A stretch of DNA of 35,723 bases from a virus. The notes under the pieces were generated by a model, which was not told where the DNA came from, did no database searches, and was given only the letters and a program-made list of their open reading frames with translations. The translations under genes and the position numbers were made by a program. Of this stretch, positions 1 to 35,723 are shown one piece after another. Positions within the stretch are counted from its first letter, which is position 1. Every line of letters begins with the position of its first letter. The stretch covers positions 1 to 35,723 of IMG/VR virus record IMGVR_UViG_3300005795_000024; one strand, given 5' to 3'.

Positions 1-276
1 CTCACCTTCGCCGACCTCCGGGCCATCCGGGAGCGTCAGCCCTGGAATCCCGACGTGCTCACCCTGCTATGGGAGGTGAAGCGCCTGCGCGCGGCCATGC
101 TGCGCCTGCACCAGGTTTCGTTTGAACTGAAGCGGCCGGCCGGCCTGACGGGCGACATCTACGACGATCTGCTCGCGGCCTTGGCCAAGGAGCCCTGTGT
201 GCTGGAGCGGGACCAGATGACAGCCGAGCTGCTGGAATCGCCGCGCAAGCTGCGCAAGGGGATGGCGCCGCGGTAG
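1..276 (+). CDS. Small phage protein, 5' end outside window
   Basis: The frame is open from the first base and stops at 276, so the start codon lies upstream of the window; 91 residues are visible. The visible part begins with LTFADLRAIRERQPWNPDV and continues with a basic/hydrophobic helix (WEVKRLRAAMLRLHQ). It has no catalytic motif. The style matches small early-operon proteins of Burkholderiales phages. I know no function for it. The same strand and gene style are seen at the right end of the window, so it may belong to the same early operon if the molecule is circular. An in-frame ATG at 55 exists but falls inside the conserved-looking part and is unlikely to be the real start. Confidence 0.65.
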   Translation, partial: LTFADLRAIRERQPWNPDVLTLLWEVKRLRAAMLRLHQVSFELKRPAGLTGDIYDDLLAALAKEPCVLERDQMTAELLESPRKLRKGMAPR

Positions 277-374
277 AAATAGAAAGACCACGCCCACCTC
301 AAACACGGTGTCTCACCGCTTCCAGAATTCAAATGTAGTATACGAATACAAATTAACTCTTGAGCGTTTGAGCA
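277..374 (+). promoter_or_regulatory. AT-rich leader of the cargo gene
   Basis: This 98-bp stretch switches from GC-rich to AT-rich sequence around 325 and runs directly into the cargo gene. It holds several TA-rich hexamers around 337-352 that could serve as a -10 element, but I cannot fix a convincing -35/-10 pair. No strong Shine-Dalgarno sequence precedes the ATG at 375; a weak GAGCG lies about 10 bases upstream. An independent promoter is inferred from the composition and position. Confidence 0.25.
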
Positions 375-1214
375 ATGAAACTTGTCAAATCGTGTCGCGC
401 CGAACACAACGTCCGCAACGGCTCTCGAATACAACTTGGAACGTTGGACTATTACCGGCGGATATTAAATGAAGAGCTACGCGACGAAGGCGAGGCAACT
501 CATGAAATCGCACTCAACATCCAAGGGCACTACCAAATGCCGCTTCCAATTTTCAACACACTCAATGGTGGCGTTTTTACGATAGGGCCATTCGATCCCA
601 GAGGCCACGTCGGCTTCCCGTATGTCGAGCGAGCACATTTCGAGAGCCTGAAGATCATCACCACTAGTCGCACTCACGTGGATCTAGACTCACCTAAAGT
701 TGTAATTCAGCGCCGTCATCCGGAAGGGTGGATTTTTTGCATGTCGACAGCTGAACAAGCCGGCGAGAAAATATTCAACGGCTACGACGATTATTGGGCG
801 ATACCCTTAGACAAGGCGAAAAACTTCGCGGCCGCCCTTGCAGCTGCGTTCAAGAAACAGTTTCGCCAAGAAGAAAATTACACAAAGTGGGTTAGCCCCG
901 CGTTTGAAAAGGATTTGAAAAGTAGCCGCTGGCTTGACTCCTGGTTTCACGTGCAACACATGCCTGTTCTCTATGGCGATCGAGAAATCGTCATTCGGGA
1001 TAATGATCCGGCGGCAATAGAGAAAGCACTTAACCAAGTCGCTAACATCGCATTCACAAAGCCATCGCGCTTCTCTAGTGAGCGGGAGTACCGGTTTCTT
1101 CTAAGCGTTTACGGCCGTACCGACAAAATGCCGCCAGACGCCTACAACACCTATACTCCGGCTTGCGACACCATTCTGCTAGAGGTGAATTTCGATGATT
1201 GCGAGCTAACTTGA
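375..1214 (+). CDS. AT-richer cargo (moron) gene, unknown function
   Basis: This 279-residue soluble protein has no signal peptide or membrane segment. It begins MKLVKSCRAEHNVRNGSRIQLGTLDYYR, an N-terminal pattern I associate with a poorly characterised family of stand-alone proteins (GTLxYYR near the N-terminus, then WIFCMS and YDDYW in the middle, and a closing SSEREYRFLL resembling DUF2971-type proteins). That family link is from memory and tentative. The gene is visibly richer in A+T than its neighbours and is flanked by AT-rich sequence. It lies between the end of an early-type operon and the lysis genes, and converges on the late operon. These are typical signs of a recently acquired accessory gene, often an anti-phage or lysogenic-conversion gene in such positions, but no sequence motif proves that role. 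Confidence 0.8.
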   Translation: MKLVKSCRAEHNVRNGSRIQLGTLDYYRRILNEELRDEGEATHEIALNIQGHYQMPLPIFNTLNGGVFTIGPFDPRGHVGFPYVERAHFESLKIITTSRTHVDLDSPKVVIQRRHPEGWIFCMSTAEQAGEKIFNGYDDYWAIPLDKAKNFAAALAAAFKKQFRQEENYTKWVSPAFEKDLKSSRWLDSWFHVQHMPVLYGDREIVIRDNDPAAIEKALNQVANIAFTKPSRFSSEREYRFLLSVYGRTDKMPPDAYNTYTPACDTILLEVNFDDCELT

Positions 1215-1291
1215 CGTTCCAACATGGCAGAGCCTCCGCCTTCAAGAGCATCAATCTTCGCTAGCCAGAAGCCCTCCGCTGTCGAACAAGC

Positions 1292-1759
1292 CTACCTGGC
1301 CTTATCATTCAGCGCGCGGATATATAGCTGCAGGCCGTTCACCTGGTCAGCCCATCCAGCAGCATCTTTTCCCAGCTGCTCATATCTTCCGACACACGCT
1401 CCAATAATTCCGATCCAGTCGGGGCCGGTTGCATCAGGTCCGCCGCCGGCGCTGGGAGTTTCGGCGCGCCGCTGGGCAAGCTGGCGCAGCAGCCCGTCAA
1501 TCCGGCCACGCTGAACGGCAACAGTCTTTTCAGCAGCTTCTCGCGCCAGGACGGCGCCGCGGTGTTTAGCGTCAGCACGATCTCTTTCCTCCTGCCATGC
1601 CCGCTCAATGGCGGCCTGGCGCTTCTCGATTTCAGCCTGCCGGGCATCCCCGCCGGCGCGGAACTGGCCGGCGCCATACCAGCGCACGCCGACGATCGCG
1701 ACAGCCAGAGCAGCAGCCCCGATCAGGTACGGCAACGCGGCACGCAGCAGCGGGCTCAT
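1292..1759 (-). CDS. Rz: Rz-like i-spanin
   Basis: The 155-residue protein has a single N-terminal membrane segment (about residues 8-25, rich in Ala/Leu/Val), followed by a long charged alpha-helical, coiled-coil-prone region (about 35-115) and a C-terminal globular tail. This is the layout of inner-membrane spanin subunits, which span the periplasm and join an outer-membrane lipoprotein partner to fuse the two membranes at the last step of lysis. The start at 1759 was chosen because it overlaps the endolysin stop in an ATGA junction and puts the membrane segment at the N-terminus; a longer open frame upstream is endolysin shadow. The Rz1 partner is nested inside it. Confidence 0.85.
   Translation of the reverse strand: MSPLLRAALPYLIGAAALAVAIVGVRWYGAGQFRAGGDARQAEIEKRQAAIERAWQEERDRADAKHRGAVLAREAAEKTVAVQRGRIDGLLRQLAQRRAETPSAGGGPDATGPDWIGIIGACVGRYEQLGKDAAGWADQVNGLQLYIRALNDKAR
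1339..1578 (-). CDS. Rz1: Rz1-like o-spanin lipoprotein nested in Rz
   Basis: This 79-residue protein is encoded in a different frame wholly inside the i-spanin gene. The GTG start at 1578 is preceded by a strong AGGAGG nine bases upstream. The N-terminus is basic and hydrophobic and ends in a lipobox, LTGC, with Cys30 as the expected lipidated residue. The mature part is proline-rich (LPSGAPKLPAPAAD), as usual for Rz1. The protein should sit on the inner face of the outer membrane and pair with the i-spanin. The frame is open further upstream, but the lipobox position and the ribosome binding site favour this start. Confidence 0.85.
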   Translation of the reverse strand: MLTLNTAAPSWREKLLKRLLPFSVAGLTGCCASLPSGAPKLPAPAADLMQPAPTGSELLERVSEDMSSWEKMLLDGLTR

Positions 1760-2166
1760 GCCCGCCCCTTCCAGTCGCGCGGGATCTGGAAGTGCGGGCC
1801 GTCCTTGAACGACTTCCAGTCGCCGCCCCACTCCACCGGCACGCCCAGCTCTGCGGCGCAGGCCTTGACCACCGCGGCCAGGTCGGCGAAGGGCTGCCAG
1901 TTGTTCCAGGGAATCGCGCCGCCCACCAGCGGCGCCAGGTCGACGGCGTGGCCGAGTCCGTCCGCTTGCGGCAGGTGGTAGCTGGCCATGGTCTTGCTGG
2001 CACCCCGCGCGACGTACTCGCGCTGTTGCTCGACCGTGCGCACACCCTCCACCACCGTGAAGTCCACGGCCGTGCGCTGGATGGCCAGCTTCACGATCGC
2101 CACCAGGTCGGGATGGACGCCCGCCAGCCGCGTCAGGCTGCGCTGGGATAGTTGAAACGCGCTCAT
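1756..2166 (-). CDS. Endolysin, M15 (VanY/LAS) peptidase
   Basis: The 136-residue protein is a zinc peptidase of the LAS/M15 class, most likely an L-alanyl-D-glutamate endopeptidase that cuts peptidoglycan stem peptides at lysis. The metal ligands are visible as H73 and D76 in GHAVDLAP and H125 in PHFQ, with E112 of VEWGGDW as the likely catalytic base. An N-terminal segment (FTVVEGVRTVEQQ) matches the family's conserved VxxGxR block. There is no signal peptide, so export should depend on the holin. It overlaps the holin-like gene upstream and the Rz gene downstream by four bases each (ATGA), so translation is probably coupled. Confidence 0.92.
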   Translation of the reverse strand: MSAFQLSQRSLTRLAGVHPDLVAIVKLAIQRTAVDFTVVEGVRTVEQQREYVARGASKTMASYHLPQADGLGHAVDLAPLVGGAIPWNNWQPFADLAAVVKACAAELGVPVEWGGDWKSFKDGPHFQIPRDWKGRA

Positions 2167-2441
2167 TGATTCGGCCTCCGAATGTGCTTCGCCGTCACCG
2201 CGGCGACATAGAAAGCGGCGGACGCAGCAAGCATCGCGTCACCCGCGCTCGCCCACCCAGCAACGAAGACGCGGCAGGCCGCGCCCGTAGCGGTGAGGCA
2301 AAGTGCCGACAGGCCGATGCGCTCCAGCGTGGTGTCCTTCACCGAGCGGGCGAATACCGCCAGCCCAGCGCCGCCGGCTACGACCAGCCAGCAGACGAAC
2401 GCCAGCACCGCCCACAGCGTCAGATAGATAGAGCCGTCCAT
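2163..2441 (-). CDS. Holin-like membrane protein, three TM segments
   Basis: This 92-residue, strongly hydrophobic protein has three predicted membrane segments at about residues 5-30, 42-60 and 65-82, with a short basic C-terminal tail (KHIRRPNQ). The size, topology and position immediately before the endolysin fit a class I-type holin, which forms lesions in the inner membrane to release the endolysin. It overlaps the endolysin start by four bases and starts one base after the stop of the upstream holin-like gene. Which of the two membrane proteins is the holin and which an antiholin or accessory protein cannot be decided from sequence. Confidence 0.7.
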   Translation of the reverse strand: MDGSIYLTLWAVLAFVCWLVVAGGAGLAVFARSVKDTTLERIGLSALCLTATGAACRVFVAGWASAGDAMLAASAAFYVAAVTAKHIRRPNQ

Positions 2442-2442
2442 G

Positions 2443-2751
2443 TCACGCCCCTTTACCGCGCACGCGGTCGATCACGGCCTGCCACAGCGCGCCGATGGGC
2501 GCCGCCTGCACGGCCTCCCATGCGCGCGACACGATGGCCATGCCGAACATGCCGGTCAGAAAGCCAGCCAGGCCTTCCGGGATGCCCAGCAGCAGCGACA
2601 GATACGGCGAGGCGTAATAGGCCACCAGCGAACCACTGATGGCCATGCTGAGCCGCGCCGGCCAAGACCCCTGCAGGTAGCGCATGGAAATGGCCGCGCC
2701 GAGCACGCCGGCGAACTTTGCCGCAAGGGCGTCGAAGTCTTGGATGTTCAA
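2443..2751 (-). CDS. Second holin-like membrane protein
   Basis: This 102-residue protein starts with a soluble helix (residues 1-25), followed by two or three hydrophobic stretches (about 32-55 and 58-78) and an amphipathic basic C-terminus (QAVIDRVRGKGA). It is the first gene of the lysis cassette and lies just after a terminator-like hairpin that separates it from the tail-fibre genes. Related proteins in Burkholderiales phages are often named putative holins. With the neighbouring three-segment protein it could form a holin/antiholin pair; the assignment is by context and hydrophobicity only. Confidence 0.7.
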   Translation of the reverse strand: MNIQDFDALAAKFAGVLGAAISMRYLQGSWPARLSMAISGSLVAYYASPYLSLLLGIPEGLAGFLTGMFGMAIVSRAWEAVQAAPIGALWQAVIDRVRGKGA

Positions 2752-2770
2752 TCGCGTCCCCTATAGACGT

Positions 2771-2792
2771 AAAAAAGCCCCAGCGAAGGGGC
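2771..2792 (-). terminator. Intrinsic terminator between tail and lysis genes
   Basis: On the minus strand a GCCCC stem, six-base loop TTCGCT and GGGGC stem are followed directly by six T residues. This is a compact rho-independent terminator in the 70-bp gap between the tail-fibre-associated gene and the first holin-like gene. In the late operon it is presumably read through when Q-type antitermination is active. Confidence 0.75.
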
Positions 2793-2821
2793 ACGATGCG
2801 AGTCTGGCTATCGATCGCCGG

Positions 2822-3304
2822 CTATTTCTGGCTGGCGAGGACGAAAAGATCATCAAGCTGCGCATCCGTGCCACCAACTTGCGCCCACATGGCCTGCAGG
2901 AATGCGCTGGATCGCTCGTACACCGGGGAGTTAAATTCGATCTGGGCCTTGCGCTTTTCGACAGGGTCCGCGATGCCTTGGATCAGCGCTTCCACGTCCG
3001 CCAGCTTGCCCACCTCCAGCATGGCCAGGTTCGCCTGGCGCCACGACACCGACGTCGGGATGGCCAACTTCGCAGCGTGTTCGGCGTAGGCGGTCTGCGT
3101 TGCCGGGCTGCGCCACACCGCCATGATCTCGTCGAAGGTCGGCTGCTCGATGTCGTCGTAGCGCCAGTCCATGATGAACGCCTCGTCGGTTTGCTTATCC
3201 GCATCCACTGGCATGCCAACGAAGTAATTCCGCCCGTGGTCCTGCGCAGTGATCTGCGGGTAGATCCGCTGGATGCAGAACATCATTTGCTCGTGAGTGA
3301 TCAT
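2822..3304 (-). CDS. Tail-fibre-associated protein, possible assembly chaperone
   Basis: The 160-residue soluble protein directly follows the tail-fibre gene. Its first half (about 1-75) resembles short XkdW-like phage proteins that start with an MIT.EQM..CIQRIYP-like segment, and contains an acidic stretch ending in FDEIMAVW. The second half (about 85-155) is helical, with the conserved-looking WRQANLAML and FLQAMWAQVG. The position after the fibre and the size suggest a tail-fibre assembly chaperone or a small tip component; I cannot name the family with certainty. Confidence 0.7.
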   Translation of the reverse strand: MITHEQMMFCIQRIYPQITAQDHGRNYFVGMPVDADKQTDEAFIMDWRYDDIEQPTFDEIMAVWRSPATQTAYAEHAAKLAIPTSVSWRQANLAMLEVGKLADVEALIQGIADPVEKRKAQIEFNSPVYERSSAFLQAMWAQVGGTDAQLDDLFVLASQK

Positions 3305-3314
3305 TGCTGTCCTC

Positions 3315-4169
3315 TTAAATCATGCGCAGCGCGATGCCACGGAGGTAAACAGTCGCCGTTGTCGCAAGGCGCCGCATCCCTACCATCACATACGGGTTGG
3401 GGAAATCCACCTGGTTAGGGTTGACGTCTTGAACAAAGACCACGGGGCCAATTTCAACAATCGCCCCCTCGTGCTGGACAAGCGATCCCTTCGTCGCTTT
3501 CGTGCTGGGGTCGAAGTTCCCCGAATGCCACAGCGCGCCCCGATACGTTCCTGCCCCCGCGGCTTGAAACTGCGATCCGTCCCACGTAACGCTGACGGGG
3601 GTTGCGTTCGTCATGGAAACGTAGTTGCCTTTTGCCTGCTTTCCGAAGAGGCCGTTATCGAGCTGGCCCTTCGTCGCGGCATCAGACACCTCAACGGCAT
3701 CCTTGACTGTCAGGCGCTTTAGCTGCGTTCCCGTCTCGTCCTTGACCTTGACCGTAGCCGTATCGCCCCGTTCAACAACCAGTTGCACACCGCCCACGCC
3801 ATTGACAACGATCCCTATAGCGGCGTCACCCGCTGTCGAACTTTTTGTCGACGACACAAGGGCCGCATCCACATACGACGCTTGGGCGTCTTTATAGACG
3901 GCCACCTGACCGTCTATTCCACCACCAGAGGTCGTATACGCGCGCTTGAACAAGTCGGCTTCAATCACCCAACCCGTGTTCGCAGCGGTGCGACGCTTCA
4001 AAACGTTGTTTACCGTATCAGCCCAGCAGCTATACGGCCAGGCCGATGCAGCTGGATCATTGGGCCCAGAAAAGTCAGTTGCTATTGTCTGAAGAGCCTT
4101 GTTGATCGCGGGAATCGCGACAATGCCGGGCAACGGCGGCGTGGTGGGAATCTGCGAGTTCTCTTGCAT
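3315..4169 (-). CDS. Tail fibre protein
   Basis: The 284-residue protein is rich in Gly, Thr, Ala and Val and follows the TipJ gene with a one-base gap. The N-terminus (ATDFSGPNDPAASAWPYSCW) resembles the attachment region of short tail fibres. The middle has repeated beta-strand-like segments (VVNGVGGVQLVVERGDTATVKVKD), and the end carries the fibre signature YRGALWHSGNFDP near residue 215, common in phage fibre tips. It probably forms a trimeric fibre at the tail tip that helps recognise the host. No variable-repeat architecture or reverse transcriptase of the BPP-1 type accompanies it. Confidence 0.8.
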   Translation of the reverse strand: MQENSQIPTTPPLPGIVAIPAINKALQTIATDFSGPNDPAASAWPYSCWADTVNNVLKRRTAANTGWVIEADLFKRAYTTSGGGIDGQVAVYKDAQASYVDAALVSSTKSSTAGDAAIGIVVNGVGGVQLVVERGDTATVKVKDETGTQLKRLTVKDAVEVSDAATKGQLDNGLFGKQAKGNYVSMTNATPVSVTWDGSQFQAAGAGTYRGALWHSGNFDPSTKATKGSLVQHEGAIVEIGPVVFVQDVNPNQVDFPNPYVMVGMRRLATTATVYLRGIALRMI

Positions 4170-4170
4170 T

Positions 4171-7100
4171 TCAAAATCCCTGTGCTATCCAGTTAATCTT
4201 TCGCCCCACAGCCGTGGAGCCGTTAAAAATCATGACATCGAAGCCCGTCGCGTCGGCAGTCGCTTCCTGCACGACTGCGCGATCGCCGTGTTGGCTATCC
4301 AGAATAGTGATCTGCAAGTTCGGACGCGCATGAAAGGGCTTGGGATACGTGACCCGCATACCCGCGACCGGGACAGAGACAGACTCGGCGCGCTGCAAAA
4401 GATCGGGCACGTCTATCGTCCACACGAAATGCCTGACGAACGGCAAGATACGCGCGTTCGAAGTGGCGAAGTACAACCGAACATCGAAGTAGCGCGCGTT
4501 GATCAGTCCTGGAACGAAGTCCACCCACTCCGACCACTGCCCTGCCACCTGAGCACTTCGAATCTGCGGGCGAACAGTGATGGCCTGTCGGGCTGAGCCA
4601 TTGAGCAGGTCTTCCGCCGCCAGCCAGTCCGGGATCGTCAGTAGGTCATCATCTTGGCTGATGGCCAGATAATCGATGCTGAAATCAAGGCGGACAGGCG
4701 TCACATACCCGATGTCTACTTGGTCCGAAACCGCATTCGTGTAGATTCCATCTGACGCCACCCCGCCAAGCCACAGCAAATCCGACTCGGCGAACAGGTC
4801 CGGGCTCGCCAGCACATCGCCGAGCGCGGCGAGCGTCAGTTGGTTCTCGTACACCACCGCGCCGCCGGATACCGTGCCAGTCCAGTCAGGAGCTTCGTCT
4901 TGCGTCAACAGGACATTCCTGACCAGCACCGCGCCGGAAACCGTTATGCCGGCCGCAGGCCCGTAAACGACCTGGCCATTTGATAGCCTGAATCTGGCCG
5001 CAACCCAGTAGCTGCCATTGCCCACCGCCAGCATCTCTTGTGCGCGCGTTGAGCCAACGATCCGGGAATTCGACCAGGAATCGCCAATCCTGACCTCATA
5101 GTCGGGATCACGAACGTCGGATACCTTGCGCCAGCTGAGCACCGTCAGCCCGTCACGGAACACCGTTGTCAAGCCCTCAACAGGCGGAAGTGACGCATTG
5201 AGCCCTTGGACAACGTAGGTAGTCTCGCGCGGTGTCCCCGTCCCTGTTGGGCCGTTCGGCGTCACCGTGGCGGTGATCACGTCCCCAGTCCGAACCAACA
5301 GATCCGTCGAGCGCCCCTCGATGTTCTGCGCCAGGCGCTGAACTCCGTTCACGAAAACCACCGCCAGAACGGGCATTTCTCGCGAGAGCGCCCAGGTAAG
5401 CGTCACGCGAATCTGATCGCTGCTAGCATTGACGATGGCCTCCGTGGCGCTGATCGAGAACACCACCCCTACCAGCAGCGCGCCGTCTCTCGGCGGCGTA
5501 TAGGCATATGGGTTGTCCTCGCAGGCGTAATACTCCGGGTCGTCATCAACGGCCTCGAATCGCAGTCCGTCGCCCGCCGGAGCGACACCGGACACCTTGA
5601 ATCGACGTCCCGGCGTCGCGATCGGATCGAACTGCCACGCCCAGTCGAACGGCGCGCACTCTTCAAAGCCGGCCGCGCCCGGCATCGGGAAACCATCCAG
5701 CGACGAGATGATCGTCAGCTCATCAACATCACCCACCGCGGACACGACGGTCACAGTCTTCATGTTGCCGTCCGGATCGCGGAGCATCGCAATGCCGTTG
5801 CCGTCGCTGGGCACCTTGTTCTGCAGCTTTATCGTGGTGCCGCCACTACCGGGCATCATGCGCCCCGAGTATCCCCACACTGTCAAATCGTGTGAGAACG
5901 AAACCACGTCGCCGCGGGTGCACACCATCCCCTCGATGTCGGTTTCCCAGGAAATCTGCCGCCGTCGCCACACCTGACTTGCCGCCAGAAGGTTTGCTTC
6001 CCGGCCCGCCATGTCAGCGTAGACATAGCCGTCCAGGTCGAGCTGCAAGGGATTGTTCGTGGCAACCACACCTGGCACCTTGGCGCGGACCTCGTCCATC
6101 ACCCAGCCGGCATCCTTGTTGATGAAGTTCGCAACGATCTCATCAACGGTGCCTTCGTTGATGTATGCCACCTTGAAGGACCCGGCACGGACATTGAACG
6201 GGCCGAACATAGCGGTGACCGGCGTGTCCTCCGCGTCCCATATGACACCAAGCTTTCCGGTCTGATGCGTCATAGACGCGCGCCCGGCGCGCGCGATCAT
6301 CTGAAGCACGGCCGCCGTGCTCATCTTGCGGTCCAGCACATAGTCAAACGTGAGCCTGTTTGTGTGGCACCACAATCCCCAGGCCATGATGCTCCCTATG
6401 TCGATTTGCGCATCACTCATGCCCCCGCCGTAGATTCGATGCCCATCACTGTCCAGCTTGCCGCGCGCGAACCACAGAAACCACCACGCGGGGTTGCTCG
6501 TTGGCGCCCACTGCCAGTCGGATCCGGTCCAGATCGAGCACCACGCCGTCGCAATCGCGCTGAACTCGTCAACAGCTCCGTTGAGCTGCGCCGAAGCCTG
6601 GATCCGCAAGGCCACGCGCAGCTGCCCCGAGTAATCCGCCGTGTCGGTCTGATAGCACAGTATCTGGCTGATCGCCGTCTGGTTCGATTCTCGGCTGCTC
6701 TGTATGTCCGCGGTCACCTTCCAGGCGCGCACCTCATACATGCCAACGGGGACATCCCAAGAAATCGTCTTCCGCGTCGGCTCCTGCCTGCCCCCGGTGA
6801 CGCGCACACCAGGGGTCGCGCTGTAGCCGAGCAACGGATCAGGAGCGATTCCGGCCCAAGGCTGCCCAACCTGAAAAGGGTGCGGCTTCCAGCGCCAAAC
6901 ACCCATGACAGGCGGCACAACGGTGACTCCCGCGTCACCACCACCGAAGCTGTATCCAGGCTTGATGACAAACGTTTCACCGTCCGTATGGTCTGCGGAA
7001 TTTGTTGAGCCGAACCCGATCTGCTGTTCCCGCGTGTATCCCTCACCGGCATCGCCGCCACCTGATCCGGACACGATCTGCATCTTCGCCCAATAGTGGG

Positions 7101-8121
7101 TCGCGTAGGTCGCATCATTGAGCAGCCCAATATCCACCCAGGCGCCGCCGACAGGACGGTACTGCAGCCGAAGCTCAACAGTCCGCGACTCCATGGCGCC
7201 AGAATCGTTCACGTAGAACAACTGGGACGCCACTTCGACGGAAATGTGCGTGACATCCCTCGGGGTCGTGCGGGTGTTGACCACGCCAGTCTGCAGCGTG
7301 AATCCCTGCAACGTATCGACGTTGCCGGGGAACATGGTCAAGCCGCCGGTGTTGGGGTCAGAAGACTGCATCTGAACCCCTTGGAAATTCAGCACGGGGG
7401 TCTCGCCGATCTTGTAATCGTTCAGGGAGACGGAGTTCAACTGAAGCCCGAAGTGAAAAATCTGATTGAGAAATTGCGTGTCGCCAACATACTGGGAATA
7501 AGGCTTGGCGCCCAGATCCGCAACGACCTTGTGTTGCCCAAACACAATGACCATCGGCTCCCAAGGGCGAGGACGATTACGCCCTCCCTGGATCGCATAG
7601 GTCGGGCTGGTCTCGTACTTCTGACCCGTACCTAGCTTCGCGGCAGTCGGGGTCGGCATGGGCAACAGCGCGTTCACGAGCAGCGAGCCGCCCAACATGA
7701 TCCCCGCGCTTGCCAGGGCTAGAGACGTGCCGGTCAACCCGAAGCCGGAGTACAGCCCGGCTACCCCCGCGCCAGGGATGGTAATCGACGCAACAACAAC
7801 CGCAATCATAGCTACGGTGCGCAGTACCTTGTTGCCGCCACCGCCGCCCTCGCCTTTGGCACGAATTACCACCTGGTCGCCATTGCGCGGGATAAGCCTC
7901 TGCCAGATTCCAATGGGCACCGGCCGCCCGTTGTGCCAGACATTGACCACGCGCGACGGCAACGCGACACCCAGACGCTCGCAGTATCGCCCCAGCGTTT
8001 CACCAGGCAAGAAGGGAGCGCAATACGCGTCTCGGCCTGCGGATGCAACGAATGGATTGCGAACGACCAGCAGCGACGGGCCTTCCGCCACCGGGTCGAG
8101 ATCCTTGTCTACGATTTCCAC
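4171..8121 (-). CDS. TipJ-family tail tip / host specificity protein
   Basis: At 1316 residues this is the largest gene. Residues 1-90 form a soluble N-terminal domain (VWHNGRPVPIGIWQRLIPRNGDQVVI). A glycine-rich linker and a hydrophobic stretch (about 98-152, ending LLVNALLPMPTPTAAK) follow, the usual start of TipJ proteins in this phage group. The central part (about 170-850) is the baseplate-like core of lambda gpJ, and residues about 870-1090 look like fibronectin type III-like beta domains (VEGLTTVFRDGLTVLSWRKV). The C-terminus is probably the receptor-binding region. It forms the central tail tip, and its start overlaps the end of the NlpC/P60 gene by 13 bases. Confidence 0.93.
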   Translation of the reverse strand: MEIVDKDLDPVAEGPSLLVVRNPFVASAGRDAYCAPFLPGETLGRYCERLGVALPSRVVNVWHNGRPVPIGIWQRLIPRNGDQVVIRAKGEGGGGGNKVLRTVAMIAVVVASITIPGAGVAGLYSGFGLTGTSLALASAGIMLGGSLLVNALLPMPTPTAAKLGTGQKYETSPTYAIQGGRNRPRPWEPMVIVFGQHKVVADLGAKPYSQYVGDTQFLNQIFHFGLQLNSVSLNDYKIGETPVLNFQGVQMQSSDPNTGGLTMFPGNVDTLQGFTLQTGVVNTRTTPRDVTHISVEVASQLFYVNDSGAMESRTVELRLQYRPVGGAWVDIGLLNDATYATHYWAKMQIVSGSGGGDAGEGYTREQQIGFGSTNSADHTDGETFVIKPGYSFGGGDAGVTVVPPVMGVWRWKPHPFQVGQPWAGIAPDPLLGYSATPGVRVTGGRQEPTRKTISWDVPVGMYEVRAWKVTADIQSSRESNQTAISQILCYQTDTADYSGQLRVALRIQASAQLNGAVDEFSAIATAWCSIWTGSDWQWAPTSNPAWWFLWFARGKLDSDGHRIYGGGMSDAQIDIGSIMAWGLWCHTNRLTFDYVLDRKMSTAAVLQMIARAGRASMTHQTGKLGVIWDAEDTPVTAMFGPFNVRAGSFKVAYINEGTVDEIVANFINKDAGWVMDEVRAKVPGVVATNNPLQLDLDGYVYADMAGREANLLAASQVWRRRQISWETDIEGMVCTRGDVVSFSHDLTVWGYSGRMMPGSGGTTIKLQNKVPSDGNGIAMLRDPDGNMKTVTVVSAVGDVDELTIISSLDGFPMPGAAGFEECAPFDWAWQFDPIATPGRRFKVSGVAPAGDGLRFEAVDDDPEYYACEDNPYAYTPPRDGALLVGVVFSISATEAIVNASSDQIRVTLTWALSREMPVLAVVFVNGVQRLAQNIEGRSTDLLVRTGDVITATVTPNGPTGTGTPRETTYVVQGLNASLPPVEGLTTVFRDGLTVLSWRKVSDVRDPDYEVRIGDSWSNSRIVGSTRAQEMLAVGNGSYWVAARFRLSNGQVVYGPAAGITVSGAVLVRNVLLTQDEAPDWTGTVSGGAVVYENQLTLAALGDVLASPDLFAESDLLWLGGVASDGIYTNAVSDQVDIGYVTPVRLDFSIDYLAISQDDDLLTIPDWLAAEDLLNGSARQAITVRPQIRSAQVAGQWSEWVDFVPGLINARYFDVRLYFATSNARILPFVRHFVWTIDVPDLLQRAESVSVPVAGMRVTYPKPFHARPNLQITILDSQHGDRAVVQEATADATGFDVMIFNGSTAVGRKINWIAQGF

Positions 8122-8495
8122 CGGTAGAACCCTTCAATCTTGTAATCGATCATCGTCATGAACCGCAGGCGTTGACGGATAACGGCCCCGAACGTCTTGT
8201 CCGCATGCAGCACCCACCACTCGCCGGCCAGCCGGCACATCACGCCGATGTGAAAAAGGTCACCACGCGACAGCAGAAGCACAGGGTGGCCTTCGACGGG
8301 TTCATCCACTCGTTGGGCAAAGTCGGCCTTCACGCGCGCGATCTGCGCTGCTTGCGCTCGCAGCGTCTCTTCGTGCGAGCCAGGAATGTCGGCGCTAATC
8401 CCGAGTGTCTCGCGCGCAACCAGTGCCGCAAGTGCTGCGCAGTCGCCGGTTTCTGCCACATAGGGAAGATTCAGGTATCTATCGGACCAATGCAT
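8109..8495 (-). CDS. NlpC/P60-like tail peptidase
   Basis: The 128-residue protein has the papain-like NlpC/P60 arrangement: C19 in ETGDCAALAALVARE, H82 in LFHIGVM, and a third polar position around H97 in VLHADK. Proteins of this kind in the lambda gpK position act at the tail tip, probably cutting peptidoglycan during DNA injection or assisting tip assembly. It lies between the DUF1833 gene (one-base TGATG overlap) and TipJ (13-base overlap), the conserved order of siphovirus tail tips. Confidence 0.85.
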   Translation of the reverse strand: MHWSDRYLNLPYVAETGDCAALAALVARETLGISADIPGSHEETLRAQAAQIARVKADFAQRVDEPVEGHPVLLLSRGDLFHIGVMCRLAGEWWVLHADKTFGAVIRQRLRFMTMIDYKIEGFYRWKS

Positions 8496-8971
8496 CAGAA
8501 AATCCCCGGAGTTGTTGTCGGGTCATACCGCACCGTGACTGCCGACTGCATAAGCGTATTCTTGAATCCCAATTCCCCAGACACCCGATAGTTGGTGATC
8601 GACAGGCCAGTCAAGTCCATCGTCATGTCGAACTCGAGGTTGGAAGGCGTTGAGCGCAGCACCATGATCAGCCGGCATTTCGCCCCAGCGCCACCCTGGC
8701 TGACCTCCAGCCACTGCGTCAGTTCGCGTCCAATGTTGTCGACCTCAAGCCGAGCACCTGAAACCTGACCTGCTTTGTCGTCAGGGATCGACCAATCGAA
8801 AGGACAGGCGTTGAACAAGTGCCCCTCGACCACGATATCCGCCGTGTCATTCACGAAACGCGCCGGGACTGCAAGGTCTCTATGCACTATCTCAACCAAT
8901 TCGATCAACGGCTCCTCGGCGCTGGTCGCGTTGATATTGCGTTTTGCCTGGGAGGAAAAATTGCGCGCCAT
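8495..8971 (-). CDS. DUF1833-family minor tail protein
   Basis: The 158-residue protein matches my memory of the DUF1833 family. It has an N-terminal EEPLIELVEIVH segment, an internal F.ACPFDWSIPDDK block that describes a beta-rich tail-tip domain, and a final NTLMQSAVTVRYDP. Family members lie between the tape-measure region and the NlpC/TipJ genes in siphoviruses and are considered minor tail or tip proteins, in the place of lambda gpL. It starts one base after the stop of the preceding tail gene. Confidence 0.85.
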   Translation of the reverse strand: MARNFSSQAKRNINATSAEEPLIELVEIVHRDLAVPARFVNDTADIVVEGHLFNACPFDWSIPDDKAGQVSGARLEVDNIGRELTQWLEVSQGGAGAKCRLIMVLRSTPSNLEFDMTMDLTGLSITNYRVSGELGFKNTLMQSAVTVRYDPTTTPGIF

Positions 8972-8972
8972 G

Positions 8973-9323
8973 TCAGCCTACTGTCTCGATTTGAGCGGAT
9001 GCCCGCCACACTCTCCCGGGACTGGACCACGAGATCTTCCCGGACACGAAGCGGGCCTGCTTCGTCACAGAGTCGAGCGGATCGACCCAGCCAAACCAAC
9101 CAGTTCCGCCATTCAGATCCGACCTCATCCACAAGTCGAAGGCGTTCTTCCGTGCCAAGGTTTCAACATGAACCGTCACGGTCCGCGTAACGATAGGCGT
9201 AGTCCACTGTGGCCGTTGCTTTGCGATACCGCCGTCCATGTCGGTACGCAGCACGCCGTAATCAGGCTCTTCGCTGAATCCCGCCAGCAGGATCTTTGCG
9301 TAGCTCGGAAATGTCGCCGCCAT
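8973..9323 (-). CDS. Minor tail protein (gpM-position)
   Basis: The 116-residue protein has a beta-rich pattern with many aromatic residues (GGTGWFGWVDPLDS, SWSSPGRVWRASAQIET). It lies directly between the tape-measure gene and the DUF1833 gene, the place of lambda gpM, and should be a structural component linking the tube to the tail tip. No catalytic motif is visible, and the assignment rests on position, size and the phage-tail style of the C-terminus. Confidence 0.75.
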   Translation of the reverse strand: MAATFPSYAKILLAGFSEEPDYGVLRTDMDGGIAKQRPQWTTPIVTRTVTVHVETLARKNAFDLWMRSDLNGGTGWFGWVDPLDSVTKQARFVSGKISWSSPGRVWRASAQIETVG

Positions 9324-9324
9324 C

Positions 9325-11604
9325 TCAGGCCCCCACTACACCACGAACCGCATCCGCCGAACGGCCGTTCTTCCGCATGTCCTCGACCACAATGCTGATC
9401 ACTTCTCCACGGATATCCACGCTTCGCTGCACGCCTGATATCCGTTGAGGCGTTCCGTTGTTGATGATCTCCACGCGCGCATTTCCGCCTGCCGCAGCCG
9501 GAACAGCACTCGTGGGGCCGACATAGCCGCCGTCGGCATAGCCGCGTAGCCGCGATAAAAAGCCCACCCCGAGACGGCGGGTCGAATCTGCGTCGAAAAC
9601 GTACTCTCCCTTGTGGACGACACCAGCGGGTTCAAGCCTACCTCCCGGCCCTGTGTAGCCCCCGTCATCGAAAAACATCAACCCATCTCCCGCTGCTCCT
9701 ATTTGCGAGGCCGTGGGTGCCGGACCAGATCCACCGCCACCACCAAACAACCCACTGATCGCGCTCCCAATCAAGCCGCCCACCTTCCCCGATCTACCGA
9801 AATCGCCAAACAGAGCCTCGGCAAAGTTTGCGGACGCTGCGTTCGCCAACATCTTGGTGATCATTCTGGTGAAGTCCGAGCCGATGTTGTCAAAGTTGCC
9901 GCTGAGTGCACTTTCGAGCGTGGTGCCCATAGAGTCTTGAATGTTGTGAGCCGCCTGCACCGCAAATTCGGACATCCCGCTCGCGGTGTCGCCAAACTTT
10001 TCGTCCAGCCTGCCGATCGCATCTTGATACTCACCAGCGGTCAACACACCGTTTTGCAGACCCTCGGTCAGCAGCGTGAGCTGCGCCAGGTATTCGTTGC
10101 TCTTCGCGGCATCGGGGTACAGGTCATCGAGCAATTTCGCAAGCGAGCCTGCGCGCTTTTGCGACTCTTCATATGCCTTGGCTTGGTCATTGATAAAGTC
10201 CAGCGTCTGCGCTGATGCAAGCGCCTCGTCCTGCTGGGCCTGCGTCTTGAATTTCACCGACCCGACGCGAACCTGCTCAAGCAGCTTTTCGTATTCGGTT
10301 TCCTTTCCGATCAATGCAATGCGCTGATTCATTTGGTCAATCAGGCGCTGGCCCTGGTCCACCTTCTCCTTGGCACCCGACCCACTGCCAGACCCGCTGG
10401 AACCGCCACTCACTCTCAGGGCCGGAAGCGTCGGGATATCGCGACCCGTCTCGCCGGTGCCTTGGTAGGCAGCGAACACGTCCCTTTCCTGCGCATTCGC
10501 CTTCCGGTCCGAGAAATCGATGCGGTTCCGAAGCTGAAGCCGCTTCGCGGCGATGTCAATGCCCTGGTTCTGCTCTTGACCGGCCAGCACGCGTTTCTCA
10601 AACGCGTCCAGCTCCTCCAGCTCCTTGCGATACTTCGCCGCGTTCTCCGCATGGCTGTTGAACGGATTCATCAGCCCATAGGTCGCGAGCGCGTCGGTAA
10701 AGCTACCGGCGGCGCTCAGACCCGATGCAAAGTCACCGATCAAGGTCACCAGAGACCGCGATACATCCGCAAGCCAACCAACAAAGGTGGCAAAAGCCTG
10801 CTTGGCTTCAGGAGACCCGAGAGCATCCGTCAGGTCATTGATGCTCGTCGTCAAGCCGTTGACGCTCCCGTCGTCGCCGGTCATCAGGTCATCGATCTGG
10901 TTCTGCAGCGCCTTGAGAGCGCCGCCCAGGGTGTCGCGCGCGGCATCTGCCGCCCCGCCGTAGGATGACTCTAGGGAGCTCAGCACGATCGCCTGGGCCT
11001 CCGCCACCTTGCCGGCCTTTTCGAGCTGCTCGACCAGCTTCTTCTGGTCTTCCGTGAAACGGAACCCTTGCTTCGAAAGCGAGCTGAGCCCCTGACTGGG
11101 GACATCTAGGGCGCGGCCGACCGTTTCTGCTGCCTGCTCGACCTCGACGCCCATCCGAGCGGCCATGTCTATCGTGGCCTGGAGCGCCCGCGGAAACTCT
11201 TCGCCAACGACCCCCGTGTACGAAAGCAGACGCGTCTGGGCGCGATTGATGTCGCCTTCGCTAAATACGCCGGCAAGGGAGCCGGCCATTTGGTTCAGCT
11301 GCGTCTGGGTCCATCCCGCTGCCTCGCCCGTGGAACGGAGCACGGCCGCCAGTTGCGCCTGCTCGTCCTGCGAGTTGCGCGTTTCGGTGATGAACTTGGA
11401 GAAAATGCTCCCCAGGCCCACCCCAAAAAGCGCGCCGCTCAGGACCCCACCAATGCTCCTGGAGATCGCGTCTGCTGTCTCCTTGGCCTGGCGCTCCATG
11501 TCCTTGAACTGCTTCTGCGCCTTCTTGGTCGCCCGGTCCGTATCGGTTTCGAACGACCCAGTGCGCATGAGCAGGTCTACGACGATGCTCCCGGCTGTTG
11601 CCAT
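9325..11604 (-). CDS. Tape measure protein
   Basis: The 759-residue protein sets tail length and is threaded through the tail tube. Residues 15-50 are charged and helical (DTDRATKKAQKQFKDMERQ), followed by a glycine-rich hydrophobic patch (about 50-66). A long helical tail-tape domain runs to about 300, with coiled-coil and low-complexity segments (GGSSGSGSGSG) to about 560. The C-terminus carries the typical GGYTGPGGRLEPAGVVHKGE and YADGGYVG segments of lambda-type tape measures. At its very end lies EDMRKNGRSADAVRG, a motif that recurs in a small gene near 26100. It follows the G/GT chaperone genes, as expected. Confidence 0.95.
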   Translation of the reverse strand: MATAGSIVVDLLMRTGSFETDTDRATKKAQKQFKDMERQAKETADAISRSIGGVLSGALFGVGLGSIFSKFITETRNSQDEQAQLAAVLRSTGEAAGWTQTQLNQMAGSLAGVFSEGDINRAQTRLLSYTGVVGEEFPRALQATIDMAARMGVEVEQAAETVGRALDVPSQGLSSLSKQGFRFTEDQKKLVEQLEKAGKVAEAQAIVLSSLESSYGGAADAARDTLGGALKALQNQIDDLMTGDDGSVNGLTTSINDLTDALGSPEAKQAFATFVGWLADVSRSLVTLIGDFASGLSAAGSFTDALATYGLMNPFNSHAENAAKYRKELEELDAFEKRVLAGQEQNQGIDIAAKRLQLRNRIDFSDRKANAQERDVFAAYQGTGETGRDIPTLPALRVSGGSSGSGSGSGAKEKVDQGQRLIDQMNQRIALIGKETEYEKLLEQVRVGSVKFKTQAQQDEALASAQTLDFINDQAKAYEESQKRAGSLAKLLDDLYPDAAKSNEYLAQLTLLTEGLQNGVLTAGEYQDAIGRLDEKFGDTASGMSEFAVQAAHNIQDSMGTTLESALSGNFDNIGSDFTRMITKMLANAASANFAEALFGDFGRSGKVGGLIGSAISGLFGGGGGSGPAPTASQIGAAGDGLMFFDDGGYTGPGGRLEPAGVVHKGEYVFDADSTRRLGVGFLSRLRGYADGGYVGPTSAVPAAAGGNARVEIINNGTPQRISGVQRSVDIRGEVISIVVEDMRKNGRSADAVRGVVGA

Positions 11605-11605
11605 G

Positions 11606-11878
11606 TCAGGAATCCTTCAGTTTTCCAAGGCCAAAGGCCTTAAGCGTTGCTTCATCGGCGCTTTCTTCGGCCGTCTGGATCGGTCGGGTGAGGAATTCGA
11701 CGCCTGCCTTCAAGTCACCACCGAACGCCGCCGCGACCAGCGCCGCCGGCCGGTGGAACCTATGAAGGTCGTCGAACGGCTGTTGGACATAGAAATGCCT
11801 CCAGCGGTCAAACTCGGCTTGCTCCATGGCCAACTTGAGCTCGACTACGGTGCGACCACCCAATGCGAGCGCCAGCAC
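11606..11878 (-). CDS. T portion of tail assembly chaperone GT
   Basis: From an in-frame GTG at 11878 this reads 90 residues, but it is probably made mainly as the C-terminal part of a G-T fusion by -1 frameshifting at 11914-11921. After the shift the frame reads RLAVGEDEWLWHVLALALGG, a better N-terminus for the domain than the GTG start. The segments AEFDRWRHFY, PFDDLHRFHRPAALVAAAF match gpT-like tail chaperones, which bring the tape measure and tail tube protein together. It ends one base before the tape-measure start. No good ribosome binding site precedes the GTG. Confidence 0.85.
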   Translation of the reverse strand: MLALALGGRTVVELKLAMEQAEFDRWRHFYVQQPFDDLHRFHRPAALVAAAFGGDLKAGVEFLTRPIQTAEESADEATLKAFGLGKLKDS

Positions 11879-11907
11879 GTGCCATAGCCACTCGTCCTCG
11901 CCGACCG

Positions 11908-12240
11908 CTAGCCTTTTTTTTCAACGGATTCCGTAGGCGGCTCGTTGATCTCTCTGACCGCCGCATAGAACGCGGCCAATACCACCGGTTTGAGCCGACA
12001 TGCGCTGGGCACCGTCAGAACCGGCTCGCCCTCCTCATCGCAGAGGCTTGCCGCCACCAGGTGCGGGATAGCAGTCTCCCGCACTTCAGGACTGCGCGAA
12101 GCGGCCGCCACAAGGTGGGCAGAGTACGCGGCACCGGAGTACCGCCGGAAGTGGAAGTGACGCTCTTTGCCGTCCCCCAACTTCACTGCACGCCGGACCA
12201 CTGCGGGCGATACGAACAGGTCTTCATCCAGGTCGTCCAT
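11908..12240 (-). CDS. Tail assembly chaperone G
   Basis: The 110-residue protein occupies the position of lambda gpG between the major tail protein and gpT. It is acidic at the N-terminus (MDDLDEDLF) and ends TESVEKKG. The last codons before the stop are GAA AAA AAA GGC TAG, a run of eight A residues that forms a slippery heptamer. Most ribosomes should stop here and make G; a fraction should shift back one base and extend into the T frame, giving a fusion of about 211 residues. Both products are assembly factors absent from the finished tail in lambda. Confidence 0.85.
   Translation of the reverse strand: MDDLDEDLFVSPAVVRRAVKLGDGKERHFHFRRYSGAAYSAHLVAAASRSPEVRETAIPHLVAASLCDEEGEPVLTVPSACRLKPVVLAAFYAAVREINEPPTESVEKKG
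11914..11921 (-). other. Programmed -1 ribosomal frameshift site (G to GT)
   Basis: On the minus strand eight consecutive A residues lie in the G reading frame as GAA AAA AAA, which fits the X XXY YYZ slippery pattern (A AAA AAA), three bases before the G stop codon TAG. Slipping back by one base gives AGG CTA GCG and continues open into the gpT-like frame to 11606. The -1 frame has a TGA immediately upstream of the A run, so the shift can only happen at this site. The G/GT arrangement is conserved in lambda-like tails. Confidence 0.85.
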
Positions 12241-12242
12241 GG

Positions 12243-12719
12243 TTATGCCGCCTTGTAGAACGGACGCACCTTGCCGGAGCGTTGCAGGGTCATGGTGCCC
12301 TGGACGATGGCGTTGGTGGAAATATCGATATTCACGTCAGCAACGTAGGCATCGAAGATGAAGCCCGAACGCGTGGTCATGGGCAGGAAATCCCCGTTGG
12401 AATCGAATGTAGGAGCCGCATTGCCGTCCGAGAGACCTGCAAGCCATTGCTCAGTGGTACCGGCTTCCTTCAGATCGAACAGGAGTTGGTGGCTTGAGCT
12501 CCGCGGGTCATAGTTGAACAGCACCGAAACCTGGCCGGGGACGCCAAGGCCCGCGTCATACTGGCGGGCTTCAAGCTCGTCGAGATCGGTCGAGTCAATC
12601 TGCTCGCGCGGCCCGCCAAGACCTTGGATTCCCGTGGGGGCCTTCATTTTGAGCGCGGTTTGACCGCTCGACGTCCGGTTGCGAAGAAACAGATGGGTGC
12701 CTTGTGTCTTGATTCCCAT
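12243..12719 (-). CDS. Major tail (tube) protein
   Basis: The 158-residue protein begins MGIKTQGTHLFLRNRTS and contains conserved-looking tube-protein features: GIQGLGGPREQIDSTDLDE near residue 30-50, VSVLFNYDP, and a C-terminal GTMTLQRSGKVR. It forms the hexameric rings of the tail tube. The start at 12719 was chosen because GGAG lies six bases upstream; the longer open frame upstream is noncoding and includes a terminator-like hairpin. It is followed by the G/GT chaperones and tape measure, the normal tail order. Confidence 0.88.
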   Translation of the reverse strand: MGIKTQGTHLFLRNRTSSGQTALKMKAPTGIQGLGGPREQIDSTDLDELEARQYDAGLGVPGQVSVLFNYDPRSSSHQLLFDLKEAGTTEQWLAGLSDGNAAPTFDSNGDFLPMTTRSGFIFDAYVADVNIDISTNAIVQGTMTLQRSGKVRPFYKAA

Positions 12720-12730
12720 GGATAGCTCCA

Positions 12731-12754
12731 AAAAAAATGCCCGCATGCGCGGGC
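12731..12754 (-). terminator. Hairpin with T-tract before the major tail gene
   Basis: On the minus strand GCCCGC, loop GCAT and GCGGGC are followed by A and eight T residues, then the GGAG ribosome binding site of the major tail gene. It has the form of an intrinsic terminator, placed between the head-tail connector genes and the first tail gene. It could be bypassed by antitermination, or act as an mRNA 5'-end stabiliser for the abundant tube protein. Confidence 0.75.
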
Positions 12755-12774
12755 CTTCAGGTTGTAGGTGTCGG

Positions 12775-13134
12775 CTACTGCCGGCTGTGGATGAAATCGG
12801 CGCGAAGGCTAATCCGGAAAAGCTTGGTGCCCTGCTCTCGCGCCGCGAAAACCAGGGCATTCAATACGCCAGCGTCGTCCAAGGCGGCGCGTACTGCGCG
12901 CGCAAGTTCATTAGATTGCGCCTCGACGGTGGTGTAGATGTCGATCTGGACCTCGTCTCGGTCGTCCTCTGGCGCACCCGAGAGCTGGACATACGGGTCA
13001 TCGGCCACCGCCTGCCAGACCACGTAGGGCGGCGGCTGGTCCGCCGGGGCGATCCCACTACCCCAGATTCCGGACGCCCCAATGATCGCCAGGACAGCAG
13101 GCGTCGATAGCACTTCTTCAACAGGAGCGAACAT
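12775..13134 (-). CDS. Tail completion / terminator protein (DUF3168-like)
   Basis: The 119-residue protein has an alpha/beta pattern with PPYVVWQAVADDPYV in the middle and DRDEVQIDIYTT followed by a helix (NELARAVRAAL), the signature I associate with DUF3168/gpU-type tail completion proteins that cap the tail tube and join it to the head. The start at 13134 forms a TGATG junction with the preceding HK97 gp10-like gene, and the longer upstream open frame is discarded as shadow. Confidence 0.8.
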   Translation of the reverse strand: MFAPVEEVLSTPAVLAIIGASGIWGSGIAPADQPPPYVVWQAVADDPYVQLSGAPEDDRDEVQIDIYTTVEAQSNELARAVRAALDDAGVLNALVFAAREQGTKLFRISLRADFIHSRQ

Positions 13135-13634
13135 CAGCGCCCTCCTCCACTCTTCGCAATACGCTTTACCGTGCTGTCGATCCGCTTCAGCAGGTCCGTC
13201 CGGATCGTCTCGATCACCGCCGCCCCATGCCGCGCGACCGCCGGACGCAACCAGGGCGTGGCCTGTTGCTGGCTCGATCCCCATTCCAAGAGATGCGCGC
13301 TTTTTCGCACGGTGGGAACCTTGCCGTCTCCCTCCGGGTTGCGGCCTGGATACGCTTTGCGCTTCACCCTCACCAGGTAGCGCTCACCTTTTCCACTCGA
13401 GGGGGGCTTGCCGCGCGACGCGATCAGGTTCTTTTCAAGCAGCCCCGTGGATTGGCTCCCATCGCGCGAAATGACTTCGCGCAGGTTTGCCTCAGCCGCA
13501 TCCCGCAACTGGCGGGCTCCGCGCCGAAGAGCATTCTTTACCGGTCCACCCTTCTTCGATACGATTTCCGGCGGCAGCGCCTTCAACGTGGCGAGAACAT
13601 CGTCCAGGCCCTTAAGCTGCATCTCCATTTTCAT
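13134..13634 (-). CDS. HK97 gp10-like head-tail connector
   Basis: The 166-residue basic protein starts MKMEMQLKGLDDVLATLKALP and continues with a long helix (VKNALRRGARQLRDAAEANL), the typical opening of the HK97 gp10 family, which forms part of the neck. The C-terminal half contains ATPWLRPA, another family feature. The start at 13634 is preceded by GGGAG nine bases upstream. It overlaps the end of the small acidic gene upstream by 23 bases and the tail completion gene by one base. Confidence 0.85.
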   Translation of the reverse strand: MKMEMQLKGLDDVLATLKALPPEIVSKKGGPVKNALRRGARQLRDAAEANLREVISRDGSQSTGLLEKNLIASRGKPPSSGKGERYLVRVKRKAYPGRNPEGDGKVPTVRKSAHLLEWGSSQQQATPWLRPAVARHGAAVIETIRTDLLKRIDSTVKRIAKSGGGR

Positions 13635-13818
13635 CAAGGCTGCTCCCTGTCGATGACGGTGCCTCGACGAGGTCGCCGTCCAGATCCCGCACGGGTTCGG
13701 CATCGCCGTCTTCGTCCAGCGCCTGCACAAGCACCAAGAACTGCTTGGTAAGAGTGTCCACTTGCGACTGCAGGGCCGTGATCGCGGCCTCGATGCGGTT
13801 CAGCTGGTTTTGCTTCAA
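13612..13818 (-). CDS. Small coiled-coil/acidic protein, unknown function
   Basis: This 68-residue protein starts with TTG at 13818, preceded by a GAGGGG element. Residues 1-35 are predicted to form a coiled coil (RIEAAITALQSQVDTLTKQF) and the C-terminal half is strongly acidic (DEDGDAEPVRDLDGD). It sits tightly between the head closure and gp10-like genes, three bases after the former, which supports it as a real gene of the head-tail module. I do not recognise the family; a small scaffold or chaperone-like role is possible but unproven. Confidence 0.6.
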   Translation of the reverse strand: MKQNQLNRIEAAITALQSQVDTLTKQFLVLVQALDEDGDAEPVRDLDGDLVEAPSSTGSSLDENGDAA

Positions 13819-13821
13819 GAT

Positions 13822-14181
13822 TCAGACCCCTCTTCCTTTGTCGGCAACCGCCCTGAGGCGCCACTCCTGGCGCGCCGTTCGGTCGGTCTCGACGGATTCA
13901 ATACGATATGCACGGCCATTCCAAACGAGGCGGCACCGCCCCAGGCGCTCGTCGGAAATCGGAAACCAACGAATCGTCACCCGCGCAACGCCGGACTCCT
14001 GCGGCGCGCCAGAGGCGATCACCTCCCGACCAGGCCCCGTGAGCACTTCGGCCGGGACAGCGTCAAACACCGTGTTCGAATCAAGCGCGAGCGTCTGCCA
14101 AGTTTCAACCCGTCCATCGGGCCCCTTGACCGTGATCAGCTCCTCGATGGCTACACGATGGCGCAAGCGATAGGCCAGCAT
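13822..14181 (-). CDS. Phage head closure protein (head-tail adaptor)
   Basis: The 119-residue protein begins MLAYRLRHRVAIEELI and ends in a beta-rich domain with YRIESVETDRTARQEWRLRAVA, typical of the Phage_H_T_join family. These proteins stack below the portal and connector to close the filled head and accept the tail. Its ATG directly abuts the stop of the upstream connector gene, so translation is probably coupled. Confidence 0.88.
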   Translation of the reverse strand: MLAYRLRHRVAIEELITVKGPDGRVETWQTLALDSNTVFDAVPAEVLTGPGREVIASGAPQESGVARVTIRWFPISDERLGRCRLVWNGRAYRIESVETDRTARQEWRLRAVADKGRGV

Positions 14182-14505
14182 TCAGACCCCCATTCCAAGC
14201 CGGCGCGGGCTTAGCTTGACTTCGGCGGCAGCGCGCAACTTCGGCACGTCGTCGGGTGGCGCCTGATATACAGCCTGCATCAGGAGCATGACTCCCAGGA
14301 CGACATCCCCGGGAACCGCCGGCTCCGAGCTGGGCGGGCTATTGGAATCGCCCCCCGCATCCCAAGGACCTTGCAAGTCGGGACGGTTCATGTACCCCGC
14401 CGCCTCGGCTTCCGCGCCATCCAGCAGCACCTGCAACTTCACATCGTCAAAGCCGTGCGTGACGTCCAAGAGCGCCTTCGCAGTCTCAAGATCAATGACG
14501 CTCAT
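14182..14505 (-). CDS. Head-tail connector protein (gp6-like)
   Basis: The 107-residue, mainly helical protein begins MSVIDLETAKALLDVTH and contains DDVKLQVLLDGAEAEAAGYMNRP and a hydrophobic helix VVLGVMLLMQAVYQAP, the pattern of gp6-like connectors (phage_gp6 family) that bind under the portal. In this operon the methyltransferase gene is inserted just before it and overlaps its start by 14 bases, whereas in most HK97-like phages the connector follows the capsid gene more closely. Confidence 0.85.
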   Translation of the reverse strand: MSVIDLETAKALLDVTHGFDDVKLQVLLDGAEAEAAGYMNRPDLQGPWDAGGDSNSPPSSEPAVPGDVVLGVMLLMQAVYQAPPDDVPKLRAAAEVKLSPRRLGMGV

Positions 14506-15082
14506 AGGAGATCCAGGTGTTGTGGACGTGGACGATCTGCGCGCCGGCGGCGCACAGTTCGTTCAAGGTTTCGGTCACTTGCACTTCCTGCCGGCAGTTG
14601 TCGTCGTGAAAAACGATGATGCCGCCCGGCCGGACAAGGGCGCGCGCCAGTCGGTAATCGTTCATCACGCCTTCGCGCGAGTGATCCGCGTCTATGAAAA
14701 TTGCGTCCGCGCTCGGCAAGTCCGCAACGGCCAGGTCAAAGCTGCCTCGCTCGCGAAGCACCAACTCGAAGCAGGGATCGTCCTTCACAAGGGCCCCCGG
14801 ATGCCTCGGTACCTCATTGCGCTGCACGGGCATCAGCGTTCGATACCCGGGCAGGACGTCGACGCCGACGTACCGGCTTATCGTCGGCAGATTGCGCAAC
14901 ACCGCAGCCGGCGTCCGGCCGGCGTTGACGCCGAACTCGATCACCACCCTGGGCGACACAGACTCAAACAGGTGCAGGAGCACGGCCAGTTCGCCGGGAT
15001 TGAGGTACTCGACCGGTAGGCCGGCGACGTCATACTGCCGCGGCGAGAGCCGCTCGGACGGGCGAAGTCGTACAGTGCTCAT
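14492..15082 (-). CDS. Class I SAM-dependent methyltransferase
   Basis: The 196-residue protein has the Rossmann methyltransferase signature: motif I at about 46-55 (VVIEFGVNAGRT), an acidic second strand (YVGVDV, 71-76), AIFIDADHSREGVMNDY at 127-143 and GGIIVFHDDN at 153-162. This is the Methyltransf_24-type pattern, often found with sugar- or cell-surface-modifying enzymes rather than DNA methylases; no DNA methylase motif (DPPY/NPPF) is present. It overlaps the upstream glycosyltransferase-like gene by 53 bases and the downstream connector gene by 14, so it is firmly embedded in the late head operon. The substrate is unknown; a sugar or virion protein is a reasonable guess. Confidence 0.88.
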   Translation of the reverse strand: MSTVRLRPSERLSPRQYDVAGLPVEYLNPGELAVLLHLFESVSPRVVIEFGVNAGRTPAAVLRNLPTISRYVGVDVLPGYRTLMPVQRNEVPRHPGALVKDDPCFELVLRERGSFDLAVADLPSADAIFIDADHSREGVMNDYRLARALVRPGGIIVFHDDNCRQEVQVTETLNELCAAGAQIVHVHNTWISYERH

Positions 15083-16370
15083 TCAGAAACTCCCTTATGC
15101 GCTCGCGCGCGATATCCAGATCCATCCGCTTGTCGCAGTTGTGAACGTGGCTGAAACACTGGCAGGGCCGAACAGGGTCCAGGCCCAAAAATGGCGAGAA
15201 GACAGCCCCCGCCGAAAACGAGGCCGACGACTCGTAACCCCCAAAGACCGAAACCACGGGAACACCCACCGCCTGGGCCAAAATCACAGCAAACCCCGGC
15301 GCGGTATAGACCGCCGCCGCCAGGAAGAACAGCCCCGCCATGACCTCAACGTCCAGCTCGCCGGCGTGAAGCGAAACGTCCGCCGGCAAAGCCTCGCCGG
15401 ACAACCATTCTTTACCTGGCTCCAGGTCTGCCAGGCTCACCACGAAGAAGCGATCGCGGATGGCTTCGAACAGGTCCCGGTAAACGCTGGCGTCCGGGTT
15501 CCGATTGCGGCACCCACCCCATTCTTTGCGCTCGACCAGGGGCCGCACGATCAGAATGGGACGATCAGGCCCCCACGTTCTCACCAGCGCCTCGGCGCGT
15601 TCGATCCATTCGCGCTTCACCGGCAGTCGGAAATCGCCCGGTTCGACGGCGCACTGAGCTGCCATTGCCGCCAGCACCGACCCATGCTTGCGAACCGCTT
15701 CCGGCGGATACCTGACTTCCAAAGACCTGGCGCCCGCGGGCACCGACGTTGCGCAGTACCGCGAGGCCTCACGCTGCGCATTCTTCGCCTGCGTCCTCAG
15801 GCGCGATCCCTTGCCGACCATCTTCAGGCCGTCCAGGTCGTGATACAGGCAGGGCCATGGCGTTTCGAGCCAGACGTCCCATTCCCTGAGCAGCTCTCGC
15901 ACGATGGCGCGCTGGTGCAGGTTGTCACCCAGGCCGTGCATGCCGTTGACGAGCAGCGGCGGCTTGCTGGCCTCGCTTTCCGCGAGGGCATGGCTCAGCC
16001 CCTGCCGCGGGAAGCATTCCAGCGCAGTTGCTCGGCTCGCGTTCACCACGCGAACGGCGCCCAGCCGGCGCGCCAGATCCGCGAACTGGCCGGGCCACTT
16101 GGCGGCGCTTCCCGCATTTCCAAGCCCATCACCGTGATCGAGGTGCCAATGGGCTTGGCCGCCCGTCAGTTGCGCGTCATATCCCAGCAGGATCACGCGC
16201 TCAGCCCCTCGCATCGCGGAAAGTGCAATCGCTCCAGCTCCGGAGTTCAGCTCCGCCCGCAACTCCAGGCACCGGGTGACGCCGGCAATTCCGCCGTGCG
16301 GGGCAACTTTCTCACCCTTAAACAGCTGCTGCGCTTCGGCGCCGTACACCATCCACCAATCCCGATCCAT
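15030..16370 (-). CDS. MptE/DUF115-like plus GT9-like glycosyltransferase
   Basis: From the only in-frame ATG (16370) this reads 446 residues. Residues about 1-130 (ERVILLGYDAQLTGGQAHWH, then ARRLGAVRVVNASRATALECFP) match phage proteins often annotated as MptE/DUF115-like. Residues about 135-430 look like a GT-B, heptosyltransferase-type (family 9) glycosyltransferase: NGMHGLGDNLHQRAIVREL, then VYTAPGFAVILAQAVGVPVVSVFGG and a Cys-rich PCQCFSHVHNC near the end. The frame is open to 16547 and the extension encodes TVVCIASGPSLTADD, the usual N-terminus of the first domain, but it contains no ATG, GTG or TTG. The real start is therefore unresolved. Its substrate is unknown, and with the adjoining methyltransferase it may modify a virion or surface glycan. 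Confidence 0.8.
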   Translation of the reverse strand: MDRDWWMVYGAEAQQLFKGEKVAPHGGIAGVTRCLELRAELNSGAGAIALSAMRGAERVILLGYDAQLTGGQAHWHLDHGDGLGNAGSAAKWPGQFADLARRLGAVRVVNASRATALECFPRQGLSHALAESEASKPPLLVNGMHGLGDNLHQRAIVRELLREWDVWLETPWPCLYHDLDGLKMVGKGSRLRTQAKNAQREASRYCATSVPAGARSLEVRYPPEAVRKHGSVLAAMAAQCAVEPGDFRLPVKREWIERAEALVRTWGPDRPILIVRPLVERKEWGGCRNRNPDASVYRDLFEAIRDRFFVVSLADLEPGKEWLSGEALPADVSLHAGELDVEVMAGLFFLAAAVYTAPGFAVILAQAVGVPVVSVFGGYESSASFSAGAVFSPFLGLDPVRPCQCFSHVHNCDKRMDLDIARERIREFLNEHCTTSPVRAALAAAV

Positions 16371-16417
16371 CGCATACAGGACATCCGCCCAGGGCGCCGC
16401 CCGGAACGACGTGTTTG

Positions 16418-16675
16418 TTACGACAACAGATCTGCCTGCTCCACGTGACCGCCAGAGGCGGACCGCCTCACAGTCGTCCGCCGTGAGACTCGGACCGCTG
16501 GCGATGCAGACGACGGTGTGCCAGCGGCCGGCGAAGGGTCCTGATCTTCACCCTCAATTCGAACGAGCGATTTGCGTTGCAGCGCAGCGGCGATCTGCTC
16601 CGATACCCAGAAGCTATCGCCCCTGCGTCTGACAACGTCGTGATCAAACGATTGCAGCGCAATCACTTTCTTCAT
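16418..16675 (-). CDS. Small protein after major capsid, unknown function
   Basis: The 85-residue protein starts MKKVIALQSFDHDVVRRRGD, followed by FWVSEQIAAALQRKSLVRIEG, and ends in a Ser/Ala/Pro-rich tail (AAGTPSSASPAVRVSRR). Such small proteins commonly follow the capsid gene in siphoviruses of Burkholderiales; the N-terminal fold is a small beta domain of unknown role, possibly a capsid accessory or head-tail joining factor. The last part of the gene is read in a second frame that encodes the conserved GPSL motif of the downstream glycosyltransferase-like protein. The start was set at MKKV rather than ten codons upstream because that is the usual N-terminus. Confidence 0.7.
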   Translation of the reverse strand: MKKVIALQSFDHDVVRRRGDSFWVSEQIAAALQRKSLVRIEGEDQDPSPAAGTPSSASPAVRVSRRTTVRRSASGGHVEQADLLS

Positions 16676-16726
16676 TGCCTGTTTCCCTGTGCGGGCGGCA
16701 GACACCGGCCTGCCGCCCTTTGCCGC

Positions 16727-17929
16727 TTACGAGTTCGTCAAACCTTGGAAGTCACCCTTGACGAACGCCGAGGGACGATAGACCGTCAAGGCTGCGCGCT
16801 CTTCGCACAGAATCGTGGCCATGTTCTTGACGAAGTTGTCCCGATCTTCGAAAGAGATCTGGACGCTGACGTCTTCACGGTCCCAACCCTGCGCGGCCAA
16901 GCCGCCACCGAATGCGCCCACCAGGAAGTCATCCTGGTCCATGGCCTGGGTCGGCACGACGTTGCGGCCCCACAGGCCCGGCAGCGTCTGGGCCCGCGGG
17001 TTCGAGAACAGGTATTCGTTCGTGGTGGTCTTGGTCAACTCGATCGCGGCCCAGTCCAACGGGCTGAGCACGATGGCGTCGGCGAAGTACTCGGACAGCT
17101 CGACTTGCAGAAGCGCCAAGCGCAGACGGTCGATACGGGTTTCCGCCTGAACCGTGACCCCCGGGTTGGCGTAAGCCGTGGCCTGGGTATAAATCCCATG
17201 CATATTCAGGCCGGTGCCGCTGCCCTTCAGGAGCTGGATTTCCTCCTTCAGCTTCAGGCCGTAGCGCAGGCGACCGTCGATATAGCTTTGCAGCTGCGGG
17301 ACGTCGGCCAGCACCTGCTTGGACGCCGGGATCCAGTGAGCGATCGTGACCACCGGCGCCGAGTCAGGTTCGAACGTGATGTTCGACTCCGGCTTGGGAT
17401 TGGTGGGGTTCTCGGAGACAGGACCGGCGTTGTTCGTGAAGACCAGTTCGCGTGCATATTCGATGCTGTTGGACTGGGTACGGCCCCACAGCAGCAGATC
17501 GCGGATGGTCAGGCGGCGCAGCGCCGGACCCTGGATGCCAGGCAGACGATCGGGAATGACAAGGTCGCCGGCCGAGCCCGGGCCGCTGGTGATGGCAGCC
17601 TGCACCGGCATGCGGAAAGAACCGCGCGGATTCTTGCAATACGCCGCGTAGTCTTCCGATGCGGTCACCTGTTCGCCCATCGAAGTCGGCTCAGCGGCCT
17701 GGCCGCCACCGTTCTGGACCTTTGCCAGCAGCTGTTCGGCCGTCGCCAACCGCGCCTGCAGTTCGCCTTGCGTCGTCAGCAGCTTGTCGACGTTCTCGCG
17801 CGTTTCAGCCGACAGCTTCTGATGCGCCTTGATTTCCTTTTCCGCTGCCTCGGCCTGGACCTTGAGCTGGGTGCCGATCTCTTTGAGACTGGCGTTGATG
17901 CTTTCGATATCCTTTTCGGGATGGGACAT
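16727..17929 (-). CDS. HK97-family major capsid protein
   Basis: The 400-residue protein has a helical, charged N-terminal delta/scaffold domain (about 1-75, coiled-coil: EIGTQLKVQAEAAEKEIKAH) followed by a linker and the HK97 capsid fold. Landmarks include RRLTIRDLLLWGRT, IPASKQVLADVPQLQSYID, DAIVLSPLDWAAIEL and LWGRNVVPTQAM, all usual for this family. The ClpP-like protease encoded just upstream should remove the delta domain, probably somewhere between residues 75 and 105. ATG at 17929 is preferred over GTG at 17935 because GAGG precedes it and the protease stop lies two bases before. Confidence 0.95.
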   Translation of the reverse strand: MSHPEKDIESINASLKEIGTQLKVQAEAAEKEIKAHQKLSAETRENVDKLLTTQGELQARLATAEQLLAKVQNGGGQAAEPTSMGEQVTASEDYAAYCKNPRGSFRMPVQAAITSGPGSAGDLVIPDRLPGIQGPALRRLTIRDLLLWGRTQSNSIEYARELVFTNNAGPVSENPTNPKPESNITFEPDSAPVVTIAHWIPASKQVLADVPQLQSYIDGRLRYGLKLKEEIQLLKGSGTGLNMHGIYTQATAYANPGVTVQAETRIDRLRLALLQVELSEYFADAIVLSPLDWAAIELTKTTTNEYLFSNPRAQTLPGLWGRNVVPTQAMDQDDFLVGAFGGGLAAQGWDREDVSVQISFEDRDNFVKNMATILCEERAALTVYRPSAFVKGDFQGLTNS

Positions 17930-17931
17930 GA

Positions 17932-18810
17932 TCACCTCGGTTTGAGAATGTTGGTGAGGGATGCCGCCGTAGCGGCAATGGATCTGAATGCAGCCGAATC
18001 GCTCAGGCCGCGCTCGGTGGCATCACGCGCACCGCTGCCAGCCGAGTCGCTCAGGCTGGACTTAAATTCTTGAATCAGGCGCTGAGCCTCACTGCGCGGT
18101 AGACCAGCGGCGCGAATCGCCGCTTCCATACGCCGGACCGCGCTAGCAGACGCCTTCGCATCGCCCTTGCCGACCTGGTCGGAGGCAAGCAGCTCGTCTG
18201 CATAGCCTTCCTCGACCGCGCGGCTGCCGGCGATCCAGGTCTCGCCGTCCATCTGGCGCTGGACCTCTGCGAGGTCTTTGCCGGTGCGCGACACATAGAT
18301 ATCGGCCATCGCCGCGTCGAAAGGCTCCATCCAGTCAGCGATTTCCCGTAGGTCGTGGCGATTGCCCGCCGCCATCACCCACGAGTTATGGACCATGAAG
18401 AACCCTGCGCGCGCGATCTGGATGGTGTCGCCGGCCATCGCAATGACCGACGCCGCGGACGCCGCCAGACCGAGCACCTTCACCGTGACTTCGCCCTTGT
18501 GCTCGCGCAGCAGGTTGTAAATAGCAAAGCCTTCGAAAACATCGCCGCCCGGGCTGTTCACATGAACCGTCACGGGGCCGGAGCCCAAGTTACGCAACGC
18601 CGCCGAAACCCGTTTGGCCGTAACACCTTCACCGGTCCACCAGTCGTAACCAATGACGTCGTACACGCTGATGGTCCGCTCATCGGCGTCGTCCTCGACG
18701 GCGGCGCGGATGCTGGTATCCCACCGCTCAAACGCACGCGGGACGACATTGCTGGTGACTGCGGCGCAGGGGCGGTTCTCCGGCGCGCGCGGAAGGGCTT
18801 TGACACTCAT
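17932..18810 (-). CDS. ClpP-like prohead protease
   Basis: The 292-residue protein has the S14 ClpP core. HVNSPGGDVFEGFAIYN lies at about 83-99, the catalytic serine S118 in GLAASAAS, and the catalytic histidine H141 in MVHNSW, with GETWIAGSRAVEEGYADE near 220. It matures the capsid by cutting the scaffold domain and itself. The C-terminal extension (about 240-292) is Ser/Ala-rich and may act as a scaffolding or targeting tail. It lies between portal and capsid genes, the usual HK97-like order, and ends two bases before the capsid ATG. Confidence 0.93.
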   Translation of the reverse strand: MSVKALPRAPENRPCAAVTSNVVPRAFERWDTSIRAAVEDDADERTISVYDVIGYDWWTGEGVTAKRVSAALRNLGSGPVTVHVNSPGGDVFEGFAIYNLLREHKGEVTVKVLGLAASAASVIAMAGDTIQIARAGFFMVHNSWVMAAGNRHDLREIADWMEPFDAAMADIYVSRTGKDLAEVQRQMDGETWIAGSRAVEEGYADELLASDQVGKGDAKASASAVRRMEAAIRAAGLPRSEAQRLIQEFKSSLSDSAGSGARDATERGLSDSAAFRSIAATAASLTNILKPR

Positions 18811-18821
18811 GGTGGAAATCC

Positions 18822-20117
18822 TTAAATGGTGGTGCTGGAATCGCCGTCATCCAGCCAGGCGCGAAACGCTGCCCGCATTTCCTGGCCGGAGTTCACTGCG
18901 CCAAGGGAGTCCAAAGGTGCCATGGCAGACTGCACGGTCAGGACGTCGGCATTGCCGCCACGCGGCTCGCGGTCCTCCAGCTCGCGCACTTCGTCGCGCG
19001 TGAAGATCCCGTTGTTAACCATGGCCGTATAAAAGGCCGAGCGAGCCCCGCTATCGGCTCGTAGCAAACCTTCTACGGCGAACTTCGGATAGAACTTGCC
19101 TCGGTCAGCCGGGGACAACAGATCCTTGACGATGTACTGCTCAATGCGCCGCAGCCATGGACGGAGGGTGAACGTCAGAAAGCCGATCATTTGGCTCTCG
19201 ATGCCGTTGCCCCAGCTTGTGGACTTCTCGGTATGCCCGACCATCCACGGCGGGACTCGGAACCAGCGACAGATATCCTCAACCGAGAATCCGCGCGATT
19301 CGAGCAGTTGCGCATCGACCGGGTTAATGCCGATCGTGCCCACCTCCATATCCGCTTCGAGAATCGCCGGTCGACCGGCATTTACCGCTCCCGACAGCCG
19401 GTTCTCGATGAGCTCGCGAGCGTCGTCGCGCTGCTTCTGATTCAGCACCTTGGGGTACTTAAACCAGGTTGTCGGCATCAGCCCTCGGGTGAAGGTTCCC
19501 GACGCCGCGGAGTCCGTGGCCAGCGCGGACCCAAACACATTGGCGCCATACCGCATCACTGAGACACCGTTCACACCGTCCAATGACCAACCGGGGATGG
19601 TCCAGATGCGACTGGCGGGGATATCCCGCTGGCGCCCGCCTTCGTCCGTGTATCGATAGCGCTTGCTGCCATCGGAAACGCGGGATATCACCAGGCGGCC
19701 CGGGTATAGAAACTGCAGCCCCACAAGACGGCCACCGACCATCAGCTTCTCGCAACGAGCGGAGCCACGGAGCAGCATGGCTGCAACGACGGCTTCCCAG
19801 TGAACGGATGAAACCGTGTCGCTGTTCGGTTGGACGCCAATGATGAAGTCAAGCGGGTGCTGCGCGGCCGGCCGGCGCCCGGAGGCAGCCTTCTCGTACA
19901 TGCCCAGCGGCAGCGTAGCGATGGTTTCTGATATCAGCCTGGCGCAAGCCCACACCGCGGACAGCGTCAGGACGGTCTGCTCGGTGACGGCCTGGCCGGA
20001 GCTCGATGACGATCCAAACCGCGACCACGCCTCCGCATCCGTCAGGTCGAATGGCCCCCCGAGCCAGTTCAGGACAGCCGCCCGAACACGCCCGATTCTC
20101 TTGGTCTTTGGCTTCAT
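18822..20117 (-). CDS. HK97-family portal protein
   Basis: The 431-residue protein forms the dodecameric DNA entry channel at the special capsid vertex. Recognisable elements are the N-terminal TEQTVLTLSAVWACARLISETIATLPLGMY, the middle RVPPWMVGHTEKSTSWGNGIE block (typical phage_portal family segment, about residue 280) and TLRPWLRRIEQYI. Its start overlaps the large terminase stop by four bases (ATGA), and it is followed by the protease. Confidence 0.95.
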   Translation of the reverse strand: MKPKTKRIGRVRAAVLNWLGGPFDLTDAEAWSRFGSSSSSGQAVTEQTVLTLSAVWACARLISETIATLPLGMYEKAASGRRPAAQHPLDFIIGVQPNSDTVSSVHWEAVVAAMLLRGSARCEKLMVGGRLVGLQFLYPGRLVISRVSDGSKRYRYTDEGGRQRDIPASRIWTIPGWSLDGVNGVSVMRYGANVFGSALATDSAASGTFTRGLMPTTWFKYPKVLNQKQRDDARELIENRLSGAVNAGRPAILEADMEVGTIGINPVDAQLLESRGFSVEDICRWFRVPPWMVGHTEKSTSWGNGIESQMIGFLTFTLRPWLRRIEQYIVKDLLSPADRGKFYPKFAVEGLLRADSGARSAFYTAMVNNGIFTRDEVRELEDREPRGGNADVLTVQSAMAPLDSLGAVNSGQEMRAAFRAWLDDGDSSTTI

Positions 20118-21805
20118 CCCACCACCGGATTATTGAGGAATTCAGAAAGATCCGGCGCGCCATCCTCATTCAGCGCGCGGCTCATTGCCTGGGTCATGGA
20201 GATGACCCCATCGATCTTGTTCTCGGGCTTTTCCTTGGTCGGATGCTTGAGCCCTGAGAATTTCGAGAGCCGCATCACCACATTGCTGACCATCCAGGCC
20301 ATTACCGGATTCGCGTCGTGGATCAGATCGCCCGTCAGAACAAGGTTTTCGATCGTCACCAGCGGCAGCGTGAAGCGGGCGGACGTCTGCGGCATCTCGA
20401 CCATCAGAAGCCCGTCTTCCTCCTGCAGCTTTGCCGCGAAGTACGCCGCGAACTTCGGGTCATAGACCACCTCTCGGAGGTTCAGTTTCCGTGCGAACTC
20501 CTTGAGATCGCTGCGGATAAAGTCGAAGTCCGTCGCATTTCCCGGCGTCACAACCAGGTGGCCGGCTTCGGCCCAACCAAAAAAATGCCGGTTCTCGGGC
20601 GCGTTGACCTGCTCCTCGTTGAGATAAAACCGGTGGAACACGTAGTACTGCCCGTGCCGCCTCACCACCATCGTCAAGGCCGCGATGTCACTCTTTTCGG
20701 CCAGGTCCAACCCAGCCCAGCAATCTTCGCCTGCGAAGTCGTCCAGGCTCAGGCCTTCTCGGCCACACTGGCGCCACGGCTCTGCACTGATCCAGCGCGA
20801 ACCACCTCGCACCCAAATGTTCAGGCGCTTAGTCAAGACGTTCGGCAACTCCTGCGGCTGGCGCTTGGCGCGCTCTACCACCGCCCGCAGCTGCGGCTCG
20901 TACACCGAGACACCAAGGTTCGGATTTGCTTTCGCCCATTCGGCTGGATCGTCCCACTTGTCCGGCTCATCCACGGTGTAGATAACTGCCAGAAGCTCGT
21001 CATCCTCCAGCACCCCTTCAAGCACCTTCTCCGCGTATTGATGCTGCGAGTACCCGAACGAGGACAGGTCAAAGCCCGCCGTGGTGATCTGCCAGATCAT
21101 CGGCTGCAAGCGCGCGCCCATGCCCGACTTGATCACGTCGTAGATCTCCCGCGTCGGGTGCGCGTGAACCTCGTCCAGGATCGCCCCGTGGGGATTCAGA
21201 CCGTCCAGGCTCTTGGCGTCCCGGCCCAAGGGCAGGAAAACATCGGCGCGCCCAGGCCGGGTGTCGTACAGCTCGTTGAGGCGCACCCCGATGCTGCGCC
21301 TTAGCGTCGGCGACGCCTGGACCATCCGCACCGCCTCGGCGTGCGTGATCTTGGCCTGGTCCATCTTGGTCGCCGCGCTGTACACCTCGGCGCCGCCCTC
21401 CCCGTCGAACGTGAAGAGGTAGAGGCCGACCCCGGACAGCTTGGTCGACTTGCCGTTCTTGCGCGGGACTTCCTCCCACACCTCGCGGAACCGTCGCGTT
21501 CCATCGGTACGCATCCAGCCGAAGGCGAGCGCCACCCAGAACTGCTGCCATGGCGCGAGCTCGAATGGCCTGCCCGCCCATTCCCCCTTCGAGTGCCGCA
21601 GAAAGAGGAACGATTCGAGGGCATGTTGCGCGAGCGCCTCGGAGAACCACAGGCCACGCTCGGCGCCCGTCGCCAAGTCGCGGTAGTGCCGCTCCACGGC
21701 CAACCTGATCCAGCGACAGACAATAATGTCACCCGCGATCACGCCCCGGCCGTACGCGTCCCAGTCAAACGACCTGACGAGCTCGCGCCGTTTGGACGCG
21801 CTCAT
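20114..21805 (-). CDS. terL: Terminase large subunit
   Basis: The 563-residue packaging motor has an ATPase domain with Walker A at about 114-121 (PRKNGKST), Walker B at 206-212 (HGAILDE) and a coupling motif TTAG at 241-244. The nuclease domain begins around GLDLAEKSD, with D367 as a likely metal ligand. The pattern is that of the Terminase_1 family used by cos- and headful-packaging HK97-like phages. It overlaps the small subunit gene and portal gene by four bases each. Confidence 0.96.
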   Translation of the reverse strand: MSASKRRELVRSFDWDAYGRGVIAGDIIVCRWIRLAVERHYRDLATGAERGLWFSEALAQHALESFLFLRHSKGEWAGRPFELAPWQQFWVALAFGWMRTDGTRRFREVWEEVPRKNGKSTKLSGVGLYLFTFDGEGGAEVYSAATKMDQAKITHAEAVRMVQASPTLRRSIGVRLNELYDTRPGRADVFLPLGRDAKSLDGLNPHGAILDEVHAHPTREIYDVIKSGMGARLQPMIWQITTAGFDLSSFGYSQHQYAEKVLEGVLEDDELLAVIYTVDEPDKWDDPAEWAKANPNLGVSVYEPQLRAVVERAKRQPQELPNVLTKRLNIWVRGGSRWISAEPWRQCGREGLSLDDFAGEDCWAGLDLAEKSDIAALTMVVRRHGQYYVFHRFYLNEEQVNAPENRHFFGWAEAGHLVVTPGNATDFDFIRSDLKEFARKLNLREVVYDPKFAAYFAAKLQEEDGLLMVEMPQTSARFTLPLVTIENLVLTGDLIHDANPVMAWMVSNVVMRLSKFSGLKHPTKEKPENKIDGVISMTQAMSRALNEDGAPDLSEFLNNPVVG

Positions 21806-22308
21806 ACCGCCCTCATGCCGGCCGCGATCTTGCGCTGCCGATGCTGCTCCACGGGGTCGTCCTCAAACAGCGAGCCCTGGCCACCGCCAGCGCCGACCGC
21901 CGTAGCCTTCTGGAACGACGGGATCGTGAGCGCGGCCTCTGGCAGCCACTGGAGCAACTCCTTCTTCAGCTTGGCCGTGACATAGAACAACTGGTGAGGC
22001 TGCACGTAGCCGTTCGTCGTGGTAACCATGTAGTCACCATTGTGTTCGGCCGCGTAGTCGGACAACTGCTTCTCGGCATCAACCCACCGCGTGAATGTGC
22101 GGCAGATCACGCTGAGCACGAGCGAGTCGGTCCGGTGAATCAGGCCAACGTCGAAAAGCGCCTGGGTAACGTGCCTCCATACCTTTCGCTCCGAGGCCGA
22201 CAGCGTGATCGGCGCGGTCGGGATCTCGGCCGGCAGCGCGGGCGGCGCGGACGCACTAATCCCAATACCGCCACCGACATCCGGAACGGGTTTGAGCTGA
22301 TGCGTCAT
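21802..22308 (-). CDS. terS: Terminase small subunit (P27 family)
   Basis: The 168-residue protein starts MTHQLKPVPDVGGGIGISAS and has a helical domain (SASERKVWRHVTQALFDVG, then LSVICRTFTRWVDAEKQL) typical of the P27-family small terminases, which recognise the packaging site. The C-terminus carries an acidic tail that may contact the large subunit. The start at 22308 was chosen by family-like N-terminus; the ribosome binding site is weak (AGGA three bases upstream). A longer open frame upstream has the composition of noncoding sequence and includes repeated motifs that may be its binding sites. Confidence 0.88.
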   Translation of the reverse strand: MTHQLKPVPDVGGGIGISASAPPALPAEIPTAPITLSASERKVWRHVTQALFDVGLIHRTDSLVLSVICRTFTRWVDAEKQLSDYAAEHNGDYMVTTTNGYVQPHQLFYVTAKLKKELLQWLPEAALTIPSFQKATAVGAGGGQGSLFEDDPVEQHRQRKIAAGMRAV

Positions 22309-22509
22309 GGTCCTAAGGAGGTCCCTTTTGACCCCCCCCCTATTGAAAAATCCGGCGCGTGAAAAAAAAGACGGAGCGGCCGGTTTCCGCTTCGACCCCC
22401 CTAGACTTTTGACCCACCCCTCCCGCCCGGAGGCCATCGCCTCCCGGATCGGCCATGCCTCCGACGCACGCCAGCGGCCCTCTGGACCGCGCTACGTGCC
22501 TGCCCTGCC
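22309..22509. other. Noncoding gap with repeats; candidate cos/TerS-binding region
   Basis: Between the HNH gene and terS lie 201 bases without a credible gene. On the plus strand CTTTTGACCC occurs at 22325-22334 and again at 22406-22415, and a related CTTCGACCC starts at 22390; each is followed by a C-rich run. On the minus strand a GC-rich inverted repeat (GCGG/CCGC) is followed by eight T residues near 22360. Repeated short sites next to terS resemble the cosB R-sites of lambda-like phages, so packaging initiation here is a reasonable inference; the actual cut site is not identifiable by eye. Confidence 0.35.
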
Positions 22510-22863
22510 CTATCTACGTCGCGCCCGGAGGCGTTCCGCCAAGCTCTTCTCATCGTGGCATTCGTCGCACAGGCCCTGCTCGTTCTCAGGTCCGTCCACC
22601 CCACCTTCGAAGAGCGGCACCACGTGGTCGCGCTGCGTTGCGAGCCGAACCCGGCCATGCTCGAGGCACTTCACGCAGAGGGGCTCACGGGCGAACAGCT
22701 CGGCGCGCATACGCTGGAGCCTCCGACCGGTGATCCGCTTTGTCGAACCGCCCCGCTTTTCGGTCCAGCCCGCCGGCCGGTGCCTGTCGCAGTAGCCGGC
22801 CCCGTCGTAGACGAGCGCGGAGCAACCGGCGTGCTTGCACGGCTTGGGAGCGGCTTGAACCAT
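22510..22863 (-). CDS. HNH endonuclease, packaging-associated
   Basis: The 117-residue protein has an N-terminal zinc-finger-like segment (CKHAGC with YCDRH) and an HNH nuclease core: C63-x2-C66, RDHVVPLFEGG (H80), N94 and GLCDECHDEKS with C99/C102. In HK97-like phages an HNH protein encoded beside terS and terL stimulates cos cleavage by the terminase. Starting at 22863 gives the usual N-terminus; the longer upstream frame looks noncoding. It is the first gene of the late operon. Confidence 0.9.
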   Translation of the reverse strand: MVQAAPKPCKHAGCSALVYDGAGYCDRHRPAGWTEKRGGSTKRITGRRLQRMRAELFAREPLCVKCLEHGRVRLATQRDHVVPLFEGGVDGPENEQGLCDECHDEKSLAERLRARRR

Positions 22864-22967
22864 ATGTGAATGCCCTGTCGGGAGTACGGCGCGGGCCACG
22901 CCGAGGAGTAGTGGCGATGTCGGCGCCAGCCGATCCCGACTACGGTTGCAACAACAGCCCCGAGAGC

Positions 22968-23006
22968 GCAAACAAAAGAGCCCTGGCGACTGGCGCTCAG
23001 GGCTCT
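22968..23006 (-). terminator. Strong intrinsic terminator after Q (tR'-like)
   Basis: On the minus strand AGAGCCCTG (23006-22998) pairs with CAGGGCTCT (22985-22977), an inner GCG/CGC pair extends the stem, and TTTTGTTTG follows. It lies about 40 bases downstream of the Q-like gene and upstream of the late operon's first gene. This is where lambda-type phages place the terminator that Q overrides to turn on late genes. Confidence 0.8.
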
Positions 23007-23036
23007 TAGGTTGCGGGCTCCGCAGGAATGTACCGG

Positions 23037-23065
23037 ATTATGCCCCCCTATGTATAAATCGCGAA
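23037..23065 (-). promoter_or_regulatory. Candidate late promoter (pR'-like)
   Basis: On the minus strand TTCGCG (23065-23060) is separated by 17 bases from CATAAT (23042-23037). The -10 hexamer is good and the -35 poor. Transcription would start near 23030, just past the Q stop codon and before the terminator at 22968-23006. The placement, more than the match, supports it. Confidence 0.4.
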
Positions 23066-23449
23066 AATTCGGCGCTCCTTGATTTCCTCGCCCCGCTGGC
23101 GGCGCGCATCCAGCCAGGCGCTCACGCGGCGATCGGCATTGCACAGACGGTTGTGTAGGGTGGCCCGCGTGCAGCCCAATGTGGAGGCGATCTCCTGCAT
23201 CCCTCCCTCCCAGCGGTAGGCGGCTTTCACCGCGGTCTTGAGTTCGGCCGGCAACTGGGCGATCGCGCGGTCGATCTCCAACGCACCCGCATCAAACGCA
23301 GGATCAGAGTTCCGCCATCCCGCGCGTACGTCTGCGGTCTGGTCAACGCGGTTCGGATCATAGGTCCGCGGCATGCCGCCACCACCTCCGCTCATGGTCC
23401 ACATCGCCCAGGCCTCGAATCGCTTGTGCACCCATTGAATGCGATCCAT
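23048..23449 (-). CDS. Q-like late antiterminator / late regulator
   Basis: The 133-residue protein begins MDRIQWVHKRFEAWAMWTMS, resembling the start of the Phage_antitermQ family. It ends in a sigma-factor-like helix-turn-helix (MQEIASTLGCTRATLHNRL, about 83-101) followed by a basic helix. It is the last gene of the leftward early operon and lies directly before a promoter-like sequence, a strong terminator and the late genes, the place expected for the protein that switches on late transcription. It overlaps the upstream gene by one base (TGATG). Confidence 0.75.
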   Translation of the reverse strand: MDRIQWVHKRFEAWAMWTMSGGGGGMPRTYDPNRVDQTADVRAGWRNSDPAFDAGALEIDRAIAQLPAELKTAVKAAYRWEGGMQEIASTLGCTRATLHNRLCNADRRVSAWLDARRQRGEEIKERRIFAIYT

Positions 23450-23922
23450 CAGCCCACCTTCCTCGTCCGATCGCGGTCGTCAATCGCCTGCAAAATCCGC
23501 GTCTTGTACGCATGGTGGGTCTCTCCCAGACGGGCGGTGTCGATTTGCAGTTGGCGCGCCATGCTGTCCATGCCTGACCAACTGGCCATCCAACCTGGCG
23601 CCGCCGCTTGCTGGCCCTGAGATGCCTGCGACGGCTTCGGCTGCGGCATCACGATTTCGTCATCCCACCTCGCGCCGTTCAACCACGTCGCCGGATGGGG
23701 GATGTGCTCACGCTCGCGGGCCGCCGCATTCCAGTACTCGACATGACGGGGGAGCGCCTCCAAGGCGGCCGACTTTTCCTCCGGCTTGAGCTTGGCCCAC
23801 GCCTTTTCGGCGTCGCGCTTGGCCACTCTTCGCGGCCATTTCACCCAGAACTCGGGGAAACTTGGAGTTTGCTGCGGCGATCGCGCGGAATTCTCTGCAG
23901 GAACGAGCTTTAGTACGTTCAT
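23449..23922 (-). CDS. Replication-associated phage protein (helicase-loader-like fragment)
   Basis: The 157-residue protein carries FPEFWVKWPRRVAKRDAEKAW and IPHPATWLNGARWDDE (about residues 22-90), a domain usually found as the C-terminal part of phage replication proteins (O-like or DnaT-like). The winged-helix N-terminal half that normally binds the origin is absent here; a separate winged-helix gene lies at 24615-24920. A good ribosome binding site (AGAGGTG) precedes the ATG. A role in loading the host helicase is inferred from this domain and its lambda-like position between cII and Q. Confidence 0.7.
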   Translation of the reverse strand: MNVLKLVPAENSARSPQQTPSFPEFWVKWPRRVAKRDAEKAWAKLKPEEKSAALEALPRHVEYWNAAAREREHIPHPATWLNGARWDDEIVMPQPKPSQASQGQQAAAPGWMASWSGMDSMARQLQIDTARLGETHHAYKTRILQAIDDRDRTRKVG

Positions 23923-24231
23923 GTTGCACCTCTACCTAAGACACCTGCTGGCTGTTGAAGGACATTGCTGAATAGGTGGGATCGGTGCGATGGGCAGAGC
24001 TCCCCCTACCCACCGCGCTCAACCGTTTGCATTGCCGAACCGGAGCCGACCGTATGCATCAGGGCCCACAAGCGGATGTACGCCCCTGTGGTCGGCCAGA
24101 CTGTTGGCGTCCGTACAGACACCCCTTCCGCGCTCTAGCCTTTCGCACCCACGCTGCTCCCTGGATTCGGTTTGGAGCTATGTCGGAGGGGTAACCGCGT
24201 ATTCAGCCTCTTCCCCCCTCCCTGTGAGAAC
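23923..24231. other. 309-bp gap; one very short possible ORF
   Basis: No convincing gene is seen. On the minus strand a 38-codon frame from GTG 24122 to the stop at 24006 (beginning with V-S-V-R-T-P-T-V-W) has no properly spaced ribosome binding site and no recognisable relatives. The stretch lies inside the leftward early operon, upstream of the replication-like gene, and is therefore a candidate for a replication origin or an untranslated regulatory segment. I see no clear iterons in it. Confidence 0.35.
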
Positions 24232-24618
24232 TCAGGGCGGCGCTCTCCCACTTTGCAGGTGGATGATCTCTCCGTGACGCCAAAACGGCTGGCGGGCAGG
24301 GTCCGGCGCCCCAAGCGCATTCAGGCGCGAGGGGTGGTTGCGTGGAACCTGCATCAGGTAGGTAAACGGCCTCGATGTAGTCGTGTCGAAAATGACCAAA
24401 ATCTCGTGATTTGGATAGGCCTTCGCAGCGTCGTGGAAACCGCTTATGCGCAGAAGCTCTTCTCGGGTGAAGCTTCGCCCTTGACCAAATAGAAACGCCT
24501 GCGCGGACGACGAACGCTGCCAAGCGTCAGGAGCGGGTACACGGTCAGCGCCGGACCGCGAGCGGACGCGTCTGGCCCCGGCCGGAACAGATGCATGTCC
24601 GAACAGGTCGCGAGTCAT
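24232..24618 (-). CDS. Early phage protein, unknown function
   Basis: The 128-residue protein starts MTRDLFGHASVPAGARR with GGAGG nine bases upstream of the ATG. The N-terminal 40 residues are basic and probably disordered. The C-terminal part (about 45-125) is compact, with FTREELLRISGFHDAAKAYPN and ILVIFDTTTSRPFTYLMQVPRN. I do not recognise the family. It overlaps the winged-helix gene upstream by four bases and belongs to the leftward early operon between the CII-like and replication-like genes. Confidence 0.65.
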   Translation of the reverse strand: MTRDLFGHASVPAGARRVRSRSGADRVPAPDAWQRSSSAQAFLFGQGRSFTREELLRISGFHDAAKAYPNHEILVIFDTTTSRPFTYLMQVPRNHPSRLNALGAPDPARQPFWRHGEIIHLQSGRAPP

Positions 24619-24920
24619 AATGACGCGCCTCCATCCAGGCGAAACCATGCAGCGGTCGCAGCACCATCAAAATGACGAGCGACGGTATAGACGCATGCAG
24701 GACGGTTCGAACCTGGAACTTTCACGCGCGCAACGACCTCGAGCACCCCTGAAGCACTAAGCCGACTGCATGCGTGCCGAGCAGCTACAACGCTAAGCCG
24801 GAGCTCCCGCGCAACCTCAGCCGAGGTTAATGATCGCGACGCCAGGAGTTCGCACACTTGGTACGCGACAGGCCCCAGCGCGCCCGCAGGCCTTCCGCGC
24901 TTTGCTCTCCCCGGGATCAT
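24615..24920 (-). CDS. Winged-helix DNA-binding protein
   Basis: The 101-residue basic protein has a clear helix-turn-helix/winged-helix core: CELLASRSLTSAEVARELRL, then AARHACSRLSASGVLEVVARV, and a wing ending in CVYTVARHF. It overlaps the genes on both sides by four bases (ATGA). In related phages such a domain is often fused to replication functions, so it may bind the origin; it could equally be a transcription regulator. The compact size favours a stand-alone DNA-binding subunit. Confidence 0.75.
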   Translation of the reverse strand: MIPGRAKRGRPAGALGPVAYQVCELLASRSLTSAEVARELRLSVVAARHACSRLSASGVLEVVARVKVPGSNRPACVYTVARHFDGAATAAWFRLDGGASL

Positions 24921-25471
24921 TCCTCGCCCCCCAGGGACTGGAGGGTCACCCCCTCATCCGATGCACGCCGGACATTTCGAACCAACCGCAATAGCAGCCG
25001 GATCTCCGCATTCGCCTGCGCCTCGATCTCATCCGCCTCGTGGGCAGTAATCCGCCTATCACGAAGTGCGCCGGCAAGCATGCCGGACATGATTCCGCCT
25101 TGCTCAGAAAGAGTGAACCCCTTCTCCATGATCGCGGTGATGTCGCATGGCCACCGACCGCCAGGCGGCGGCGCGTCCAGCTCGATCGCGGCCAGCTCGT
25201 ACTGGGCTGCGAGAGCAACGAGCCATCCGGTCGCGCGCTCTCGTGTCGTCACGTGGCGGCGCAGGTACTCAGTGATCAGCTCAGCGTCTTCAATCGCCAA
25301 ACGTTCAGCAGGGTCGGACCCGTCAAGCTTCTTATAGAGCGTCTTGGGGGAAATCCTGCGCTCCCTGAACTCCGTGGCCCAGGCGCAAAAGCCGTTGATG
25401 CCGTCCGGAGCTGCGCGGAGCGCGTTGTAGATCGCCCCACGCCAATGCGAATCCGCATAGCGTTTCGTCAT
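24917..25471 (-). CDS. CII-like (CP76-type) regulatory protein
   Basis: The 184-residue protein shows the arrangement of the Phage_CP76 family. A DNA-binding N-terminal half contains ISPKTLYKKLDGSDPAE and LAIEDAELITEYLRRH. A helical C-terminal half contains GGIMSGMLAGALRDRRITAHEADEIE. CII-type proteins activate repressor and integrase promoters to favour lysogeny. It has a strong GGAGG ribosome binding site and follows cro in the leftward operon as in lambda. The family assignment is from memory of the pattern; an alternative is a general phage regulator of the same fold. Confidence 0.7.
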   Translation of the reverse strand: MTKRYADSHWRGAIYNALRAAPDGINGFCAWATEFRERRISPKTLYKKLDGSDPAERLAIEDAELITEYLRRHVTTRERATGWLVALAAQYELAAIELDAPPPGGRWPCDITAIMEKGFTLSEQGGIMSGMLAGALRDRRITAHEADEIEAQANAEIRLLLRLVRNVRRASDEGVTLQSLGGEE

Positions 25472-25563
25472 AGAAGCCTCCCGAAAATGGGGCGCGATTC
25501 TCGTAGATGGGCGGCAACGCGGCGCTTACCATGCGCACTCCCCCTACACTCGGACGCACAAAC

Positions 25564-25740
25564 ATGACTGACGCCCTGACTGAAACCGAACGCCTCCTGA
25601 TCCACGCGCAGGAGATTGCCGCGCGCCACCTCGAGAACGCGACGGAACGAGCGGTGCTGGACATCTTTGATGAGCTGCGCGCTGAACGTGACCGTGCGCT
25701 GTGGCCGCCCGACGAGCGCGAGAGCGCGACGGTGCACTGA
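25564..25740 (+). CDS. Small helical protein, antisense to the cro operon
   Basis: The 58-residue protein begins MTDALTETERLLIHAQEIAAR, followed by ERAVLDIFDELRAERDRAL; it is helical and acidic with no membrane segment. The codon pattern looks genuine and no credible minus-strand gene covers the same bases, although the start lacks a strong ribosome binding site. It lies divergently 92 bases from the CII-like gene and antisense to the expected leftward transcript. I do not recognise it. Confidence 0.5.
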   Translation: MTDALTETERLLIHAQEIAARHLENATERAVLDIFDELRAERDRALWPPDERESATVH

Positions 25741-25755
25741 GCCATGGGCATCGAA

Positions 25756-25784
25756 TTGGGCGCCCTGCCCCTTCCCCGTAAACT
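25756..25784 (+). promoter_or_regulatory. Candidate promoter for the small plus-strand gene
   Basis: TTGGGC (25756-25761), a 17-base spacer and TAAACT (25779-25784) precede the gene at 25829 by about 45 bases. The match is moderate, and the call rests on spacing and position. Confidence 0.3.
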
Positions 25785-25828
25785 GGCTGCTCTCACACAA
25801 ACCCGTTCTTTCGGAAAAGGAGCAGGAC

Positions 25829-26080
25829 ATGATCGACGTAAAAATAAGCTTCACGTTGAGGGCCAAAGCAGCGATCGACGAAACGACGACGCCATGGAAA
25901 TCAATTCCCATGTCGCCAGAAATCGCGAACTTGCTGCCGAACAGGGGCGACGTGTTCACGATTCTTCCCCTGGACCCTTTGATCTTTGTGGTGGTGGAGC
26001 GTCTTTACCGGGTCGAGCAGGACCAGACAGTGGTGAACATCCTTCTCGATTTAGCAACGTCACCGAACAGTCAGGATTGA
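25829..26080 (+). CDS. Small protein of unknown function, antisense to the cro operon
   Basis: The 83-residue protein begins MIDVKISFTLRAKAAIDETT and contains RGDVFTILPLDPLIFVVVERLY, suggesting a small beta-rich fold. AAGGAG lies six bases upstream of the ATG, a strong start signal. It converges on the minus-strand gene 25956-26237 and their 3' ends overlap by about 125 bases. The good ribosome binding site makes this the more convincing of the two plus-strand genes here. Function unknown. Confidence 0.55.
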   Translation: MIDVKISFTLRAKAAIDETTTPWKSIPMSPEIANLLPNRGDVFTILPLDPLIFVVVERLYRVEQDQTVVNILLDLATSPNSQD

Positions 26081-26237
26081 CCATTCCCCGCATAGCTCGT
26101 GCGACCCGGCCGTTCTTCCGCATGTCGTCCAAGACGGCCTGCACAACGGCCGCCTGCAGATCGATAGACTCCGCCGCTCGGCGTTCCAACGCCGGCCGAA
26201 TAAGCCAAAGGATGAACCGTGCATAGAGACCGCCCAT
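25956..26237 (-). CDS. Small protein following cro, unknown function
   Basis: The 93-residue protein starts at an ATG that overlaps the cro stop (TGATG), with AGGAGG seven bases upstream; a GTG three bases earlier is the alternative. The N-terminus is hydrophobic (GLYARFILWLIRPAL) and may be a membrane anchor or amphipathic helix. It is followed by helical VVQAVLDDMRKNGRVARAMRG. The DMRKNGR motif recurs at the end of the tape-measure protein, where the underlying DNA is also nearly identical over 20 bases. The C-terminal third is low-complexity and overlaps the convergent plus-strand gene. Function unknown. Confidence 0.55.
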   Translation of the reverse strand: MGGLYARFILWLIRPALERRAAESIDLQAAVVQAVLDDMRKNGRVARAMRGMVNPDCSVTLLNREGCSPLSGPARPGKDAPPPQRSKGPGEES

Positions 26238-26509
26238 CACGCCGCCTCCTGCTGGTCGGTCGGCGCGATCCCGCGGGAGCGCTTACGCTTTCGCAGCACA
26301 TCCCAGCGGAAAGACGGGAGCAATTCTTCGCAACGAATGCCCGTCGCTTCCTCAATCAGGGGGCAGTGTTCTGAAGGAAGGGGCCGCTTCAAATGAACCC
26401 ACTCGTGAACGCTGACCGCGCTGACCTTGAGAATGCGGGCAAGCGCCGCCTGCCCTCCGGCCAAGCCGCAGGCACGAGCTAAGGCTTCGTGTCGTTTTTT
26501 CATGTCCAT
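26237..26509 (-). CDS. cro: Cro-like repressor (YdaS type)
   Basis: The 90-residue basic protein carries a helix-turn-helix (GGQAALARILKVSAVSVHEW, about 18-37) followed by LPSEHCPLIEEATGIRCEELLP, the typical arrangement of YdaS/Cro-like proteins. It is the first gene of the leftward operon and divergent to cI. It should bind the TTAGGC palindromes between them. The predicted transcription start falls on its first base, so it may be translated from a leaderless mRNA; an in-frame second ATG lies two codons later. Confidence 0.85.
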   Translation of the reverse strand: MDMKKRHEALARACGLAGGQAALARILKVSAVSVHEWVHLKRPLPSEHCPLIEEATGIRCEELLPSFRWDVLRKRKRSRGIAPTDQQEAA

Positions 26510-26515
26510 GCCGCA

Positions 26516-26543
26516 TTATTAGGCGACGCCTAATTGCTGTCAA
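26516..26543 (-). promoter_or_regulatory. Leftward early promoter (PR-like) for cro
   Basis: On the minus strand a perfect TTGACA (26543-26538) is followed after 16 bases by TAATAA (26521-26516). The spacer is filled by the perfect operator palindrome at 26519-26533. Transcription is predicted to start at 26509, the A of the cro ATG. Repressor bound to this operator would exclude RNA polymerase. Confidence 0.8.
26519..26533. promoter_or_regulatory. Operator 1 (perfect palindrome)
   Basis: TTAGGCGACGCCTAA is a perfect seven-base inverted repeat around a central base. It lies between the -35 and -10 elements of the leftward promoter. The identical sequence occurs at 28466-28480. Confidence 0.85.
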
Positions 26544-26557
26544 TAGGAATTGCCTAA
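26543..26557. promoter_or_regulatory. Operator 2 (imperfect palindrome)
   Basis: ATAGGAATTGCCTAA keeps the right half-site GCCTAA and most of the left half-site. Its centre is 24 bases from that of operator 1, and it touches the upstream edge of the leftward -35 element. Confidence 0.6.
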
Positions 26558-26578
26558 TGCGGCATCACAAGGCGAAAG

Positions 26579-26593
26579 TTAGGCAATGCTTAA
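26579..26593. promoter_or_regulatory. Operator 3 overlapping the cI start
   Basis: TTAGGCAATGCTTAA differs from the consensus mainly in its right half and contains the cI ATG (26586-26588). Its centre is 36 bases from that of operator 2. A repressor bound here at high concentration could block cI itself, as at lambda OR3. Confidence 0.65.
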
Positions 26594-27683
26594 TGGAACT
26601 GCCCTAGGAGCTGCCATTAAGGCGGCCATTGATCTGAAGATCGCCAGCGGCGCTGTGCCCTCGCAGGCGGCAATCGCACGTCATTTCAATGTGAAGCCTC
26701 CGTCTATCCACGACTGGATCAAGAAAGGCTCGATTTCCAAGGACAAGCTTCCTGAGCTTTGGCGTTATTTCTCAGATGTTGTAGGCCCAGACCATTGGGG
26801 CCTTAAAGCCTGGCCGGATATGGGCTCGGCCGGTGTGGAGGAACGGGTCACCACGGACAAGCCGTGGCCCTTCCGGACGATCTCCGAAGACCAGATCCAC
26901 GCTCTACCCGCCGCCCAGTTGAGCGCCCTTGAAGGCGCGATTGCTCTGGCCATAGCTCAACTGAAAATCGGCATTCAGGTCTCGCATCCGGCGCCATTGA
27001 CGCCGCCGGCCGTGCTGTCACTACGCACGCATAAACCTGGCGGCTTGGTCGACATGGAGCATGCGGACGACGCCTTTCCTATGCGAATCCAAGGCCTCCC
27101 CCCTGCCCCGTGGGAAGGCGGAAATACAACACACCAAGCGGAGGCGAATCCCAAGATACGGCTGAGCACCCAGACTGGAGTGGTGGCCAATGTCGCCCCA
27201 GGCGAGCCATATGCAGCGAACGACAAGTTCGAAAAAGTACCGGAAATGGCTGACGTTCGCCTGGCCGCCGGCGACGGCATCGAGAACCACCTTGAAGAAC
27301 AGACCGGTGTGATGCACTTCCGCCGTTCGTTCCTGCGCGCCGTGGGCGCGGATGCAGGGAAGGCTCGCGTCGTCTACGCCAAGGGCGACAGCATGGAACC
27401 CATCATTCGTGATGGGGCCGCCCTACTGGTGGTACCAAATGAAGATCTGACCGTGCGCGACCTCGCCGCGGGCGGCGTCTACGCCATCAACTACGACGGC
27501 AAGATGATCGTGAAGACGGTGACGCGTGACCGCCTGACGAAACAATGGGTCGCGCGCTCGTTCAACCCGGGGTATCCGGACATCCCGCTTGAGAACGGTA
27601 CGCCAGTGCGGGTGCTGGGACAGGTTGTCTGGGCTGGCGCCAGGCTGCGGGATGACGAAGCGGGGCAGTGGATGCGCTCGTAG
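26586..27683 (+). CDS. cI: CI-type repressor with S24 self-cleaving domain
   Basis: The 365-residue protein has an N-terminal helix-turn-helix (SQAAIARHFNVKPPSIHDWI, about 26-45), a long variable linker and a C-terminal LexA/CI-like peptidase. S269 in YAKGDSMEP is the nucleophile and K310 in GKMIVK the general base. A228-G229 in RLAAGDG is a plausible cleavage site; the spacings (40 residues to Ser, 41 from Ser to Lys) fit lambda CI and LexA. It should maintain lysogeny and be inactivated by RecA after DNA damage. The ATG lies inside operator 3, and no strong promoter is seen upstream, so its promoter is probably weak or activated. The protein is longer than lambda CI (237 residues) because of the linker. 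Confidence 0.92.
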   Translation: MLNGTALGAAIKAAIDLKIASGAVPSQAAIARHFNVKPPSIHDWIKKGSISKDKLPELWRYFSDVVGPDHWGLKAWPDMGSAGVEERVTTDKPWPFRTISEDQIHALPAAQLSALEGAIALAIAQLKIGIQVSHPAPLTPPAVLSLRTHKPGGLVDMEHADDAFPMRIQGLPPAPWEGGNTTHQAEANPKIRLSTQTGVVANVAPGEPYAANDKFEKVPEMADVRLAAGDGIENHLEEQTGVMHFRRSFLRAVGADAGKARVVYAKGDSMEPIIRDGAALLVVPNEDLTVRDLAAGGVYAINYDGKMIVKTVTRDRLTKQWVARSFNPGYPDIPLENGTPVRVLGQVVWAGARLRDDEAGQWMRS

Positions 27684-27741
27684 AGTCCTACAGTAGCCGG
27701 CATTGCCTTTTCGAAAACCTGCACCAGCATAAGTAAATCTG

Positions 27742-27912
27742 ATGTTTGACCATGAGATTTCATATACGCCTGACGAACGGGCGCAGCGACTCGAGGATTC
27801 TCTGGCCGAATCACGCCGGCAGTCCAATGAATTGCTGCGCGCCATAAGCGTAAGGCTGACGCTAATCTGCCTGTTACTCGCCGGCATTCTCGGGTACTTG
27901 GTGCAGAAATGA
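27742..27912 (+). CDS. Small tail-anchored membrane protein
   Basis: This 56-residue protein consists of a charged helical N-terminal part (TPDERAQRLEDSLAESRRQS) and a single hydrophobic C-terminal segment at about residues 37-54 (SVRLTLICLLLAGILGYLV). It should sit in the inner membrane with its head in the cytoplasm. It follows cI by 58 bases on the same strand and precedes a lipoprotein gene, inside the segment transcribed in the lysogen. The function is unknown; the position is that of lambda rex genes, which act in exclusion. Confidence 0.65.
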   Translation: MFDHEISYTPDERAQRLEDSLAESRRQSNELLRAISVRLTLICLLLAGILGYLVQK

Positions 27913-27929
27913 ATGCTCCAACTTCAACC

Positions 27930-27953
27930 GCCTGCAGGGTGCAGGCATAAAAT
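27930..27953 (+). promoter_or_regulatory. Inverted repeat before the lipoprotein gene
   Basis: GCCTGCA and TGCAGGC (27930-27936 and 27940-27946) are separated by GGG and followed by TAAAAT at 27948-27953, about 30 bases before the lipoprotein ATG. It could be an operator at a weak promoter or an RNA hairpin affecting translation. Confidence 0.3.
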
Positions 27954-27984
27954 CGGCAATCTATTGGACGCAAAGGAACCGAAG

Positions 27985-28356
27985 ATGAGGGCTCTAGCTA
28001 TCGTCGTACTTTCAGCAGTTTTGCTGCTGACCGGGTGCGCGCCAGGATCCGATGCTTGGGTGAACGCGCAGTACGGGAGCGACGGAATTTCTGTGGATGA
28101 AATGGACGCTCACAAAGGTCTGTATCGGGTATCGGTCATGAACACAGTCGATTTTGGCTGGAATGGAGACAACCCAGATGACCGTCTACGTGTCGCCCGG
28201 GTGGCTATGAAGAAGATTTGCGCAGATGCAACTCTCGTCTCAGAGGTGCCAATTCCAATGGGGTCTTACCTGGGATCGCGGGATCGGACTAAGTACTCAA
28301 TGACCATGCGCTGTCCAAGCGGTCAATCAACTTCAGCGCAATCTGTGTCCGGCTGA
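27985..28356 (+). CDS. Lipoprotein in the immunity operon
   Basis: The 123-residue protein starts with a signal peptide (MRALAIVVLSAVLLLTGC) whose lipobox LLTGC gives C18 as the lipidated residue. Residue +2 is Ala, which does not retain lipoproteins in the inner membrane, so an outer-membrane location is likely. The mature domain is small (about 105 residues) and has two more cysteines (MKKICADA and TMRCPSG) that could form a disulfide. AAGGA lies nine bases upstream of the start. It ends the cI transcription unit before a strong terminator. Phage lipoproteins expressed in lysogens often change the surface or block superinfection, but this one has no recognised family. Confidence 0.8.
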   Translation: MRALAIVVLSAVLLLTGCAPGSDAWVNAQYGSDGISVDEMDAHKGLYRVSVMNTVDFGWNGDNPDDRLRVARVAMKKICADATLVSEVPIPMGSYLGSRDRTKYSMTMRCPSGQSTSAQSVSG

Positions 28357-28397
28357 TCTGTCGTAGGCTTCGGCCACCATCACACCCTTAGCCACGC

Positions 28398-28422
28398 ATG
28401 CCCGCCTCGAGCGGGCATTTTT
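28398..28422 (+). terminator. Intrinsic terminator of the immunity operon
   Basis: ATGCCCGC (28398-28405), loop CTCGA and GCGGGCAT (28411-28418) are followed by TTTTT. It ends the cI-lipoprotein unit and insulates it from the rightward early promoter about 30 bases downstream. Confidence 0.88.
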
Positions 28423-28440
28423 ATGCCTGCAAGAAAACAA

Positions 28441-28455
28441 TTAGGCACCGCCTAT
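28441..28455. promoter_or_regulatory. Operator 4 at the rightward promoter
   Basis: TTAGGCACCGCCTAT is an imperfect copy of the operator palindrome. Its last base is the first base of the -35 TTGACA, so a bound repressor would cover the upstream edge of the promoter. Confidence 0.75.
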
Positions 28456-28483
28456 TGACATAAAATTAGGCGACGCCTAATAT
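28455..28483 (+). promoter_or_regulatory. Rightward early promoter (PL-like)
   Basis: TTGACA (28455-28460), a 17-base spacer and TAATAT (28478-28483) form a near-consensus sigma-70 promoter. The perfect operator at 28466-28480 occupies the spacer, as at the leftward promoter. Transcription should start near 28490 and give a leader of about 38 bases to the first gene. Confidence 0.85.
28466..28480. promoter_or_regulatory. Operator 5 (perfect palindrome)
   Basis: TTAGGCGACGCCTAA is identical to operator 1 and lies between the -35 and -10 elements of the rightward promoter. Confidence 0.85.
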
Positions 28484-28527
28484 CCTTCCAAGTTCTCACT
28501 ACCCGGTGAGCAACAGGGAGAACAGCA

Positions 28528-28914
28528 ATGCAGACCAACCAGCAGCAGGCGCTGATCCTCAGCACCGCCCAGGCCCAGGCCGCCTACAGCGCCATGAGCG
28601 CGCTGAACAACGTGGGCAACGCCACCGGCACCGTCACCATCCCGAATGGGGAGCACCAGGACCAAACCGGGTCGCCGTCCGTCACCTGGCATTTCGCCGG
28701 AGTGATCGTCAGCACGAAGTACGTTGGCCCCAACGAGTACTACGACAGTCAAGCCGCCTTCGCTGCCGCCTACGGCCTGCACGATGGTGCCGATCAACCG
28801 CTAGCACTGGCCCGCCGTCTGGCGTACCCGGAAGCCGGTGAACTGCTGATCCTGGACGATTACCGCAACATCGCGCGCAACATCCTCCAGCCGGACGGCG
28901 TCCGCGTCGCCTAA
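28528..28914 (+). CDS. First rightward early gene, unknown function
   Basis: The 128-residue soluble protein begins MQTNQQQALILSTAQAQAAYSAM and continues with a beta-rich middle (SVTWHFAGVIVSTKY) and an acidic C-terminal part (EAGELLILDDYRNIARNIL). It has a good GGGAGA ribosome binding site. As the first gene behind the strong repressor-controlled promoter it should be expressed immediately on infection or induction, a position where phages often encode host-takeover or anti-defence proteins. I do not recognise the family. Confidence 0.75.
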   Translation: MQTNQQQALILSTAQAQAAYSAMSALNNVGNATGTVTIPNGEHQDQTGSPSVTWHFAGVIVSTKYVGPNEYYDSQAAFAAAYGLHDGADQPLALARRLAYPEAGELLILDDYRNIARNILQPDGVRVA

Positions 28915-28952
28915 CCCCCACCCGCCCCGGGTCCCGGGGCTAGGAGACATCC

Positions 28953-29231
28953 ATGAAAAGCGCTTCCCTATGCATCGCAGCCGCGCTTGCGACGCTCGTC
29001 GCAGTCGCGGCCCTGTTCGGCTGGGCCCAAGTGATCGCCCGCAATGATCACCGCCTGTTCAAGGCCGATGACGAAAAGCGCACCCGCATGCTCGCCCGTA
29101 GCTGCGGCTCTCGCGGGCAACTGTGGCAAGACCCGCTCACGCGCCAATTCGCGTGCCTGTACGTCAACCCCAACGGCGAAGCGCTGGTGCAGAACATCCC
29201 GGACGCCCCGCTGCTGATCGTTCAACGCTAA
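28953..29231 (+). CDS. Small membrane-anchored protein, early operon
   Basis: The 92-residue protein has one N-terminal hydrophobic segment (about 4-26, SLCIAAALATLVAVAALFGWA), probably an uncleaved anchor, and a soluble part of about 65 residues with two cysteines (SCGSRGQLWQ and FACLYVN). TAGGAG precedes the start by seven bases. It lies between two early genes of unknown role; a periplasmic domain is likely if the N-terminus is inside. Function unknown. Confidence 0.7.
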   Translation: MKSASLCIAAALATLVAVAALFGWAQVIARNDHRLFKADDEKRTRMLARSCGSRGQLWQDPLTRQFACLYVNPNGEALVQNIPDAPLLIVQR

Positions 29232-29242
29232 GGAGCCCACAC

Positions 29243-29446
29243 ATGGCCCGGGAATTCACACGCGAGCAGGTGCTGGCCGCAGTTGCGAAGCTGGGTCGAG
29301 GGGTTCGCGACATTGACGTGCTGATGCGCAACCGCGCGCTGTGCATTTCGATCCTCAATTCTGCCGAAGTGCCGCCACCGAGCCGCGTCGTCCACCTGCG
29401 CCCGAAACATGACTGGCGAGCGCGGGCCGCGGGCGACGCCGAATAG
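29243..29446 (+). CDS. Small early protein, unknown function
   Basis: The 67-residue basic protein begins MAREFTREQVLAAVAKLGRG; it is helical in the first half and ends in a basic, proline-containing tail (PPPSRVVHLRPKHDW). AAGGAG lies nine bases before the ATG. The size and composition suggest a small nucleic-acid- or protein-binding factor, but no motif decides this. Confidence 0.65.
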   Translation: MAREFTREQVLAAVAKLGRGVRDIDVLMRNRALCISILNSAEVPPPSRVVHLRPKHDWRARAAGDAE

Positions 29447-29477
29447 CCAGTTTCCCAACCGCACCTAAAGGAGTGCC

Positions 29478-29828
29478 ATGTCCACCAACTCCATCGAAGA
29501 AACCCTTCGACACCTGCGAGGCGGCTATCTGCTGTCCGAGCTGCAAGAGCAGCTCGCGAAGGTAGTGCAGGCCGTCGACGTGACCGGAAAAGCCGGAAAG
29601 CTGACGATCCAGTTGACGGTGAAGAAAGTGAGCCGTTCCGGCGCACTGGAGATCCTCGACAAGATCACGAGCGTCGCGCCCGAGGAAGCCCCGCTCACCA
29701 CTCTGATGTATCCCACCCCCGAAGGCCGTCTGGCGCCTAGTGATCCTCGCCAGCAGGCCCTCGACCTCAAGACGCTGCCGAACACGGCCAGCAACCTCAC
29801 CAACCTGCGCGCCATTGGAGACCAATAA
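29478..29828 (+). CDS. Early protein paired with DUF2303
   Basis: The 116-residue protein starts MSTNSIEETLRHLRGGYLLSELQEQL, followed by a beta-rich stretch (GKLTIQLTVKKVSRSGALEI) and an extended C-terminus. AAGGAG precedes it closely. It ends two bases before the DUF2303 gene; small proteins of this form regularly accompany DUF2303 proteins in phages, as I remember, so the two probably act together. Their activity is unknown. Confidence 0.72.
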   Translation: MSTNSIEETLRHLRGGYLLSELQEQLAKVVQAVDVTGKAGKLTIQLTVKKVSRSGALEILDKITSVAPEEAPLTTLMYPTPEGRLAPSDPRQQALDLKTLPNTASNLTNLRAIGDQ

Positions 29829-29830
29829 CC

Positions 29831-30712
29831 ATGCCCGCAAACACCGCAAATCTGGACGAGCACATCAACATAGCCGAGACGGTCGCCCGCCTCACCCCGA
29901 AGCCTTTCGAGCTGGCGAACAGCCCCAACGGCCGGCTCTTCGCCGTGCCGGAGGGATACCAGATCCAGGACGATACCGCGCTGCAGAAGCTTCAACTGAT
30001 GCCCACGCGCAAAAAGGGCGGCGTGCACTTGAAAACGCTCGACAGCTTTTTGCAGTACGTGAATCAGCATCGCCAGCCGCAGTCGCAGATTTACGTCAAA
30101 GTCAACGCGAAAAGCGCCGACGCACCGCTGGTTGTCACGGCCGTTCTGAACGATCACGTGCACGGTGACCTGTTGAACGCGGCCGGCTGGTGCGATTTCC
30201 GAGCAGTCCTCACGCCGGATTCCAGCCCCGAATGGAAAACGTGGATCGGCGCCAGCGGTGAGAAGATGAACCAGATGGAGTTCGCGACCTTCATCGAGGA
30301 CAACATCCACTGCTTCGCGGGCAAGGATATCGAAGGCGGCGAAGGGTTCCCCTCCGGCGGCGAAATGCTCCAGATGGCGCTTGCCTTCGAAGCTTCGTCG
30401 GAAAAGCGCGTTCGTTCCGCCGTGCGGCTTCAATCGGGTGGTGTGAACATTGAGCACGTCGATACGGACGATGCGGCCACCGTCACCCGCATGCAGGCAT
30501 TCGACCGCTTCCGGCTGGGACTCGCGCCATTCTGGCGCGGTGACTCCTACCCCCTGGAGGCGAAGCTGCGCTATCGCAACACGAGCAGCGGCCTGATGCT
30601 CTGGTACGACCTGGTGCGCCCCGATCGCGTCGTCGACCATGCAGTCGAAGAAACCCTGGCAAAGATCGCAGCCGGCACCACGATCACGCCGATTTTCGGG
30701 GGCATCGTCTGA
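29831..30712 (+). CDS. DUF2303-family protein (YfdQ-like)
   Basis: The 293-residue soluble protein has landmarks of DUF2303. These are FAVPEGYQIQD near 45, TLDSFLQYVNQH near 78, VTAVLNDH near 106 and ASGEKMNQMEFATFIEDNI around 145-163. Near the end lies LKLRYRNTSSGLMLWYDLVRPD-like sequence (LEAKLRYRNTSSGLMLWYD). The family is widespread in phages and prophages and lacks an established function. It follows its small partner by two bases and overlaps the dNMP kinase start by one. Confidence 0.85.
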   Translation: MPANTANLDEHINIAETVARLTPKPFELANSPNGRLFAVPEGYQIQDDTALQKLQLMPTRKKGGVHLKTLDSFLQYVNQHRQPQSQIYVKVNAKSADAPLVVTAVLNDHVHGDLLNAAGWCDFRAVLTPDSSPEWKTWIGASGEKMNQMEFATFIEDNIHCFAGKDIEGGEGFPSGGEMLQMALAFEASSEKRVRSAVRLQSGGVNIEHVDTDDAATVTRMQAFDRFRLGLAPFWRGDSYPLEAKLRYRNTSSGLMLWYDLVRPDRVVDHAVEETLAKIAAGTTITPIFGGIV

Positions 30713-31377
30713 TGAAAAGCCGCAGCGGCCCCTATCTCGTTGTCGGCCTGGCCGGGCACGCCGGCGCAGGCAAAGACACCTGCGCCGACATCCTGGTCAG
30801 CGCCCATAGCTTCGCCCGGTTGGCGTTTGCAGACGCGCTACGCGTCGAACTCGCTACCGCGTTCGGGGTCGATCTGCGGCTTTTCACCGAACGCAGCGCC
30901 AAGGAGCGGCCAACCCACGAACTGGCGCTGCATCGTTGTTCGGACCGCTCTTTTGTGGACCTGATCCTGTCTCTCCCGCTTGGACTGACGCTTGACAGGG
31001 CGCTGAGTCCGCGCTGGGCGATGCGCCTATGGGGCACCGAGTACCGGCGCAACCAGTCCGGAAAGGACTACTGGATCTTGCGCGCTCACGAGGCCCTTGA
31101 ATCGCTGCATCGAGATGGCTGGCGTCGGATTGCGATCACCGACGTGCGCTTCGCCAACGAAGCCGCACTGGTGCATTCGATCGGTGGTGAGGTGTGGCGC
31201 GTCGTCAGGCCCACAGCTGACGCCGTCCTGGCGCCGCATGCATCTGAGCAGGACGTGAACAGCCTCCAAAGCGACCGCGTGATCGACAACAGCTCGCATA
31301 CCACCGCCGCACTCGCCTACGACGTCCTGTTTGCGTATCACCTCGCCACCCACGCCCACAACGAGATTGCAGCCTGA
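30712..31377 (+). CDS. Deoxynucleoside monophosphate kinase
   Basis: The 221-residue P-loop protein has Walker A GHAGAGKDT at about 15-23 and resembles T4 gp1-type dNMP kinases (241 residues). These phosphorylate dNMPs to dNDPs for phage DNA synthesis. Other family-like blocks are WAMRLWGTEYRR near 102-113, and ITDVRFANEA near 139-148 followed by GGEVWRVVRP. It is the only nucleotide-metabolism gene seen. It follows the DUF2303 gene with a one-base TGATG overlap. Confidence 0.85.
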   Translation: MKSRSGPYLVVGLAGHAGAGKDTCADILVSAHSFARLAFADALRVELATAFGVDLRLFTERSAKERPTHELALHRCSDRSFVDLILSLPLGLTLDRALSPRWAMRLWGTEYRRNQSGKDYWILRAHEALESLHRDGWRRIAITDVRFANEAALVHSIGGEVWRVVRPTADAVLAPHASEQDVNSLQSDRVIDNSSHTTAALAYDVLFAYHLATHAHNEIAA

Positions 31378-31411
31378 GCCCGCCGGGCAAGGCGAACGGA
31401 GTAGAAGAACC

Positions 31412-32209
31412 ATGGCAAAGAACAGCATTGACGCCTACGGCGCCAGCGGCAAGAGCAACGTCCTGTTTTTCAAGCCGGAAGACCTCACGCTAATCACGGA
31501 CGCCGGTCACCCGCTCTTCGATGAGCGCGTATTCCTGCCGCTGGACGAGGCGATGGTCAGGAATGTAATGGACCTGGGCATCATTCAGCCGATCAGCGTC
31601 TGGAAGGATCCCGAGCTTGGCAAAACTCTGGTAGTCGCCGGGCGCCAGCGCGTCAAGCACGCCATTGAAGCCAACCGCCGCCTGGAAGAGCAAGGATTGA
31701 AACCGCTGCAGGTGCCGGGCGTCATACGCCGCGGCTCTGCCATCAAGATGGCAGGCGCAATGGTGAGCGAAAACGAGATCCGGAAGGCGGACACCCCGCT
31801 CGGCCGCGCCAAAAAGATGGCGAACCTTCAGGCGCGTGGCCACGGCGATGACGACCTGGCGCTGCTTTTTGGCTGCAACGTGGCGACCGTCCGCAGCACC
31901 CTGGCGCTGCTCGAATGCCCCGCCGCTGTCCAGAACGCCATCGAGGCAGGCCAGATCAACGTCACACACGCGAGAGCACTCTCCAAGCTGACGCCGCATG
32001 AGCAGCGCGAGAAAGTCGCTGAACTCATCGCGGCAGGCCACGGCGCGAAGCCTCGCGAACGCGCCCAGCGGCAAGCACGCCTGATGGGCAACGCACCCCG
32101 CCTCAAAACTCGCGTCCAGATTCTCGCCGCGCTGGCGGCTGCCGAGGGCGATTACGCCAAGGCGCTGCGCTGGGTGCTGGGCACGGACACCGAAGGGAGC
32201 ACCGCATGA
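31412..32209 (+). CDS. ParB/Spo0J-like DNA-binding protein
   Basis: The 265-residue protein has a ParB N-terminal domain (about 40-115). In it LDEAMVRNVMDLGIIQPISV is followed by LVVAGRQRVKHAIEANRR, which corresponds to the arginine-rich CTP-binding patch of ParB. A helix-turn-helix (DDLALLFGCNVATVRSTLAL, about 148-167) follows, then INVTHARALSKL. No parA gene is present, so a classical partition system cannot be claimed. Phage ParB-like proteins of this type have been linked to nuclease, regulatory or partition roles. It starts 34 bases after the kinase and overlaps the next gene by four. Confidence 0.88.
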   Translation: MAKNSIDAYGASGKSNVLFFKPEDLTLITDAGHPLFDERVFLPLDEAMVRNVMDLGIIQPISVWKDPELGKTLVVAGRQRVKHAIEANRRLEEQGLKPLQVPGVIRRGSAIKMAGAMVSENEIRKADTPLGRAKKMANLQARGHGDDDLALLFGCNVATVRSTLALLECPAAVQNAIEAGQINVTHARALSKLTPHEQREKVAELIAAGHGAKPRERAQRQARLMGNAPRLKTRVQILAALAAAEGDYAKALRWVLGTDTEGSTA

Positions 32210-32667
32210 GCAACCCACATCGCAGGGCTCGCAAAGCCCGGAACAAGCGCTACACCCCGCGCGCCGTCCGCGCACCGATGATCGTCGCCACCGATCTGGT
32301 CCTTCGGCCGGAGGAGGCGATCATCGACCAGATCAACCGTGACGGGACTGTCCATGCCGATGCGAAGGGCATTCCCCAGTTCCAGGCCGGGGACGGCTGC
32401 TGGTACGAGGCCGCCGGCGCAATCGAGGGCGTGATCTGGCATTTCGAAATGTGGTGCGTCCGGCATGGCGAAAGCCTGCCGCTGGACCCGCTGCGCGAAC
32501 TGCACATCGCACTCAAGTACATGGTGCCCATCCAAGAGCGCACGCTGTGCAACCTGGGCACCGCAATGCCGACCCTTCGCCGCGCTATGTCCATGGCCGA
32601 CCCTGACGACCAGGTCGACCTTCTGCGGCAGACACAGATTCGAGCCGAACTGGAGAAACGCTTATGA
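32206..32667 (+). CDS. Early phage protein, unknown function
   Basis: The 153-residue protein has a strongly basic N-terminus (RRARKARNKRYTPRAVRAP) and then a helical domain with WHFEMWCVRHGESLPLDPLR, LHIALKYMVPIQERT and MSMADPDDQVDLLRQTQ. It overlaps the ParB-like gene and the next gene by four bases each. Proteins of this type recur in early operons of Burkholderiales phages; the basic tail suggests nucleic-acid contact. Function unknown. Confidence 0.75.
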   Translation: MSNPHRRARKARNKRYTPRAVRAPMIVATDLVLRPEEAIIDQINRDGTVHADAKGIPQFQAGDGCWYEAAGAIEGVIWHFEMWCVRHGESLPLDPLRELHIALKYMVPIQERTLCNLGTAMPTLRRAMSMADPDDQVDLLRQTQIRAELEKRL

Positions 32668-33107
32668 AATCCGATGCCTCCCATGGCTGGGTTGTCCCGC
32701 GCGCGGATGGCGCCCGCGCCAGATGCGGCGGCCCCGCCCTCTGCGCCACCTGCAAAACCGAACAGATGCACGAAGCCATGCTCGCCGGCGTCTTCGGCCA
32801 GCGTGCCAACAGCACTTCCACCGAGGAAGGCAACATGCCGACCGAGAAAAGCGATCACCGCCGCCCAGCCGGTCCCGCCGAAGCCGAAGCGCTGGCACGG
32901 CGTTTTGTCGGTGAGTACCTCACTGCGTGCCGCATGACCGACCGCGACCAGATGGGCAACTACCTGATGAAGCTGACCAGCGTCGCCGCAGTCCTGATGG
33001 CCCAGGCTGAAGGCTCCGCGAATGCGGGCGAACGCTTTGCCGGCACCGCCGCCTGGGTCCGCAAAACGATGCCGGCCACCCCGGCGCGACTGGAGCTTGT
33101 GCAATGA
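32664..33107 (+). CDS. Early protein with two modules and an internal start
   Basis: The 147-residue frame appears to join two modules that I remember as separate small phage proteins. Residues 1-56 contain a cysteine cluster (RCGGPALCATCKTEQ) and residues 58-147 are a helical domain (AEALARRFVGEYLTACRMTDRDQ). The second begins at an internal ATG (32835) with a strong AGGAAGG five bases upstream, so a shorter 90-residue product is likely made too. The first part may bind a metal through its three cysteines. Function unknown. Confidence 0.7.
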   Translation: MKSDASHGWVVPRADGARARCGGPALCATCKTEQMHEAMLAGVFGQRANSTSTEEGNMPTEKSDHRRPAGPAEAEALARRFVGEYLTACRMTDRDQMGNYLMKLTSVAAVLMAQAEGSANAGERFAGTAAWVRKTMPATPARLELVQ

Positions 33108-33484
33108 CCCTCAGAACCGACGCCGCCCCGGCGGCCATTCAGTCCGTCTTGACCGACGCAGAACGCCACCAGCTGCTGACCCGGGCGAACTACCCTCACC
33201 TCCAGGAAGAGCCTGGCGCGTACCTAGTCAAGATCACCGAGGACATGGTGCGGTCCAAGCTGCTCGCCCTGGTCGCAACACAGGCATTTGCAGCCGGCGT
33301 GGCCGCCGCCGCCGACGTGCTCAAGAAACGCGCTGAAGCCTATCACCGAGACCACGGCGCGCGAGATCCAAGCACTGGCGCCTGGAACTACCCGCCGCGA
33401 GGTTTCGACTTGATGTGCGAATGGGAGGAACTGGAAGAGTCAATCCGCGCCGTTGCCGCCCAGCAGGGCAAAGGGGGTGCGTGA
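33104..33484 (+). CDS. Early phage protein, unknown function
   Basis: The 126-residue protein is helical, with HQLLTRANYPHLQEEPGAY, LLALVATQAFAAGVAAAADV and an acidic C-terminal part containing DLMCEWEELEESIRAVAAQQ. It overlaps neighbours by four bases upstream and one base downstream, so translation is probably coupled. No catalytic motif or membrane-spanning segment is certain. Function unknown. Confidence 0.72.
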   Translation: MTLRTDAAPAAIQSVLTDAERHQLLTRANYPHLQEEPGAYLVKITEDMVRSKLLALVATQAFAAGVAAAADVLKKRAEAYHRDHGARDPSTGAWNYPPRGFDLMCEWEELEESIRAVAAQQGKGGA

Positions 33485-33741
33485 TGCGACAGAACTACAT
33501 GGGCCTGGACGCGGCCATCCTCGCCCGCATTCAGTTCGGGCACACCTTCGCCCATCAGATCGAAGGCGGGCGGGTTGTCGAAGAGGCCCGCTATTTCGCG
33601 TCGGTGAAGAACCCGGAGTTCCGTGTCATCGACCGCCGTCTCCAGGCGCTGCGCAAGGCCGGGAAGATTGCCTATGACCGGAAGAAGGGATGGCAGCTCG
33701 TGCCGGCCCCCGTTGCCGCCTCTCAGCAGCAGGAGGGGTGA
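33484..33741 (+). CDS. Small basic winged-helix-like protein
   Basis: The 85-residue protein begins MRQNYMGLDAAILARIQFGH and contains VIDRRLQALRKAGKIAYDRKKGWQLV, a pattern resembling the recognition helix and wing of a small DNA-binding domain. The resemblance is weak. It starts at a TGATG junction and ends in a Gln-rich tail, three bases before the next small gene. A regulatory role is possible. Confidence 0.68.
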   Translation: MRQNYMGLDAAILARIQFGHTFAHQIEGGRVVEEARYFASVKNPEFRVIDRRLQALRKAGKIAYDRKKGWQLVPAPVAASQQQEG

Positions 33742-33744
33742 GAC

Positions 33745-33888
33745 GTGGGCCTCTACGCCGAATGGGAAGCACTGCTGGAGCGCCGGCGCCGCTACAACGT
33801 CAGCGGGCAAGACGGCAGCGACTTTGAGCAGTGGAAACAATCGCGCGGCATCCAAGCAGCCCCGCAACAACTGGAGCTATTCGAATGA
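33745..33888 (+). CDS. Very small early protein (47 residues)
   Basis: A GTG start at 33745 is preceded by AGGAGG eight bases upstream, and the frame ends in an ATGA overlap with the next gene. The protein (GLYAEWEALLERRRRYNVSG, then FEQWKQSRG and QQLELFE at the end) is helical and charged. Tight packing, strong ribosome binding site and coupling make it a likely real gene in spite of its length. Function unknown. Confidence 0.65.
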   Translation: MGLYAEWEALLERRRRYNVSGQDGSDFEQWKQSRGIQAAPQQLELFE

Positions 33889-34838
33889 CCGACCACACCC
33901 CCGCCGCCCAGGCGGCCAAGCAGGATCCCATCAGCGAGGCAATCAGCATTCTGACGGCCGACGCGGCCAGCATCCGCGAATCCCATACCCCGCCATGCGA
34001 CCGCGACGACTGGAATAGCGAACCGGAGACAAAGGCCTACTACGACCGCTTGCTGCGCGTTGCAGGCGAGCTGTCCAAGCTGCGCGCCCATGTAGCCGAT
34101 GAGCGCGAGCTTATGGCCCTGGCAGATGCCGTGGTTGTGCAATGGCAGCGCGCCGACAAGATGCCGCAAATGGCATGGGGATTCCGGGAATTCCTGGTGG
34201 CCGGCATGCAAGCGCTGATCGACAGCAACCGCGTAACGCACGGCAACGACGCCCTGGTCGGTGCCCTGGCACGCTTGGCCTATTACTACGCTGTTGAACT
34301 GGAATCGGCCACGCGGAACGCCGACAGCGACCGGCTGGAAGGCATTGCCCAGCGTGTCACGGCAAAGCTGAAAGGGGAAATCCGCGCCGCCCTGGCAAGC
34401 GCCCCTATGGCCGGGGAGGCGCAGCCGGTTTGTTGGATCGAGAAGGACGTTCTGGAAAGTGTGCGCGACGAAGGCAGCGACGCCTGGGTGTACTGGCGTC
34501 CGGCCGGCCATGTCGCGGAGCATGACGAAATGCCTCTCTATGCCGCGCCCCAGGCCAGCGAGGCGGTGCGCCAGCCGGACTACACGCTGCAACATGCCGA
34601 TCACATGGCGGTCAGCGCCGAACGGCTGATGGAAGCGATCAACGCCAGGGACGCGCTGATCATGCAGCGTGAGGAATCGGACGACGTTGACGACGAAACC
34701 ATACATGACCAGCACGAGAACGTTTCCGAGTACCTGAACGGCATGCGCAATGCGATCTATGAATACCGCAAGCGCCGGAACCGCGCCGCCCTGTCCGCGC
34801 AACCGGGCGCGCAGAAGGGGCAGAGCGATGAAGCCTGA
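33885..34838 (+). CDS. Early phage protein with Ea-like C-terminal region
   Basis: The 317-residue protein is helical in its first two thirds (IRESHTPPCDRDDWNSEPET, LLRVAGELSKLRAH). Around residue 180 it switches to VCWIEKDVLES and PLYAAPQASEAV, a short module seen in many accessory early proteins of enterobacterial and Burkholderiales phages. The C-terminal part is acidic (EESDDVDDETIHDQHEN) and then basic. It may be a mosaic of modules. It overlaps its neighbours by four and eleven bases. Function unknown. Confidence 0.72.
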   Translation: MTDHTPAAQAAKQDPISEAISILTADAASIRESHTPPCDRDDWNSEPETKAYYDRLLRVAGELSKLRAHVADERELMALADAVVVQWQRADKMPQMAWGFREFLVAGMQALIDSNRVTHGNDALVGALARLAYYYAVELESATRNADSDRLEGIAQRVTAKLKGEIRAALASAPMAGEAQPVCWIEKDVLESVRDEGSDAWVYWRPAGHVAEHDEMPLYAAPQASEAVRQPDYTLQHADHMAVSAERLMEAINARDALIMQREESDDVDDETIHDQHENVSEYLNGMRNAIYEYRKRRNRAALSAQPGAQKGQSDEA

Positions 34839-35196
34839 TTTACAGCGTCTGGACGCCGTCATAGGTGCGGCCCAGCATCTGCGCGCCGCCCAGGCCGACT
34901 ACAAGCGCAAGAGCGATCGCGCCCGCGATGCTGGCATGGATTGCTCGCCCAAGAAGCGCGAAACGCTGGCCACCTCTATGACCCTGGGCGCAATGGACGT
35001 GGAGCGCCACTGGGACACGCTGCACGCCGCCCTGGTCGATCTAGGCATCTGCCCACCGAAGGATGCTGCAGCATACGACGCCCGCGCGCAGCACCTGAGC
35101 GGATTTCACGATCATGCCTACCAGCCGGCGATCCCGGCAACTACTCAGGATTCCTTAATAGTTGGCGCGCAGAAGAAGGGAGTGAGCGATGCCTGA
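34828..35196 (+). CDS. Early phage protein, unknown function
   Basis: The 122-residue protein starts MKPDLQRLDAVIGAAQHLRA and is helical through about residue 75 (LGAMDVERHWDTLHAALVDLG), with an extended C-terminus. GGGG lies about eight bases upstream of the start. It overlaps the preceding gene by eleven bases and the following one by eight. No recognised domain. Confidence 0.68.
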   Translation: MKPDLQRLDAVIGAAQHLRAAQADYKRKSDRARDAGMDCSPKKRETLATSMTLGAMDVERHWDTLHAALVDLGICPPKDAAAYDARAQHLSGFHDHAYQPAIPATTQDSLIVGAQKKGVSDA

Positions 35197-35452
35197 TATC
35201 CGCATCAACTTCGGCGGCGCGCCGGCAATCCTCACGGTCTCAGGGGACTACAAGCCCGGTGACCCGCCGCCCACCGGCTATGCCGCGCAGGAAGAGTGGT
35301 TCTGGGTCCAGCGCCGGGCCGGCCTGCACCAGACCGAATGCCCGCGCTGCCGCCGCTGGGCCTTCCCCCAGGAACTAGCGCCCGGTGGCCACTTCTGCAA
35401 TTCCTGCGCGCCCCACCCCGACAACAAGGACGGAGGCGCGGTGTATGGCTGA
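35189..35452 (+). CDS. Small zinc-ribbon protein
   Basis: The 87-residue protein has two cysteine pairs, CPRCRRW at about 51-57 and CNSC at about 70-73, separated by 15 residues, the spacing of a zinc ribbon. The N-terminal half is beta-rich (INFGGAPAILTVSGDY). It overlaps neighbours by eight bases on each side. It may bind nucleic acid or protein; function unknown. Confidence 0.7.
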   Translation: MPDIRINFGGAPAILTVSGDYKPGDPPPTGYAAQEEWFWVQRRAGLHQTECPRCRRWAFPQELAPGGHFCNSCAPHPDNKDGGAVYG

Positions 35453-35723
35453 GAACTGGAACCAGGAAATCGAGCGGGTGAAGAAGGAGCTGGAGGCGGC
35501 GCGCGCAGCGTTGCGGCCGTTCGCCGAGTTCTACCCTTCTCTTCAAGAATGGCGTGGGGACCCTCGCGGGTGGCGAATACAGGAAGCATGGCCTAAACAT
35601 CAGCCGGTCCTGCAAATGATGCACCCGATCGACATGGAGACGAGCCGCGTATGCCGCATCCACGTGACCGACTTCAAGCGGGCCGCAGAACTACTGGCCG
35701 ACACCGACAACAAGGAGCAGTAA
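35445..35723 (+). CDS. Last early gene in window, unknown function
   Basis: The 92-residue protein begins MAENWNQEIERVKKELEAAR, a probable coiled coil, and continues with FAEFYPSLQEWRGDPRGW and VTDFKRAAELLADT. The stop codon is the final three bases of the window. AAGGAG lies just before the stop, which would serve as ribosome binding site for a further gene starting immediately beyond the window. Function unknown. Confidence 0.7.
   Translation: MAENWNQEIERVKKELEAARAALRPFAEFYPSLQEWRGDPRGWRIQEAWPKHQPVLQMMHPIDMETSRVCRIHVTDFKRAAELLADTDNKEQ

Follow-up and report, generated by a model that had tools for sequence, protein, structure and literature searches.

A lambda-like phage immunity region with Rac-type operators and a predicted RacR-S24 hybrid CI repressor

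Introduction

In phage lambda, the immunity genes run in the order cro, cI, rexAB and PL. The Rac prophage of Escherichia coli carries the set racR-ydaS-ydaT, and EMSA, ChIP and thermal shift have shown that its repressor RacR binds the Rac intergenic region (PMC5700373). RacR forms octamers, and four inverted repeats were counted in its operator region (PMC11014345). In a study of RacR at lysN, mutation of CCTA-containing motifs was reported not to be decisive (PMC6715736), which speaks against the reading proposed below, although the lysN sites are imperfect. In the prophage CP-933P, the CI-like repressor PaaR2 and a YdaS protein footprint on overlapping operators that cover PRM and PR, and a PL-type promoter is likewise controlled (PMC8630535).

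The DNA analysed here, a viral record 35,723 bases long, is referred to as the window, and its full length was used. It is best explained as carrying the immunity region of a lambdoid temperate phage with Rac-type specificity, in which five CI operators control the early promoters Pcro and PL, a reading to which we assign a probability of about 0.92. It resembles CP-933P in pairing a CI-like repressor with a YdaS-type Cro but differs from it in that there the operator consensus is GTTTAGTAA, the repressor is a different one and a paaR2-paaA2-parE2 toxin-antitoxin operon is present.

Gene content of the region

The cro gene (26237..26509, minus strand) encodes a 90-aa protein of the YdaS family (Pfam YdaS, 7e-18) that shares 47% identity with YdaS of E. 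coli in a 74-aa alignment. Divergent from it is cI (26586..27683, plus strand), encoding a 365-aa repressor in which a RacR-type head (residues 1-77; 73% identity with RacR of E. coli K-12 over 77 aa) is followed by a C-terminus matching Peptidase_S24 (4e-13). PDB sequence searches with CI and with Cro gave no match, nor did a search of Rfam, and the AlphaFold model of CI is weak, with a mean pLDDT of 54. On the cro side lies a CII-like activator (24917..25471, minus strand; PHROG 101, 2.5e-18), and this side continues with replication and Q-like proteins and then with terminase, portal and tail genes; the opposite side carries a DUF2303 protein, a dNMP kinase and a ParB-like protein. The nearest full-length relative of CI is in a genome of Achromobacter marplatensis and nearly all comparable matches are from Achromobacter or Bordetella, and for this reason the host probably belongs to the Achromobacter group, although the DNA match of the terminase to Achromobacter genomes is weak.

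Between cI and the second operator cluster is a cargo interval (27684-28397), which was compared with the equivalent interval in relatives L005-L018. Two proteins are encoded in the cargo slot (27742..28356, plus strand), one of 56 aa (27742-27912) and a lipoprotein-like one of 123 aa (27985-28356), and family searches with both were without match. In the relatives, the interval from cI to OL varies from 72 bp, in which case it is empty, to approximately 2.7 kb, and is filled by small genes that are unrelated and may lie on one strand or the other, several of them with membrane or lipoprotein signals. That such genes might exclude other phages is only a guess, made by analogy with the position of rexAB. 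The cI/cargo unit is closed before OL by a predicted intrinsic terminator (28398..28422, plus strand), which is kept in nine of the ten OL regions aligned.

Operators and early promoters

The operator word is TTAGGC-N3-GCCTAA, a palindrome of 15 bp that occurs three times between cro and cI and twice before the rightward early operon. Operator 1 (26519-26533, TTAGGCGACGCCTAA) has no mismatches and lies inside the spacer of Pcro, where it overlaps the -10; operator 2 (26543-26557, ATAGGAATTGCCTAA) has two mismatches and adjoins the Pcro -35; and operator 3 (26579-26593, TTAGGCAATGCTTAA), with one mismatch, spans the start codon of cI at 26586. On the other side of the cargo, operator 4 (28441-28455, TTAGGCACCGCCTAT; one mismatch) lies 5' of the PL -35 and touches it, and operator 5 (28466-28480), which again has no mismatches and is the same 15-mer as operator 1, is placed within the spacer of PL at a distance of 25 bp from operator 4. 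Outside these five sites, the best match to the word in 35.7 kb has two mismatches (29016). Among palindromic words of the form 6-N3-6, TTAGGC is the best in the two intergenic regions, with five sites, and in 2000 simulated intergenic regions (first-order Markov) the maximum was three sites per word, which was reached once.

Both early promoters are built around a perfect operator. Pcro, the PR equivalent (26515..26543, minus strand), has TTGACA at 26543-26538, a 17-bp spacer and AATAAT at 26520-26515, and the PL equivalent (28455..28483, plus strand) has TTGACA at 28455-28460, a 17-bp spacer and TAATAT at 28478-28483, so that the final bases of each perfect operator double as part of the -10. 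A scan of 25.4-29.6 kb found exactly these two promoter-like sites, compared to a mean of 1.4 in shuffled sequence, i.e. without enrichment, and it is their conservation in relatives which makes them credible. For the cI promoter (PRM) no convincing candidate was found, and those detected were weak, e.g. TAATGC at 26555-26560, for which the -35 is poor. Just past the PL -10 there is an inverted repeat, CTCAC-TACCCG-GTGAG (28495-28510), which is boxB-like by position; it is not evidently conserved among relatives.

The operators are well conserved in the relatives. When 14 phages were aligned, the central base of operator 1 was its sole variable position, and operators 2 and 3 were nearly frozen. 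Operator 3 overlaps codons 1-3 of cI, and all 19 sequences compared use CTT for the leucine at position 2, despite CTT accounting for just 18 of the 107 leucine codons in four CI genes, which argues for selection acting on the DNA. At the other gene start, ATG26509 of cro is kept in all 14 aligned phages, while the in-frame ATG26503 is lost in several; since ATG26509 sits only about 6 nt beyond the Pcro -10, the cro mRNA is probably leaderless.

The first-pass annotation, made from the letters of the window, had proposed a compact lambda-like immunity circuit with three palindromes between cro and cI and two before the rightward operon, of which two were identical and perfect, and with operators inside both early promoters. 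All five palindromes were located, the copies starting at 26519 and 28466 are the perfect pair, and each of them fills a 17-bp spacer after TTGACA; to this can be added that operator 2 carries two mismatches and that operator 3 contains the cI start codon. The circuit as a whole is upheld by the divergent cro and cI genes, the three-site OR and the OL pair at a second early promoter. Relatives keep the five sites in register, and a CII-like gene and replication genes lie beyond cro, which supports the same reading. Repressor binding, whose absence the annotation named as refuting, has been shown for the homologue RacR on its own operators (PMC5700373) and is predicted for CI and Cro of the window.

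Compared with lambda, the layout is its mirror image, with divergent cro and cI, an OR of three sites and an OL lying in the direction of cI, and the cargo sits where rexAB does. Operators within the early promoters and an S24-type CI are also common to both. The operator word and the repressor heads differ, however, as does the number of OL sites, which is two in the window and three in lambda. Furthermore, the window has a Cro of YdaS type and places operator 3 over the start codon of cI, and the leaderless candidate is cro, whereas in lambda it is cI.

The CI repressor and its predicted induction

From its sequence, CI is a hybrid in which a RacR-like head is predicted to be joined to an autoprotease of the LexA/CI type. 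We infer that CI and Cro of the window bind the five operators, and by analogy Cro would recognise the same word as CI. In a lysogen, CI dimers on operators 1, 2, 4 and 5 would shut Pcro/PR and PL, and the spacing of 24-25 bp would position neighbouring dimers for cooperation. The two clusters lie 1.9 kb apart, and contact between them may form a DNA loop of the lambda kind. Operator 3 would be where cI expression is stopped, either by abundant CI or, once induction has occurred, by Cro.

As the RacR-like head carries an S24 autoprotease tail, induction is probably by SOS cleavage: once DNA is damaged, the S24 domain would sever the DNA-binding head of CI from its tail, releasing both promoters from repression. 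It could be argued instead that the region is a remnant in which CI and the operators are intact and CI is inactivated by an antirepressor and not by SOS cleavage. Control of prophages by antirepressors is known (PMC3121763), and the existence of Rac-type relatives with a short tail that lacks S24 means that other triggers exist in the group. Against this, the window CI does have the S24 domain, and its A228-G229, S269 and K310 are nearly invariant among relatives, hence an antirepressor-controlled remnant is considered unlikely and SOS cleavage is the preferred trigger.

Operator words and CI heads among relatives

If the word is read by the CI head, relatives that share the head but not the tail, or the tail but not the head, act as natural controls. 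The sample consisted of 40 distinct repressors that carry the 77-residue head, taken from viral contigs, phage records and genomes, and these occur in phages of the Achromobacter group, Nitrosomonas, Mixta, Klebsiella and E. coli. Three OR sites were found in register in 38 of the 40, namely in all 16 repressors with a long C-terminus, in 21 of the 23 whose tail is short (138-168 aa), and in a 238-aa protein that has an S24 motif. Both exceptions are short-tailed and among the most diverged heads, at 60% and 49% identity. The downstream pair, exactly 25 bp apart, is present in addition for 31, and for several of the rest the available sequence stops short; among the 16 distinct relatives with a long CI the OL pair was found in 13, and also in L243 once more of its flank was read.

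The opposite result was obtained for tail-only relatives, defined as matching CI only from residue 19 or later: none of the 56 entries (35 viral and 21 genomic, redundant entries included) has the word in register. The S24 C-terminus is 65-92% identical to that of CI in ten aligned relatives that share the C-terminus only. For instance, the Achromobacter/Bordetella phages L017, L029, L041, L054, L084 and L250 share this C-terminus with the window, but their heads are unrelated or strongly diverged and their operator words differ. A de novo search of the tail-only relatives returned other OR palindromes in some, such as TAGCAA-N4 (L084) and AATCGC-N4 (L029 and L041), several of these cases also having an OL-like pair 23-34 bp apart, and nothing above background in others. 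The words of L029, L033, L041, L047 and L084, including TCTTAG-N4 and TTTAGT-N4, are candidates for further immunity groups.

When the search was reversed and started from the operator, 84 of the 109 viral stretches containing TTAGGCGNCGCCTAA had the head within 300 bp, and at least four of the remainder represent fragments from the OL side of such phages. Several copies of TTAGGCGNCGCCTAA were also found in L148, L168, L176, L208 and L209, but here they belong to a longer palindrome, TGTTAGGCGNCGCCTAACA, and no RacR-type domain is close by; these five were therefore set aside as a different system. In each of them the longer palindrome is scattered over several places. In a sample of genomes from the class of Mixta (369 genomes) and from its family (295), the head was present in two genomes only, which suggests that, known Rac-like prophages apart, the system is sparse.

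The first-pass annotation had suggested that the operator word should define an immunity group and that other phages be searched for it. The search found the word in register beside 38 of the 40 head-bearing repressors, and the suggestion stands in a stronger form, as the word tracks the N-terminal domain of CI across bacterial classes. This can be viewed as a natural experiment in the modular rebuilding of phage immunity, where the operators go with the head irrespective of the tail attached to it, and a different head on an unchanged tail is accompanied by a different operator word.

These controls also bear on which protein uses the sites. Cro is a helix-turn-helix protein as well, of the YdaS family, and the binding assigned to the window CI is a prediction; the palindromes could then be bound only by Cro, or by a host regulator, with CI binding something else. 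However, the word follows the head and not the host or the tail in the counts above, and the homologous head of RacR binds a region that bears it (PMC5700373), which makes such an arrangement very improbable. That the palindromes function chiefly as hairpins in RNA or DNA (terminators or attenuators) and not as protein sites is hardly credible and was rejected on position and counts, for although two of them score as terminator-like on the minus strand, the number of such matches equals the shuffle mean, they lie inside promoters in a fixed register with the -35 and -10, and their arms are constant while the central bases vary. Control by CI through these operators is thus retained.

A further repressor, that of L286 (at 5001, plus strand), has the same head and operators with a clearly diverged S24 tail (GNGFSMEP), and perhaps represents another tail swap.

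Comparison with the Rac prophage of E. coli K-12

The operator word is not new, as it is already known from the Rac prophage. The intergenic region of Rac in K-12 contains the identical 15-mer (1420321-1420335) and three variants, the last of which lies over the repressor start codon. The 15-mer, the head (73%), the Cro/YdaS protein (47%) and the operator over the repressor start are therefore common to Rac and the window, and Rac likewise has two downstream sites, 25 bp apart, on either side of a TTGACA. The two differ in that Rac has four OR repeats where the window has three, and its second cluster is 0.6 kb away as opposed to 1.9 kb. RacR itself is 158 aa with another C-terminal domain and no S24, in contrast to the S24 tail of the window CI. 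Since S24 replaces the short oligomerization C-terminus, CI was classed as having a RacR-type head only and not as an orthologue of RacR; and because RacR is without S24, it must be inactivated by something other than the SOS trigger. Klebsiella phage KpF5 and Escherichia phage vB_EcoS-683R6 stand closer to Rac in this regard, with RacR-type repressors and operators in the same register as the window, but with a short RacR tail lacking the S24 domain of the window CI.

Taken across two bacterial classes, it seems somewhat more probable than otherwise that head and operator word travel together while tails are swapped, that RacR and the Achromobacter CIs would recognise each other's operators despite their different triggers, and that K-12 has a RacR-controlled PL before ydaG-kilR-recE. 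Two predictions arise: phages whose hosts are very different should show cross-recognition, and E. coli K-12 should possess a second promoter under RacR control. The OL-like pair in question is located at 1419654-1419668 and 1419629-1419643 of NC_000913.3 (complement), with TTGACA between the two sites, before ydaG. The RacR papers searched contained no description of this racR-ydaG pair, though one may exist elsewhere. In cells expressing C.Csp231I, an imported regulator and competitor of RacR, the genes ydaG, ydaF, kilR, ydaE and racC, together with ydaS, are upregulated 40- to 70-fold (PMC11014345), and the rise of the ydaG-racC genes fits what would be expected if RacR holds this promoter.
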